A stretch of DNA of 64,000 nt from Streptacidiphilus sp. PB12-B1b. GTDB lineage: Bacteria; Actinomycetota; Actinomycetes; Streptomycetales; Streptomycetaceae. Positions 1-64,000 of this stretch are shown piece after piece. Under the pieces are notes generated by a model. That model did no database searches and was not told the origin of the DNA. It saw only the letters and a program-made list of their open reading frames with translations. How positions within the stretch are numbered: position 1 is the stretch's first letter; each line of letters starts with the position of its first letter. Both the position numbers and the translations under genes were made by a program. The stretch lies in assembly GCF_014084125.1 (NCBI RefSeq), contig NZ_CP048405.1, positions 2,542,001 to 2,606,000 on the forward strand, given 5' to 3'.

Positions 1-1
1 C

Positions 2-496
2 ACCAACGACGCCCCCGCCCTGGCCCAGGCCGACGTCGGCGTGGCCATGAACACCGGCACCTCGGCCGCCAAGGAGGCCGGGAACATGGTGGACCTGGAC
101 TCCAACCCCACCAAGCTGATCGAGATCGTCGAGATCGGCAAGCAACTGCTGATCACCCGTGGTGCGTTGACCACCTTCTCCATCGCCAACGACGTCGCCA
201 AGTACTTTGCGATCATCCCGGCCATGTTCGCCAGCGTCTACCCGGGCCTGAACTCGCTCAACATCATGGACCTGCACAGCCCCAAGTCCGCGATCACCTC
301 GGCGATCATCTTCAACGCCCTGATCATCGTCGGCCTGATCCCGCTCGCCCTGCGCGGGGTGCGCTACAAGCCCTCCTCCGCCCAGTCGCTGCTCCGCCGC
401 AACCTGGGGCTCTACGGGGTCGGCGGGCTGATCCTGCCCTTCGTCGGGATCAAACTGATCGACCTGGTCGTCCAGTTCATCCCCGGTCTGCACTGA
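2..496 (+). CDS. kdpB: KdpB, C-terminal part (potassium-transporting P-type ATPase subunit B)
   Basis: The gene enters from the left edge and only the last 164 codons are present. KdpB is the ATP-hydrolysing subunit of the KdpFABC high-affinity K+ pump in the cytoplasmic membrane. The first residues, [17 protein letters not shown], belong to the conserved P-type ATPase hinge (normally preceded by GDG) and are followed by the KdpB-specific run [21 protein letters not shown] and by the [17 protein letters not shown] membrane segment. Two further hydrophobic segments follow. kdpC begins 17 nt after the stop, so the two are co-transcribed. The missing N-terminal part should carry the DKTGT phosphorylation site. 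Identity is very secure. Confidence 0.97.
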
Positions 497-513
497 GAGA
501 AGTTGACGTCACC

Positions 514-1140
514 ATGGCCAAGCCCCTTCCCACCCCGGTGCGGAACCACCTGACGGGTCTGCGCATCCTGCTGCTGTTCACCGTCGTCTGCGGACTGCTC
601 TACCCGCTGGCGATCACCGGGATCTCCCAGGTCGCCTTCTCCTCCCAGGCCAACGGCTCGCTGGTGAAGTACGACGGCAAGGTCGTCGGCTCCAGCCTGC
701 TCGGCCAGAACTTCACCGTCACCGGCAAGGACGGCAAGACCGTCAGCCCCGACCCGAAGTACTTCCAGTCGCGGCCCTCCGCCGCCGGAGCCGACGGCTA
801 CGACGCGGCCGCCTCCGCCGCCACCAACCTGGGGCCGAACAGCGCCGTCCTGGTCACCGACTACACCGCGCTGAAGAAGGCGATCGCGGCCTTCGACGGG
901 GTCGCGCCGAGCCAGGTCCCGCCGGACGCCGTCACCTCCTCCGGCTCCGGCCTGGACCCGGACATCAGCCCCCAGTACGCCGCCATCCAGGTCGACCGGG
1001 TCGCCAGGGCCCGCGACCTGCCGGCGGGCGAGGTGCGGGCGCTGGTGACGAAGTACACCCAGGGCCGCACCGCCGGCTTCCTCGGCCAGCCCCGGGTGGA
1101 CGTGCTCGACCTCAACATCGCGCTCGCCAAGCTGGGTTGA
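514..1140 (+). CDS. kdpC: KdpC, potassium-transporting ATPase subunit C
   Basis: 208 residues, the usual KdpC length. KdpC is the small single-pass subunit that helps ATP and K+ handling in KdpFABC. One N-terminal transmembrane segment (about residues 13-40) is followed by the family's hallmarks: GSLVKYDGKVVGSSLLGQNF, the PKYFQSRPSA motif, the NLGPNSAVLV stretch, and a C-terminal DLPAGEVRALVTKYTQGR helix with LGQPRVDVLDLN. The ATG start is preceded by a GAGAAG ribosome site and lies 17 nt after the kdpB stop. kdpD/kdpE sensor genes are not seen downstream; the next gene is on the opposite strand behind a terminator. Confidence 0.97.
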   Translation: MAKPLPTPVRNHLTGLRILLLFTVVCGLLYPLAITGISQVAFSSQANGSLVKYDGKVVGSSLLGQNFTVTGKDGKTVSPDPKYFQSRPSAAGADGYDAAASAATNLGPNSAVLVTDYTALKKAIAAFDGVAPSQVPPDAVTSSGSGLDPDISPQYAAIQVDRVARARDLPAGEVRALVTKYTQGRTAGFLGQPRVDVLDLNIALAKLG

Positions 1141-1203
1141 GACAAGCTGGGCTGAGACAGGCCCGGCTGAGCCGGACCGCCCCCGGTCCGGCGACAGCCG
1201 GAC

Positions 1204-1243
1204 GGCGGGGCCCGGGACCACCCGTCGTGGCCCGGGCCCCGCC
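1204..1243. terminator. Bidirectional terminator between kdpC and the convergent hydrolase gene
   Basis: Arms GGCGGGGCCCGGG (1204-1216) and CCCGGGCCCCGCC (1231-1243) pair perfectly over 13 bp. The stem can extend inward by a CCAC/GTGG helix past one bulged A. No T tract follows, which is common for actinomycete terminators. It sits between two convergent genes. Confidence 0.7.
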
Positions 1244-1247
1244 ACCG

Positions 1248-2276
1248 TCACGCCCGGGCCCGGCCGAGATCCCGGTGCACGGCCAGCGCCACCCGCTGGA
1301 TGGTCTGCACGCCGTACTCCATGGTCGGGTTGGAGTCGGTCAGCACCACCATCCGGTAGTCCCGGCCGCTGCCGGTGAAGACCCCCAGGCTGTGCACCCG
1401 CCACCCGCGCGAGGCGCGCGGCAGCCAGCCGTTCTTGTCGTGCGCGACCACCCCGGGCGGAGTCCCGTACGGCGTGCCCCAGCGCTGCGCCGGATCCACC
1501 CCGGCCATCAGCCCCAGCGCGTAGGCCCGCCAGTGCGCCGAGAGGACGTCCCGGCGGTCGGTCAGCACGTCCAGCAGTCGCATCTCGTCCACGGCGTCGA
1601 TCCGCGTCAGCCCCCAGTAGTCGCCGGGGCCCGGCACGGTGTCGGCCATGCCCGCCAGCCGCAGGAAGGCCGCGAAGCGGTCCCGGCCCAGGTCCCGCCA
1701 CAGGGCGGTCGCCGCGTCGTTGTCCGAATACGTGATCATCACATGCAGCTTGGCCGTCTCCCAGGCGTCCAGCTCCCGCCCCCGCTCCTGCGCCCGGCGC
1801 AGCACCGCGGCCATCACCGTCGCCTTGACCGCGCTGGCCGAGTCGAAGGCGCGGTAGGCGTGCAGTGAGCAGGTGACCCCGGTGACCGGGTCCTTGACGG
1901 TGAGGCCCACGCTGTCGTCGCGGCCGCGCAGCGCGGCGGTGATGTCCGCGCCGAGGCGTTCCGCGAGCGCGGGGTGCGCCCCCGAGGCGCAGACCCCGCC
2001 GACGGCGGACCGCGCGGCGGCTGCGGACGCGGCGATGGCCGGGGCCGGGTGGCTCGCCGGACGGGCGGCGGCGGGCGTCGCCGGGCGGACGGCGGGCGGT
2101 CGGGGCGCGGTTGCCGGGCGGCCTGCGGGGCGGGCCGCCGGGTGCGAGGCCGCTGGTCCGGGCGCTGGGCGGCCTGCGGCGGACGCCGGGCCGGCGAGGG
2201 CCAGCGCGGTCAGGGCCGCGCCGCCGAGCAGTCCTGCGGCGGCGCGCCGCGCGGTGGTGGAACGGGGTGATGCCAT
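1248..2276 (-). CDS. Secreted serine hydrolase of the class A beta-lactamase fold
   Basis: 342 residues from the ATG at 2276. I chose this start because it gives a normal signal peptide: MASPRSTTARR, then a hydrophobic AAAGLLGGAALTALALAG core and an ASA cleavage site. An Ala/Pro-rich linker follows, then the catalytic domain. Active-site motifs of the penicillin-recognising fold are visible: SAVK (SxxK, in FDSASAVKATV), SDN (in ITYSDNDAAT) and KNG in place of the usual K-T/S-G (in VAHDKNGWLPR). The protein is probably an exported hydrolase acting on cell-wall-like or beta-lactam substrates. The variant third motif makes true beta-lactamase activity doubtful, so I give no gene symbol. It is monocistronic, between a terminator and the ABC exporter gene. 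Confidence 0.8.
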   Translation of the reverse strand: MASPRSTTARRAAAGLLGGAALTALALAGPASAAGRPAPGPAASHPAARPAGRPATAPRPPAVRPATPAAARPASHPAPAIAASAAAARSAVGGVCASGAHPALAERLGADITAALRGRDDSVGLTVKDPVTGVTCSLHAYRAFDSASAVKATVMAAVLRRAQERGRELDAWETAKLHVMITYSDNDAATALWRDLGRDRFAAFLRLAGMADTVPGPGDYWGLTRIDAVDEMRLLDVLTDRRDVLSAHWRAYALGLMAGVDPAQRWGTPYGTPPGVVAHDKNGWLPRASRGWRVHSLGVFTGSGRDYRMVVLTDSNPTMEYGVQTIQRVALAVHRDLGRARA

Positions 2277-2385
2277 GAGTGGTGCCCTTCGGATCGTCGC
2301 CGCCCGGCCGGACGGGAACTGACCTCCCGTCACCTGGGCAGTGATCCCCGGGCGGACCGCCGGATGCACTCATCCGGTCCGACAA

Positions 2386-4230
2386 TCACACGTCCGCCAT
2401 GGCTCCGTCCCGGGAGACCAGCGCGGCGTAGTGCCCGCCCGCGGCGAGCAACTCCTCGTGCGTGCCCAGCTCCACGACCCGCCCGGCATCCAGCACGGCG
2501 ATCTGGTCGGCGTCGCGGACGGTGGACAGCCGGTGCGCGATGGTCACCGTGGTCCGGCCCTGCGACAGGGTGTCCAGCGCGGTCTGCACCGCCAGCTCGG
2601 TCTGGGTGTCCAGCGCGCTCGTCGCCTCGTCCAGGACCAGGACCGGCGGGTCGCGCAGGATGGTCCGGGCGATGGCCAGCCGCTGCTTCTCGCCACCGGA
2701 GAAGCGGTAGCCGCGCTCGCCGACGACCGTGTCGTAGCCCTCGGGCAGGGCCGCGATGTGGTCGTGGATCTGCGCCGCCCGGGCGGCCGCGTACAGCTCC
2801 TCGTCGGTGGCGTCCGGCTTGGCGAAGCGCAGGTTCTCCGCGACCGAGGCGTGGAACAGGTAGGTCTCCTGGGAGACCACGCCGACCGCGTCGGCCAGCG
2901 CCTCGAAGCCCAGGTCGCGGACGTCCATGCCGTCGATGGTGACCCGCCCCTCGGTCGCGTCGTACAGCCGCGGCACCAGGTAGCTGAGGGTGGTCTTGCC
3001 GGAGCCGGTCTCGCCGACGATCGCCAGGCTGCTCCCGGCCGGGACGCTCAGGTCGACGTCGGCCAGCGTGGGCCTCGGCTGCGCCGGGTCGTAGCGGAAG
3101 CCGACGTGCTCGAAGCGCAGGTCCCCGCGCACCCGCCCGGGCGTCAGCGGGTCCGGGCGCTCGGTGATGTCCGGGACCAGGTCCAGGTACTCGAAGATCC
3201 GGGTGAACAGCGCCAGCGACACTTGTACCGACACGCCGACCTGCAGCAACTGCACCGCCGGGCGGAACAGGCTCTGCTGCAGCGTGGTGAAGGCGACCAG
3301 GGTGCCGATCGACACCTCGGCGCCGCGGTGCCCGGTGAGCCCGGCCGACCAGTAGATGACGGCGGGCATGGCCGACATGACGATCTGGATGGTGGACTGG
3401 CGCCAGCGTCCGGCCATGTCGGCGCGGACCTCCAGATCGGCCAGCCCGTCCGACTCCCGGGCGAAGTCCTCGGTGAGCGCGCGCGAGCGGCCCATGGTGC
3501 GGCCGAGCAGGATGCCGCTGACCGACAGCGACTCCTGCATGATCGTGGAGATGGCGGCCAGCTGCTTCTGCCGCTGGGTGGCGATCTTGCGCCGCTCGCT
3601 GCCGACCCGGCGGCTGATCCACACGAAGAACGGGAGCAGCAGCAGCGAGACGACGGTCAGCTTCCAGTCCAGCGCGACCATGGCCACGATCGTGGCCACC
3701 ACCGTGGTCAGGTTGGAGACCAGCGAGGTGGCGGTGCTGGTGACGGTCGACTGCATGCCGCCGATGTCGTTGGCGATCCGCGACTGCACCTCGCCGGTGC
3801 GGGTGCGGGTGAAGAACGACAGCGGCATCCGCTGCAGGTGCGCGTAGACGCTGGTGCGCAGGTCGTGCATGACGCGCTGGCCGACGCTGGTGCTGATGTA
3901 GGTCTGCAGCACGTTGAAGACCGAGTTGGCCACGGCGACCGCGATCATGCCGAGCGCCAGCAGGCCGAGCAGTCCGGTGCGCCCTTGCGGGATGGCGGTG
4001 TCCAGGACGGCCCGCAGCAGGAACGGCGAGGCGACCGAGACCAGCGAGGAGAGGCCGACGAACAGGCCGACGGCGGCGAGCCTGCCCCGGTACGGGCGGA
4101 ACAGGCGGACGATGCGGCCCAGTTGGGCTGGCGGTACGGGTTCGCCCTTGGTGCGGGGCGGGGGAGTCCAGTTGGGTCCTTGGGGTCTCACGGGCGGCTC
4201 CGGGGAGGGTGGGGATCGGTTGGCGGGCAT
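2386..4230 (-). CDS. ABC exporter, fused membrane and ATPase domains
   Basis: 614 residues if begun at the ATG at 4230; a TTG at 4245 is also possible. It is a half-size type I exporter working as a homo- or heterodimer in the cytoplasmic membrane. The N-terminal half has six hydrophobic helices (from about LAAVGLFVGLSSLVSVASPFLL). The ATPase domain shows Walker A GETGSGKTT, Q-loop SQETYLF, signature SGGEKQRLAIART, Walker B PVLVLDEATSALD and H-loop TIAHRLST. The linker TPGRVRGDLRFEHVGF precedes the ATPase. No partner half-transporter or substrate-binding gene is adjacent. The substrate cannot be told from sequence; multidrug or lipid export is typical of this group. An inverted repeat at 4255-4283 lies just upstream. 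Confidence 0.92.
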   Translation of the reverse strand: MPANRSPPSPEPPVRPQGPNWTPPPRTKGEPVPPAQLGRIVRLFRPYRGRLAAVGLFVGLSSLVSVASPFLLRAVLDTAIPQGRTGLLGLLALGMIAVAVANSVFNVLQTYISTSVGQRVMHDLRTSVYAHLQRMPLSFFTRTRTGEVQSRIANDIGGMQSTVTSTATSLVSNLTTVVATIVAMVALDWKLTVVSLLLLPFFVWISRRVGSERRKIATQRQKQLAAISTIMQESLSVSGILLGRTMGRSRALTEDFARESDGLADLEVRADMAGRWRQSTIQIVMSAMPAVIYWSAGLTGHRGAEVSIGTLVAFTTLQQSLFRPAVQLLQVGVSVQVSLALFTRIFEYLDLVPDITERPDPLTPGRVRGDLRFEHVGFRYDPAQPRPTLADVDLSVPAGSSLAIVGETGSGKTTLSYLVPRLYDATEGRVTIDGMDVRDLGFEALADAVGVVSQETYLFHASVAENLRFAKPDATDEELYAAARAAQIHDHIAALPEGYDTVVGERGYRFSGGEKQRLAIARTILRDPPVLVLDEATSALDTQTELAVQTALDTLSQGRTTVTIAHRLSTVRDADQIAVLDAGRVVELGTHEELLAAGGHYAALVSRDGAMADV

Positions 4231-4254
4231 GCCTGACCCGCACAACAGACTCTA

Positions 4255-4283
4255 GCTCACCTTTATTCCGTCTAATAGTGAGC
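4255..4283 (-). promoter_or_regulatory. Inverted repeat in the ABC-exporter promoter region (candidate operator)
   Basis: Arms GCTCAC (4255-4260) and GTGAGC (4278-4283) enclose an AT-rich 17-nt centre, TTTATTCCGTCTAATA, that is strikingly AT-rich for this genome. It lies 25-53 nt before the exporter's ATG. An AT-rich dyad here suits a MarR- or TetR-type repressor site, but no such regulator is adjacent. The role is inferred. Confidence 0.35.
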
Positions 4284-4315
4284 CAGGCTCCCTATATCCC
4301 CTTCCGGTCGCGCGG

Positions 4316-4969
4316 CTACTGCGGCGGCAGCTTGTCCATGTGCTTCATCGCGTCCATCACGTCCTGGACGGTCAGGCTGCTGGCCGGGCCCTCGGGCGCG
4401 AACACGTACACCGTGCCGGAGGCGGCGAAGTTCAGGTTCAGCTGGATGGTGTCCCCGGCCTTGGGCGTCCGGGTGAGCCCCGACAGCAGGACGCTGTAGC
4501 CGCCCGGCTTGAGCGTCACGGTGCTGTGGGCCGGGATGGTGATCCACGGCAACGAGGCCGGGGAGGAGCCCTCGGCCAGCGAGATGCTGGTGGCCCACGG
4601 GCTGGAGGCGCCCACCAGCCGGTCCGCGGTGCCGCCGTTGTTCTTGATCACCACGTACGCCCGGACCGTGCCGTCGCTGGGCGCGGTCAGATAGGCGTTG
4701 ACCATGCCGATTTTGGCCGGGGCGGCGGCCGGCGGGGCGGAGGCCGCGGCCGCCGACACCGAGGTGCCCCTGCTCCAGAGCAGCAGCACCACCGCGACCG
4801 CGATCAGGATCGGCGCCTGGAGTACCAGCAGCCGCCGCGAGCCGCGCAGGCCGCCGCGCTGCTCGGCGCGGGCCGCCAGATCGGCGGCCTCCTGCTCCAG
4901 CGCCTCGAGCTCGGCGTCGGCCTCCTCGTCGGCGCCGGTCGGCTCGTGCGACTGCCGGTCGTCCTCCAC
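4316..4969 (-). CDS. Membrane-anchored PCu(A)C-like protein with missing copper ligands
   Basis: 217 residues. An acidic cytoplasmic N-terminus with coiled-coil character (EEADAELEALEQEAADLAARAEQ) precedes one membrane helix (LLVLQAPILIAVAVVLLLW). The extracytoplasmic part follows the PCu(A)C copper-chaperone plan: an immunoglobulin-like strand set with NAYLTAPSDGTVRAYVVIKNNGG, ending in IPAHSTVTLKPGGYSVLLSGL. In real PCu(A)C proteins the last block reads roughly LKPGGYHxMLxGL and supplies His and Met ligands. Here those positions are S and L, so the classical Cu(I) site is absent. A Met/His-containing tail (DAMKHMDKLPPQ) remains. The GTG start at 4969 lies 21 nt after the stop of 4991-5725, so the pair forms an operon. 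Confidence 0.7.
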   Translation of the reverse strand: MEDDRQSHEPTGADEEADAELEALEQEAADLAARAEQRGGLRGSRRLLVLQAPILIAVAVVLLLWSRGTSVSAAAASAPPAAAPAKIGMVNAYLTAPSDGTVRAYVVIKNNGGTADRLVGASSPWATSISLAEGSSPASLPWITIPAHSTVTLKPGGYSVLLSGLTRTPKAGDTIQLNLNFAASGTVYVFAPEGPASSLTVQDVMDAMKHMDKLPPQ

Positions 4970-4990
4970 GTCGGTCCCCGCCCCGTCGTC

Positions 4991-5725
4991 CTAGTAGCCC
5001 GAGGGCCAGCTGAAGTTCTTGAACGGCACATTGGTGCCGACGTCCAGCTGGATGTTCTTGTACTTGGTGAGGGTGATCGTCTTCGGGTCGCCGGTGAACG
5101 TCTTGCCGTCGACGTACACGGTGACCGTGCCCTTGTCCGGGCCGACCTGCGTGGTGCTCAGCGGCTGCTTCCACACGTCGAAGAAGTTGCCGAGCGTGTA
5201 GACGTGGTTGTTGGGCGACTCGATGTGGATGATGCCGGTCTCGTCGTGCGTGTGCAGGTAGTAGTACGCGCTGCCGCCGCTGACGAACGGGCTGCCGGAC
5301 GAGGTGTCCAGGCTGTACGGCGGGATGATGCCGATGCCGTACGGGAGGTTCTTCTGCACGCCGTTGACGTAGATCGTCAGGTGGGCGTGGATGTGGTACG
5401 CCAGGTTCTCCATCTCGTTGCTGCCGACCACGCCGTCGACGGTCGCGCCGTCCGACTGGTGCGCGGTGGTGGCGAGCAGCGAGGCGCTCTTGTCGATGGA
5501 GGGGTCCGACGCCTGGGCGCTGGCCGCGGCCTTGGCGTGGGCCTTGTTGGTCGAGTTGATCCCGTAGTACGCGGCGGTGCCGGCACCGGCTATGAGGATC
5601 ACACCGCCGACGACCCAGGCGATCGTCGCGGTCCGCTGGCGTCGGGCCTCGGCCTTCCGCTGGGCGGCGATCTTCTCCTGGGCTATTCGGCGCCGCTCGG
5701 TGTTCGACGGCTTCTTCTGTGTCAT
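4991..5725 (-). CDS. Membrane-anchored His-motif protein of unknown function
   Basis: 244 residues. A basic, coiled-coil-like N-terminus (ERRRIAQEKIAAQRKAEARRQR) precedes one membrane helix (IAWVVGGVILIAGAGTAAYYG). The external domain has two histidine clusters, YHIHAHLTIYVNG and YLHTHDETGIIHIE, then a beta-rich region with VYVDGKTFTGDP. Such spaced HxH runs suggest a metal site. It is the first gene of a two-gene operon with the PCu(A)C-like protein, which supports a role in copper or other metal handling at the outer face of the membrane. I do not recognise a characterised family, so function is inferred. The ATG start at 5725 gives a conventional positive-inside N-terminus. Confidence 0.7.
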   Translation of the reverse strand: MTQKKPSNTERRRIAQEKIAAQRKAEARRQRTATIAWVVGGVILIAGAGTAAYYGINSTNKAHAKAAASAQASDPSIDKSASLLATTAHQSDGATVDGVVGSNEMENLAYHIHAHLTIYVNGVQKNLPYGIGIIPPYSLDTSSGSPFVSGGSAYYYLHTHDETGIIHIESPNNHVYTLGNFFDVWKQPLSTTQVGPDKGTVTVYVDGKTFTGDPKTITLTKYKNIQLDVGTNVPFKNFSWPSGY

Positions 5726-5937
5726 CGGTCCTCAGTAGCTCCGGCCAGCCTGGATGGCTGTGCATCCCCGCGCCGGTCACGTTAGTAGGTGGGCGCCTAA
5801 GCGTCCTGCAAGTGTGCCGGGGTTGGGGAGACCTGATCTTCTGATTTCTACCGTTATGTCCAATATAAGATGATCACAGATTGGTAACGGGACGGCCGCC
5901 GCGCCTTCCTGTGCGCCTGCCCAGCGCCGCGCACCGG

Positions 5938-6999
5938 TTACCGTTCGCCACCGGCCCGGTGGGCGCTCCCGTGCGGGTCCACGCAGTGGGCGTCCGGCTC
6001 GGCGCCGAGCTGCAGCAGCTCCGGGGTGGCGTGGTCCACCTGCAGCGTCGTGTGCTGGATGTGATGGTCCGACCGCAGCGACGCCTCCAGCCGGGCCCGC
6101 ACCGCGTGGCAGTCCAGGTCGTCCCGGACCAGGACGTGCGCGGACAGCGCCGGATAGCCCGAGGTGATCGTCCACACGTGCAGGTCGTGGACCTCCACCA
6201 CGCCCGGCTCCGCCACCAGCTGCGTGCCGATGGCGTCCGGGTCCAGACCGGCCGGGGCCGCCTCCAGGAAGATCCGCCCGGACTCGCGCACCAGGCCGTA
6301 CCCGGCGTGGAACATCAGCGCCGCCACGACCAGGGTGGCGATCGCGTCGGCCCGGGTGAAGCCGGTCAGCAGCACCACCAGACCGGCGGCGGCGGTGGCG
6401 ATGAACGCCCAGGCGTCGTTCAGGATGTGCTGGTACGCGCCCTCGACGTTGAGGCTGCTGCGGTTGGCCCGGGAGATCAGCCAGGCCGCGATCACATTCA
6501 CCACGATCCCGACCAGGGCCGTCACCAGGACGATCCCGCCCTCCACCGTCGGCGGCGCGAGCAGCCGCCGGATCGCCTCGTAGCTGAAGATCGCCCCCAG
6601 TGCGAGCAGGGTGATGCCGTTGGCCTGCGCCGACAGGATCTCCGCCCGCTTCAGCCCGAAGGTCAGCGAGCCGCGCGCCGGACGCGCCGACAGCCGCATC
6701 GCCAGCAGCGCCAGCAGCAGCGAGGCGGCGTCGGTGAGCATGTGCCCGGCGTCCGAGATCAGCGCCAGCGAATGGGCCAGGAAGCCCAGGATGACCTCGC
6801 CCACCATGTACGCGGCGATCAGCGCGAGCGCCCCCAGCAGGTACCGCCGGTCGGCGTCGGCGGAGACGCCGTGGCTGTGCCCCGCGTGCCCGCCGGAGCC
6901 GGAGCCGTGGCTGTGGCCGTGGTCGTCGTGGCCGGGCCCGGTGGAGCTCCCGTGGTCGTGGGCGGCCCCCTCGTGCTCGTGCTCGTGGACCTGGCTCAC
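5938..6999 (-). CDS. CDF-family heavy-metal efflux protein (CzcD-like)
   Basis: 353 residues. Cation diffusion facilitators exchange Zn2+, Cd2+ or Co2+ for protons across the cytoplasmic membrane. The N-terminus (about 45 residues) is very His-rich. Six membrane helices follow. The paired metal site is visible as HxxxD in SDAGHMLTDA (helix 2) and HxxxD in QHILNDAW (helix 5). The cytoplasmic C-terminal domain has HDLHVWTITSGYPALSAHV, typical of the ferredoxin-like dimerisation domain. I chose the GTG at 6999 because AGGAGG sits just upstream; a longer open frame upstream is not coding. A dyad resembling an ArsR/SmtB operator is at 7074-7089, suggesting metal-induced expression. Confidence 0.92.
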   Translation of the reverse strand: MSQVHEHEHEGAAHDHGSSTGPGHDDHGHSHGSGSGGHAGHSHGVSADADRRYLLGALALIAAYMVGEVILGFLAHSLALISDAGHMLTDAASLLLALLAMRLSARPARGSLTFGLKRAEILSAQANGITLLALGAIFSYEAIRRLLAPPTVEGGIVLVTALVGIVVNVIAAWLISRANRSSLNVEGAYQHILNDAWAFIATAAAGLVVLLTGFTRADAIATLVVAALMFHAGYGLVRESGRIFLEAAPAGLDPDAIGTQLVAEPGVVEVHDLHVWTITSGYPALSAHVLVRDDLDCHAVRARLEASLRSDHHIQHTTLQVDHATPELLQLGAEPDAHCVDPHGSAHRAGGER

Positions 7000-7073
7000 C
7001 AGGCACCTCCTCGTTCGGGGCGGCACGGCCGGGTCGTGCAGCCGCAGGGACGCCTGCCACTGTACCCGAATAC

Positions 7074-7089
7074 ATGAAGAATCCTTCAT
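7074..7089 (-). promoter_or_regulatory. ArsR/SmtB-like dyad upstream of the CDF exporter
   Basis: Perfect 6-bp arms ATGAAG (7074-7079) and CTTCAT (7084-7089) are separated by AATC, with further T/A-rich flanks. ArsR-family metal sensors commonly bind ATATGAA/TTCATAT dyads of this spacing. The site is 75-90 nt before the CDF start, in promoter position. No ArsR gene is in the window, so the regulator must act in trans if the call is right. Confidence 0.45.
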
Positions 7090-7154
7090 ATGTCCGGACA
7101 CGGAGGTATCGGGCGATCTTCGAAAACCCTTCGAACGCGGGGGAGCGGCGCTGC

Positions 7155-7160
7155 TAGGGT
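7155..7160 (+). promoter_or_regulatory. -10 box TAGGGT of a leaderless promoter
   Basis: TAGGGT is followed by exactly 7 nt and then the GTG start at 7168, with no ribosome-binding site. This is the classic layout of leaderless transcription in actinomycetes, and it fixes the start codon of the next gene. Confidence 0.65.
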
Positions 7161-7167
7161 CCGTCCC

Positions 7168-7899
7168 GTGGCGAAACTGAACCAGATCATCGCGGTCGAG
7201 AAGGGCGTCAAGGCCAAGGCGCAGCAGGAGCTGACCAGCGCGCACCAGGACGTCCAGAAGCCTGCGCTGCTCAGCGGCATCTCCCGGACCTACCAGCCGA
7301 AGGACGAGGAGGGCGAGCAGCTGCCGCCCGAGTCCACCCGGGTGCAGCTCAAGGCCGAGGACGTACTGCGCGACACGGCGAAGGCGCTCACCCGGCTGTT
7401 CGACGTGACCGCCACCAAGGACTGGGCCAACTGCGTCGCCCGCGCCGACGTGACCGTCGAGGGGCGGGTGCTGCTGCGCGACGTGCCGGTGTCCTACCTG
7501 CTCTTCCTGGAGAAGCAGCTGGTCGACCTGTACACCTTCGTCCGCAAGCTGCCGGTGCTCGACGGCGCCGAGTCGTGGACGCAGGACCCCTCCACGGACT
7601 GGTGGAAGACCGAGACGGTCCGCACCATCCGCACCAGGAAGGTGCCCCGCAACCACGTCAAGGCCGAGGCCACGGACAAGCACCCGGCCCAGGTCGAGGT
7701 CTACTACGAGGACGTCCCGGTCGGCTACTGGACGACCGTGAAGTTCTCCGGAGCGCTCCCCGCCCGCCGCGTGAACGAGCTCGCCGAGCGGGTCGAGAAG
7801 CTCCAACAGGCCGTCAAATACGCACGCGAGGAGGCCAACGGAGCCGAGGTCCAGGACGAACGCGTCGGTGACGCCGTCTTCGGCTACCTCTTCGGATAG
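7168..7899 (+). CDS. Conserved actinobacterial protein, DUF7873-like, function unknown
   Basis: 243 residues beginning MAKLNQIIAVEKGVKAKAQ (GTG start, leaderless). It is soluble, without signal or membrane segments, mixed alpha/beta with a charged N-terminal helix. The most conserved-looking blocks are GISRTYQPKDEEGEQLPPE, DVTATKDWANC, PVSYLLFLEKQLVDL, FVRKLPVLD, VRTIRTRKVPRNHVKAEAT and PAQVEVYYEDVPVGYWTT, with a C-terminal coiled coil (RVNELAERVEKLQQAVKYAREEAN). I recognise the family from streptomycete genomes but know no function. Two tRNA-shaped RNAs start only about 50 nt after its stop, with no terminator clearly between, so protein and RNAs may be expressed together. A role in binding or handling these RNAs is speculation. 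Confidence 0.85.
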   Translation: MAKLNQIIAVEKGVKAKAQQELTSAHQDVQKPALLSGISRTYQPKDEEGEQLPPESTRVQLKAEDVLRDTAKALTRLFDVTATKDWANCVARADVTVEGRVLLRDVPVSYLLFLEKQLVDLYTFVRKLPVLDGAESWTQDPSTDWWKTETVRTIRTRKVPRNHVKAEATDKHPAQVEVYYEDVPVGYWTTVKFSGALPARRVNELAERVEKLQQAVKYAREEANGAEVQDERVGDAVFGYLFG

Positions 7900-7910
7900 T
7901 GTCATAGGAT

Positions 7911-7947
7911 CCCGTCGCCCTTGTGCGACGGGTGCGCGAGGAGCGCA
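7911..7947 (+). other. Two adjacent hairpins between the DUF7873-like gene and the tRNA-like RNAs
   Basis: Hairpin 1: CCCGTCGC (7911-7918) pairs perfectly with GCGACGGG (7925-7932) around a 6-nt loop. Hairpin 2: TGCGC (7933-7937) pairs with GCGCA (7943-7947) around GAGGA. They could be a leaky terminator, an RNA-processing signal, or the 5' part of the structured RNA that follows. TAGGAT at 7905-7910 could serve as a -10 box for a separate RNA promoter. Confidence 0.5.
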
Positions 7948-7948
7948 A

Positions 7949-8082
7949 GCTGAAACTGAGGCTTGTCGTGACGAACGCGGGACAGTGGAGGTTCGACTCC
8001 TCCCCCGGGCACTCCGCGCCCGGGTAGCCCAAGCAGGCAGAGGCACCCGCGATCAATCTCAGACTCTTGCTCCAGCTTCAGC
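7949..8082 (+). ncRNA. tRNA-shaped RNA in circularly permuted order, copy A (YrlA/Y-RNA-like candidate)
   Basis: The 3' half of a tRNA precedes its 5' half. In order: anticodon-side strand GCGGG (7977-7981); 5-nt variable loop ACAGT; T arm GGAGG-TTCGACT-CCTCC (7987-8003) with canonical TTC and A58; acceptor strand CCCGGGC (8004-8010); a 7-nt loop ACTCCGC; matching acceptor strand GCCCGGG (8018-8024, 7/7 pairs); T8 A9; D arm GCC/GGC (8027-8044) with GG in the loop; A26; and anticodon-side strand CCCGC (8046-8050) pairing 5/5 with GCGGG. No CCA is encoded and the acceptor end is closed by a loop. The flanks can pair further (7949-7957 with 8074-8082, 8 of 9; or 7956-7960 with 8058-8062). This is the plan of YrlA Y RNAs, whose outer stem binds Ro60. 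A permuted tRNA gene is the alternative. No standard anticodon loop can be read. Confidence 0.75.
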
Positions 8083-8098
8083 ATTCGCCGCCGATCGC

Positions 8099-8220
8099 CG
8101 GATCGATCGGGCGCGGGCCCGGTCGTCGGATGCTGGTTCAAATCCAGCCCGTTGCGCTTTCAACTCACCTTCATGCAACGGTAGTTCAATGGCAGAACAC
8201 GGCGTCGTCAAACTGATCCG
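8099..8220 (+). ncRNA. tRNA-shaped RNA in circularly permuted order, copy B (YrlA/Y-RNA-like candidate)
   Basis: It has the same permuted plan as copy A but unrelated stem sequences. T arm GCTGG-TTCAAAT-CCAGC (8132-8148); acceptor strand CCGTTGC (8149-8155); a 19-nt closing loop (8156-8174); acceptor strand GCAACGG (8175-8181, 7/7 pairs); T8 A9; D arm GTTC/GAAC (8184-8198, 4/4 pairs) with GG in the loop; A26. Anticodon-side strands CGGCG (8200-8204) and CGTCG (8124-8128) pair with one G-U. An outer helix CGGATC (8099-8104) / GATCCG (8215-8220) closes the molecule. Because the stems differ in sequence from copy A yet preserve pairing and all canonical tRNA contact bases, the structure looks selected. 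No CCA end is encoded. Confidence 0.75.
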
Positions 8221-8232
8221 CACCCTTTAAAC

Positions 8233-8295
8233 GTGCCGGCGTGCCCAGTATGGGCGGCACCTCTGGGCTCGGGAACTGGCTACGTTCCCGGGCCC
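8233..8295. terminator. Double hairpin terminator after the tRNA-like RNAs
   Basis: Hairpin 1: outer GTGCC/GGCAC (8233-8237/8256-8260) and inner GCCCA/TGGGC (8243-8247/8251-8255). Hairpin 2: a 12-bp stem, 8265-8276 with 8284-8295, one G-U pair, 7-nt loop, followed by a T/C-rich stretch. It probably stops transcripts from both the RNA locus and the convergent MFS gene. Confidence 0.7.
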
Positions 8296-8336
8296 GCTCC
8301 TTTGTCCCGCTCCTCTGTCCGTCCCGGGCTTTGACC

Positions 8337-9671
8337 TCAGGCCGTCGCGTCGGCCACGCCCACCGGCTCCGGCTCGGCCACCGGCTCCGCGCGGCGGGCC
8401 CGCAGCCGGCGCACGTCCGGGACGGAGACCATCGCCGCCGTCCCGGCCACGATCACCCCGGCCGCGCCGAACAGCGTCGCCCGGCTGCCCAGCGCCTGCG
8501 TCAGCGGACCGGTCGCCACCTGTGCCACCGGAATGGCGACGAACGACCCCAGCATGTCGTACGAGTAGACCCGCGCCAGCTTCGCCTGCGGGATCTCCTG
8601 CTGCAGCGAGGTCTCCCAGGCCACGCCGAACTGCTCGGCGCACAGACCGCCCACGAAACCCGCCAGCGCCAGCGCGTACACCGGCACCTGGAAGCCCAGC
8701 CCCAACGGCGTCAACGCCGACCCCGCCATGCAGGCCACCCCGACCAGCAGCAGCCGCCGCGGCCGGATGCGCAGCGCGAGCAGCCCGCCGACGACCATGC
8801 CCGCCGTCTGCGAGGCCAGCACGAAACCCCAACCGGCACTGCCGAAAGTGCGCACGGCAACGCTCGGCCCCAGGATCTGCACCGCCCCGGCATAGGCGGC
8901 GTTGATGAAACCGAAGGCCCCCACGATCATCCAGACCCAGGTACGGGAGGCGAACTCGGTCCAGCCGTCCCGGAGTTCGCTGACCAGCCCGGGCCGCTTC
9001 ACCACTGCGGCGGCAGGCCCGTCCGCACCGGCCGCACCGGCCGCCGGGATCCGCACCCGCAGGAAGAACAGCGCCGAGACGGCGAAACTGGTGGCGTCCA
9101 CCGCCAGACCCCACCCCGGGCCCACCGCCGCGACCAGGATGCCGCCCAGCGAAGCGCCCAGGATCTGCGAGGAGTTGGCCGCCATCCGGTTCAGCGCATT
9201 GGCGGACTGCCGGAGCTCGGCAGGCACGGTCTGCGGTACCAGCGCCGAGGAGGCGGGCAGCGCGAGCGCGGCGAACACCCCGTTCGCCGCGGAGAGCGCC
9301 ATCAGCAGCGGCATCGTCGCGTGGTGGGTGAGCACCAGCGTGGCCACCGCGGCCTGCGTGGCCGCACTCATCAGGCCTGAGCCGACCAGCACCAGGTGGC
9401 GCGGCAACCGGTCCGCCAGCACCCCGCCGAAGAGCAGGAACAGCACGTTGAACAGCGAACGCGAACCGACGACCAGTCCCAGATCGCTGACCGAGCGGGT
9501 GAGGCCGAGCACCGCGAAGGCCAGCGCCATCGGGGCGACCCCGTTGCCGATCAGGCTGATGCCGCGCCCCGCCGCCAGCGCCCGGAACGCCGGGTGCCGC
9601 AGCGGCGCCAGCGCGGACCGCCCAGCCGATTCGGAGGGGGAGGACGGCGGCGGCGACGGCTGTGGGGACAT
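8337..9671 (-). CDS. MFS transporter, probable drug or metabolite exporter
   Basis: 444 residues with about twelve hydrophobic helices in two halves. It belongs to the major facilitator superfamily group that includes enterobactin exporter-like and macrolide exporter-like proteins. The first helix region reads RALAAGRGISLIGNGVAPMALAFAVL. The loop between helices 2 and 3 has LFGGVLADRLPRH, the expected GxxxDRxxR-type signature. The middle cytoplasmic loop carries KRPGLVSELRDGW. The ATG at 9671 is chosen because upstream residues are not conserved in style; no good ribosome site is visible. Two copies of a 14-bp repeat lie upstream and could be a regulatory site. The substrate is unknown. Confidence 0.85.
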   Translation of the reverse strand: MSPQPSPPPSSPSESAGRSALAPLRHPAFRALAAGRGISLIGNGVAPMALAFAVLGLTRSVSDLGLVVGSRSLFNVLFLLFGGVLADRLPRHLVLVGSGLMSAATQAAVATLVLTHHATMPLLMALSAANGVFAALALPASSALVPQTVPAELRQSANALNRMAANSSQILGASLGGILVAAVGPGWGLAVDATSFAVSALFFLRVRIPAAGAAGADGPAAAVVKRPGLVSELRDGWTEFASRTWVWMIVGAFGFINAAYAGAVQILGPSVAVRTFGSAGWGFVLASQTAGMVVGGLLALRIRPRRLLLVGVACMAGSALTPLGLGFQVPVYALALAGFVGGLCAEQFGVAWETSLQQEIPQAKLARVYSYDMLGSFVAIPVAQVATGPLTQALGSRATLFGAAGVIVAGTAAMVSVPDVRRLRARRAEPVAEPEPVGVADATA

Positions 9672-9705
9672 GGACGGGACTCTGACCCGGCGAGCCCGGC
9701 CCGTC

Positions 9706-9734
9706 AACGGAATATTTCGCAACGGAATATTTCG
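9706..9734 (-). repeat. Two 14-bp direct repeats in the MFS promoter
   Basis: AACGGAATATTTCG occurs at 9706-9719 and again at 9721-9734, a perfect 15-nt-spaced direct repeat. It is AT-rich compared with its surroundings and lies 35-63 nt upstream of the MFS start codon. It is probably a pair of operator half-sites that also overlap the -10/-35 region. Confidence 0.5.
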
Positions 9735-9812
9735 ATCACATCGGCCCGAGGGCGTCCACGCACGCCCCGTGGACGCCCGTTGACGCGACGCGGGGGCCCG
9801 GATACCTTCGCC

Positions 9813-9827
9813 TCAACAAACTGTTGA
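9813..9827 (+). promoter_or_regulatory. 15-nt dyad TCAACAAACTGTTGA upstream of the aldolase-like gene
   Basis: Perfect 5-bp arms TCAAC/GTTGA flank AAACT. The dyad lies 26-40 nt before the start codon, just after a possible -10 (TACCTT near 9805). It is placed where a repressor would block transcription. The cognate regulator is unknown. Confidence 0.4.
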
Positions 9828-9852
9828 AGACGGACGGGGAAAGGGGCACGTG

Positions 9853-11142
9853 ATGGCGCGCCAGGACGACTCGGGCACCACATTCACGCGAACCGTGCGC
9901 GACGACGTGGAGAGCGCCCTCGCCGAGGTCGACGACGAACTCCGGCGCCGCTACCCGGGCGAGCCCGCCACCCGCCAGCCCGTGCACACCGTCTACGTCC
10001 CCGCCGACGCGCTCGACGGCACCACCGTCGCGGACCTGGTCCGCGACTGGGGCAGCCAGGCCACCCGCCTGCTCGACCGGCACGCGCCGGACGCCGCCTC
10101 GCTCGCCGCCGTCCTCGGCCGCCCGGCGGACGCCCTCGCCGCCGAGGTCTACAGCCGGGTCCGGGCAAAGCTCGACCGCGAACCCGTCGAGGACCTGCGC
10201 ATCGACTTCGAGGACGGCTACGGCAACCGCCCCGACGCGGAGGAGGACGCCGCCGCCGTCCGGGCCGCTCGCCTGGTCGCCGCCGCCGTCGCCGAAGGCA
10301 CCGCACCCCCGTACTTGGGGATTCGGATGAAGTGCATGGAATCCGCCGTCCGCGCCCGAGGCATCCGCACCCTCGACCTCTTCCTCACCGAACTGCTGGA
10401 CGCCGGCGCCGGCCGCCTGCCCGAGGGGCTGGTCCTGACCCTGCCGAAGGTCACCTATCCGCAGCAGGTCGGCGCCATGGTCCGGCTCGTCGAGGACTTC
10501 GAGCGCGCCGCCGGGCTCCCGGCCGGACGCATCGGCTTCGAGATCCAGATCGAGACCACCCAGGCCATCCTCGGCGCCGACGGCCGCGCCACCGTCGCCC
10601 GCATGATCGACGCCGCCGAGGGCCGCGCCACCGGACTGCACTACGGCACCTTCGACTACAGCGCCTCCTGCGGCGTCGGCGCGGCCTACCAGAGCATGGA
10701 GCACCCGGTCGCCGACCACGCCAAGGCCGTCATGCAGGTCGCCGCCGCCGGCACCGGCGTCCGGCTCTCCGACGGCTCCACCAACGTCATCCCCGTCGGC
10801 TCGGCCGCCCAGGTCCACGACGCCTGGCGGCTGCACCACCGACTGGTCCGCCGCTCGCTGGAGCGCGCCTACTACCAGGGCTGGGACATGCACCCCGGCC
10901 ACCTGCCCACCCGCTACGCGGCCGTCTACTCCTTCTACCGCGAGGGCCTGGACCAGGCCGCCGCCCGCCTGCACGCCTATGTCACCCGCACCGGCGGCGA
11001 CGTCATGGACGAGCCCGCCACCGCCAAGGCCCTCAGCTCCTACCTGCTGCGCGGCCTGGACTGCGGCGCCGTCGACGCCACCGAGGTGGAGAAGGCCACC
11101 GGCCTGGACCGCCCCCGGCTGGACGCCCTCGCCGGACGCTGA
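9853..11142 (+). CDS. HpcH/HpaI aldolase/citrate-lyase-like enzyme (DUF6986 family)
   Basis: 429 residues. The fold is that of the phosphoenolpyruvate/pyruvate TIM barrels that make or break C-C bonds with a divalent metal. Recognisable pieces are VEDLRIDFEDGYGNRPDAEED (metal/substrate region), GIRMKCMESAVRARGIRTLDLFL, LTLPKVTYPQQ, GFEIQIETTQAILG (metal-binding acidic strand) and GLHYGTFDYSASCGVG. The C-terminal third is a family-specific helical extension ending VEKATGLDRPRLDALAGR. I know the family as an uncharacterised streptomycete aldolase group; its substrate is not known to me. The ATG at 9853 is preferred over an overlapping GTG at 9850 for spacing to AAAGGGG. An operator-like dyad precedes it. 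Confidence 0.85.
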   Translation: MARQDDSGTTFTRTVRDDVESALAEVDDELRRRYPGEPATRQPVHTVYVPADALDGTTVADLVRDWGSQATRLLDRHAPDAASLAAVLGRPADALAAEVYSRVRAKLDREPVEDLRIDFEDGYGNRPDAEEDAAAVRAARLVAAAVAEGTAPPYLGIRMKCMESAVRARGIRTLDLFLTELLDAGAGRLPEGLVLTLPKVTYPQQVGAMVRLVEDFERAAGLPAGRIGFEIQIETTQAILGADGRATVARMIDAAEGRATGLHYGTFDYSASCGVGAAYQSMEHPVADHAKAVMQVAAAGTGVRLSDGSTNVIPVGSAAQVHDAWRLHHRLVRRSLERAYYQGWDMHPGHLPTRYAAVYSFYREGLDQAAARLHAYVTRTGGDVMDEPATAKALSSYLLRGLDCGAVDATEVEKATGLDRPRLDALAGR

Positions 11143-11174
11143 CCGCGAGCGCTGCCCCAGGGGTCGGAGCCGGT

Positions 11175-11203
11175 TTGACACTGCTGGTCGGCATGCGTAG
11201 TGT
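11175..11203 (+). promoter_or_regulatory. Strong sigma-70-type promoter of the rRNA operon
   Basis: TTGACA (11175-11180), a 17-nt spacer, then TAGTGT (11198-11203). It is a near-consensus housekeeping promoter about 450 nt before 16S rRNA, where streptomycete rrn operons carry several promoters. A second possible -10 is TAGAGT at 11352-11357. Confidence 0.75.
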
Positions 11204-11655
11204 TCTCCGGGTTGCCCTGCGTGCCTGCGCACGACGGAGGCGGCCAATCCCCAGATCAGACCCCGTACGGCCGATTTTGTCGTGCGCTTTTCCGGGAATT
11301 GAGAGTGTGTGCGAGTGGGGCGGGGAATTCGCGTCGGTGACGTGATTCCGCTAGAGTTTCACTCGTCGGAACGGGCCGCGAAAACGGTCTGGTAGGCTTC
11401 ACAACGAAGAACGAAGTGCCCGGAGAGACCGGTGAAAGGGTCTTGAAGGAAGCGTCCGTTCCTTGAGAACTCAACAGCGTGCCAAAAGTCAACGCCAGAT
11501 ATGTTGATACCCCGTCCGTTTTTGGACGTGGTTCCTTTGATGCACAAAACACTAGCGAGGACGCAGTGCACGAGGTCGGCTGTTCCGCTGACTGTCGTGC
11601 CGCTCTTTCGCGGGTGGTGGCCCGCGCTTTTAATTAAGCACAGTCGGGAAATCAT
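11204..11655 (+). other. rRNA operon leader, no protein gene
   Basis: This stretch is more AT-rich than its surroundings and has no credible coding frame. It contains further possible promoter elements and, around 11459-11515, the block CCTTGAGAACTCAACAGCG and GCCAGATATGTTGATACC, which resembles the conserved antitermination/processing leader found before actinomycete 16S genes. Sequences close to the 16S 5' end would pair with those after its 3' end to form the RNase III processing stem. Confidence 0.6.
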
Positions 11656-16609
<4,954 letters not shown>

Positions 16610-16695
16610 AGTTGCTACGCGTCCACTGTGTTGTTCTGAAGCAACGACCCCTCCCCGGGAGCGTCATGCCGGGGAGTGCGGGTCAACTTCATAGT

Positions 16696-16814
16696 GTTTC
16701 GGTGGTCATAGCGTGAGGGAAACGCCCGGTTACATTCCGAACCCGGAAGCTAAGCCTCATAGCGCCGATGGTACTGCAAGGGGGACCTTGTGGGAGAGTA
16801 GGACACCGCCGAAC
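16696..16814 (+). rRNA. rrf: 5S ribosomal RNA
   Basis: 119 nt from GTTTCGGTGGTCATAGCG to ACACCGCCGAAC. The conserved CCGAACCCGGAAGCTAAGCC loop region is present. The two ends pair as expected for helix I (GGTGG region with CCGCC region). Confidence 0.98.
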
Positions 16815-16825
16815 AACCTTTCGTG

Positions 16826-16858
16826 AAAGGCCCTCTGACCTCGAGTCGGAGGGCCTTT
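16826..16858 (+). terminator. rRNA operon terminator
   Basis: A 14-bp stem AAAGGCCCTCTGAC / GTCGGAGGGCCTTT with one G-U pair and a 5-nt loop (16840-16844), ending in TTTCC. It is a textbook factor-independent terminator immediately after 5S. Confidence 0.95.
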
Positions 16859-16970
16859 CCGCATTCCCGGACCCTCACGGGCACCCGTGCTCCGAGCCAC
16901 CCGGTGTGAGCAGCTGACCTGGGACGGTAGGGTCGCCGTACACCGTTTGCAGCTTTCAGGAGGCCCCCGG

Positions 16971-17579
16971 GTGGAGGTACAGGAGACACGCGTCCAGACC
17001 GACCGTGTCCTCACCATCCCCAACGTGCTCAGCGTGGCACGTCTCGTCGGCGTCCCCGTGTTTCTCTGGCTGGTGCTGTGGCCCGAGTTCAACGGTCCCA
17101 AGAACGACGGCTGGGCCATCGCCATCCTCATGGCGAGCGGGGTGAGCGACTATCTGGACGGCAAGCTCGCCCGCCGGTGGGGCCAGATCAGCCGTTTGGG
17201 TCAACTGCTGGATCCGCTTGCCGACCGGTTGTTCGTGCTGTCCACCATTGTGGGTCTGACCTGGCGCGAGATCATGCCGTGGTGGCTCACCGTGGTGCTG
17301 CTGGGCCGCGAGGTCTTCATCGCTGCGCTGCTGCCGATCCTGCGGCGCCACGGCTACGGACCGCCCCAGGTGAACTTCCTGGGCAAGGCCGCCACCTTCA
17401 ACCTCATGTACGCGTTTCCCTTGCTCCTGCTGACCACCGCGCATGGATGGCTCGGAACTGTGGCATTCATCATCGGATGGGCGTTCGTTTGGTGGGGTAC
17501 AGCGCTCTACTGGTGGGCAGGGATCCTGTACGCAGTCCAGACCCGCCAGCTTGTCCGGGCGGGGGCTGCGGTCGACTGA
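16971..17579 (+). CDS. CDP-alcohol phosphatidyltransferase
   Basis: 202 residues, integral membrane. The family transfers a phosphatidyl group from CDP-diacylglycerol to an alcohol during phospholipid synthesis. The complete signature D-x2-DG-x2-AR-x8-G-x3-D-x3-D is present at about residues 58-85 (SDYLDGKLARRWGQISRLGQ followed by LLDPLADR). Further hydrophobic helices follow. The GTG start is supported by AGGAGG at 16960. It resembles PgsA-type phosphatidylglycerophosphate synthases, but which alcohol it uses cannot be told, so no symbol is given. The next gene starts 53 nt downstream in the same direction. Confidence 0.9.
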   Translation: MEVQETRVQTDRVLTIPNVLSVARLVGVPVFLWLVLWPEFNGPKNDGWAIAILMASGVSDYLDGKLARRWGQISRLGQLLDPLADRLFVLSTIVGLTWREIMPWWLTVVLLGREVFIAALLPILRRHGYGPPQVNFLGKAATFNLMYAFPLLLLTTAHGWLGTVAFIIGWAFVWWGTALYWWAGILYAVQTRQLVRAGAAVD

Positions 17580-17632
17580 GAGACTGAGGTAGCTACTGAT
17601 GTAGCTACCGCCTCGAGGAGGGTCCACCCGAC

Positions 17633-20134
17633 ATGAAGGCCGTTGTGATGGCCGGCGGCGAGGGCACGCGCCTTCGCCCCATGACATCGAGCATGCCCAA
17701 GCCCCTGCTGCCGGTCGTCAACAGACCGATCATGGAGCACGTACTACGCCTGCTGAAGCGGCACGGGCTGATCGACACCGTGGTGACCGTGCAGTTTCTC
17801 GCGTCGTTGGTCCGGAACTACTTCGGCGACGGCGAGGAACTGGGCATGAACCTCACCTACGCCAACGAGGAGACCCCGCTCGGCACGGCCGGCAGCGTGA
17901 AGAACGCCGAGGACGCGCTGAAGGACGACTCCTTCCTGGTCATCTCCGGTGACGCGCTCACGGACTTCGACCTCACCGAGCTGATGGAGTTCCACCGCTC
18001 CAAGGGCGCCATGGTCACCGTGTGCCTGACGCGGGTGCCCAACCCCCTGGAGTTCGGGATCACCATCCTCGACGACGAGGGCCGGGTGGAGCGGTTCCTG
18101 GAGAAGCCGACCTGGGGCCAGGTCTTCTCGGACACCGTGAACACGGGCATCTACGTGATGGAGCCGGAGGTCTTCGACTACGTCGCGGCCGACACCAGCG
18201 TCGACTGGTCCGGCGACGTCTTCCCGCAGCTGCTCAAGGAGGGCAAGCCGATCTACGGCTTCGTCGCCGAGGGCTACTGGGAGGACGTCGGCACCCACGA
18301 GAGCTATGTGAAGGCCCAGGCGGACGTCCTGGAGGGCAAGGTCGACGTCGACATCGACGGCTTCGAGATCTCCCCGGGCGTCTGGGTGGCCGAGGGCGCC
18401 GAGGTCGATCCGGAGGCGGTGCTGCGCGGCCCGCTCTACATCGGCGACTACGCCAAGGTCGAAGCCGGGGTGGAGCTGCGCGAGAACACCGTCCTGGGCA
18501 GCAACGTCGTCGTCAAGCGCGGCGCGTTCCTGCACCGGGCGATCGTCCACAGCAACGTCTACGTCGGGCCGCAGAGCAATCTGCGCGGCTGCGTGATCGG
18601 CAAGAACACCGACGTGATGCGGGCCGCCCGGATCGAGGACGGGGCGGTGATCGGCGACGAATGCCTGGTGGAGGAGGAGTCGATCATCGCGGGCAATGTC
18701 CGCGTGTACCCCTTCAAGACCATCGAGGCCGGCGCCTACATCAACACCTCGGTGATCTGGGAGTCCCGCGGCCAGGAGAAACTCTTCGGGGTACGCGGCG
18801 TCTCCGGGATCATCAACGTCGAGATCACACCGGAGCTGGCGGTGCGCCTCGCCGGGGCCTACGCCACCACGCTTCGCAAGGGCGCCACGGTCACCATCGC
18901 GCGTGACCACTCGCGTGGCGCCCGCGCGCTGAAGCGGGCCATGATCTCCGGCCTGCAGGCCAGCGCCATCGACGTGCGTGACCTGGAGAACGTGCCGATG
19001 CCGGTCGCCCGGCAGCAGACCGCCCGAGGCGGCAGCGCCGGCGGCATCATGCTGCGGACGACGCCGGGGATCCCGGACTCGCTCGACATCCTGTTCTTCG
19101 ACGAGCGCGGCGCCGACCTCTCCCAGGCCGGTCAGCGCAAGCTCGACCGGGTGTACGCGCGGCAGGAGTACCGCCGGGCGTTCCCGGGCGAGATCGGCGA
19201 CCTCACCTTCCCGGCCAGCGTCTTCGACTCCTACGCGGGCACCCTGCACCGCGCCGTGGACACCAGCGGCGTGGCCGAGGCGCAGTTGAAGGTCGTCATC
19301 GACGCCGCCCACGGCAGCGCCGGCATGCTGCTGCCGAGCATCCTCGGCCGGCTGGGCGTCGAGTCGCACACGGTCAACCAGGGCATGGACGAGGCCCGGC
19401 CGACCGAGACCCCGGAGGAGCGCCGGGCCGGGCTGATCCGGCTGGGCTCGCTGGTGGCCTCCTCCCGGGCGGCCTTCGGGGTGCGGTTCGACCCGGTGGG
19501 CGAGCGGGTGTCCTTCGTGGACGAGCGCGGCCACATCATCGAGGACGACCGGGCGCTGCTGGTGCTGCTGGACCTGGTGGCGGCCGAGGGCCGCAGCGGG
19601 CGGGTGGCGCTGCCGGTGACCACGACCCGTATCGCCGAGCAGGTCGCGGCGTACCACGGCACCCAGGTGACCTGGACGACGACCTCGCCCGACGATCTGA
19701 CCAGGGCCGCCTCCGCCGAGGGCACCATCTTCGGCGGCGACGGGCGCGGCCGCTTCGTGATCCCCGAGTTCAGCGGGGTCTTCGACGGCGCGGCGGCCTT
19801 CGTCCGGCTGGTCGGGCTGGTGGCCCGGACCCAGCTGACGCTCAGCCAGATCGACGCGCGCATTCCGCGGGCGCATGTCCAGCGGCGCGACCTGGCCACG
19901 CCGTGGTCGGCGAAGGGCCTGGTGATGCGCTCGGTGGTCGAGGCCGCCGGCGACCGCCATGTCGACACCACCGACGGTGTCCGGGTCGTCGAGTCGGACG
20001 GCCGCTGGACGATGGTGGTGCCCGACCCGGCCGAGGCCGTCACCCACCTGTGGGCCGAGGGCCCGGACGACGCCTCCACGGAGGCCCTGCTGGACGAGTG
20101 GTCCCGGGTGGTGGAGTCGACCACGGAGACCTGA
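17633..20134 (+). CDS. Nucleotidyltransferase-phosphomannomutase fusion with degenerate mutase domain
   Basis: 833 residues. The N-terminal domain (about 1-235) is a sugar-nucleotide transferase with [18 protein letters not shown] and [13 protein letters not shown], the GTP/ATP- and sugar-phosphate-binding signatures. A left-handed beta-helix follows (about 250-370; [20 protein letters not shown]). The C-terminal half (about 380-830) is phosphomannomutase-shaped but lacks key residues: the phosphoserine TASHNP loop is replaced by [14 protein letters not shown], and the metal loop DGDxDR by DPVGER. It probably makes GDP-mannose (or a similar nucleotide sugar) for glycans, with the mutase half inactive or regulatory. 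ATG start with GAGGAGGG upstream. Confidence 0.85.
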
Positions 20135-20327
20135 CCCCTGCAGCCCGCCCCGCGCGGATCATCCTGCCACCTGTCGGACGGCTGCGGCCGTCACCTCTTC
20201 AGGGTGTGTTCGGCCACCCTGGAGCACCCCGGATCGGCTTTCTGCGGTCCGGTGGTGCACCCGGTCGTTCGGGTGGGTACGACGGATGGCAGGATGATTC
20301 GCGCAGGTCGGGAGCGGTGGGGACGAG
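20135..20327. other. Non-coding stretch after the nucleotidyltransferase gene
   Basis: There is no credible frame. The composition is slightly less GC-rich than neighbouring genes. It has several short inverted repeats but no clear long terminator stem. It precedes a possible gene remnant. Confidence 0.4.
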
Positions 20328-20618
20328 GTGGCAGTGGTCAGCGGCAGGGGATCGGGACGGCCCGGGGCCGCCGCCCGCACCGGCGGGACGTGCCGCGTGG
20401 GCGTGCCCGCTTCCGCCGTTCGGACGGATATGCTGCGCACCACGTTGGTGGAACTGCGGAGGGCGGGGGTGGAGGCGGTTCGGATCGACCAGGTATGCGT
20501 GGGGCGGGACGGCCGGTCCGCGGCCGGGATCCCGACGCGTTCCGGAACCGCCGCGGTGCCCGGGTCCGTCTTGATCCAACGTGGCACTCCTGACTACGCT
20601 CACTCGGCGCAGCCATGA
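20328..20618 (+). pseudogene. Possible remnant of a DUF881-type gene
   Basis: A 96-codon frame with coding-like third-position G/C up to about 20565, after which the bias fades. Its centre, RTDMLRTTLVELRRAGVEAVRIDQVCVG, resembles the helix-strand unit of DUF881 proteins (pattern: LxxVxNELRxAGAEAIxINxxRV). In streptomycetes a DUF881 / small-basic-protein / DUF881 set usually lies between the manC-like gene and the FHA gene, exactly here. The frame lacks the rest of the domain and its signal/membrane anchor, so I read it as a decayed fragment. It could instead be a small unrelated gene. Confidence 0.35.
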
Positions 20619-20727
20619 CGGCCATCCGGGTCGGCGACGGCCCTGTCGACAAGTCTTCTCGTCCAACGTCCATGATGGCTTCACCCTGCCCCTGGGGCGG
20701 GTTCGTGTCACGCAAGGGGAATCGTCC

Positions 20728-21558
20728 GTGAGTCTCTTCTCGAAGCTGTTCGGCCGGAAGTCCCGTCAGGGAGCCGTCGAGGCGCCGACGGCCCGGCACC
20801 GCAGGGCGGACGAGGAGGGCTACGGCTCGGCCGTGCCCGAGATGCGCGCCCCCGCCCAGGGGGAGTCCTTCGCACCTGCGACCGAGCGCCCCCTGTTCCG
20901 CGAGGGCGTCCGACACGCTGACGGCACCGGTGGGGCGCGGATAGCACCCGAGGCGGTAGCCTCAACCTCTGGTGGAGGGTTCCCCGGCGATCCCTCGGTG
21001 CAGGCCCAGGTGGGTGATTCGGAGGCCACAGGCATGGCGGTGTGCAACCGGTGCGGGAGCAACAATCCTGAGGCGGCCCGGTTCTGCTCCTACTGCGGCG
21101 CGCCGCTGGGCGCTCGCGGCGCCGCCGAGCGTCCCTCGGAGCAGACGTCCACCATCTCCATCTCGGGGCTGGAGGCGTACGACCCCGAGGTCTCCCAGAA
21201 CGTCCAGCCGACCATCTCCCCGGAGGCGCAGGCCGCCGTGGAGGCGCTGCCGCCGGGCTCGGCGCTGCTCGTGGTGCGCCGCGGCCCGAACTCGGGCAGC
21301 CGCTTTCTGCTGGACACCGAGGTCACCACGGCGGGGCGGCACCCCGAGAGTGACATCTTCCTGGACGACATCACCGTCTCGCGTCGGCATGTCGAGTTCC
21401 GCCGCACCCCGCAGGGGTTCACTGTGGCGGATGTCGGCAGCCTCAACGGCACGTACGTCAACCGTGAGCGCATCGACGAGGTGCCGCTGAGCACCGGCGA
21501 CGAGGTCCAGATCGGCAAGTACCGCGTGGTGTTCTTCGAAAGCCGCCGCGGCTTCTGA
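20728..21558 (+). CDS. FHA-domain protein with zinc ribbon (GarA/OdhI-like)
   Basis: 276 residues. Order: disordered N-terminus; zinc ribbon with CNRCGSNN...FCSYCG at about 106-122; a Thr-rich phospho-acceptor motif EQTSTISISG at about 134-143; and a C-terminal FHA domain (about 185-270) with GSRFLLD, TAGRHPESDIFLDD, SRRHVEF and GSLNGTYVNRERI. GarA-type proteins are substrates of Ser/Thr kinases and switch central enzymes of glutamate/2-oxoglutarate metabolism; the motif position matches that scheme. The GTG start at 20728 is supported by AAGGGGA. The longer upstream frame has no good start. The MerR gene follows 27 nt later. Confidence 0.88.
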   Translation: MSLFSKLFGRKSRQGAVEAPTARHRRADEEGYGSAVPEMRAPAQGESFAPATERPLFREGVRHADGTGGARIAPEAVASTSGGGFPGDPSVQAQVGDSEATGMAVCNRCGSNNPEAARFCSYCGAPLGARGAAERPSEQTSTISISGLEAYDPEVSQNVQPTISPEAQAAVEALPPGSALLVVRRGPNSGSRFLLDTEVTTAGRHPESDIFLDDITVSRRHVEFRRTPQGFTVADVGSLNGTYVNRERIDEVPLSTGDEVQIGKYRVVFFESRRGF

Positions 21559-21585
21559 GCAGCTGTGAGGAGCGTGTGAACCGAG

Positions 21586-22368
21586 GTGCAGACGCAGGCG
21601 GCAGGTAGGCAGTTGCTCAGCATCGGGGCGGTGCTGGACGTGTTGCGGGCGGAGTTCCCCGAGGTCACCATCTCCAAGATCCGCTTCCTGGAGGCGGAGC
21701 GGCTGGTGGAGCCGCAGCGGACGCCCTCGGGCTACCGCAAGTTCACCGCCGGGGACGTCGAGCGCCTGGCGCACGTGCTGCGGCTGCAGCGCGACCACTA
21801 CCTGCCGCTCCGGGTCATCCGGGAGCACCTGGACGCCATGGACGCCGGTGAGGCGCCCCCGGCGATCCCCGGCCCGGACCAGCGGGCCTCGGTCGATCCC
21901 GGCGCCGAGGGCCGAGCCCTGGACGCCGGCCTGCCGTTGCCGGGCCAGGCCGCCGAGGGCGGCGACGGCACGGTCCTGACCGCCTCGGCGGTGCCCGGCC
22001 CCCGGCTGGGCCGGGCGGAGCTGATCGCGGCCGCCGGCATCGGCGAGCAGCAGCTGGCCGACTGGGAGTCCTACGGCCTGCTGGCCTGCGCCGGTGACGG
22101 AGGCTTCGATCCGGAGATGCTGCAGGTCGCCCGGCTGGTCTCGGAGCTGGGCAGGTTCGGTCTGGAGCCGAGGCACCTGCGGGCGGTCAAGGCCGCCGCC
22201 GACCGCGAGGTCGGGCTGGTGGAACAGGTGGTGGCGCCGCTGCGGCGGCACCGCAACCCGCAGACCCGGGCCCATGCGGCGGCCATGGCACGGGAGCTGG
22301 CGACGCTGTCGGTGCGGCTGCACGCCGCGCTGGTCCAGGCCGGGCTGCGGGCCAGGATCGGCGGCTGA
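21586..22368 (+). CDS. MerR-family transcriptional regulator
   Basis: 260 residues. The N-terminal winged helix-turn-helix is clear: LLSIGAVLDVLRAEFPEVTISKIRFLEAERLVEPQRTPSGYRKFTAGDVERL. An Ala/Pro linker leads to a C-terminal domain with GRAELIAAAGIGEQQLADWESYGLL and an ADREVGLVEQVVAPLRRHRN helix. It is the partner gene always found beside the GarA-like gene in this lineage. It lacks an obvious metal-binding Cys set, so a drug/metal sensor role is not supported. The GTG start is uncertain; no strong ribosome site is seen beyond GAGG. Confidence 0.85.
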   Translation: MQTQAAGRQLLSIGAVLDVLRAEFPEVTISKIRFLEAERLVEPQRTPSGYRKFTAGDVERLAHVLRLQRDHYLPLRVIREHLDAMDAGEAPPAIPGPDQRASVDPGAEGRALDAGLPLPGQAAEGGDGTVLTASAVPGPRLGRAELIAAAGIGEQQLADWESYGLLACAGDGGFDPEMLQVARLVSELGRFGLEPRHLRAVKAAADREVGLVEQVVAPLRRHRNPQTRAHAAAMARELATLSVRLHAALVQAGLRARIGG

Positions 22369-22461
22369 CCGCACCGCTCCCACGGCTTCCGCGCCGCCGT
22401 CCGCAGGGAGACCCGCGTCCGCGAGAACTCGTGAGAACTGGAGTATCGGGCCGCCGCACCC

Positions 22462-22467
22462 TAGGGT
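22462..22467 (+). promoter_or_regulatory. -10 box TAGGGT of a leaderless promoter
   Basis: TAGGGT is followed by 7 nt and then GTG at 22475. There is no ribosome-binding site, so transcript and translation probably start together. Confidence 0.6.
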
Positions 22468-22474
22468 TGCAGGT

Positions 22475-22948
22475 GTGAACGAGCTAGACGTCGTGGGTGT
22501 CCGGGTGGAGATGCCCTCCAATCAGCCGATCGTCCTCCTGCGCGAGGTGGGCGGTGACCGCTACCTGCCCATCTGGATCGGGCCGGGGGAGGCCACCGCG
22601 ATCGCCTTCGCCCAGCAGGGGATGACGCCGGTCCGGCCGCTCACGCACGACCTCTTCCGCAACGTCCTGGAGGCGGTCGGGCAGCAGCTCACCGCCGTGC
22701 GGATCACCGACCTGCGCGAGGGCATCTTCTACGCCGAGCTGGTCTTCGCCAGCGGCGTCGAGGTCAGCGCCCGCCCGTCGGACGCGATAGCGCTGGCGCT
22801 GCGCACCGGCACCCCGATCTACGGCAGCGACGGGGTCATGGACGAGGCCGGGATCGCCATCCCGGACGAGCAGGAGGACGAGGTCGAGCGGTTCCGGGAA
22901 TTCCTGGACCAGATCTCGCCGGAGGACTTCGGCAGCAGCAACCAGTAG
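22475..22948 (+). CDS. Bifunctional-nuclease family protein (DUF151)
   Basis: 157 residues: MNELDVVGVRVEMPSNQPIV, LPIWIGPGEATAIAF, PLTHDLFRNVLEAVG, ITDLREGIFYAELVF and SARPSDAIALALRTGTPIY, the standard DUF151 order. The C-terminal helix EDEVERFREFLDQISPEDF is also typical. The named activity (DNase/RNase) comes from a plant homologue; the bacterial role is not established. Position between two MerR genes is conserved in streptomycetes. Leaderless GTG start. Confidence 0.9.
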   Translation: MNELDVVGVRVEMPSNQPIVLLREVGGDRYLPIWIGPGEATAIAFAQQGMTPVRPLTHDLFRNVLEAVGQQLTAVRITDLREGIFYAELVFASGVEVSARPSDAIALALRTGTPIYGSDGVMDEAGIAIPDEQEDEVERFREFLDQISPEDFGSSNQ

Positions 22949-23044
22949 CGTCCCCCTGGCCATCCGGGCCCGCATACCCCGGCCGGGGTCACGCTAAACC
23001 ACTCGTGGGGCTGACATCACCCGCCATGCCCAGCGTGGCGATCG

Positions 23045-23073
23045 TTGACGCACGTGCACCAACTGCCTACCGT
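23045..23073 (+). promoter_or_regulatory. Consensus-like promoter for the second MerR gene
   Basis: TTGACG (23045-23050), a 17-nt spacer, TACCGT (23068-23073). The predicted transcript starts near 23080, leaving a leader of about 70 nt before the chosen start codon. Confidence 0.6.
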
Positions 23074-23148
23074 CGGGTGTGGACGTCCTGGGTGCGGCTC
23101 TCCGCATCCCGCTCGGCGGCCCAGATGGACGAGTGGACGGAGGGCCGC

Positions 23149-23853
23149 GTGAGCAGCACCGGCGACAGAACAGCCGCGGGTGGCTCCTGCCCCCTCCATA
23201 CCCCGGCTGCCCAGACCGTCGCGCAGCGGTCCGCGCGCGGCGGCTGGGAGGCGGTCGCGGTCAGGGCCCAGCCCATTCCGCAGCCCCGGGCGGGCCGGGA
23301 GCAGCTGCCGGCCGCGGCCGGTCAGGCCCCTGCGGCGGCCGCCGCGCCCGAGCCGACCTCGGTGCTGGTCGGCTACCGGGGCCCGACGGCCTGCGCCGCC
23401 GCCGGGATCACCTACCGGCAGCTCGACTACTGGGCCCGCACCGGTCTGGTCGAGCCCAGCGTCCGCGCCGCCCAGGGCTCCGGCACCCAGCGGCTGTACG
23501 CCTTCCGCGACGTGCTGGTGCTGAAGGTCGTCAAACGGCTGCTGGACGCCGGGGTGTCGCTGCAGAGCATCCGCGCCGCCGTCACCCATCTGGCCTCCTG
23601 CGACGCCGACGAGCTGCCCGGCATGACGCTGATGAGCGACGGCGCCACGGTCTACCAGTGCACCTCGCCGCACCAGGTGGTGGAGCTGCTGGAGGGCGGC
23701 CAGGGCGTGTTCGGCATCGCGCTCGGGGCCGCCTGGCGCGAGCTGGACGCCACCCTGCGCACCCTGCACGGCGAGCGCACCGACACCGGCGAGACCCTCC
23801 CCGGATACGACCCGCAGGACGAACTGGCCCGGCGCCGCAACCGCGCGGGCTGA
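23149..23853 (+). CDS. MerR-family transcriptional regulator, second copy
   Basis: 234 residues. A long low-complexity N-terminus (about 65 residues, Ala/Pro/Gly-rich) precedes the helix-turn-helix: GYRGPTACAAAGITYRQLDYWARTGLVEPSVRAAQGSGTQRLYAFRDVLVLKVVKRLLDAGVSL. The C-terminal half holds MTLMSDGATVYQCTSPHQVVELLEGGQGVFGIALG and ends in DELARRRNR. I chose the GTG at 23149 because GGAGGG stands six bases upstream; an ATG at 23125 is possible. The protein is distinct from the MerR at 21586-22368. Target genes are unknown. Confidence 0.85.
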   Translation: MSSTGDRTAAGGSCPLHTPAAQTVAQRSARGGWEAVAVRAQPIPQPRAGREQLPAAAGQAPAAAAAPEPTSVLVGYRGPTACAAAGITYRQLDYWARTGLVEPSVRAAQGSGTQRLYAFRDVLVLKVVKRLLDAGVSLQSIRAAVTHLASCDADELPGMTLMSDGATVYQCTSPHQVVELLEGGQGVFGIALGAAWRELDATLRTLHGERTDTGETLPGYDPQDELARRRNRAG

Positions 23854-23902
23854 TCCGCGCGTCCGCAGGTCGTCAGGGGAGACGGCACGCGGGAGGTTCG
23901 GC

Positions 23903-24610
23903 ATGCGGGCACGGGCGGGGTGGCGCGGTTGGCCGGGGCGGTCCGGGCGGAGGCTGGGCCGGGCGCTGCGCACCCGGCGCGGGCAGCGGCGGGCGGTCCA
24001 ACTGCTCGCCGCACTGGCCGTACTGGCGCTGCTGCCGGCGACCTGGCTCCAGCTGAGCACCGACAGCCGGCTGCGGACGGTCGCCGACGCGCCGTCCGAG
24101 CCGGTGGTGGTGGTCTTCGGCGCGGGGCTCAACCCGGACGGCACGCCCAGCCCGTACCTGGCCGGCCGCCTGGACACGGCGCTGCAGCTGTACCGGCTGG
24201 GCAAGGCCAAGGCGTTCCTGGTCACCGGCGACAACGACCGCGCCGACTACGACGAGCCCGACGCCATGCGCACCTACCTGCTGCGGCACGGCGTCCCGGC
24301 CGACCGGGTGGTCCGCGACTATGCCGGGTTCCACACCTGGGACTCCTGCGACCGCGCCCGGCGCGTCTTCGGGGTGCGCAGCGCCCTGCTGGTGAGCCAG
24401 GAGTTCCACATCCGCCGGGCGGTGGCGCTGTGCCGCGCCGCCGGGATCGACGCCTACGGGGTGGGCGACCAGCAGGCGCACGACACCACCTGGTACTACG
24501 GCGGCGTACGCGAGCTCCCGGCCGCCGCCGAGGCGCTGTACGACGTGCTGGTCCGGCCCGACCCGACCTTCCTCGGCCCGCCGGTGACCGCGCTGGCGCG
24601 CTGGCGGTAG
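23903..24610 (+). CDS. SanA/YdcF-like DUF218 membrane protein
   Basis: 235 residues. A very basic N-terminus precedes one membrane helix (AVQLLAALAVLALLPATWL). The rest is a Rossmann-like DUF218 domain: EPVVVVFGAGLNPDGTPSPYLAGRLDTAL, KAFLVTGDN, DEPDAMRTYLLRHGVP, YAGFHTWDSC and SQEFHIRRAVALCRAAGI. SanA-type proteins support envelope barrier function (vancomycin resistance at high temperature in E. coli), but the reaction is unknown. GGGAGG precedes the ATG. Confidence 0.85.
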   Translation: MRARAGWRGWPGRSGRRLGRALRTRRGQRRAVQLLAALAVLALLPATWLQLSTDSRLRTVADAPSEPVVVVFGAGLNPDGTPSPYLAGRLDTALQLYRLGKAKAFLVTGDNDRADYDEPDAMRTYLLRHGVPADRVVRDYAGFHTWDSCDRARRVFGVRSALLVSQEFHIRRAVALCRAAGIDAYGVGDQQAHDTTWYYGGVRELPAAAEALYDVLVRPDPTFLGPPVTALARWR

Positions 24611-24665
24611 CCGCCGCCGGGCGCGGGCGCCGCCGGTTGTCGTACCCGTGCGCGATGATCGGCGT

Positions 24666-26174
24666 ATGCGGTCCGTGCCGTCGATCCTGCACCTCGACAT
24701 GGACGCCTTCTTCGCCGCGGTGGAGCAGGCGTCCAAGCCCAGTCTGCGCGGAAAACCCGTGGTCGTGGGCGGTCTGGGCGGGCGCGGGGTGGTCTCCACG
24801 GCCTCCTACGAGGCGCGGCGCTTCGGCGTGCACTCGGCGATGCCGATGGCGCAGGCCCGGCGGCTGTGCCCGAACGCCGCCTTCCTGGTGCCGCGCTTCG
24901 AGCTGTACCGGCAGGTCAGCGATGTCGTCATGGGTCTGCTCCGGGAGCTGTCGCCGCTGGTCGAGCCGCTCAGCGTGGACGAGGCGTTCGTCGACCTGGA
25001 GGCCGGGCCCTACGGGGAGCTGCTCCGGGCGGGCGGCCCGGCCGAGGGCGCGGAGCTGGTCCGGGCGGTCGGCGAGGACCTGCGCGCCGACATCCTGGCC
25101 GGGGTGGGGCTGACCGCCTCGGTGGGCCTGTCCGGCACCAAGTTCCTCGCCAAGATCGCCTCCGAGCAGGCCAAGCCGGACGGCCTGGTGCTGATCGAGC
25201 CGGGCCGCGAGCGCGAGGTTCTGGACGAGCTGCCGGTGCGGGCCCTGCCCGGCGTCGGCCCGGCCACTGCCGAGACGCTGCGCCGGATCGGCCTCACCCG
25301 GATCTCCGAGGTGGCCCGGACCTCGCAGGACGAGCTGGTGCGGCTGCTCGGACGGGCCCACGGCGCGGGGGTGCACGCGCTGGCGCTGGGCCGCGACGAC
25401 CGCCCGGTGGTCGCCGACCGGGACGCCAAGTCGGTCTCGGTGGAGGACACCTTCGAGGTCGACCTGAACGACGCCGACCGCATTCGCTTCGAGCTGGACC
25501 GGCTCACCGAGCGCTGCGTGCGCAGGCTGCGGGCGGCCGGGCGGTCCGGGCGGACGGTGGTGGTCAAGGTCCGGCGCTTCGACTTCTCCACCCTGACCCG
25601 CTCGGAGACCCTGCCCGCCCCCACCGACGACCCGCTGGTGATCTCCGCCATGGCCCGCCGGCTGCTGGCCCAGGTGGCGCTGGCCGGCGGGGTGCGGCTG
25701 CTCGGCGTGGGCGTGTCCGGCCTGGCCGACTTCACCCAGGAGGACCTCTTCGCCCAGGCCCAGCGCGAGGCCGAGGGCGGTGCGGACACGGGCAGTGCGG
25801 AAGCGGACGGCCCGGAGACGGGCGGCGCCGGGGCGGGCCGGGACGGCGCGGCGGACGGCCGGGACGAGCAGGAGGCCGCCTACGGGGGGCCGTCCGCCCC
25901 GCGCGCCTTCCACCCGGGCGCGGCCCCGGCCCGCCGCTGGATGCCCGGCCAGGACGTCGAGCACGCCGAGCAGGGGCGGGGCTGGGTCCAGGGCAGTGGC
26001 GTGGGCCGGGTGACGGTGCGGTTCGAGGTCCCGTGGGGCGCGCCCGGGCGGGTCCGCACCTTCGCGGTCGAGGATCCGGCGCTCGCCCCGGCCACCGCGC
26101 TGCCGCTGGCGGGCACCCCCCGCACCGCCCCGCCAGCGGCCGACCGCGCCGCCCCCCGCGCCGCCGGCCGGTGA
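24666..26174 (+). CDS. dinB: DNA polymerase IV (Y family) with a long C-terminal extension
   Basis: 502 residues. Y-family translesion polymerase copying damaged DNA. Catalytic acidic residues are in LHLDMDAFFAAVEQ and SVDEAFVDLE; the fingers and palm signatures SYEARRFGVHSAMPMAQARRLCP and GLSGTKFLAKIASEQAKPDG are intact. The helix-hairpin-helix LPGVGPATAETLRRIG and little-finger domain follow. After about residue 360 comes a Gly/Ala/Asp-rich stretch, then a folded tail (WVQGSGVGRVTVRFEVPWGAPGRVRTFAVEDPALAPA) that is common in actinobacterial DinB proteins. No beta-clamp motif is obvious at the very end. The ATG at 24666 is preferred over a GTG at 24648. Confidence 0.93.
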   Translation: MRSVPSILHLDMDAFFAAVEQASKPSLRGKPVVVGGLGGRGVVSTASYEARRFGVHSAMPMAQARRLCPNAAFLVPRFELYRQVSDVVMGLLRELSPLVEPLSVDEAFVDLEAGPYGELLRAGGPAEGAELVRAVGEDLRADILAGVGLTASVGLSGTKFLAKIASEQAKPDGLVLIEPGREREVLDELPVRALPGVGPATAETLRRIGLTRISEVARTSQDELVRLLGRAHGAGVHALALGRDDRPVVADRDAKSVSVEDTFEVDLNDADRIRFELDRLTERCVRRLRAAGRSGRTVVVKVRRFDFSTLTRSETLPAPTDDPLVISAMARRLLAQVALAGGVRLLGVGVSGLADFTQEDLFAQAQREAEGGADTGSAEADGPETGGAGAGRDGAADGRDEQEAAYGGPSAPRAFHPGAAPARRWMPGQDVEHAEQGRGWVQGSGVGRVTVRFEVPWGAPGRVRTFAVEDPALAPATALPLAGTPRTAPPAADRAAPRAAGR

Positions 26175-26194
26175 GGGCCGCTGGCCCCGGCACG

Positions 26195-26228
26195 GCGAAG
26201 CGCCCGGACGGCGGGGGCCGTCCGGGCG
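26195..26228. terminator. Bidirectional terminator between dinB and the convergent PRC-barrel gene
   Basis: A 14-bp perfect stem AAGCGCCCGGACGG / CCGTCCGGGCGCTT around a 6-nt loop. The A and T ends make it usable from either side. Confidence 0.9.
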
Positions 26229-26246
26229 CTTCCCGGGTACCGCAGG

Positions 26247-27722
26247 TCAGGCGCCGATGGCGTGGCCGGTGTCGCCGGTGCGGGGGAAAGGCTCCGGGCG
26301 CATGGCGGTCGGCGCCGCCATGGACGGGGCCGTGCCCTGGCCGCCGCCCTGGGCCGACGAACCCTGCGCGGAGGAGCCCTGCGGGGAGGAGCCCTGGGAC
26401 GATCCGGCCGGGTCGCCGGGCACGGCCGTCGGTCCGGCGACCCGGGTGCTGTCCTGCACCTGGATGTGCTCCCGGTGCAGTTCGTCCCGGACGATCTGCT
26501 CCTCGGTGAACCGCTCGGTCACCAGCCGGATCCGCTCCACCGGCACGACCGCCTTGCGGACGACCACCCGCTCCTCGTGCAGCGTCACCTCCTCGGTGGC
26601 CTCGGCGATCTCCTGGTCGGTCAGCTGGGCCCGCTCGTCCGCGCCCACCGGCACCCGCTCCACCCGGATGCGCTCGCGGACCACCGGCACCCGGCGCTCC
26701 ACCTGCTCGGTGGTGACGTACTTGCGCAGCCGCGCGTGGCCGAGGACGCTCCACTCGGTCGAGATGTCCAGCCGCTCCTCCCGGCAGACGAACTCGATCG
26801 GCTCAGGCACCGGCGTACCGGCGACGTCGCCCGCGACGCCCTGCCCGCCCCGGGCGTCGGCCGACGACTCGGCGGCGCTGCGGCCCATCGGCGCCGCCGG
26901 GCGCGCGGCGGACCGGGCCGGCTCACCGCTGTCGGCAGCCGACGCGGCCGTCGAGGAAGCCGGGGAAGCCGGGGAAGCCAGGGAAGCCGCCGCGGCGGAC
27001 GCGGCCATGGGCTGGGCGGCCGAACCGGCGGTGGTGGACGGCGCGGCCGTGGACGGGGCCGTGGCGGACGGGGTGGTCGGCCGGTCCGCGGACGGCGGCG
27101 ACATGAACGCCGCGGTGCGGCCGCCCGCGGCGGCGGACGTGGTGGTCGGCATGGCCTGGGTGGTCTCGGCCGCCGGCTGCGCGCCCGCCCGGTCGGTCTG
27201 CTTGGAGAGGTCGGCCGCCGCCATGGCGCCGCCCGCCGCAGCCGCCGCGCCCGCCGCCGCCGTCCCCACTGCCGGAGCGCCGGGCTTCGCCGCAGCACCC
27301 GCGTCCCCGGTCCCGGTCCCGGTTCCGGCCCCGGTTCCGGCCCCGGCGGTCGCGGCGTTGCCGCCGCCCGAACCGGAACCGTTGCCGGTGCCGTCGTGGC
27401 CCACGCCCGCGGGCAGCTCCAGGCCGTAGTAGCGGTACAGCTGCAACTCCTGCGCGGGGGAGAGGTGCTGGCCGACACCGAAGTCAGGGGAGTCCTTCAC
27501 CTGCGACTTCTCGTACGGCACGCGCAGCTCCTCGCTCACGAACTCGCTGGTCGTGAGCGGGACGAAGGCGTCGCGGCCGAACAGGCCGGTCCGTACGGCG
27601 GCCCACTCGGGCTCGCCGGTCGCGTCGTCGAGGTAGACCTCGTCGATGGTGCCGATCTTGTCGCCGTTGCGGTCCACAGCCTTGTGGCCGATCAGGTCCC
27701 TGGGGTCGATCTCGGTCTGCAC
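26247..27722 (-). CDS. PRC-barrel and DUF2382 (YsnF/AvaK-type) protein
   Basis: 491 residues. The N-terminal PRC barrel (about 1-80) reads DLIGHKAVDRNGDKIGTIDEVYLDDATGEPEWAAV and GRDAFVPL. A roughly 200-residue Ala/Ser/Pro/Thr linker with short tandem repeats follows. The C-terminal DUF2382 domain (about 310-440) has VCREERLDISTEWSVLGHARL, RRVPVVRERIRVERVPV and EEVTLHEERVVVRKAVVPVERIRLVTERFTEEQIV. Such proteins are stress-associated and of unknown mechanism. No signal or membrane helix is visible. The GTG start at 27722 has AAGGAG upstream. It is divergent from the riboswitch-gcvP unit. Confidence 0.9.
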   Translation of the reverse strand: MQTEIDPRDLIGHKAVDRNGDKIGTIDEVYLDDATGEPEWAAVRTGLFGRDAFVPLTTSEFVSEELRVPYEKSQVKDSPDFGVGQHLSPAQELQLYRYYGLELPAGVGHDGTGNGSGSGGGNAATAGAGTGAGTGTGTGDAGAAAKPGAPAVGTAAAGAAAAAGGAMAAADLSKQTDRAGAQPAAETTQAMPTTTSAAAGGRTAAFMSPPSADRPTTPSATAPSTAAPSTTAGSAAQPMAASAAAASLASPASPASSTAASAADSGEPARSAARPAAPMGRSAAESSADARGGQGVAGDVAGTPVPEPIEFVCREERLDISTEWSVLGHARLRKYVTTEQVERRVPVVRERIRVERVPVGADERAQLTDQEIAEATEEVTLHEERVVVRKAVVPVERIRLVTERFTEEQIVRDELHREHIQVQDSTRVAGPTAVPGDPAGSSQGSSPQGSSAQGSSAQGGGQGTAPSMAAPTAMRPEPFPRTGDTGHAIGA

Positions 27723-27914
27723 GGCTCGTCCACTCCTTACGGCGGGGATGCATCCCCGCTCGCGCCCGCGCGCAGGGACAATATGGTCAAGTCATACAAA
27801 AGTCCACAAAGATCACATTGTCGAGTTCTGGCGCTCCGAGTGGGTGTGTCGCTGGGCCAACCGGGGCAGCAGGACCCCGGTGGGACGCGAGTCCGCGCTG
27901 GTAACCTGGCAGGG

Positions 27915-28145
27915 ACCGATGAGTGCGCGCGGGAGAGTCCGCACGTCGAGGCGGCGCCGAAGGAGCAAATCCTCCCCGGAATCTCTCAGGCACCCGTACC
28001 GCGCGCGCTGGGTCACTCTGGAAAGCAGGATGGGAACGGGCGACCGGGACTGTCCTCACCGACGGTGAAAACCGGTGGAGCCGGACGGTCCGCACCCGCG
28101 GGCGGGCCCGGCGCCGCCGGTGAAGCTCTCAGGTACTCGATGACA
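27915..28145 (+). promoter_or_regulatory. Tandem glycine riboswitch
   Basis: Two glycine (gcvT-type) aptamers in series. Aptamer I: GGGAGAGTCC (27931-27940), GCCGAAGGAGCAAAT (27956-27970) and ATCTCTCAGGCA (27981-27992). Aptamer II: CTCTGGAAAGCAGGATGGG (about 28016-28034), GACGGTGAAAACCGG, and a second GAAGCTCTCAGGTA (28122-28135). The gcvP start codon follows at 28211. Glycine binding normally turns on the cleavage system; the helix after the second aptamer could control ribosome access. Confidence 0.93.
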
Positions 28146-28210
28146 GAGGGGGAGGTCGTCCCGGCGCATCCGCATGCGCCACTCGGGTCCGACCAGGAGG
28201 CCACCCCGCC

Positions 28211-31114
<2,904 letters not shown>

Positions 31115-31133
31115 CCTGCGGCCGTCACGTCAT

Positions 31134-31186
31134 GCCGACGGGGCGCCGCCACCGGGAAGTCCTCCCGGCGGCGGCGCCCCGTCGGC
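31134..31186 (+). terminator. Terminator after gcvP
   Basis: A 17-bp perfect stem (31134-31150 with 31170-31186) that continues inward through CCGGG/CCCGG. It also faces the 3' end of the small gene on the opposite strand, so it may serve both. Confidence 0.85.
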
Positions 31187-31219
31187 GCGTGCCCCGGGCG
31201 TCGGCGTGCGCGCGGTGCG

Positions 31220-31411
31220 TCAGGCGGCTGCGGCGAGCGGGCGGTGCGGGGCGATCACCCGGCCGTCCGGGAGGATCTCGCCGGTGTCCTCGAACACCAG
31301 CACCCCGTTGCACAGCAGGCTCCAGCCCTGCTCGGGATGGCCGGCGACGACCACGGCGGCCTCCCGGTCGGGCGAGTCGGCTGACGGGCAGACAGGACTG
31401 TGCTGGCACAT
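31220..31411 (-). CDS. Small conserved protein, DUF5999 family
   Basis: 63 residues: MCQHSPVCPSADSPDREAA, then VVAGHPEQGWSLLCNGVLVF and EDTGEILPDGRVIAPHRPL. It is a very conserved small actinomycete protein with an N-terminal CxHxxxC pair plus another Cys (LLCNG), so a metal site is plausible. Function is unknown. GAGGG stands 8 nt before the ATG. It is single-gene, ending at the gcvP terminator. Confidence 0.88.
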   Translation of the reverse strand: MCQHSPVCPSADSPDREAAVVVAGHPEQGWSLLCNGVLVFEDTGEILPDGRVIAPHRPLAAAA

Positions 31412-31710
31412 GCGCGTACCCTCGATTCGGAGTTGCGGTCACCGCGCGGTCCGCCGCGGAGGTGTGAACCACCCCCGAAGCGGGTAGAGGCTGATGCCGC
31501 CCGCGCTGGTCCCAGTGTCGACGTCCTGAGGCCCTCCCGCAGCCATTTGGTGACATGCGTCACGAGTCCGCAACCCGGACCACCCGTTCGGACCCCGGCA
31601 GGCAGCCGGGCATGCCGAAGTGACCATGCCACGCATGGTCACTTCGGATGGCTTCACCTGGTTCTTTCGGTCATTCCCTGGCCCCCGGATCGTCCGGCCG
31701 CCGCTCCCCG
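31412..31710. other. Intergenic region with a perfect long dyad
   Basis: No credible coding frame. It holds the promoter of the DUF5999 gene and, at 31615-31647, the long palindrome listed separately, next to the 3' end of the gene on the right. Confidence 0.5.
31615..31647. repeat. Perfect 14-bp inverted repeat (33 nt)
   Basis: CCGAAGTGACCATG (31615-31628) and CATGGTCACTTCGG (31634-31647) are perfect complements around CCACG. It lies 64-96 nt after the 3' end of the minus-strand gene at 31711. It may act as that gene's terminator; it is not GC-rich, unlike other terminators here, and has no T run, so a protein-binding operator is also possible. Confidence 0.6.
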
Positions 31711-32265
31711 TCAGCTGGCCGCGGTCAGCAGGCTGCCGTTGCCGTTCGCCAGCAGCGCCAGCAACTCCTCGGCGTCGTGCGCCACATGGGCGGTCACCCC
31801 CAGCGGAGCCGGCGCCAGCGGGATCAGCAGGTCGCGGCTGCGGGCCGGATCGAGCACCGGGTGCAGCCACAGCGCCGTCATGTAGCGGCCGGGCACCGAC
31901 AGCAGCCGCGGCACGTAGGGCGTGGGCGACACGGCGGTGTGGGCCCGGGCCTGGTGCAGCGCGCGCAGCGTGGAGGCCGGGTACGGGCCCTCGGCGAAGT
32001 ACGCGAAGACGTGCCCGTCGGCGGTCTCGCGGGTCTCGGCCGCGGCGACCACCTCCTCGCCGTCGCGGATCAGGAAGCGCCAGCCGGTGCGCCGGGCCCC
32101 GGCCAGCAGGCCGTCGGGGGCGTGCGCCCCGCTCAGTGGGGCGACCGGCTGCGGAGTCACCGGGTCGAGCAGGTGGACCGGGAGGGCGTGCGCGGGCGCG
32201 AGCTGCCCGCGCCGGTGCCGCATGGCCGAGGTTCGCACCGCGCGGACAGCGGTGGGGGAGTCCAA
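31711..32265 (-). CDS. Conserved hypothetical protein, start probably affected by a frameshift
   Basis: 184 residues if begun at the only in-frame start, TTG at 32265. It is soluble, with no signal peptide or helix-turn-helix. Notable stretches are ALPVHLLDPVTPQPVAPLSG, GWRFLIRDGEEVVAAAETR, VFAYFAEGPYPASTLRAL, PYVPRLLSVPGRYMTALWL and HDAEELLALLANG. The same frame stays protein-like upstream of the TTG (PAAALRAVLSALDSP) but has no start codon before a stop. An ATG at 32321 with GAGAGG upstream begins MSLSLPQPLP in another frame. One base lost or gained near 32290-32300 would join them. I do not recognise the function. Confidence 0.6.
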   Translation of the reverse strand: MDSPTAVRAVRTSAMRHRRGQLAPAHALPVHLLDPVTPQPVAPLSGAHAPDGLLAGARRTGWRFLIRDGEEVVAAAETRETADGHVFAYFAEGPYPASTLRALHQARAHTAVSPTPYVPRLLSVPGRYMTALWLHPVLDPARSRDLLIPLAPAPLGVTAHVAHDAEELLALLANGNGSLLTAAS

Positions 32266-32321
32266 CGCGCTGAGGACGGCGCGCAGCGCGGCGGCAGGGG
32301 CTGGGGGAGCGACAGGGACAT

Positions 32322-32719
32322 GTGTTCGCCTCTCGTGGCAGAGACAGGCGGTGCGGGAACGAGCTCAGGTACCGGCAACGCTGGGGGAGGTCGTCACTGG
32401 CCTGGGAGTTCTCAGTGAGTTCTCCGGAAGTTCGGGTGCACCCGGTCAGACCGCTGCGGACGGCCGGACCGTGCCCTGCGGCGCGAGGGCCTGCGGGCAG
32501 TGCATCTCGTACCTTCTTGCGAGTCTAACCGAACAAATGCGATGCGTGACTCTTCTACTACCGTCGGTATGCGGCCGCAAGGGATATTCCGGGCGGTTCG
32601 TAGGCGCAGGGGCGAGTTGGCACATGCCAGAACCCGGGATATCGATCTCCGGGGCTGGGCATGATGCACAGGCGGGTCCGGCCGGGCGGGCTGCGCCGAC
32701 CGAGGGAGGGAATGCGCCC
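32322..32719. other. Divergent promoter region
   Basis: About 400 nt between the minus-strand hypothetical gene and the GCS2-type gene. The middle (32520-32600) is comparatively AT-rich and should hold the promoters of both. No gene is credible. Confidence 0.5.
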
Positions 32720-34246
32720 ATGGGCGAGAAGGTCGTGGCGGGCAGCGCCGATCTTGCCGACCGTCAGCTGTACCGGAAGAAGGTGCGGCAGTGCCTGGAG
32801 GCGCTGGAGCACCTGTTGGCGGAGCGCCGCTTCGACCGGCCGCGGGCACGCATGGGGCTGGAGATAGAGCTGAACCTCGCGGACGACTCCGGCCACCCGG
32901 TGATGCTCAACGAACAGGTGCTGGCCGCCATCGCCAGCGGGGACTTCCAGACCGAGCTGGGCCGCTTCAACATCGAGGTCAACATCGCCCCGCACCAGCT
33001 GGACGGCCGGGTCTTCGAGGAGCTGCGCGAGGAGATCGACACCGGGCTGCGCTACGCCGACCGCAAGGCGCGCGAGTGCGGCGCCCGGCTGGTGACCGTC
33101 GGCATCCTGCCGACCCTGGCCGACGACCACGCCGTCCTCGACAACCTCTCCAGCGGCGACCGGTACCAGCTGCTGAACGACCGGATCCTGGCGGCCCGCG
33201 GGGAGGACATCGCGTTGGACATCGAGGGCGTCGAGCGGCTCCGGGTGGACGCCGTCTCCATCGTCGCCGAGGCCGCCTGCACCTCGCTGCAACTGCACCT
33301 GCAGGTCACCCCGGACCGCTTCGCCGGCGTCTGGAACGCCGCCCAGGCGATGACCGGTCCGCAGCTGGCGCTGGGCGCCAACTCGCCGTTCCTGTTCGGC
33401 CGGGAGCTGTGGCGGGAGACCCGGCCGATTCTGTTCGAGCAGGCGTGCGACACCCGTCCGGCCGAGTTGAAGGCCCAGGGCGTCCGCCCGATCACCTGGT
33501 TCGGCGAGCGCTGGATCGACTCGGTCACCGACCTCTTCGAGGAGAACCTGCGCTACTTCCCCTCGCTGCTGCCCATCTGCGACGACGAGGACCCGCTGAA
33601 GGTGCTCGCCGCCGGGGGCGTCCCGGCCCTGCGCGAGCTGCGGCTGCACAACGGCACCATCTACCGATGGAACCGGCCGGTGTACGACGTCGTCGACGGC
33701 GTGCCGCACCTGCGGGTGGAGAACCGGGCCCTGCCCGCCGGGCCGACCGTGGTGGACACCCTCGCCAACGCCGCCTTCTACTACGGGCTGGTCCGCTCGC
33801 TGGCCGAGCAGAGCCGGCCGGTGTGGACCCGGCTGCCCTTCGCGCTGGCGGCGGAGAACTTCCGCCTGGCCGCCCGGTACGGGCTGGACGCCGAGCTGTG
33901 GTGGCCGCGCGCCGGGCGCTTCGGGCCGCGCGGCCCGGGGGTGCGCGGCGGCGGCGGGGTCTCCCGGGTGCCGGTCCGCGAGCTGGTGCTGGAGGACTTA
34001 CTGCCGCTGGCCCACCGGGGGCTGGACGCCTGGGGGGTGGAGCCGCACGACCGGGACCGCTACCTCGGCATCATCGAGCAGCGCTGCCTGCGCAACATGA
34101 ACGGCGCGGCCTGGCAGAGCGCCGCCTACCACGACCGCCGGGACCGGCTCGGCATGGAGCGCACCCCCGCCCTGGCTGCGATGACCCGCCGCTACATGGA
34201 GCTGATGCGGACCGGGGAGCCGGTGCACACCTGGCCGGTGCGCTGA
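32720..34246 (+). CDS. GCS2-type carboxylate-amine ligase (glutamate-cysteine ligase family)
   Basis: 508 residues. ATP-dependent ligases of this family join a carboxylate to an amine, classically glutamate to cysteine. Signs of the fold: RMGLEIELNLAD (metal/ATP glutamates), ELGRFNIEVNIAPHQL, SLQLHLQVTP, GANSPFLFG and RVENRALPAGPTVVDTLANAAFYYGL. The actinomycete thiol is mycothiol, so a glutathione role is unlikely. Ergothioneine EgtA is a related option, but no egt neighbours are here, so I leave the substrate open. GAGGGAGG stands before the ATG. Confidence 0.85.
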   Translation: MGEKVVAGSADLADRQLYRKKVRQCLEALEHLLAERRFDRPRARMGLEIELNLADDSGHPVMLNEQVLAAIASGDFQTELGRFNIEVNIAPHQLDGRVFEELREEIDTGLRYADRKARECGARLVTVGILPTLADDHAVLDNLSSGDRYQLLNDRILAARGEDIALDIEGVERLRVDAVSIVAEAACTSLQLHLQVTPDRFAGVWNAAQAMTGPQLALGANSPFLFGRELWRETRPILFEQACDTRPAELKAQGVRPITWFGERWIDSVTDLFEENLRYFPSLLPICDDEDPLKVLAAGGVPALRELRLHNGTIYRWNRPVYDVVDGVPHLRVENRALPAGPTVVDTLANAAFYYGLVRSLAEQSRPVWTRLPFALAAENFRLAARYGLDAELWWPRAGRFGPRGPGVRGGGGVSRVPVRELVLEDLLPLAHRGLDAWGVEPHDRDRYLGIIEQRCLRNMNGAAWQSAAYHDRRDRLGMERTPALAAMTRRYMELMRTGEPVHTWPVR

Positions 34247-34348
34247 CACCGGCCGGCACCCCTCCCGGGGCCCGGTGCGCTGGCCCGTGGCCCACAGGGC
34301 GCTGTGCGATGATCGTCCGAACATAGCGCCCGCGTGGGAGACACCCCA

Positions 34349-35134
34349 GTGACCACCACCCAGACCCTTCCGGCCCCGTCCGGGCTCAGCCGACGCCTGC
34401 TCGGACAGGAGACGCTGATCGTCCTCGGGCTGTCGCTCGGGGCCAGCGCGCTGTACGCCTACATCAGCTTCGTCAGCTCGCTGACCGCGCCCACGGCGCT
34501 GAAGACGCAGACCGCCAACCTCAACGGCTCGCTCGCCCCCGGCCGCCCCTGGGTCGACCTCAGCCTGCAGCTGTTCAACATCGGCACCGCGCTGGTGCCG
34601 GTGGCGCTGGTCGGCTACCTGCTGCTGCGCGAGGGCTCCTCCATCAGGGCGCTGGGCTTCGACCTGACCCGGCCGGGCTTCGACCTCAGCCGCGGACTGC
34701 TGGTCGCCGCCGGGATCGGCGGCTCCGGGCTGGCGCTCTACCTCGGCGCGCACGCGGCCGGGGTCAACCTCACCGTCGTCCCCAGCTCGCTGCCGGACGT
34801 GTGGTGGCGCATCCCGGTGCTGATCCTCTCCGCCGCGCAGAACGCGGTGGTCGAAGAGGTGATCGTGGTCGGCTACCTGACCCGCCGACTGGGCCAGTTG
34901 GGCTGGTCCTGGCCGGCGACGGTCGCGGCCAGTTCGCTGCTGCGCGGCTCCTACCACCTCTACCAGGGCGTGGGCGGCTTCGTCGGCAACGTGGTGATGG
35001 GCGTCATCTTCTGCCTGCTGTACCGGCGCTGGCGGCGGGTAGCCCCGCTCGCCGCCGCCCACACGCTGATCGACTCGGTGGCCTTCGTCGGCTACGTGCT
35101 GCTGGCCGGCCATGTGAGCTGGCTGCCCACCTGA
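34349..35134 (+). CDS. CPBP-family intramembrane protease-like protein
   Basis: 261 residues with about seven hydrophobic helices. The CPBP/Abi core is visible: the paired glutamates in NAVVEEVIVVGYL, the histidine motif in SSLLRGSYHLYQG and the final AAAHTLIDSV. The usual EExxxR arginine is replaced by valine. Members process prenylated substrates or work in bacteriocin immunity; the role here is unknown. The second GTG (34349) is chosen because GGGAGA lies at proper distance; GTG at 34334 is possible. Confidence 0.82.
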   Translation: MTTTQTLPAPSGLSRRLLGQETLIVLGLSLGASALYAYISFVSSLTAPTALKTQTANLNGSLAPGRPWVDLSLQLFNIGTALVPVALVGYLLLREGSSIRALGFDLTRPGFDLSRGLLVAAGIGGSGLALYLGAHAAGVNLTVVPSSLPDVWWRIPVLILSAAQNAVVEEVIVVGYLTRRLGQLGWSWPATVAASSLLRGSYHLYQGVGGFVGNVVMGVIFCLLYRRWRRVAPLAAAHTLIDSVAFVGYVLLAGHVSWLPT

Positions 35135-35200
35135 CCGGCCGGTCCGTACGCGGGCCGTGGCTCAGTTCCGCGCCTCAGCTCCGGGGCTCAGGGCTGCGGC

Positions 35201-36049
35201 TCAGGGCCGGGCGGCCGGGGCCAGCTCGCCATCCAGGACGGTCACCGCGCGGCCGGTGAGCAGCACCCGTTCGCCCGACAGCCGGGCCGCGACGCTGCCG
35301 CCGCGCGCCGACAGCTGGCGGCCCACCAGCTCGTCGCGGCCCAGCCGAGCGGCCCACAGCGGGGCCAGCGCGGTGTGCGCGCTGCCGGTCACCGGGTCCT
35401 CGCCGATGCCGGCGCCCGCGCCGAACCAGCGTGAGACGAAGTCGTAGCCGCCGCCGGGGGCCTCCGGGGCGGCGGTGACGATCACCCCGCGCAGGCCGGG
35501 CACGGCCTGCAGCGCGCGGTGGTCGGGGGCCAGCGTCCGGACGGTCTTCTCGTCGGCCAGCTCGACCAGCAGGTCGCCCAGCGCCCCGGTGTCGTATGCG
35601 GCCAGTACGGGTGCGCCGAGCGCGGCCGCGATCCCGTCCGGGACGTCGACCGGCCGCGGCGGGTTGGCCGGGAAGTCCAGGGTGATCGAGCCGTCCGCGG
35701 CGATCGAGGCGGTGAGCAGCCCGCTGCGGCTGCGGAAGCCCACCTCGCAGACGCCGCCGACCGGCTCGCCCAGCGCGCCGGTGCTGTGCAGCAGGTGCGC
35801 GGTGGCCAGGGTGGCGTGCCCGCACAGGTCGACCTCCAGGCTGGGGGTGAACCAGCGCAGCCCCCAGGTGCCCGGGCGCTCGTCCTGCGGCAGCGGCCGG
35901 ACGAACGCGGTCTCGGACAGGTTGGCCTCGGCGGCCAGGCGCTGCATCCAGTCGTCCGAGGGCCAGGGGCCGGGGGGCAGCACCAGCACGGCGGCCGGGT
36001 TGCCCGCGTAGGGGCGGTCGGTGAAGGCGTCGACGATTCGTATCCGCAT
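35201..36049 (-). CDS. PhzF-family isomerase
   Basis: 282 residues. PhzF-type enzymes have two diaminopimelate-epimerase-like domains. Key features: DAFTDRPYAGNPAAVLVL, the catalytic glutamate in NLSETAFVRPL, FTPSLEVDLCGHATLATAHLL, YDFVSRWFGAGAGIGEDPVTGSAHTAL and the ARGGSVAARL C-terminal motif. The physiological substrate is not predictable; no phenazine genes are present. Leaderless start likely: TAGGCT lies 7 nt before the ATG on the minus strand. Confidence 0.92.
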   Translation of the reverse strand: MRIRIVDAFTDRPYAGNPAAVLVLPPGPWPSDDWMQRLAAEANLSETAFVRPLPQDERPGTWGLRWFTPSLEVDLCGHATLATAHLLHSTGALGEPVGGVCEVGFRSRSGLLTASIAADGSITLDFPANPPRPVDVPDGIAAALGAPVLAAYDTGALGDLLVELADEKTVRTLAPDHRALQAVPGLRGVIVTAAPEAPGGGYDFVSRWFGAGAGIGEDPVTGSAHTALAPLWAARLGRDELVGRQLSARGGSVAARLSGERVLLTGRAVTVLDGELAPAARP

Positions 36050-36138
36050 GGGCGGCAGCCTACGAGCTGCGGCGGCCGGGCGCAGGAGCGCCCGGCCGCC
36101 GGATCACCAGGCGCCCGGCCTGGTCCGTTCGGTGGTTC

Positions 36139-36336
36139 CTAGCGGTTCATCATGCCCTTGGCCCGGTCGGCGGCGCCCTTGGCCGCCCCCTTGGCCTTGT
36201 CGGCCGCCTGCGTGGCCTTGGCCTCCATCTGGTCGCCCTGGCCCTCGCCCTTGAGCCTGTCGTTGCCGGTGACGTCCCCGGCCTTCTCCTTGAGCTTCCC
36301 GGTGACGTCCTTGGCCTTGTTCGACATGTCGCTCAT
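36139..36336 (-). CDS. CsbD-like stress protein
   Basis: 65 residues, highly charged and helical: NKAKDVTGKLKEKAGDVTGN with DRLKGEGQGDQMEAKATQA, then KAKGAAKGAADRAKG. CsbD proteins are abundant general-stress proteins of unknown mechanism. The ATG at 36336 is supported by GGAG at 7-nt spacing; the next ATG (36327) is an alternative. Confidence 0.9.
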   Translation of the reverse strand: MSDMSNKAKDVTGKLKEKAGDVTGNDRLKGEGQGDQMEAKATQAADKAKGAAKGAADRAKGMMNR

Positions 36337-36466
36337 CGCAGACTCCGATTCCGTTGCGTTTCCGTTGGCGGGCCCGTCGTGGGCTCCTCCCTGACCTTCA
36401 CCCACGGCGGCCGGTCTCGCATCCCGAGAATCCGACTGTCGTTAGCGCTTGCCGAACGAGTCATGC

Positions 36467-36476
36467 CGATATATCG
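36467..36476 (+). promoter_or_regulatory. Palindrome CGATATATCG before the PadR gene (candidate autoregulatory operator)
   Basis: A perfect 10-bp palindrome, AT-centred, 56 nt before the PadR start and 131 nt from the divergent CsbD start. PadR-like regulators of actinomycetes often repress themselves at sites containing a TATATCG/CGATATA core. Only one clean half is present here. Confidence 0.45.
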
Positions 36477-36531
36477 TTGAGCCATCGGGACAGTCGTTGA
36501 CCCGAGAACCGTTCAGAAAGGAACGAGAACC

Positions 36532-37200
36532 ATGCGATCAGGAATCCCCTTTGACGCAGCGCAGCCCGGCCGCCCCGGTCGAGGTGAGCGCGGAGAACGC
36601 GGGCACCGGGGCCGTGGCCCCCGCCCGGAGTTCCGGCAGGCGTTCGGCGGCTTCGGCCCGTCCGACCGGGGCGGTTTCGGCCCCGGCCCGTTCGGGCCCG
36701 GCTTCGGACCCTTCGGCCACGGCGGCGGACCGCGCGGGCGCGGTGGCCGCCACGGCGGCCGGGCGCGCCGCGGAGACGTGCGCGCCTCGCTGCTGGCCCT
36801 GCTCAAGGACCGCCCCATGCACGGCTACGAGATGATCCGCGAGATCGCGGAGCGCTCCGGCGGCAGCTGGCGGCCCAGCCCCGGATCGGTCTACCCCACC
36901 CTCCAGATGCTGGAGGAGGAAGGGCTGATCAGCAGTGAGGAGACCGGCGGCAAGCGCCTGTTCAACCTCACCGAGACCGGCCGCGCCGAGGCCGAGGGTG
37001 GCCCGGAGGCCCCCTGGGAGGAAGCCGGCCAGGGCGAGCACTGGGGCATCGTCCGCGAGTTCGGCCAGGCCGAGGGCGCGGTGCGGGACGCACTGCGGCA
37101 GGTGGTCATGACCGGCAGCGCCGAGCAGCGGGAGAAGGCCCTCGCGGTGCTCGCCGACGCCCGCAAGAAGCTCTACCTCATCCTCGCCGAGGAGGCGTGA
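36532..37200 (+). CDS. PadR-family transcriptional regulator
   Basis: 222 residues. The N-terminal 80 residues are low complexity, full of Gly-Phe-Gly-Pro and Arg-Gly repeats. The PadR winged helix follows: RRGDVRASLLALLKDRPMHGYEMIREIAERSGGSWRPSPGSVYPTLQMLEEEGLISSEE, then KRLFNLTETGRAEAE and a C-terminal dimerisation helix (REKALAVLADARKKLYLILAEE). AAAGGAA precedes the ATG. Such Gly/Arg-rich PadR proteins are common in Streptomyces. It is probably autoregulated. Confidence 0.9.
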   Translation: MRSGIPFDAAQPGRPGRGERGERGHRGRGPRPEFRQAFGGFGPSDRGGFGPGPFGPGFGPFGHGGGPRGRGGRHGGRARRGDVRASLLALLKDRPMHGYEMIREIAERSGGSWRPSPGSVYPTLQMLEEEGLISSEETGGKRLFNLTETGRAEAEGGPEAPWEEAGQGEHWGIVREFGQAEGAVRDALRQVVMTGSAEQREKALAVLADARKKLYLILAEEA

Positions 37201-37545
37201 GCCCCGGACGGGGGCAGCGGCGCGGCGGTCGCTGACGGCCGCCGCACCCCGGGGGCGCGAGGGGCCGCCGCACGCCCGGAGCTGCGCCAGTGCGCGGGGT
37301 GGCGAATCATGGCGCGCAGCCCAGGCGCACCCGTGTCGCGCCTGGTCGGCGCCGTGCGGCCGGGGCTCCTGGGGGTGGCGGGCACCCGGCGTCCGCCGGG
37401 GGTGGTGGGAAGATCGTATCTGTGGGTTGACTGCCGCTCACCCAGCGCAGCAGACTACCCGGAGACGGCGACCCGACAGACCGTCACTTTCCCTCGACCA
37501 CCTGGCTGTTCTGCTTCGGCATCCCTCCCCGTCCCTGACGATGCG
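37201..37545. other. Intergenic region with no recognised gene
   Basis: 345 nt. The first part has a GC-rich hairpin near 37220-37245 that could end the PadR transcript. TTGACT near 37428 could be a -35. The frame running through it into the next gene lacks coding character. Confidence 0.4.
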
Positions 37546-38202
37546 GTGGATTACGTGTACTCACACCTGTACCAGCCGGAACTGCGCGACCCCGACCGGG
37601 CGCACGCCCCCGGCACCCTCAGCCGCGTCGCGGCCGGAGCCCGGCGCCGCGCCGTGCGGTCGGGCGACGCCGAGGTGGACACCGGCCACCTGCTGCACGC
37701 CCTGCTGGAGTCCGACGACCGGGCGCTGGACCTGGTGGCCCCGCGCGCCGCGCAGGCGGCGCGGCTGATGGGCTACCTCGCGCAGCGCAGCATCGGCTTC
37801 GGCCGGGGGTGGACCTCCAGCGAGGGCGCCGGATCGCACCGGGCACAGGAGCGCGACAGACTGCGCTGGAGCAGGTCCGCCGGGGACGCCCTGGAACAGG
37901 CGTCCCGGACCGCCCTGGCCAGGACCGGCCGGGAGGCCGACGCGCTCGACCTGCTGGCCCAGTTGGCGGGGGACGCCTCCTGCCGCGCCGCCGAGATCCT
38001 CCGCGGCGCGGGGGTGGACCCGCGCGCGGTGTTCGACCGGGTGCACGCCGAGGTCTTCCTGCGCGCCGGGATCCAGGCCGAGGTCGACGCGGACGTCCGG
38101 GTGGAGCTGGTGCGCGCCGAGATCGACCGGGCCGAGGCCGAGGCCGGGTACTACGAGATCCGCGGGGAGACCCTGCACCAGCAGGGCACCTGCACCGGCT
38201 GA
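37546..38202 (+). CDS. Stand-alone Clp N-domain protein
   Basis: 218 residues from the GTG at 37546 (GTG at 37555 also possible; no ribosome site is clear). Two Clp-N repeats are visible: RRAVRSGDAEVDTGHLLHALLESDDRALDLV and ALEQASRTALARTGREADALDLLAQLAGDASCRAAEILRGAGVD. There is no ATPase domain, so it could be an adaptor or inhibitor that mimics the N-domain of ClpC/ClpA. It follows the PadR gene, an arrangement seen in streptomycetes. The C-terminus is a long charged helix. Confidence 0.75.
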   Translation: MDYVYSHLYQPELRDPDRAHAPGTLSRVAAGARRRAVRSGDAEVDTGHLLHALLESDDRALDLVAPRAAQAARLMGYLAQRSIGFGRGWTSSEGAGSHRAQERDRLRWSRSAGDALEQASRTALARTGREADALDLLAQLAGDASCRAAEILRGAGVDPRAVFDRVHAEVFLRAGIQAEVDADVRVELVRAEIDRAEAEAGYYEIRGETLHQQGTCTG

Positions 38203-38245
38203 ACCGTGTGCCGGGCCCGTGGGCTGAACCGTGTGCTGGGCCCGT
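38197..38245 (+). repeat. Tandem direct repeat at the end of the Clp-N gene
   Basis: A 24-bp unit beginning GGCTGAACCGTGTG occurs at 38197-38220 and 38222-38245 with one mismatch (C/T). The first copy contains the stop codon of the Clp-N gene. Confidence 0.75.
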
Positions 38246-38272
38246 CTGCTGAGCCCGCCGTCCGGCCGGGCA

Positions 38273-38311
38273 CCGGTACCCCCTGGCATCCGCCGAGGCC
38301 AGGGGTACCGG
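38273..38311. terminator. Hairpin terminator with GGTACC in both arms
   Basis: CCGGTACCCCCTGGC (38273-38287) pairs with GCCAGGGGTACCGG (38298-38311), with one bulged C and a 10-nt loop. It lies 70 nt after the Clp-N gene. A second perfect 9-bp dyad, CCACTCGGC/GCCGAGTGG, lies at 38338-38358. Confidence 0.7.
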
Positions 38312-38505
38312 GCCGCTGCTGCGCCGTCCCCCGGCGTCCACTCGGCGCGGCCGAGTGGTCAACAGCAGCGGTTGTGTTGCCTGTCGAACATACAGTGATC
38401 CTTTGGCCACGGCAGGCATTATCCGGCCGGGCGGCGACCGCGCCCGCAGCCCCGGCGCGCGGCCTCGGCGGCGGCCCCGGGACGATCAACCGGGCCGCCG
38501 CCGGT

Positions 38506-38511
38506 TACCGT
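38506..38511 (+). promoter_or_regulatory. -10 box TACCGT of a leaderless promoter
   Basis: TACCGT is followed by 6 nt and the ATG at 38518, with no ribosome site. It supports that start rather than the much longer upstream frame. Confidence 0.55.
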
Positions 38512-38517
38512 GTCCGC

Positions 38518-39309
38518 ATGCCGTTCGCCGAGAAGATACGCGCCGCTGCCCGGCAGCGGGCCCGCCGGGCCGCGACCGCACTGGTCCACCGGGGCTGGCA
38601 GTGGGTCCAGGAGGCCGGATCGGTCAGCGCCGAGCGTCCCGGGCGGCTGCGCTTCGGGGCGATCGGCGAGTGCACCCGGCTGACCTTCCCGCTGGGCGCG
38701 GTCTTCAACGAGCAGTGGATCCACCTCGGCACCCACTGCATCATCGGCGAGGGCGTCTCCCTCTCGGCGGGCTTCCTGCCCGGCCTGGACCTCGGCCCCG
38801 ATCCGGTGGTGAAGATCGGCAGCGGCTGCGTGATCGGCCGCGACAGCCACATCGTCGGGCACCACTCGATCACCTTCGGCGACGACGTCTGGACCGGCCC
38901 GGGCGTCTACGTCACCGACGAGAACCACTCCTACGACGACCCCGACCTGCCCATCGGCAAGCAGTGGCCGCGCAACGAGGCGGTGTCGATCGGCTCCGGC
39001 AGCTGGATCGGCACCGGAGCGGTGATCCTGCCCGGCGCCACCATCGGCCGCAATGTGGTGGTGGCCGCCAACGCGGTGGTGCGGGGCGTCGTCCCGGACC
39101 ACAGCGTGGTGGCCGGGGCGCCCGCGCGGATCGTCCGCCGGTACACCCCGGAGGAGGGCTGGCAGCCGCCGATCCGCACGGTGGCGCCCAAGCCAATCCC
39201 GCCGGGGATCACCCATGAGCAGCTGGTGGCGCTGATCGGTTGGGACCTGCGGCCGCCCAAGGACGCCGAGCCGGGGGTGCAGGAGTCGGATCCGGACCCG
39301 GTGGGCTGA
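38518..39309 (+). CDS. Hexapeptide-repeat (left-handed beta-helix) acyltransferase
   Basis: 263 residues. Repeating I/L/V-G-x4 hexapeptides form a left-handed beta helix: LGTHCIIGEGVSLS, VVKIGSGCVIGRDSHIVGHHSITFGDD, VSIGSGSWIGTGAVILPGATIGRNVVVAANAVV. The catalytic histidine region is VTDENHSYDDPDLPIG, as in O-acetyltransferases of the CysE/LacA/NodL group. SVVAGAPARIVRRY closes the fold. The acceptor is unknown, perhaps a glycan. It is a single gene, ending before the convergent MFS gene. Confidence 0.88.
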   Translation: MPFAEKIRAAARQRARRAATALVHRGWQWVQEAGSVSAERPGRLRFGAIGECTRLTFPLGAVFNEQWIHLGTHCIIGEGVSLSAGFLPGLDLGPDPVVKIGSGCVIGRDSHIVGHHSITFGDDVWTGPGVYVTDENHSYDDPDLPIGKQWPRNEAVSIGSGSWIGTGAVILPGATIGRNVVVAANAVVRGVVPDHSVVAGAPARIVRRYTPEEGWQPPIRTVAPKPIPPGITHEQLVALIGWDLRPPKDAEPGVQESDPDPVG

Positions 39310-39339
39310 CCCCGCCCGGTCGGGGGAGCGCCGCCGGGG

Positions 39340-40635
39340 TCAGGCGGGCGTCGCGGGGGCCGCGCGCCGGACGGCCAGCGCGGCCACCCCGGACAGCGCC
39401 GCCAGCAGCGCCACCGACAGCAGCGCGTCCGGCAGGCCCATCGCCTGCGCCAGGAAGCCGATGACCGGCGGACCGAGGACCATGCCGCCGTAGCCGAGCA
39501 TGGAGGCGGTGGCCACGCCCTTCGGCCCGTCCAGCGAGCCCGCGCCGTTGATCGCCAGCGGGAAGATGTTGGCCAGGCCCAGGCCGACCAGCAGGAATCC
39601 GCCCAGCACCGCGGGCAGCCAGGGGCTGAGCGCGGCGACCAGCATGCCCGCGGCGGCCACCGCCGAGCCGCCGACCAGCACCGGGGTGGTGCCGAAGCGC
39701 TCGACCAGCCGGGTGCCGCCGAGGCGTCCGGCGGTCATGGCGAGCGAGTAGGCGGCGAACCCGGCGGCGGCCAGCGAGGCGTCGGCGTGCAGGTCGGCGG
39801 TGAGGTGCAGGGTGCCCCAGTCCGCCAACGCGCCCTCGCCGTAGGCGTCGCACAGCGCGACCAGCCCGAACAGCAGCACCAGCAGCAGCGGTCCGCGTAC
39901 GGCCCCCGAACCGGCACCGGTCGCGGACGCCGTCGGGCCCGGGGCCGCCTCCGGTGGGAGCGCGGGCGAGGGGCGGCCGCCGCGCAGCAGCGGCACGGCC
40001 AGCGCGGTGGTGGCGGCCAGGCCGAAGGCCGCCGTCAGCCCCAGCTGCTGAGCGGCGGTCAGCACGGTGGCCAGCAGCCCGCCGAGGGTCGCGCCGATCA
40101 GCCCGCCGAGGCTGTAGGCCGCGTGGAAGCCGGGCATCACCGGCCGCCGGATCGCCGCGATCAGCTCCACGGCCGCGCTGTTGAGCGCGACGTTCATGGC
40201 GCCGAAGCCCGCGCCGAAGAGCAGCAGCACACCGCCGAGCCCGGCCGCCGAGTGCACCTGCGCCGGCAGCGCCACCGCGACGCACAGCAGGACGGAGGCG
40301 CCGACGGTGACGGCGCGGGTGCCGTGGCGCAGGCACAGCCGGCCGACCGGGCCCATGGCGACGATCGCCCCGGCCGAGACGCACAGCAGGGTGAGGCCGA
40401 GCACCCCGGCGGAGGCGTGCACCTGCGCCTTGACGGCGGGGATGCGGACGACCCAGGCGGCGAAGACGAAGCCGTCCAGGGCGAAGAAGGCGGTGACCGC
40501 AGCCCGGGCGGCGGGCCAGCGGGTCGCGGGCCGGGCAGTCGTGGGCTGGGCTGTTGCGGACCGGGCTGTTGCAGACCGGGCGTTGGTCGAGGACCTGGGT
40601 GTTTCGGCGGCAGCTGTTTTGTTTATTTGCGGCAC
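39340..40635 (-). CDS. MFS transporter, divergent from a ROK regulator
   Basis: 431 residues from the GTG at 40635; about twelve membrane helices with the family's mid-protein loop. The first helix starts AAVTAFFALDGFVFAAWVVRIPAVKAQ, and AMNVALNSAAVELI and GFHAAYSLGGLIGA are typical of the DHA/fucose-permease-like MFS group. The start is chosen because TATTCT sits exactly 6 nt before the GTG, giving a leaderless transcript. The N-terminus has an unusual A/T/R/S repeat tail. The divergent ROK gene, 17 bp away, probably controls it, so a sugar or sugar derivative is the likely substrate or inducer. Confidence 0.85.
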   Translation of the reverse strand: MPQINKTAAAETPRSSTNARSATARSATAQPTTARPATRWPAARAAVTAFFALDGFVFAAWVVRIPAVKAQVHASAGVLGLTLLCVSAGAIVAMGPVGRLCLRHGTRAVTVGASVLLCVAVALPAQVHSAAGLGGVLLLFGAGFGAMNVALNSAAVELIAAIRRPVMPGFHAAYSLGGLIGATLGGLLATVLTAAQQLGLTAAFGLAATTALAVPLLRGGRPSPALPPEAAPGPTASATGAGSGAVRGPLLLVLLFGLVALCDAYGEGALADWGTLHLTADLHADASLAAAGFAAYSLAMTAGRLGGTRLVERFGTTPVLVGGSAVAAAGMLVAALSPWLPAVLGGFLLVGLGLANIFPLAINGAGSLDGPKGVATASMLGYGGMVLGPPVIGFLAQAMGLPDALLSVALLAALSGVAALAVRRAAPATPA

Positions 40636-40652
40636 AAAGTCAGAATAGAAGT
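40636..40652. promoter_or_regulatory. Overlapping divergent leaderless promoters
   Basis: Only 17 bp separate the two GTG starts. TATTCT on the minus strand and CAGAAT on the plus strand overlap, each 6 nt from its start codon. The -35 regions must lie inside the opposite gene's first codons. An AT-rich block extends to 40615. A repressor binding here would block both genes at once. Confidence 0.5.
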
Positions 40653-41888
40653 GTGCAGCGTACCCAGACAAGTCCCGACCGTGGACGCGCGGCCCTCGGG
40701 CCCGCTCTCGCCCTGATCCACAGCGGCGCGGCCCCCACCCGCTCCGTGCTCACCAGCGCCCTCGGCGTGACCCGGGCCACCGCCGGGGCGATCACCAACG
40801 AGCTGGAGGCGCTCGGGCTGATCACCGTGGACGCCCGGCCCGCCGGCGGCACCAGGGGCAGGCCCTCGCACCGGCTCGCTGTCGACCCGTCAGGGCCGGT
40901 GGTGGCCGCCGCCCAGATCCACGCCGACGGCTTCACCGTCGCCCTGGCCGGGCTCGGCGGGCGGCTGGCCGAGCCGGTGGACCTGCCGATGCCGGACGAT
41001 CCCGGCCCCGCCCGGGTGCTGGCCGCCGTCGTCCGCGAGGCCGTCCGGCAGGCCGGAGCCGACCACCGGCGCTGCGTCGGCCTCGGCCTGGCCGTGCCCA
41101 CCCCGGTCGCCCTGCCCGACCGCACCGCCGTCGCCGCCATGTACCTGGACTGGCCCTCCGGCGCCCGGATCGGCGAGGAGTTGGAGCGCGCCGCCGCCGA
41201 GGCCGGTCTGCGGGTGCCGGTCGAGCTGGCCAACGACGCCAACCTGGCCGCCCTCGCCGAGCACCGCCACGGCGCCGGACGCGGCGCCCGGCACCTGCTG
41301 TACATCACCTCCGGCCACCGCGGCGTCGGCGGCGCGCTGGTGGTCGACGGCCGGCTGCACACCGGCAGCGCCGGGCTGGCCCTGGAGGTCGGCCAGCTGA
41401 CGGTCGACCCGAACGGCCGCCGCTGCCCCTGCGGCAGCATCGGCTGCCTGGACGTCGAGGCCGACCCGCCCGCGCTGCTGGCAGCCGCCGGACGCGAGGC
41501 CGACCCCGCCCGCACCATGGTCGACCAGGCCCGGGCGGTGCTCGCGGACGCCGCCGCCGGGGACGCCCGGGCCCAGGCCGCCATCGACCACGTGGTGGAC
41601 CGGCTCGGCCTGGGCATCGCCGGAGTCATCAACATCCTCAACCCGGACCGGATCGTCCTCGGGGCCTTCCACAGCGCGCTGCTCGCGGCCGCCCCCGAGC
41701 GGCTGCCCCAGGTCGTCGCCCGCCGCTCGCACTGGGGGCGCTGCGGGGAGGTCCCGATCGTCCCGGCCGCGCTGGCCCGCCCGGAGCTGGCCGGGGCGGC
41801 GGAGCTCGCCTGGGCCCCGGTGCTGGCCGACCCGCTGGAGGCGCTCGGCGGACCGGCGCACCCGCCTCGGGCGGCAGGAGCGCCCTGA
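40653..41888 (+). CDS. ROK-family transcriptional regulator
   Basis: 411 residues. The N-terminal winged helix is HSGAAPTRSVLTSALGVTRATAGAITNELEALGLI. The ROK sugar-kinase-like domain follows, with GLGLAVPTP, VELANDANLAALAEHRHGAG, LYITSGHRGVGGALVVDGRLHTGSAGLALEVGQL and the zinc motif CPCGSIGCLDVE at about 258-269. ROK repressors sense sugars or sugar phosphates. It probably regulates the MFS gene 17 bp away and itself. GTG start, leaderless. Confidence 0.92.
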   Translation: MQRTQTSPDRGRAALGPALALIHSGAAPTRSVLTSALGVTRATAGAITNELEALGLITVDARPAGGTRGRPSHRLAVDPSGPVVAAAQIHADGFTVALAGLGGRLAEPVDLPMPDDPGPARVLAAVVREAVRQAGADHRRCVGLGLAVPTPVALPDRTAVAAMYLDWPSGARIGEELERAAAEAGLRVPVELANDANLAALAEHRHGAGRGARHLLYITSGHRGVGGALVVDGRLHTGSAGLALEVGQLTVDPNGRRCPCGSIGCLDVEADPPALLAAAGREADPARTMVDQARAVLADAAAGDARAQAAIDHVVDRLGLGIAGVINILNPDRIVLGAFHSALLAAAPERLPQVVARRSHWGRCGEVPIVPAALARPELAGAAELAWAPVLADPLEALGGPAHPPRAAGAP

Positions 41889-42089
41889 GCGGACCGGGCA
41901 CCCGAGCGGAGCGGCCACCCCGAGACGCGGGACCGGGCGACCGGGCCGCGGGGAGGAGCCGGAAGGGCGCGCCGTACTCCCCGGGGAGCAGGGCGGGTGC
42001 CCGCCCAGGCACGACGACCCGGTACCCCCCAACGGGTGATCCTCGGTAGTGCGCCGCGAGGGACGCGGCGCACGACCAAGGAGCCCGAG

Positions 42090-42449
42090 ATGCACGCAAC
42101 CCTTCTGGCAGCCCCGTGGAGCGGCGGGCCCGGCCCGTGGATCCTGCTGGTGCCGCTGTTCTGGATCAGCGTCGGCATCGTCGTCCGCAAGGTGCTGCGC
42201 CGTCGCTTCGGCCGAGGCCCCGGCCGCGGCTTCGGCCCCGGTTTCGGTGCGGGCCCCGGGATGGGCCGCGGCCACGGCTGGGGCGGCTACGGGCCCGGTG
42301 CCGCGCCCACCCCGGTGGAGACGCTCAACCGCAAGTACGCCGACGGCGAGATCGACGAGTTCGAGTACCGCCAGCGCTACGACCTGCTGACGGCCAGCAG
42401 CGACCCGGCCGACCCGGCCCCGGCCGAGGCGGCCTCGGCGAAGTCCTGA
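42090..42449 (+). CDS. Small SHOCT-domain membrane protein
   Basis: 119 residues. One N-terminal membrane helix (GPWILLVPLFWISVGIVVRKVL) precedes a Gly/Arg/Phe-rich stretch with a GFGPGFGAGPGMGRG repeat, then a short SHOCT motif TPVETLNRKYADGEIDEFEYRQRYDLL. The role is unknown; SHOCT motifs often mediate oligomerisation. AAGGAG precedes the ATG. Its last 73 nt overlap the 3' end of the opposite gene. Confidence 0.82.
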   Translation: MHATLLAAPWSGGPGPWILLVPLFWISVGIVVRKVLRRRFGRGPGRGFGPGFGAGPGMGRGHGWGGYGPGAAPTPVETLNRKYADGEIDEFEYRQRYDLLTASSDPADPAPAEAASAKS

Positions 42450-42913
42450 TCCGGATCGTCCGGCGCGAGCGGCCCGGTCCGCGCGTCCGACCCCGCCCCG
42501 CCCGGGGCGGGGTCGAGCCGTACCGGCGTCTGCAGGGCGAACCAGACGGTCTTGCCGCTGCCGTCCGGCTCCGCGCCCCACTCCTTGCTGAGCGCGGCGA
42601 CCAGGGCCAGGCCCCGGCCGCTGAGGTCGTCCACGTCGGGGTGGCACAGCTGCGGCAGCACCGGGCTGGGGTCGCGCACCGCCAGCCGCAGGCCGCCCTG
42701 GTGCGCCTCCATCCGCAGCCGGCACTCCTGGCCGGGGCCCACGTGCCGGTGGACGTTGCCGAGCAGTTCGGTCACGCCGAGCTGGGCGGCGGCCACCAGT
42801 TCGGGCAGCTCCCAATGGCGCAGATGCGCCTGGACGATTTTGCGGACCGCGGCGAATCGGTGCGGTTCGGCCACGATGCGCAGTTCGTAGTGCTTTCCAG
42901 GATCTGACAGCAC
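42377..42913 (-). CDS. Anti-sigma-factor-type ATP-binding protein (HATPase_c_2)
   Basis: 178 residues from the GTG at 42913 (GGAGGA upstream). The GHKL kinase-like fold is seen in HYELRIVAEPHRFAAVRKIVQAHLRHW, ELVAAAQLGVTELLGNVHRH (N box), LRLAVRDPSP and GRGLALVAALSKEWGAEPDGSGKTVWFAL (G boxes). Such single-domain proteins are serine kinases/anti-sigma factors in partner-switching regulation, very numerous in Streptomyces. The tail after WFAL is acidic and overlaps the SHOCT gene. No sigma or anti-anti-sigma gene is adjacent. Confidence 0.88.
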   Translation of the reverse strand: MLSDPGKHYELRIVAEPHRFAAVRKIVQAHLRHWELPELVAAAQLGVTELLGNVHRHVGPGQECRLRMEAHQGGLRLAVRDPSPVLPQLCHPDVDDLSGRGLALVAALSKEWGAEPDGSGKTVWFALQTPVRLDPAPGGAGSDARTGPLAPDDPDQDFAEAASAGAGSAGSLLAVSRS

Positions 42914-43022
42914 CGGTCGGCTCCTCCCATGTCGGGGGACAGGGGCGTGCGACGTTCGGGTGGTCCGGAACCATGCTGCACTCCGGACTCCATCAGCGTA
43001 ACCGCTCCAACACGAGGAGTTC

Positions 43023-43053
43023 TGGAATATGAGCTGCCGTATGGCATATTCCA
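43023..43053 (+). promoter_or_regulatory. Dyad TGGAATATG...CATATTCCA before the PLP enzyme
   Basis: Perfect 9-bp arms at 43023-43031 and 43045-43053 with a 13-nt centre that itself contains TGCC/GGCA. It lies 73-103 nt before the start of the cysteine-synthase-like gene and is AT-rich relative to surroundings. Probably an operator; the regulator is unknown. Confidence 0.5.
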
Positions 43054-43125
43054 AAGATTTGTATGGATTTACCTGCGGCTACGATGCGAGCGCCAGCACC
43101 GCCGCAGCAAGGGAAAGCAGCGCAG

Positions 43126-44223
43126 ATGAAGACCGTCGACGTGGACCGCAGTGACGCCGGATACCGGGCCTGGCTGAAAGAGGCCGTCCGCAAGGTGCAG
43201 GCCGACGCCAACCGCTCCGCCGACACCCACCTGCTGCGCTTCCCGCTGCCCGAGGAGTGGGGCGTCGACCTCTACCTCAAGGACGAGTCCACCCACCCCA
43301 CCGGCAGCCTCAAACACCGCCTGGCCAGGTCGTTGTTCCTGTACGCGCTCTGCAACGGCTGGGTCCGGCCGGGCCGCCCGGTGGTGGAGGCGTCCAGCGG
43401 TTCCACCGCCGTCTCCGAGGCGTACTTCGCCAAGCTGATCGGGGTGCCGTTCATCGCGGTCATGCCCCGCACCACCAGCCAGGAGAAGATCAGCCTGATC
43501 GAGGCCCAGGGCGGGGCCTGCCACCTGGTCGAGGACACCCGGACGCTGTACGAGGTGTCCGCCCGTTTGGCCGAGGAGTCCGGCGGCCACTACATGGATC
43601 AGTTCACCTACGCCGAACGGGCGACGGACTGGCGCGGCAACAACAACATCGCCGAATCGATCTACGCCCAGATGCGCCTGGAACGCCACCCCGTGCCGAC
43701 CTGGATCGTGGCCACCGCCGGAACCGGCGGGACCTCGGCCACCCTGGGCAGGTACGTGCACTACACCCAGGCCGACACCCGGATCTGCGTGGCCGACCCG
43801 GAGAACTCGGTGTTCTTCGACGGCTGGGTCGCCGCCGACCCGGCCGTCACCTGCGAGCGCGGCTCCCGGATCGAGGGCATCGGCCGCCCCCGGATGGAGC
43901 CCAGCTTCATCCCCGGCGCGATCGACCGGATGATGAAGGTCCCGGACGCCGCCTCGCTGGCCGCGGTCCGGGCGCTGGCCGCGGCCATGGGCCGCAAGCC
44001 CGGCGGCTCCACCGGCACCGGCCTGTGGAGCGCCTTCACCCTCGTCGCCGAGATGCTCGCGGCGGGGGAGCAGGGCAGCGTGGTCACGCTGATCTGCGAC
44101 CCGGGCGACCGCTACCTGGACAAGTACTACTCCGACGCCTGGCTGGCCGAGCAGGGCATCGACATCGCCCCGCACGCCGCCGCCATCGCCGCGTTCCTGG
44201 CCACCGGCGCCTGGACGGCCTGA
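43126..44223 (+). CDS. PLP-dependent cysteine-synthase-like enzyme
   Basis: 365 residues, fold-type II PLP enzyme. The PLP lysine is in [13 protein letters not shown], the asparagine-type loop in [22 protein letters not shown], and the glycine-rich phosphate loop in [30 protein letters not shown] and [15 protein letters not shown] are features of a subgroup distinct from CysK/CysM. The actual substrates are uncertain; beta-replacement or cyanoalanine/cystathionine-type chemistry is possible. The ATG at 43126 has AAGGGAAA upstream; further upstream ATG/GTG codons lack support. A strong dyad precedes it. Confidence 0.87.
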
Positions 44224-44232
44224 CCGGCGGCG

Positions 44233-44742
44233 CTACTCCGGCGGGCGCGGGCGGGCCGCGCCGCAGCGCTCGTCCAGCCGCGCGACCGCCTGCCTGACGG
44301 CGCGGGCCACGCCCGGACGGCCCAGCCGCAGGGCGGCCCGCAGCGCGGGGGCGGCGTCGGCCGCGATGGTGAAGCGCAGCACCGCGCCGCCGTCGGCCCC
44401 CGGCGCCAGCAGCCACTCCTCCATCCAGGCCCGCACCCCCGGCAGGGAGGTCTGCTCGACCCGGTAGACGAAGCGCTCCGGCTCCCGCCAGGCGACCACC
44501 CGTTCGACGAAGTGCGCGCCCCCGCGCAGCGTCACCGACCGGCCCGCGCCCACGCCGAACGGCGGCGCCCCGGTGTACGCCGCCGAGCGCACCTCGCGGA
44601 ACCACAGCGGCATGGTGGAGGCGTCCTCCGTCAACTCCCGGAAGACCGCCTCCGGCCCGCTGCGCAGCCGGGCGGTGAACACCAGCCGGGCCGGGGCCGT
44701 CCCCAGGAACTCCGCGCTCACCGGACGCAGTCGCTTCGCCAT
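44233..44742 (-). CDS. SRPBCC-type (START-like) protein
   Basis: 169 residues. The helix-grip fold begins ARLVFTARLRSGPEAVFRELTEDASTMPLWFREVRSAAY and continues GVGAGRSVTLRGGAHFVERVVAWREPERFVYRV, the usual polyketide cyclase/dehydrase-like pattern. It probably binds a hydrophobic ligand; function is unknown. TAGACT 7 nt before the ATG suggests a leaderless start. Confidence 0.82.
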   Translation of the reverse strand: MAKRLRPVSAEFLGTAPARLVFTARLRSGPEAVFRELTEDASTMPLWFREVRSAAYTGAPPFGVGAGRSVTLRGGAHFVERVVAWREPERFVYRVEQTSLPGVRAWMEEWLLAPGADGGAVLRFTIAADAAPALRAALRLGRPGVARAVRQAVARLDERCGAARPRPPE

Positions 44743-44796
44743 GCGCACCAGTCTAGTTGACGCCGCGTCAGGCGAACCTGCCCGGGCGGTGCGGGG

Positions 44797-45612
44797 TCAG
44801 TCCCCGGTGCCCGCGATGATCACCGAGCGGACCTGCTCGGCCACCGCCGAGCGGATCTCGGCGGGCAGCCCGACGTCCGTCACCAGGGTGTCCACCTCGC
44901 TCAGCGAGGCGAAGGTGGACAGGCCCACCGTGCCCCACTTGGTGTGGTCGGCCACCGCCACCACCCGTCGCGCCGAGGCGACGAAGCTGCGGTTGGTCTC
45001 CGCCTCGGCCAGGTTCGGCGTCGACAGCCCGGCCTCCAGCGAGATGCCGTGCGAGCCGAGGAACAGCAGGTCGAAGTGGAGCGAGCGGATCGCCCGGTCG
45101 GCGATCGGGCCCACCAGCGAGTCCGAGGGCGTGCGCACCCCGCCGGTCAGCACCACCGTCGCGGCCTGGCCACCGGTGCCGCCGTGCCGCAGGGCGTGCT
45201 CGAAGACGTCGGCCACCCGCACCGAGTTGGTCACCACCGTCAACCCCTCGACCTGCACCAGGTGGTGCGCCAGGGCGTAGGTCGTCGTCCCACCCGACAG
45301 GGCCACCGCACTGCCCGGCGCCACCAACTGCGCTGCCTCCCGGGCGATGTCCTCCTTGGCGGTCAGCTCCAGCGCCGACTTGGCCTCGAAGCCGGGCTCG
45401 TGCGTGCTGGCCTCCAGCACCGGCACCGCCCCGCCGTGGACCTTCTCCACCATGCCCTGCCGGGCCAGGGCGTCCAGATCCCGACGGACCGTCATGTCGG
45501 AGACGTTCAGACGCCGGGTCAGCTCGTTGACTCGGACCCCACCGCGCCTGCGCACCTCGTCCAGGATCACCGCCCGCCGCTGCTCGGCCAGAAGATTGCT
45601 GTTCTCGGCCAC
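44797..45612 (-). CDS. DeoR/GlpR-family transcriptional repressor
   Basis: 271 residues. DeoR helix-turn-helix: LLAEQRRAVILDEVRRRGGVRVNELTRRLNVSDMTVRRDLDALARQGMVEKVHGGAV. The C-terminal sugar-phosphate sensor domain has GSAVALSGGTTTYALAHHL, TVVTNSVRVADVF, TGGVRTPSDSLVGPIADRAI and DHTKWGTVGLSTFA. DeoR regulators usually sense phosphorylated sugars or polyols. No sugar operon is adjacent, so the target is unknown. The GTG start at 45612 is preceded by AAGGAAGG. Confidence 0.93.
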   Translation of the reverse strand: MAENSNLLAEQRRAVILDEVRRRGGVRVNELTRRLNVSDMTVRRDLDALARQGMVEKVHGGAVPVLEASTHEPGFEAKSALELTAKEDIAREAAQLVAPGSAVALSGGTTTYALAHHLVQVEGLTVVTNSVRVADVFEHALRHGGTGGQAATVVLTGGVRTPSDSLVGPIADRAIRSLHFDLLFLGSHGISLEAGLSTPNLAEAETNRSFVASARRVVAVADHTKWGTVGLSTFASLSEVDTLVTDVGLPAEIRSAVAEQVRSVIIAGTGD

Positions 45613-45802
45613 CCGCCTGCTGCCCTTCCTTCCTCCTGCCGCCCCCCGCTTCCGGCCATCCTCGCACGCCGGTCCGACACAGGACCATGCCGATGCCGTG
45701 CGCGCGCGGGCAGAACGCGAGAGCATGCACCCGCGCACCAGCGTGTGCCGGGATTCCGGCACGGGGAGAAAACGAGTGGGCAGCACGAACGAGGGGGAGA
45801 CG

Positions 45803-48265
45803 ATGCCGCAGGGCACGGGCAGCGACACCGACGGCGCGGGCAGAACCGACGACACCAGGGACGGCGACGGCAGAGCCGGCAGAGCCGCCGGGGCGGGCGC
45901 CGCCGGGCCGCCGCTCGCCCTGGAACTGCTGGTCCACGGCGTCGGCGGGACCACCCCCGAGACCATGCTGGACGACCCGCACATCGTCCAGCTCACCGGC
46001 GACACGGTGGCCGGAACCTACCGCCGCTGGTCCGACCGGCACGCCGAGCAGCACCCGGACCAGTACCGCGACGGCGCGGTCGAGGAGGCGTACTCCTGGG
46101 GCGGCCTCACCTCCGGCTCGGCCGGCCGCGCACTGTGGCTGCTGCTGCTCCCCTTCATGCTGGCCAACCTGGCCCACTGGATGCGCCCGGCCGCGCCCCG
46201 CAGCGCGCCCGCCCAGAAGCACTACGACCTGGCGGTGCGGCTGATCGCGCTCAGCCTGACCGTGCTGCTCACCGCCTGCGCCTGCGAGGTCGCCCTGGAC
46301 CTGATCGGCTGGCAGTGCGCCGGGGTGTCCGGCTGCGCCGCCCGGCACTCCTGGCTCGGCTTCGCCGCCGCGACGCACGGCGGCTGGTGGGGCCGGCCCG
46401 GGCGGCGGCTGGCGCTGGCCGCGCTGGGGCCGCTGGCCCTGGTCGCCGTGCTGTGGTGGCTCTCCCGGCTCACCTGGGCCGGCTACGAGGCCCAGCGCCC
46501 GGCCTCCGGCGGCAGCCGCACCGACGTGCCGCCGATGCAGATGCCCGGCTTCTGGTACGGGATGCGCCTGGTCCGGCGGCTGCGCGTGGTCCATGTCGCG
46601 TCCGGGCTGGTCACCACCGCCCTGGCCGTGCTGCTGCCGGTGCTCGCCGAGGACCGGCGCACCGGCTCGGCCCTGGCCGCCGCCGACTGGACGCTGGCGG
46701 CGCTGCTGGCGGCGCTGGCGGTGGGCGCGCTGGCCGCCCTGGTCCGCAGCACCCGCACCGAGACCGAACAGGACGACCGCCCGGACTCCCTGCCCCTGCG
46801 CGCCCTGCACTGGACCGCGCTCGGGCTGCTCGCCCTGGTGCTGCTGGACGCCGCCTGGTCCCGCCGGGGCTGGCAGTCCGCCGGGCACCTGCCCGGCGTC
46901 GCCGCCCTGGTGGACGCCCTGTGCCTGCTGCAACTGGCGCTGGTGCTGCTGCTGGCCGCCGCCGCGCTCGGTCTGCGCCGCTCCGGCCGGGCGGCCGCGC
47001 CCCCGGCGGCCGACCCGGTCGTCACCGACCCGGCCGTCAGCGACCCGCTCGTCACCGTTCCCGAGGTGCTCGTCCCCGGCCCGGGCCGGTCCGTGCCCGG
47101 CGGCGACGAGGCGTTCGGCGGCCCGGACGGCGCGGTGCTGCACGGCCTGGGCGGGCCGGTCACGGCCATGCTCGGGGTGGGCCTGGGCAACCTGTTCACC
47201 GCCGGCAGCACCGTCTGGGCGGCCCAGTGGCTGATGGGCAAGGGCACCCTGGGCGTCACGCTGCCCGGCCCCCCGCCGCTGCTGACCTGGCACAGCACCG
47301 GACTGCCGGTGCTGGCCCTGCTGTTCCTGGCCCCGGCCGGGGTGCTGCTGGTCCGGATGCTGCGTCAGAAGCACGCGCTGGAGCCGCAGATCGAGAGCGC
47401 GTACGCGACCGGCCCCCGGGGCAGCCGCACCCGCACCGCGCAGATAGCCGCCGCCCTGGCCCGGGCCAGGCTGCTGGAGGGCGGCCCGCTGCTGGTGGGC
47501 TCGCTGGCGACGCTGGCGTTCGCGCTGGCCGCCGGCTCCGCCGCGGGGGCGCTCGGCGCGGGCCGCGCCCCGGCGCTGGCCGCCGCGCACGCGCCCACGG
47601 TCGTCCGCTACGCGGCGACCGGCCTGCAGGCGCTCGGCGGCTGGCTGGTGGCGGCCTTCGCGGTGGCCCTGGTCGCGCTGGGCGAACGCGCCTACAAGAA
47701 CCTCTCCACCCGCCGCACCGTCGGCGTGCTCTGGGACATCGGCACCTTCTGGCCGCGCGCCGCCCACCCCTTCGCCCCGCCCTGCTACGCCGAGCGCGCC
47801 GTCCCCGACCTGGACTGGCGCATCCGCACCTGGCTGGCCGGGGACGACCGGCGGCGGCTGGTGCTCTCCGGGCACTCCCAGGGCACGGTGCTGGCCGCCG
47901 CCGCGCTGTGGCAGCTGGCCCCGGGCACCCGCGCCCGGGTCGCGCTGCTGACCTACGGCTGCCCGCTGCACCGGCTGTACGGCCGGTTCTTCCCCGGCTT
48001 CATGGGCACCGGCGACCTGCGGCAGCTGCACCGCTCCACGCCGTACTGGCGCAACCTGTTCCGGGTCACCGACCCGATCGGCGGCCCGGTCCGGGTGCCG
48101 GTGCCGACCGGGGAGCGGTCGGTGGACGCACCGCCGTTCGTCGACCCGCTGGCCTACGACCGGGACGCGGCGCACCCGCTGCCGGTCCCGATCCAGGCCC
48201 ACTCCAACTACCGCGACGACCCGCAGTTCATCCGCGAACGGGACTCGCTGCTGCGGCAGTTGTAG
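45803..48265 (+). CDS. Large membrane protein with alpha/beta-hydrolase (lipase-like) motif
   Basis: 820 residues. A soluble N-terminal hydrolase start (LALELLVHGVGGTTPETML, the oxyanion-loop type HGxxG) is followed by about eight or more hydrophobic helices, and near the C-terminus comes RRLVLSGHSQGTVLAAAALW, a nucleophile elbow GxSxG. LLTYGCPLHRLYGRFFP and HSNYRDDPQF follow, where a catalytic His may lie. The split of hydrolase pieces around membrane helices is striking. It could act on lipids. GAGGGGGAG stands before the ATG. The 3' end overlaps the opposite gene by 38 nt. Confidence 0.8.
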   Translation: MPQGTGSDTDGAGRTDDTRDGDGRAGRAAGAGAAGPPLALELLVHGVGGTTPETMLDDPHIVQLTGDTVAGTYRRWSDRHAEQHPDQYRDGAVEEAYSWGGLTSGSAGRALWLLLLPFMLANLAHWMRPAAPRSAPAQKHYDLAVRLIALSLTVLLTACACEVALDLIGWQCAGVSGCAARHSWLGFAAATHGGWWGRPGRRLALAALGPLALVAVLWWLSRLTWAGYEAQRPASGGSRTDVPPMQMPGFWYGMRLVRRLRVVHVASGLVTTALAVLLPVLAEDRRTGSALAAADWTLAALLAALAVGALAALVRSTRTETEQDDRPDSLPLRALHWTALGLLALVLLDAAWSRRGWQSAGHLPGVAALVDALCLLQLALVLLLAAAALGLRRSGRAAAPPAADPVVTDPAVSDPLVTVPEVLVPGPGRSVPGGDEAFGGPDGAVLHGLGGPVTAMLGVGLGNLFTAGSTVWAAQWLMGKGTLGVTLPGPPPLLTWHSTGLPVLALLFLAPAGVLLVRMLRQKHALEPQIESAYATGPRGSRTRTAQIAAALARARLLEGGPLLVGSLATLAFALAAGSAAGALGAGRAPALAAAHAPTVVRYAATGLQALGGWLVAAFAVALVALGERAYKNLSTRRTVGVLWDIGTFWPRAAHPFAPPCYAERAVPDLDWRIRTWLAGDDRRRLVLSGHSQGTVLAAAALWQLAPGTRARVALLTYGCPLHRLYGRFFPGFMGTGDLRQLHRSTPYWRNLFRVTDPIGGPVRVPVPTGERSVDAPPFVDPLAYDRDAAHPLPVPIQAHSNYRDDPQFIRERDSLLRQL

Positions 48266-50714
48266 CGGCGGAAGCTGCGAGGGCGGCTGCGGCGGGCGGC
48301 AGGTCCTCCGGCAGCAGCAGCTGCAACTGCTCGGTGGTGACGTCCCGCAGCTGGGCCAGCCGGACGGCGTGCCGCTCGACCATGGTCTCGAAGACCTGGC
48401 GGGCGGTACGGCCGTTGCCGAACGACGGCCCCTTGGGGAGGACCGCGAAGTGCCCCAGCAGCGCGGCCACGGTCGCCTCCGCCAGCTCGTACTCCTGGTC
48501 GGCGGCCTGCCTGCGGGTGATCTCGACCAGCTCCGCCGCGGAGTAGTCCGCGAAACTGACGGTGCGTGAGAAGCGGGACGCCACACCGGGGTTGGAGGCC
48601 AGGAAGCGCTCCATCTCGGCGGTGTACCCGGCGACGATGACCACCACGTCGTCGCGGTGGTCCTCCATCAGCTTCACCAGGGTGTCGATCGCCTCCCGGC
48701 CGAAGTCCCGGCCGCCGTCCTCCGGCGCCAGCGCATAGGCCTCGTCGATGAACAGCACGCCGCCCAGCGACCGTTGGAACACCTCCCAGGTGCGCTGCGC
48801 GGTCGAGCCGATGTGCTCGCCGACCAGGTCCAGCCGGGCCACCTCGACCAGGTGGCCGCGCTGCAGCACCCCCAGCGAGGCCAGGATCTCGCCGTAGAGC
48901 CGGGCGACCGTGGTCTTGCCGGTGCCGGGGGAGCCGGTGAAGACCAGGTGCCGCCGCAGCGAGGGCGCCTTCAGCCCGGCCTGTTGGCGCCGGCGGCCCA
49001 CCGAGATCAGGTCGATCAGGGTGCGCACCTCCTGCTTGACGGTCTCCAGCCCGATCAGCGAGTCCAGCTCGGCCAGCGACTCCTCGGCCGGGCGGCAGTC
49101 CGGCAGCGGCGCGATCAGCGCCCGGGCGGGCGGGCCCTCGGCCGCCGCCTCGGTCCGGGCCGCCGGGACGGCCGTCCGGGCCGGGGCCGCCGGGGCGTCC
49201 CGCCAGGCCGCGGCGGTGGTCGCGCGCACCGGCTCGGCGGCCGGGGCAGGTGCGGCGTCGTCCGAGACGCAGCCGTCGACGACCGGGCCCGGCTCGGCGA
49301 ACTCGAAGCCGCCGCGGGCGTTCTGCTCGGCGCGGCAGCGGGTCAGCACGGTCCGGCAGCCGTCGATGACGTGGAAGCCGAAGCCCTTGCCGTTGCCGGC
49401 CCAGCACTCCTCGAAGGTGCCCCGGCCCGCCGCCGACACGTACACCGCGGCCTCGGTGCTGCCGCGCACCGAGCAGCGCCGCAGCACCGGGTCGGCGCCC
49501 TTGGTGACGATCACGCCGGTCGCCACGTCGGCGATCTCCACCTCGGTCAGCAGTCCGCCGCTGCCGTGGTCGCGGAACCACAGGCCGGTCCCGGCGTCCT
49601 GCATCCGGACCCGGTCCAGCCGCACCGTGGCGCCGTCGCGGACCGACACGGCGGTGTTGCGGACCTGGGTGAACGAGCAGTCCTCGGCCTGCGCCGCGGA
49701 GCCCCGGTCCAGCACGAACAGCGCGTCCGGGACGTCGTGCACCCGGCAGTCGGTCAGCTGAACCGAGGCGCCGTCGCTGACCCACACCGCCGGGTAGTCG
49801 CCGGTGCTCTCGCGGATCTCGCAGCCGACGGCCTCCACCCGGGTCTGCGGATCCCACACCGACAGGCCGTTGCGGGCGAACGAGCGCAGGCTGCCGCCCT
49901 GGATCCGGAGCACCGAGCGCCCGCGCAGGTCGGCGCCGTTCTCCGGGATGTCGTGCACCCGGCAGTCGGTCAACTCCAGCACCGCCTCGGTGTCCAGCGC
50001 CAGGCCGTTGTCGGTGACCCGGTGCACGGTGGAGCCGCTGATCCGGCCCACCGCGCGGTCCTCGGCCTGCACGCCGTTGCCGTTGATCTCGTAGAACTCG
50101 CAGTCCACCGCGTCCACCGCGGTGCCCTCGCCGGTCAGCACCAGCGCCGCCCCGGAGGCGTGGTGCACCCGGCAGCGCTCGAACCGCGCCGAGGCGCCCG
50201 CCCGCACCACCAGACCGGCCTGGCCGGCCGCCAGGACCTCGCAGTCCTCGAAGGACGCCGACGCCGCCAGCGCCACCCGGACGCCCAGGCCCCCCGGGTT
50301 GTCCACGGTGCAGCGGCGCACCACCGGGCGGGCGTCGCCGCGCACCTCGATGCCCACCGAGGAGCGGGTGGCGATCCGGCAGTCCGCCAGCTCCGGCTCG
50401 CCCGCCTCGACCAGCACCGCCGGGGCCGAGCCGTCCTGGCCCTCTAGCTCCAGCCCCTGCACCGACGCCGAGGCCAGCAGCGTCAGCGCGGTCCCGGCCG
50501 CCGGCTCGATCCGCACCGAGCCCGGCCCCTCGGCCGGACGCACCGTCACCGCCTTGTCGACCAGCACGTTCTCCCGGAAGACCCCGGGCCCTATGGTCAC
50601 GGTGTCGCCGTTCTCGGCGGCGGCCATGGCCTCGGCCATGCTGCCGTACTCGCCCGAGCGCCGCCGCCACCGGGAGGCCCCGTCCAGCGTCACCCGTACT
50701 ACGCCTGCTCCCAT
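48228..50714 (-). CDS. Parallel beta-helix protein fused to CbxX/EccA-type AAA+ ATPase
   Basis: 828 residues. The N-terminal 500 residues are right-handed beta-helix (pectate-lyase-like) repeats such as VTIGPGVFRENVLVDKAVTV, LTDCRVHDIPENGADLRG and LTDCRVHDVPDALFVLDRG. After a Pro/Ala linker comes an AAA+ domain of the CbxX/CfqX (EccA) type: LIGLETVKQEVRTLIDL, Walker A FTGSPGTGKTTVARLY, Walker B GGVLFIDEAYALAP, VVVIVAGYTAEMERFLASNPGVASRF (sensor/Arg finger). EccA-like ATPases serve type VII secretion. No ESX genes are nearby, so the role is open. The start ATG has GGGAG upstream. Confidence 0.9.
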   Translation of the reverse strand: MGAGVVRVTLDGASRWRRRSGEYGSMAEAMAAAENGDTVTIGPGVFRENVLVDKAVTVRPAEGPGSVRIEPAAGTALTLLASASVQGLELEGQDGSAPAVLVEAGEPELADCRIATRSSVGIEVRGDARPVVRRCTVDNPGGLGVRVALAASASFEDCEVLAAGQAGLVVRAGASARFERCRVHHASGAALVLTGEGTAVDAVDCEFYEINGNGVQAEDRAVGRISGSTVHRVTDNGLALDTEAVLELTDCRVHDIPENGADLRGRSVLRIQGGSLRSFARNGLSVWDPQTRVEAVGCEIRESTGDYPAVWVSDGASVQLTDCRVHDVPDALFVLDRGSAAQAEDCSFTQVRNTAVSVRDGATVRLDRVRMQDAGTGLWFRDHGSGGLLTEVEIADVATGVIVTKGADPVLRRCSVRGSTEAAVYVSAAGRGTFEECWAGNGKGFGFHVIDGCRTVLTRCRAEQNARGGFEFAEPGPVVDGCVSDDAAPAPAAEPVRATTAAAWRDAPAAPARTAVPAARTEAAAEGPPARALIAPLPDCRPAEESLAELDSLIGLETVKQEVRTLIDLISVGRRRQQAGLKAPSLRRHLVFTGSPGTGKTTVARLYGEILASLGVLQRGHLVEVARLDLVGEHIGSTAQRTWEVFQRSLGGVLFIDEAYALAPEDGGRDFGREAIDTLVKLMEDHRDDVVVIVAGYTAEMERFLASNPGVASRFSRTVSFADYSAAELVEITRRQAADQEYELAEATVAALLGHFAVLPKGPSFGNGRTARQVFETMVERHAVRLAQLRDVTTEQLQLLLPEDLPPAAAALAASAATTAAAASPVRG

Positions 50715-50885
50715 GGTGCTCCCATTTCCCGAGGGACGACCCCCGGACCCCCGGGACACCGCGGCCCCCCGCTGTCTCGCCCCGCCCAACGGTACTGCGT
50801 CACGCACCGCGGCCCCGCCCCGACGGGTACAACGAGCCGGACGCCGATCGGTCGCCTTCCACCGCCGATCCCCGCTGACGCGCCG

Positions 50886-51734
50886 TCAACCAGCGCGCCG
50901 GTCCGGCTCCGGCAGCGGCCCCTGCTCCAGCACGGTGACCCGGTCGCCGACCCGTATCGTGCCCAGCTCGCCGACCGGGACCAGCAGCATCCCGAAGCCC
51001 AGGGTCCGGCCGAACTTCCGGTGCCGGCCCAGCGCCTTCAGCGGCTCCGGGCCGCGCCGGTCGCCGGTGGCCGGGTCCAGCGTGGTCATCACACAGCGGC
51101 CGCACTGCTCGGCCACCCGGAACTCCACCGCTCCTATGCGCAGCCGCAGCCAGCCGGTCTCGGCCCACGCGCCCGCACCCTCGACCACCACGTTGGGGCG
51201 AAACCGCCCCATCGGCACGGGCGCGCCCCGGACCGGGTCGTCCGGATGGTCCCCGGCGATCAGCCGGTTCAGGTCGTCCAGCGAGGCGGTGCTGGCCAGC
51301 TGCAGCGGGTACCCGTCGGCCAGGCTGACCAGGTGCTCGGTCGGGCGGCGGGCGGCGTCGTCCAGGTAGACCAGCCGCAGGTCGGCGTCGAGCAGCTTGC
51401 TGAACCAGGCGGACGCCTCCTGCGCGGCCTCGACGGTCTCCATCGGGTCGCCGAACATGGTCACCGGCCGGGGCTCGCCGACCGGGGCCTCGATCTCCAG
51501 CGACTGCCCGTCCGGCGCCTCCACCAGCAGCGATCCCGGCCGCCCGGCGATCCCCGGGGTCGCCCGCAGCTGTCCCAGCCGGGGGTCCTGCCGCTGCGAC
51601 ACCATCTCGCCGTCGGCGCCGACCAGCATCCAGCGCCGGTCGTGCTCCAGCCCCCAGGGCTCCACCGCGGCCTCGGGCACGACGACCGGGGCGAGGGACT
51701 TGACCGGGTAGACCAGGAGATCCGTGACGCGCAT
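50886..51734 (-). CDS. MOSC-domain protein (mARC-like)
   Basis: 282 residues. It has an N-terminal MOSC-associated beta barrel (VTDLLVYPVKSLAPVVVPEAAVEPWGLEHDRRWMLVG) and a C-terminal MOSC domain with RFRPNVVVEGAGAWAETGWLRLRIG and the conserved cysteine block VAEQCGRCVMTTLDPATG. In mARC/YcbX proteins this Cys binds the molybdenum cofactor and the enzyme reduces N-hydroxylated compounds. A nearby electron-donor gene is not seen. ATG start, monocistronic. Confidence 0.92.
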   Translation of the reverse strand: MRVTDLLVYPVKSLAPVVVPEAAVEPWGLEHDRRWMLVGADGEMVSQRQDPRLGQLRATPGIAGRPGSLLVEAPDGQSLEIEAPVGEPRPVTMFGDPMETVEAAQEASAWFSKLLDADLRLVYLDDAARRPTEHLVSLADGYPLQLASTASLDDLNRLIAGDHPDDPVRGAPVPMGRFRPNVVVEGAGAWAETGWLRLRIGAVEFRVAEQCGRCVMTTLDPATGDRRGPEPLKALGRHRKFGRTLGFGMLLVPVGELGTIRVGDRVTVLEQGPLPEPDRRAG

Positions 51735-51795
51735 GGCCCCATGATGCCGCAGCCGCCGCGGCGGCGGTCGGCCGCGGGGCGCCCGGGTGCGTGAA

Positions 51796-51826
51796 GGGGC
51801 CGATCAGCGCGTCGCTGATCGGCCCC
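51796..51826. terminator. Terminator between the DUF6643 gene and the MOSC gene
   Basis: A 14-bp perfect stem (51796-51809 with 51813-51826) around a 3-nt loop CGT. It lies 38 nt after the DUF6643 stop, on its transcript side. Confidence 0.9.
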
Positions 51827-51863
51827 CGATGACCTGCCTGTTGTCCTCGTCCCCCCGGACGTG

Positions 51864-52385
51864 TCAGAACCCCTGGTAGCCGCCCCGCTGCTGCTGCGGG
51901 TACTGCTCCTGGTACTGCACCGGGCGCAGCGGCGCGACCGGCGCCACCGGGCGCTGGTACGCCGGGGCGGGCGCGGGCTGCTGCGGGAACTGCTGCCCGG
52001 GGCCTTGCTGCTGCGGGATCTGCGGCTGCGGGGCGCCGTACTGCGGCTGGGCGAACTGCGGCGCGCCGAACTGCGGGGCGCCGTACTGCGGCGAGGGGAA
52101 CGGCTGCGCCGCGTACTGCGGCTGCGGCTGGCCCGGCGCGCTGTAGCCGGGGCTGCTCGGGCCGGGGCCCAGGGCGAGCCGGGGCGCGGGCAGCGCGGGG
52201 AGGTTGCCGCCGAAGGTGCTGGGGCGGTAGCCGTTGTCGTAGGCGGGCGGCAGGGCCGCCGGCACGTTGATCGGAGCGATCTGCGGAACGCCCCGTTCGG
52301 CGACCAGGCTGTCGTAGATCGGGGTGTCCGAAGCAAAAGACGGAGCGTAGTAACCGACTCCGTCGTAGCGGCGAGGGGAGGTCAT
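51864..52385 (-). CDS. Pro/Gln-rich protein, DUF6643 family
   Basis: 173 residues. The conserved N-terminus SFASDTPIYDSLVAERGVPQIAPINVP is followed by a low-complexity tail with repeats of QYGAPQF/QFGAPQF and PQQQG. It has no membrane segment. The family is specific to streptomycete-type bacteria and has no known function. The conserved part may be the functional element; the tail is probably disordered. Confidence 0.85.
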   Translation of the reverse strand: MTSPRRYDGVGYYAPSFASDTPIYDSLVAERGVPQIAPINVPAALPPAYDNGYRPSTFGGNLPALPAPRLALGPGPSSPGYSAPGQPQPQYAAQPFPSPQYGAPQFGAPQFAQPQYGAPQPQIPQQQGPGQQFPQQPAPAPAYQRPVAPVAPLRPVQYQEQYPQQQRGGYQGF

Positions 52386-52636
52386 GACGCATACGGTAAG
52401 CCCACAATGTGCCTGCTGAGGAGAGTGTCACGGCAGGGAGTTGGAGCGTTCTCGGAGCCGGGGTACCGCTCGGCCGGTCGAAAGTATGAAAAAAGGTCAG
52501 ATCCCGGCATGGCGCACCCCCTGTTCATCCTGCATCTTCACAGAACGTTAACCGGGTAGCTGTTCGCCTGCCTGCCGGAAACGGCCCCTCGTACGGCCGT
52601 CCGCCCCGCGTTGATCAGCGCGGCCGTTCACCCGAA

Positions 52637-52671
52637 CGCGCGGGCGCGGACCACCGGTCCGCGCCCGCGCG
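52637..52671 (-). terminator. Terminator after the PAC2 gene
   Basis: A 16-bp perfect stem CGCGCGGGCGCGGACC / GGTCCGCGCCCGCGCG with a 3-nt loop, 25 nt after the PAC2 stop. Confidence 0.9.
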
Positions 52672-52696
52672 CTCACGCTCCGCGTCCGCCGGGCGC

Positions 52697-53578
52697 TCAC
52701 TCCGCCGGGTCGCCCTCGGAGGCCTTCCCGGGCGGCTGGTTGTCCCGCCGCTTCAGGTACCGCTCGAACTCGCGGGCGATGGCCTCGCCGGACGCCTCCG
52801 GCAGCTCCGCGGTGTCCTTGGCCTCCTCCAGCTGCTGCACGTACTCGGCGACCTCGCTGTCCTCGGCCGCCAGCTGGTCCACGCCCAGCTGCCAGGCCCG
52901 GGCGTCCTCGGGCAGCTCGCCCAGCGGGATGCGCACGTCCAGCAGGTCCTCGACCTTGTTCAGCAGCGCCAGCGTCGCCTTGGGGTTCGGCGGCTGGGCG
53001 ACGTAGTGCGGCACCGCGGCCCAGAAGGTCACGGTCGGGATGCCCGCGTGGGCGCACGCCTCCTGCAGCACGCCGACGATCCCGGTCGGGCCCTCGTACC
53101 GGCTCTCCTCCAGGTCCAGCCGGCGCGCCAGGTCCCCGTCCGAGGTCACCCCGCTGACCGGCACCGGGCGGGTGTGCGGGGTGTCGCCCAGCAGCGCGCC
53201 GAGGATCACCACCATCTCCACGCCCAGCTCGTGGGCCAGGCCCAGCAGCTCCTGGCAGAACGTCCGCCAGCGCATGCTCGGCTCGATGCCCCGGATCAGC
53301 ACCAGGTCCCTGGTCCGGGGCTCGGTCACGCGCACCACCGACAACCGGGTCGTGGGCCAGGTGATCCGCCGCACGCCGCCGTCCATCCACACGGTCGGGC
53401 GGTTCACCTGGAAGTCGTAGTAGTCCTCCGCGTCCAACGCGGCGAAGACCTTCCCGCCCCAGATCTCGTCCAGGTGCTCCACCGCCGACGACGCGGCGTC
53501 GCCCGCGTCGTTCCAGCCCTCGAACGCGGCCACCATGACCGGGTCGATGAGCTCTGGCACGTCCTCGAGCTCGACCAC
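52697..53578 (-). CDS. PAC2-family protein
   Basis: 293 residues. PAC2 proteins are homologous to the proteasome assembly chaperone and are near-universal in actinobacteria. Visible motifs: DPVMVAAFEGWNDAGDAASSAVEHL, LVLIRGIEPSMRWRTFCQELLGLA, VVILGALLGDTPHTRPVPV and YEGPTGIVGVLQEACAHAGIP. The C-terminus is a charged helix. The GTG start at 53578 is in a suitable place. The chaperone role in proteasome assembly is inferred from the family name only. Confidence 0.93.
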   Translation of the reverse strand: MVELEDVPELIDPVMVAAFEGWNDAGDAASSAVEHLDEIWGGKVFAALDAEDYYDFQVNRPTVWMDGGVRRITWPTTRLSVVRVTEPRTRDLVLIRGIEPSMRWRTFCQELLGLAHELGVEMVVILGALLGDTPHTRPVPVSGVTSDGDLARRLDLEESRYEGPTGIVGVLQEACAHAGIPTVTFWAAVPHYVAQPPNPKATLALLNKVEDLLDVRIPLGELPEDARAWQLGVDQLAAEDSEVAEYVQQLEEAKDTAELPEASGEAIAREFERYLKRRDNQPPGKASEGDPAE

Positions 53579-53695
53579 CCGGGCCTCCTTCCGCTTGCCG
53601 TGGAACCAGCTGTTCCACGGATGGTTAAGTGCCCAGCGTACGGCGAAGAATGCCCGCAGGTCCGGGAGTAACCGCGCACGGCCGACGGGTGTCGG

Positions 53696-54712
53696 TCAGC
53701 GGACCCAGTCCGCCCGGTACGCCGCCCAGTCCTGCGCGGTGGCGGTGAAGTCCGCGTACAGCGCCACCCCGAACCCGGCCCGACCCCGGTCTGCCAGCCG
53801 CACCCCCCGGATCGCCGCGGCCACGGTCTCCGCCGAGGCCACGTGGCCGAGCGCGTCCGCGTGGTACGCCGGGAGCCCGATCAGCAGGTCGACCGAGGGC
53901 GGTACCGCGTCCAGCGCCAGCGCGGTCTGCTGCTCGACGTAGCCGGAGTCCAGGCTCGGCAGCGGCATCCCGGTGTCGTAGGCCATCACCGCTACCTGGT
54001 CCACCCGCGCGGCCACCTGCGCCAGGTAGCCGGACGACCACCACTTGGGGTGCCCGGTCAGCAGCCCGGCCACGGCGTGCAGCCCGGGCAGCGGGTCGAT
54101 CTGCGGGACGGACACCGACAGCACCCGGCCGCGGGCCCCGGTGAGGGCGTGCACCCGGGCCAGCAGCCGCAGGAAGCCCGGATCGCCCGAGTGCACCGGC
54201 TCCAGGTCCAGCTGCACCCCGTCGAAGCCGGCGTCGAGCACCTGTCCGACCGCGCCGGTGAGGTCCACCCGGTCCGGGTCCAGGCCCGGGCCCTCGGAGT
54301 CCACCGTGTCGCCGAGCCAGGACTGGACCCGTATCCCCGGGGCCGCCCGGTGCAGGGCCCGCACCAGCCAGGCCGCGCGCGGGTACAGCGCCGGGTCCAG
54401 CGTGCCGTCGTCGGCCAGCGGGCCGGTGTGGACGAACAGGTCGTGCACCCCGGTGCCGCGCAGCCGGGCGGCCAGGGCCAGCACGTCGGCCTCGTCCTTG
54501 CGGCCGTCCACCCAGGCGTGGCCCAGCCACACGGCGTCCCCGCCCCGGCTGCGGGCGTGCGCCGGGGGAGTGCCCGCGTCGTCGGCCCACAGCCCGCCGG
54601 CGCCCCCGATCAGGCCGCCCACCAGCGCCAGCGCCAGCGTCACGGTCAGCCGTCCGGCCCAGCGCCCGGCGAGCCGGTAAGCCCGGCGCGCACCCGTTGT
54701 CCCGTCTGCCAT
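53696..54712 (-). CDS. Secreted/membrane-anchored GH18-like protein
   Basis: 338 residues. A basic N-terminus and signal/anchor helix (LTVTLALALVGGLIGGAGGL) precede a TIM barrel. The GH18 chitinase-type signature DGxxxDxE is seen in FDGVQLDLEPVHSGD, with the acidic catalytic residue at the end. VSVPQIDPLPG and QVAVMAYDTGMPLPS are also typical of GH18-related strands. It may be a glycosidase or an inactive relative; the substrate is unknown. ATG at 54712. It is divergent from metH. Confidence 0.82.
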   Translation of the reverse strand: MADGTTGARRAYRLAGRWAGRLTVTLALALVGGLIGGAGGLWADDAGTPPAHARSRGGDAVWLGHAWVDGRKDEADVLALAARLRGTGVHDLFVHTGPLADDGTLDPALYPRAAWLVRALHRAAPGIRVQSWLGDTVDSEGPGLDPDRVDLTGAVGQVLDAGFDGVQLDLEPVHSGDPGFLRLLARVHALTGARGRVLSVSVPQIDPLPGLHAVAGLLTGHPKWWSSGYLAQVAARVDQVAVMAYDTGMPLPSLDSGYVEQQTALALDAVPPSVDLLIGLPAYHADALGHVASAETVAAAIRGVRLADRGRAGFGVALYADFTATAQDWAAYRADWVR

Positions 54713-54840
54713 TCCCCGCCCCGATCCGTTCCCGTCCAACCTGCAGTCACTCCAGCGGGGCTCATGGCCCAGCGACTAGGCTGGCCGGGCGCGCCTGACT
54801 CGCGCGCAGTCGACAGCCGTCGCACCCAGGGAGCAGCAGC

Positions 54841-58401
<3,561 letters not shown>

Positions 58402-58474
58402 ACACCGCGCGCAACGTGCGGCGGAGCGGGCCGGGCGGCCTATCGTGGTCTCTCCACGACCAGGAAGGCCGCCC

Positions 58475-59185
58475 GTGACGACGTACGCCTCCACCGTCTC
58501 CCCCGACCGGGAGTCCACCGGCCTACAGGCCGTCCTGCTGGACATGGACGGCACGCTGGTGGACACCGAGGACCTCTGGTGGGAGGCGGAGTGCTCGCTG
58601 CTGGCCGAGCACGGCCACGTGCTCGGCCCGGCCGACCGGCAGGCCGTGGTCGGCGGCCCGATGAGCCGGGTGGTGGCGCACCTGCTCGCGGTCAGCGGGG
58701 CGGACCTGACCGCGGAGCTGTTCAGCGCGATGATCAACGAGCGCTTCACCCAGATGATCGCCGGCGGGGTGCCGCTGCGCCCGGGCGCGGCGGCGCTGCT
58801 GGCCGAGCTGGCGGCCGAGGGCGTCCCGACCGCCCTGGTCTCCGCCGCGCACCGGCGGATCATCGACCTGGTGCTGCGCAGCCTGGGCGGCCACCCCTTC
58901 GGCTTCACCGTGGCCGGGGACGAGGTCGAGCGGACCAAGCCGCACCCCGACCCCTACCTGCTGGCCGCAGCCCGGCTGGGCGCCGACCCGGCCCGCTGCG
59001 TGGTGATCGAGGACGCCCCGACCGGCGTCCGGGCCGGCGAGGCCGCGGGCTGCCGGGTCCTGGCGGTGCCCTCGGTGACCCCGATCGAGGCCCTTCCGGG
59101 GCGCACGGTGCTGGAGTCGCTGGAGGGGGTCAGCGTGGCCTTGCTGCGCGGGCTCGTCCCTGGTACTGACAGGGCATCAAGGTAA
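58475..59185 (+). CDS. HAD-family phosphatase
   Basis: 236 residues. HAD motifs: LLDMDGTLVDTEDLWW (nucleophile and acid Asp), TALVSAAHRR (motif II), VAGDEVERTKPHPDPYLLAAARLG (motif III Lys) and CVVIEDAPTGVRAGEAAG (motif IV). The cap is alpha-helical, as in beta-phosphoglucomutase-like phosphatases. The substrate is unknown. GTG start with AGGAAGG upstream; it follows metH by 73 nt and may share its transcript. Confidence 0.92.
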   Translation: MTTYASTVSPDRESTGLQAVLLDMDGTLVDTEDLWWEAECSLLAEHGHVLGPADRQAVVGGPMSRVVAHLLAVSGADLTAELFSAMINERFTQMIAGGVPLRPGAAALLAELAAEGVPTALVSAAHRRIIDLVLRSLGGHPFGFTVAGDEVERTKPHPDPYLLAAARLGADPARCVVIEDAPTGVRAGEAAGCRVLAVPSVTPIEALPGRTVLESLEGVSVALLRGLVPGTDRASR

Positions 59186-59477
59186 CTACCTGCTAACGCC
59201 AAATCGGTCATTCTGGCCCATTGGCGAACAAGACGCACCGGCGTGGGCGAACCCTGGGTCAGCTGCCCTGGGGCTTCGTGACATCGTATGGGACGCTACA
59301 GGCGATCGAACCCTAGCGTGGATCACGCGTCACCCCCGTGCGTGGTGTCGTGTGCTGCGCGGCCGCCCCCTCACGCCGTGCTGATGCGCCCTGGAGCACA
59401 CCCCGTTCCGGGGCAGTGGCGCGGTCGTACGACCTTGGTACGGCGTCCACAGCGCCGGCCAGGAAACGAAGGAAGTC
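59186..59477. other. Intergenic promoter region of the lipoprotein gene
   Basis: 292 nt without a gene. A 6-bp dyad CGCCAA/TTGGCG (59197-59202/59221-59226) with an 18-nt spacer is present, and TAGCGT around 59312 could be a -10. The rest is unremarkable. Confidence 0.4.
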
Positions 59478-61133
59478 ATGTCAGCAGCCAAACGACTGGC
59501 GACGCTCGGCTGCGTCGGCCTGCTCGCCGCAACGTCCGCCTGCTCCTCCTCCAGCTCCTCGTCGGGCGGGGTGGACGGGGCGCCCAAGACCGCCATCACC
59601 ATGGGCACGATCGAGTCGTACAGCTCGCTCGACCCGGCCGGTGCCTACGACACCGGGTCCTGGCTGGTGTTCTACAACATCTACCAGCGCCTGATGAGCT
59701 ACGCCCCGGGCGCCACCATCCCCACCCCGGACGCGGCGCAGAACTGCTCGTTCGCCGACAGCACCGACACGGTCTACACCTGCACCCTGCAGTCCGGGCT
59801 GACCTTCTCCAACGGCGACCCGCTGAACGCCGCCGCGGTGAAGTACTCCATCGACCGGGTCATCCAGATCGGCAAGCTGAAGCGCGACAACGACTCCGGC
59901 GTCAGCGTCCTGCTGAGCACCGTGCAGTCGGTGACCACCAGCGGCGACCTGGGCATCACCTTCCACCTGAACACCTCGGACGCGACCTTCCCCGACCGGC
60001 TGGCCTCCGGCGTCGGTTCGATCGTCGACCCCAAGACCTTCCCGGCGACCTCGCTGCTGCAGGGCGACAACCCGGTCGGCTCCGGCGTCTACCAGGTCGA
60101 CTCGGTCAAGCTGGGCCAGCCCCAGGGCGGCCGGGCCAACCCGCAGTCGGTCTCGATGTCGCTGAACGCCGACTACAAGGGCCAGGCGATCACCGCCACC
60201 AGCAAGCCGCTGAACTCCAGCGTCCAACTGAACTACTACACCACCCCCGCGCAGATGATGACCGCCCTGAACAGCGGCGCCATCGACATGAACGCCAGCA
60301 CCGACATCGCCTCGAGCGACCTGGTCCGGCTGGAGGGCGCCCAGATCCTCGGCAAGGGCCTGCAGGTCGACACCGGCGCCGGCACCCAGACCCGGATGAT
60401 CGTGCTGAACGTCAAGAACGGCCCGTTCAGCAACCCGGCGACGCGCAAGGCGGTCGCCGAGATGGTCGACCGCAACGCGATAGCCTCGCAGGTCTACCAG
60501 CGCACGGTGGTGCCGCTGTACTCGGTGATCCCCGGCGGCATCGGCGACGCCACCACGGCCTACCAGGACGTCTACGGCGCCGACCCGACCGCCGCCTCCG
60601 AGGTCCGCAGGCAGCTGGACAACGCCGGGGTCAAGCTGCCGATCAGCTTCGACTACTCCTACGCCCAGTCCTCCCCGGGCGCCGACGCCGAGGCCGCGCT
60701 GGTCAAGCAGGAACTGGAGACCGGCGGCGTCTTCAAGGTCAACCTGAAGCCGGTGGCCAACCTGAACGACCTGATCGGCGAGTGGGGCACGGGCAAGGTC
60801 GAGGCGTCGGTCTCCGGCTGGTCCTCCGACTACCCGGACCCGGACGACTACGTCTCCCCGTTCCTGGGCGCGCCCGGCACCTTCGGCAGCTACTACACCA
60901 ACGCGTACATCAGCAACACGCTGGTGCCGCAGACCCTCCAGCAGAGCGACCGCAGCAGCGCCGACCTGCAGACCGAGCTGGGCAAGATCCAGACCCAGTT
61001 CGCCAAGGACGCGGCCTACATCCCGCTGTGGCAGAACAAGCAGTACGTGGTGACCCAGGCCGACGTCACCGGCGTCCCGCTGACCCTGGACACGGCCGGC
61101 ATCATGCGCTTCTGGATGGTCGGCAAGAACTGA
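59478..61133 (+). CDS. ABC transporter solute-binding lipoprotein (peptide/opine family 5)
   Basis: 551 residues. Lipoprotein signal: LATLGCVGLLAATSAC with Cys as the lipidation site, then a Ser-rich linker. The family 5 binding fold shows SSLDPAGAYDTGSWLVFYNIYQRL, CTLQSGLTFSNGDPLNAAAVKYSIDRV, FHLNTSDATFPDRLAS, GVYQVDSVKLG, MIVLNVKNGPFSNPATRKAVAEMVDR and VSGWSSDYPDPDDYVSPFLG. No permease or ATPase genes follow, so its transporter is elsewhere. The transported solute is probably a peptide or similar. AAGGAAG precedes the ATG. Confidence 0.93.
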   Translation: MSAAKRLATLGCVGLLAATSACSSSSSSSGGVDGAPKTAITMGTIESYSSLDPAGAYDTGSWLVFYNIYQRLMSYAPGATIPTPDAAQNCSFADSTDTVYTCTLQSGLTFSNGDPLNAAAVKYSIDRVIQIGKLKRDNDSGVSVLLSTVQSVTTSGDLGITFHLNTSDATFPDRLASGVGSIVDPKTFPATSLLQGDNPVGSGVYQVDSVKLGQPQGGRANPQSVSMSLNADYKGQAITATSKPLNSSVQLNYYTTPAQMMTALNSGAIDMNASTDIASSDLVRLEGAQILGKGLQVDTGAGTQTRMIVLNVKNGPFSNPATRKAVAEMVDRNAIASQVYQRTVVPLYSVIPGGIGDATTAYQDVYGADPTAASEVRRQLDNAGVKLPISFDYSYAQSSPGADAEAALVKQELETGGVFKVNLKPVANLNDLIGEWGTGKVEASVSGWSSDYPDPDDYVSPFLGAPGTFGSYYTNAYISNTLVPQTLQQSDRSSADLQTELGKIQTQFAKDAAYIPLWQNKQYVVTQADVTGVPLTLDTAGIMRFWMVGKN

Positions 61134-61147
61134 CCCCCGGCGCCCCC

Positions 61148-61201
61148 GACGGCGGCGGGCCGGGCCGGACCCCCCGAGGTTCCGCCCGGCCCGCCGCCGT
61201 C
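61148..61201. terminator. Terminator between the lipoprotein gene and the response-regulator gene
   Basis: An 18-bp perfect stem (61148-61165 with 61184-61201) continuing inward as a shorter helix. It serves two convergent genes. Confidence 0.9.
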
Positions 61202-61222
61202 GCCGCGTCCGGGCGTCGCCGG

Positions 61223-61893
61223 TCAGCCCGCGCCGGGCCGCACCAGGCCGCTCTCGTAGGCGAACACCGCCGCCTGGACCCGGTCCCGCAGGCCCAGCTT
61301 GGTCAGCACATGGCCCACATGGGTCTTGACCGTGGTCTCGCTGACGAACAGCTCCCCGGCCACCTCCGAGTTGGACATCCCCGGGCGACCAGCTTCAGCA
61401 CCTCGACCTCGCGCTCGGTCAGCGTCGCCAGCGAGGGCGGCGGGGCCTCGTCGCCGGAGGGCAGCCGGCCCGCGTACATGTCCAGCAGCCGCCGGGTGAC
61501 GCTGGGCGCGAGCATCGCCGCGCCGTCCGCCACCACCCGGATCGCCTGCACCAGCTCCTCCGCCGGGACGTCCTTCAGCAGGAAGCCGGAGGCGCCCGCG
61601 CGCAGCGCCTCGACCACGTACTCGTCCAGGTCGAAGGTGGTCAGCACGAGCACCTTGGCCGGGCCGTCGCGGCCGGGGCCGGCGATCCGGCGGGTCGCCT
61701 CCACACCGTCCATCCGCGGCATCCGGATGTCCATCAGCACCACGTCCGGCTGCAGCACCCGCACCTGGTCCAGTGCCTGCTGGCCGTCCCCGGCCTCGCC
61801 GACCACCGCGATGTCCGCCTCGGCCTCCAGGATCATCCGGAACCCGGTACGCAACAGCGGCTGGTCATCGACCAGCAGCACTCGGATCGCCAC
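61223..61893 (-). pseudogene. NarL/LuxR-type response regulator interrupted by a frameshift
   Basis: The receiver domain is intact: IRVLLVDDQPLLRTGFRMIL, phospho-acceptor in DVVLMDIRMPRMDGVEATR, Thr in LVLTTFDLDEY and Lys in GFLLKDVP. The LuxR helix-turn-helix starts LTEREVEVLKLVARG, then the frame is lost near 61378-61385. In the next frame the missing part reads MSNSEVAGELFVSETTVKTH and ends LGLRDRVQAAVFAYESGLV before a stop at 61223. One missing base explains it. Total length is 671 nt, one short of 224 codons. It is either a mutation or a base-calling error. The histidine kinase partner is absent. GGAG precedes the GTG at 61893. Confidence 0.9.
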
Positions 61894-61895
61894 AA

Positions 61896-62837
61896 CTAGC
61901 TCCACTCATCGGTTCCCCCCGCGCCGGGGGCGGTCGGCACAGTCAAAGGGTACGGCGGGGGAGTGCCGCCGAAGGCCGGGCACAGCGCCTTGTGGGCGCA
62001 CCAGTCGCACAGCCGGTTGGGCGTGGCCGGCCACTCGCCCGCCGCCAGCGCCCGCTGGATCGCCGCCCACAGCGCCAGCAGCTTGCGCTCCACCGCCCGC
62101 AGATCGTCCAGATCCGGGTCGTAGCTGACGATCGAGCCGCCGCCGCCCAGGTAGACCAGCTGCAGCCGGCGCGGCACCACGCCGCGCAGCCGCCACAGCA
62201 CCAGCGCGTAGAACTTCATCTGGAACATGGCCTTGCCCTCGAAGTCCCGCGCGGGCGCCCGGCCGGTCTTGTAGTCCACGATCCTGACCTCGCCGGTCGG
62301 CGCCACGTCGACCCGGTCGACGTAGCCGCGCAGCCGCAGCCCGGACTCCAGCTCGGTCTCGACGTACAGCTCCCGCTCGGCCGGCTCCAGCCGGTTCGGG
62401 TCCTCCAGCCGGAACCAGCCCTCGATCAGCCGCTCGGCCTCGGCCAGCCAGCGGGCCAGCTCCGCGCCGTCCGCGTCGTCCGGGAACAGCCCGGCCAGCT
62501 CCGGACGCTTCTCCAGCATCCGCGCCCACTCCGGGCGCAGCAGCGCCACCGCGGCCTGCGGCGTCCGCTGCCCGGCCGGAGCGTCGAACAGGCGCTCGAG
62601 CACGGAGTGGATCACCGTGCCCCGGGTGGCGGCCGGGCTCGGCGGCTCCGGCACCTTGTCGATCACCCGCAGCCGGTAGAGCAGCGGGCAGGTCATGAAG
62701 TCGCCCGCCCGCGAGGGCGAGAGCGCCACCGGCACCCCGGCCGGGGCGGCGGCGAGCGCCACGGCGGCGGGTGCGGCGGCGGATGCGGCGGGGTCGGGGG
62801 CGGACGCGGGATCGGGGAGCGGACCGGACGGGTGCAT
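61896..62837 (-). CDS. RecB-family nuclease with iron-sulfur motif
   Basis: 313 residues. PD-(D/E)xK nuclease of the PDDEXK_1/RecB type: VALSPSRAGDFMTCPLLYRLRVIDKVP (first Cys), GTVIHSVLERLF, YVDRVDVAPTGEVRIVDYKTGRAPARDFEGKAMFQMKFYALVLW (catalytic D...DYK, QxxxY). C-terminal Cys cluster LCDWCAHKALCPAF completes a probable 4Fe-4S site (four Cys in all). It probably acts in DNA repair. Its stop is 2 nt before the response-regulator start, so the two are translationally linked. Confidence 0.92.
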   Translation of the reverse strand: MHPSGPLPDPASAPDPAASAAAPAAVALAAAPAGVPVALSPSRAGDFMTCPLLYRLRVIDKVPEPPSPAATRGTVIHSVLERLFDAPAGQRTPQAAVALLRPEWARMLEKRPELAGLFPDDADGAELARWLAEAERLIEGWFRLEDPNRLEPAERELYVETELESGLRLRGYVDRVDVAPTGEVRIVDYKTGRAPARDFEGKAMFQMKFYALVLWRLRGVVPRRLQLVYLGGGGSIVSYDPDLDDLRAVERKLLALWAAIQRALAAGEWPATPNRLCDWCAHKALCPAFGGTPPPYPLTVPTAPGAGGTDEWS

Positions 62838-63090
62838 ACGGCGAGCCTAGGGCCCGGCACCGACAGTCCGCCGACCTACGCCCCGACGCCTGCCGTGAGG
62901 CACGCCGGGACGCACCCCCTGACGCACCCCCGCGGCCGCCGTCCGGAGCCCGTCACCGGTAGGCGCGGCTCCGCGCGGGTAGACACCCATCGAACGGTCG
63001 GGCCCGTGGCCTCCGCCCCTGGGAGATCGCGTAGGTTGAGGCCGGGGGCGCGCACCCGCACGCCGATCCGACGGTACGGAGGGGGCCGCA

Positions 63091-64000
63091 GTGAGCGACA
63101 CCAAGGAAGACCGCCCCCCAGGCGCGCTGCTGATGGGCCGCCCCTTCGGCGTACCGGTCTACATCACCCCCACCTGGTTCCTCATCACCGGCCTGATCAC
63201 CTGGCTGTTCGGCGGCCAGATCGACCGGGTGCTGCCCGGCCTCGGCGCCGCCCGCTACCTGGTCGCCCTGTTCTTCGCGCTCGCCTTCTACGGCTCGGTG
63301 CTGATCCACGAGCTCGCCCACACCGTCGTCGCGCTGCGCTACCGGCTCCCGGTCAAGCGGATCCAGCTGCAGTTCTTCGGCGGCGTCTCGGAGATCGAGA
63401 AGGAGGCCGAGAGCGCCGGCCGCGAGTTCTGGCTGGCCTTCTCCGGGCCGCTGCTCTCGCTGCTGCTCGGCGCGGTGTTCCTCGGCGGCATGCAGCTGGT
63501 CGAGTCCGCCACCGTGCCCGGTGTGCTGCTGACCGCGCTGATGCTCAGCAACGTCGTCGTGGCCGCCTTCAACCTGCTGCCCGGCCTGCCGCTGGACGGC
63601 GGCCGGATGCTCCGCGCCGTGGTCTGGAAGGCCACCGGCAGCCCCATGGCCGGTACGGTCGCCGCCGCCTGGGTGGGCCGGCTGCTGGCCCTGGCCGTGC
63701 TGGTCGGCATGCCCACCCTGGCCGCCTACCAGGCGCCCGGCTCCGGCTTCAGCGGCCTGCTGGTGGACGCCGTCCTCGGCGCGATCCTCGCCGCCATCAT
63801 CTGGAACGGCGCGGCCGGCAGCGTCCGGGTCGCCCGGCTGCGCGAACGGCTGCCGCAGCTGAGCGCCCGGGGCCTGGCCAGGACGGCCGTCACGGTGGTC
63901 CAGGACACCCCGCTGGCCGAGGCGCTGCGGCGGGTGGAGGCCGAGGGCGCACGCGCCGTGGTGATCGCCGACGGTCGCGGCGAGCCGGTCGCGCTGGTCC
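63091..64000 (+). CDS. Site-2-type zinc metalloprotease (M50) with CBS domain, N-terminal part
   Basis: The gene runs off the right edge; 303 codons are present. HExxH is in VLIHELAHTVVALRYRLPV within a membrane helix, and the third zinc ligand region is NLLPGLPLDGGRMLRA. FGVPVYITPTWFLITGLITW at the N-terminus is typical of this SpoIVFB-like subgroup. After about residue 250 a CBS domain begins (VVQDTPLAEALRRVEAEGARAVVIADGRGEPVAL). It cleaves membrane proteins in regulated proteolysis. GTG start with GGAGGGGG upstream. In Streptomyces this gene lies near the tRNA methyltransferase/proteasome cluster, which may follow. Confidence 0.95.
   Translation, partial: MSDTKEDRPPGALLMGRPFGVPVYITPTWFLITGLITWLFGGQIDRVLPGLGAARYLVALFFALAFYGSVLIHELAHTVVALRYRLPVKRIQLQFFGGVSEIEKEAESAGREFWLAFSGPLLSLLLGAVFLGGMQLVESATVPGVLLTALMLSNVVVAAFNLLPGLPLDGGRMLRAVVWKATGSPMAGTVAAAWVGRLLALAVLVGMPTLAAYQAPGSGFSGLLVDAVLGAILAAIIWNGAAGSVRVARLRERLPQLSARGLARTAVTVVQDTPLAEALRRVEAEGARAVVIADGRGEPVALV

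Follow-up and report, generated by a model that had tools for sequence, protein, structure and literature searches.

What kind of RNA carries the parts of a tRNA twice, each time with the 3' half ahead of the 5' half, directly behind a protein gene? The question is raised by a locus on a Streptomycetaceae chromosome, which was analysed as a window of 64 kb (G000:C1:2542001-2606000; positions below are those of the window unless a genome or locus is named). A gene of the Pfam family DUF7873 is followed on the plus strand by the RNA, and the pair lies between minus-strand neighbours, an MFS gene on one side and a cation-efflux-like gene (read from its translation) on the other. A sequence-only reading had seen here two permuted tRNA-shaped RNAs beside an uncharacterised protein and had favoured bacterial Y RNAs of the YrlA class, with permuted tRNA genes as the alternative. 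The protein proved to belong to DUF7873, the constant companion of the RNA.

Architecture of the RNA

The conserved RNA is about 390 nt long and extends on the plus strand from 7911 to 8295, its first nucleotide lying 11 nt 3' of the DUF7873 stop codon. The extent of 7949..8220 proposed earlier was too small, leaving out a 5' hairpin and a terminal hairpin. A strict pattern, composed of a T arm with a TTCRA loop, an acceptor pairing of at least 6 of 7, U8-R9 and a D arm with GG, found exactly two matches over both strands of the window, both in this RNA and at the place where the two modules had been seen.

The RNA opens with the 5' hairpin (7911..7932), in which 83.3% of cells are paired and 4 of the 6 pairs counted show compensatory changes among 65 Streptomyces-type RNAs, and an almost invariant GCGC hairpin (7934..7946; 99.6% paired, zero compensatory changes). 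Domain 1 (7950..8081) is an outer helix (5' strand 7950-7963, 3' strand 8061-8081) holding module 1. This helix is 96.6% paired with compensatory changes in 0 of its 11 pairs, so that it is conservation that argues for its pairing. Module 1 (7987..8044) runs from the T arm (7987-8003) through the acceptor 3' strand (8004-8010), the loop ACTCCGC and the acceptor 5' strand (8018-8024, 7/7 paired) to the TA of T8A9 and the D arm (8027-8044), and its anticodon-side stem is formed by GCGGG (7977-7981) and CCCGC (8046-8050). Its D arm is of the tRNA-Leu type, Leu being the nearest isotype in 85 of the 86 modules compared, a figure partly built in by sorting on the 3-bp D stem.

Domain 2 (8089..8243) consists of long-range helices holding module 2 (8132..8198), in which the T arm (8132-8148), the acceptor strands (8149-8155 and 8175-8181, 7/7 paired), T8A9 and the D arm (8184-8198) follow in the same order. 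The acceptor loop has 19 nt and starts with GCT, and in the anticodon-side stem CGTCG (8124-8128) pairs with CGGCG (8200-8204), one pair being G-U. The pairing described earlier for the acceptor and anticodon-side strands of both modules was confirmed from the sequence. Mimicry of tRNA-Gly by module 2 was considered and rejected, as the nearest D arms were mixed (Val 39, Arg 36, Ser 14, Thr 12, others) with Gly outside the eight commonest listed; the N73 table of this isotype comparison was set aside because the tRNA ends given by the program often retain part of the CCA. The RNA closes with a terminal hairpin (8265..8295) with a loop of the UGGAUAC / GGCUAC type, 99.9% paired with 6 of 11 pairs compensatory among the 65 Streptomyces-type RNAs and -25.2 kcal/mol in the window, a possible terminator.

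A covariance model of the module 2 domain, R1, matched the RNA of the window at full length (G000:C1:2550048-2550248, E 1.5e-45). At curated cut-offs no Rfam family covered the RNA, either here or at the 10 DUF7873 loci scanned. Elsewhere in the window Rfam placed tandem glycine riboswitch aptamers (27920-28156), and a Streptomyces-metH RNA motif (RF03076) lies at 54731-54843. The locus, earlier described as two independent RNAs, is more aptly regarded as a single RNA that combines two modules with conserved linkers, the transcript ends being predicted.

Conservation and covariation

Single-sequence folding gave z values of -0.99 and -1.46 for the two halves and -3.40 for the whole region. Because each half folds unremarkably alone, the case for the RNA is made by comparison and not by energy. 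Across relatives the pairing is preserved with compensatory changes, so that one of the findings which the sequence-only reading had named as refuting it, loss of the pairing in homologous loci, did not occur. An alignment of the module 2 domain comprised 60 sequences (26 Streptomyces-type and 34 viral, 59 distinct) and 28 pairs, of which 96.4% of cells were paired and 27 showed compensatory changes on both sides, while sliding the partners lowered the pairing to 42-46%. In 500 shuffles the domain's values for paired percentage, double-change cells, types of pair and covariation score were never reached, and its count of varying pairs was reached twice. The members of A2 and R1 were picked by the T arm, acceptor and D arm pattern, so the pairing percentages of those three helices are partly built in. 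The selection did not build in the two helices outside module 2, whose pairing reaches 94.1 and 91.6% across the 59 distinct sequences with compensatory changes in 13 of 13 pairs, nor the absence of the RNA from 85 genomes described below.

Among the 65 Streptomyces-type RNAs covariation was also found in the terminal hairpin, in helix 2c and in the anticodon-side stems, which played no part in module selection. At least five Watson-Crick pairs were formed in these stems by 19 of 44 and 29 of 57 viral modules, against averages of 1.9 and 2.3 (maxima 9 and 7 in 500) for swapped partners. For the Streptomyces stems the first set gave 37 of 50 (swapped mean 29.5, maximum 36) and the second 54 of 78 (swapped mean 47.9, maximum 59, not exceeded), the swap test being blunt here because the sequences are too alike. 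An alternative helix GAGCG-CGCUC, joining the 5' part to a linker, was dropped with 54.6% paired and no compensation in the columns tried.

Linkage of the RNA to DUF7873

DUF7873 was present in 115 of the 200 Streptomycetaceae genomes searched, and the R1 model found the full-length RNA in 114 of these 115 and in none of the 85 others. The Fisher value of 9e-57 is not to be taken literally, as the genomes are related and some of them trained the model; the scan scored 12 candidates per genome under strict filters, and some R1 members came from the same 200 genomes. In the exception, G017, a DUF7873 fragment of 64 profile positions overlaps a partial RNA match. Gene and RNA were adjacent and on the same strand in all nine pairs compared by position, and in an alignment of 30 Streptomycetaceae loci, the window included, the modules lay 3' of the gene on the same strand in 30 of 30, with conserved linkers. 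Module 1 was lost or swapped for a short hairpin in 6 of these 30 loci (by eye), indicating that two modules are not always needed; by pattern, 67 of 113 distinct Streptomyces-type loci had two modules, 45 had one and 1 had none.

In a sample of the phylum, DUF7873 was found in 7 of 396 genomes, all 7 from Streptomycetaceae, and Nonomuraea gerenzanensis also has the DUF7873-RNA pair, with two modules. One genome has a second, diverged DUF7873 copy (L286, G129:C2:60196-60924), and behind it too lies a module, whose acceptor loop spans 49 nt. Deinobacterium chartae was the sole one of 14 control genomes matching DUF7873 and also the sole one matching TROVE. ARAGORN called tRNAs, one Ser and one of unknown type, over part of module 1 at L181:3288-3377 and L284:9210-9298, probably falsely.

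The pair appears to travel alone. Four neighbour genes of the window were sought in the flanks of 80 Streptomyces loci, the best 80 of at least 569, and none recurs. By DNA matches of 300 bp these flanks fell into 42 and 41 groups, an overestimate since some loci end at contig ends. In G062, a sister genome without a DUF7873 match, homology reaches window position 7097 and resumes at 8365, and sirtuin-like and alpha/beta-hydrolase-like genes (read from translations) occupy L313:2448-4364 in place of 7098-8364. Because the flanks vary and this spot holds other genes in G062, the cassette resembles a solitary insertion whose site varies, and the intergenic spot may be an insertion hotspot.

Copies in phages

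DUF7873 was found in 73 of 50,697 phage records, distributed by host name over Vibrio (29), Gordonia (12), Rhizobium (12), Klebsiella (7), Serratia (6), Arthrobacter (3), Pseudanabaena (2), Rhodococcus (1) and Microcoleus (1). Ten of these records were examined, and nine showed at least one module behind DUF7873. Among the examined records the pair occurs in phages whose names point to Arthrobacter, Gordonia, Rhodococcus, Pseudanabaena, Klebsiella, Rhizobium and Vibrio, seven genera of hosts. The Microcoleus phage has no permuted module, and a normal-order tRNA-like fold was seen there by eye. In 8 of the 10 records tRNA genes are annotated near DUF7873 within the fetched stretch, the Pam2 and Microcoleus phages having none there. 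In the Gordonia phage Phendrix, an Rfam tmRNA match of 89 bits lies in the tRNA array near DUF7873 (L076:4141-4669). GOLLD RNA, a large structured RNA that accompanies tRNA clusters of phages and mycobacteria (PMC9569102, PMC12286853), is similar in setting; the DUF7873 RNA differs in having a protein companion, and no GOLLD match was obtained at 10 DUF7873 loci at Rfam cut-offs.

IMG/VR yielded 256 confirmed DUF7873 stretches, of which the best 80 were used and 8 duplicates dropped, leaving 72 distinct loci. At least one pattern module was present in 64 of the 72 and none in 8. On the strand of DUF7873 there were 94 pattern matches in 55.7 kb downstream of the gene and 0 in 57.6 kb upstream, with 1 on the opposite strand downstream, which upholds the earlier view that the arrangement is not chance. 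In an earlier viral set, L057 breaks the rule with two modules downstream on the opposite strand, and L060 and L061 have no module by pattern. The near-obligate linkage of protein and RNA, within one bacterial family, their usual common strand and order, the conserved structure and the occurrence in both phages and Streptomyces are matters of observation.

Processing signals in the acceptor loops

If the acceptor spacer were merely a loop, a tRNA 3' end would not be expected in it. Distinct loops of at least 6 nt were compared with 1000 shuffles, related non-identical loops being treated as independent. CCA stood at positions 74-76 in 31 of 76 distinct viral loops (2.3 expected, shuffle maximum 9 in 1000), C74-Y75 in 59 (14.8 expected, maximum 24), and U(-1), just 5' of the acceptor base, in 47 (21.2 expected, maximum 34). 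In Streptomyces-type loops CCA was rarer, with 19 of 102 (3.2 expected, maximum 9), C74-Y75 reached 76 of 102 (26.3 expected, maximum 39), and U(-1) was not enriched (32 of 102, 26.6 expected, maximum 43). N73-CC and U(-1) help recognition by bacterial RNase P. In phages the acceptor may plausibly be opened, because all three signals are enriched in viral loops; the loops suggest RNase P-type opening, N73-CCA and U(-1) often being kept, and in Streptomyces such opening is perhaps a relic. A module of this kind would also be explained by descent from tandem tRNA genes in a phage array.

The same CCA rule applied to TROVE-linked modules gave 1 of 10 loops (CCCAGG), against 31 of 76 in the viral DUF7873 RNA, with C74-Y75 in 3 of 10 and several loops being C...G closed hairpins; the sample is small and the contrast lends weak support, and its ten modules (L256, L257, two in L260, L261, L267, L031, L033, two in L284) were collected with a laxer acceptor rule. 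Among the TROVE loci L031-L038, 5 of 8 had no pattern match.

The DUF7873 gene and protein

The gene (7168..7899, plus strand) encodes 243 aa from a GTG at 7168 and matches PF25283 with E 2.4e-120, at 401 bits against a curated cut-off of 27, over residues 28-268 of a 269-aa ORF. This ORF, which begins at 7090, is probably over-extended, judging by homologues that align from the MAKLNQII start at GTG 7168. Upstream, a TTCGAA-type repeat (7119-7135) and a -10-like TAGGGT (7155-7160) just before the GTG may be the promoter of a leaderless DUF7873 transcript (7119..7160, plus strand). A CGAA-N6-TTCG repeat precedes DUF7873 in 16 of 81 upstream regions (0.02 expected) and TTCGAA in 40 of 81 (0.96 expected), both expectations being from mononucleotide shuffling; the inverted repeat of the window itself has N5 spacing, not N6. 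A LexA-type box, GAAC-N4-GTTC, was found in 0 of 81 regions and dropped.

The family is large, 7,114 of 8,000 candidates scored being matches. Searches of NCBIfam, PHROGs and PADLOC for the family matched none, a literature search by name returned no paper mentioning DUF7873, and sequence homologues in the PDB were not significant (best E 0.24). The AlphaFold2 model (pLDDT 92.3, pTM 0.75) displays long helices and a long two-stranded hairpin. A PDB fold search with it gave no chain at E <= 0.001, a second look was uninformative, and the VIA-align listing is without a TROVE or SmpB chain, an absence that proves nothing. Because no solved fold matches significantly, it is the linkage that suggests RNA binding by DUF7873. 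Residues invariant or nearly so in 37 aligned proteins, including N88, W137, K158, H172-P173-A174-Q175 and A223-N224, are candidate RNA contacts.

Alternative explanations

The close start of the RNA behind the stop codon (11 nt in the window), on the same strand and in the company of the gene, would suit a cis-acting 3' element of the DUF7873 mRNA that governs stability or autoregulation, the tRNA mimicry giving RNase P a place to cut. The RNA has, however, two complete tRNA-like folds and about 390 nt of conserved structure, more than an end-maturation signal would require, and in L057 the modules lie on the opposite strand, which makes this explanation unlikely.

A tmRNA-like device, in which the split RNA, its two acceptors opened and charged, enters ribosomes with DUF7873 in the role of SmpB, is distinctly unlikely. 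The layout resembles that of permuted two-piece tmRNA, where the 3' tRNA half precedes the 5' half around a removable acceptor spacer, and N73-CCA and U(-1) in viral copies, together with A73, which module 1 has in 30 of the 46 viral and 64 of the 69 Streptomyces-type cases, would agree with it. Yet G3-U70 is not conserved (2 of 46 and 1 of 60 for viral modules 1 and 2; 0 of 69 and 1 of 110 for the Streptomyces-type ones), and the module 2 loops of Streptomyces carry NCU instead of CCA in 105 of 110. The DUF7873 RNA further differs from tmRNA in its two tRNA-like domains with full D arms, and DUF7873 is not SmpB by sequence family.

The resemblance to YrlA is closer in shape. YrlA bacterial Y RNAs are reportedly the subject of a study by Chen et al. 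in 2014, and a Ro60/Rsr (TROVE) gene is expected in a genome with YrlA, usually adjacent. Under this explanation the RNA would be a YrlA that binds Ro60/Rsr and tethers or gates a nuclease, with DUF7873 as an accessory. Both RNAs have a permuted tRNA-like module joined through the anticodon-side stem to a further helix, so that in module order and attachment the YrlA reading stands, and YrlA (RF02553) was the sole Rfam family with E below 1 at a lax threshold. The scores were 26.8 bits (E 0.0012) for module 1 and 26.7 bits (E 0.0013) for module 2, far below the gathering score of 69, the other four rows having E >= 5.4. This shortfall weighs little, since for these bacteria the threshold is a strict one: none of the 61 genomes searched attained 69 bits, TROVE-linked modules included. 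Membership among the Ro60-bound Y RNAs, by contrast, is not supported. The earlier remark that no Ro60/TROVE gene lies in the window extends to the whole genome, in which neither PF05731 nor the TROVE-VWA protein of a relative gave a match, while PF05731 matched in 28 of the 61 genomes searched.

TROVE was present in 13 of 21 genomes with DUF7873 and in 4 of 16 without it (p 0.045; 37 family genomes covered by both searches), which favours a Y RNA, but TROVE went unmatched in 8 of the 21 genomes with DUF7873, and the presence of the RNA tracks DUF7873. Genome G037 has a TROVE gene, with two YrlA-like modules close by, about 2.4 kb upstream of DUF7873, which may likewise be counted for a Y RNA. 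Its locus brings YrlA-like modules, the TROVE gene and the DUF7873 RNA (ACCA and TCCA loops) within about 7 kb (L284:2664, 4979, 9271, 9417) and offers a natural side-by-side comparison of the two RNAs. TROVE proteins are carried by some jumbo phages (PMC7824862) and YrlA is predicted in mycobacteria and one prophage (PMC9569102, PMC8190616). The DUF7873 RNA differs from YrlA in having two modules in one RNA, in its 27 bits against 69 and in its companion, which is DUF7873 and not Ro60. Since neither a TROVE gene in the genome nor a score at the family threshold was found, the RNA is set apart from YrlA; a classic Y RNA is improbable, and the YrlA reading was right on shape, but unproved and probably wrong on the partner.

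True circularly permuted tRNA genes, ligated into decoding tRNAs, share the order of the halves, as in those of algae and archaea (PMC3978253, PMC3218864), and the CCA that many viral copies have within the acceptor spacer is a tRNA-maturation signal on the acceptor side, such signals being strong in viral loci and partial in Streptomyces. Against this, the anticodon-side stems extend into helices and linkers that are conserved, inspection of the alignment by eye shows neither a 7-nt anticodon loop nor a constant anticodon, and ARAGORN found no tRNA gene anywhere in the 64-kb window, so that a decoding tRNA is very improbable here.

An artefact from the junction of tandem ordinary tRNA genes imitating a permuted module has a negligible chance: it was tested and not borne out, since Asn-Asn and Ala-Ala pairs reach 36-43 bits with RF02553 and about 51-52 bits with R1 whereas full-length R1 scores are 96-192 bits, no tRNA gene is present here, and the outer strands pair within each module. 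For annotation, tandem identical tRNA genes are a trap of RF02553 at those 36-43 bits (L264, L265, L275, L262, L263, L317). The two other RF02553 matches in the genome of the window are such junctions, and 5 of the 11 YrlA-match loci first examined, one of them in this genome, are Asn-Asn or Ala-Ala junctions, the other 6 including TROVE-linked YrlA.

A proposed ribonucleoprotein of phage origin

By the tests made, the RNA is not a classic YrlA, nor is it a decoding tRNA. The occurrence of the protein-RNA pair in many Streptomyces and large phages points to an RNA-protein machine not described so far, distinct from ordinary tRNAs and known Y RNAs. The preferred explanation, which is given about an even chance of being right, is that DUF7873 and its downstream RNA form a two-gene cassette, derived from phages and domesticated in Streptomyces, whose product is a ribonucleoprotein acting on tRNA-directed enzymes. 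DUF7873 would be made from a leaderless transcript and would bind the conserved linkers and outer helices of the adjacent RNA, and tRNA-handling enzymes would be offered the two tRNA-shaped modules, both of them anchored through their anticodon-side stems. At least in phages, RNase P and 3' processing might cut the acceptor loops and expose CCA-type ends. The particle could then occupy or recruit tRNA-directed enzymes of processing, modification or decay, or tRNA-cutting defence nucleases, and so protect or manage the pool of tRNAs encoded by many of these large phages. For YrlA, PMC7790460 carries the proposal that the tRNA-like domain is a decoy, a competitive inhibitor of anticodon nuclease. 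The Streptomyces copy would be domesticated, acting in host RNA metabolism or against phages.

A bolder form of this proposal is put forward only tentatively and is thought somewhat more likely to fail than to hold. It takes the pair as a Ro60-independent class of ribonucleoproteins with two permuted mimics, CCA ends opened by RNase P and a working RNA made up of several associated pieces. Large phages would use it beside their tRNA arrays to control or shield tRNA-directed enzymes, and Streptomyces would have taken it up repeatedly as a solitary cassette.

At curated cut-offs Rfam has no family for the RNA in the window or the 10 loci scanned, and the literature search by name brought up no paper on DUF7873, yet the pair is present in over half of the Streptomycetaceae sampled (115/200). 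If the preferred explanation is true, tRNA mimicry of the Y RNA kind would gain a second, unrelated protein companion, a handle would be provided on a protein family of more than 7,000 matches, and the role of tRNA mimics beside phage tRNA arrays would become testable.
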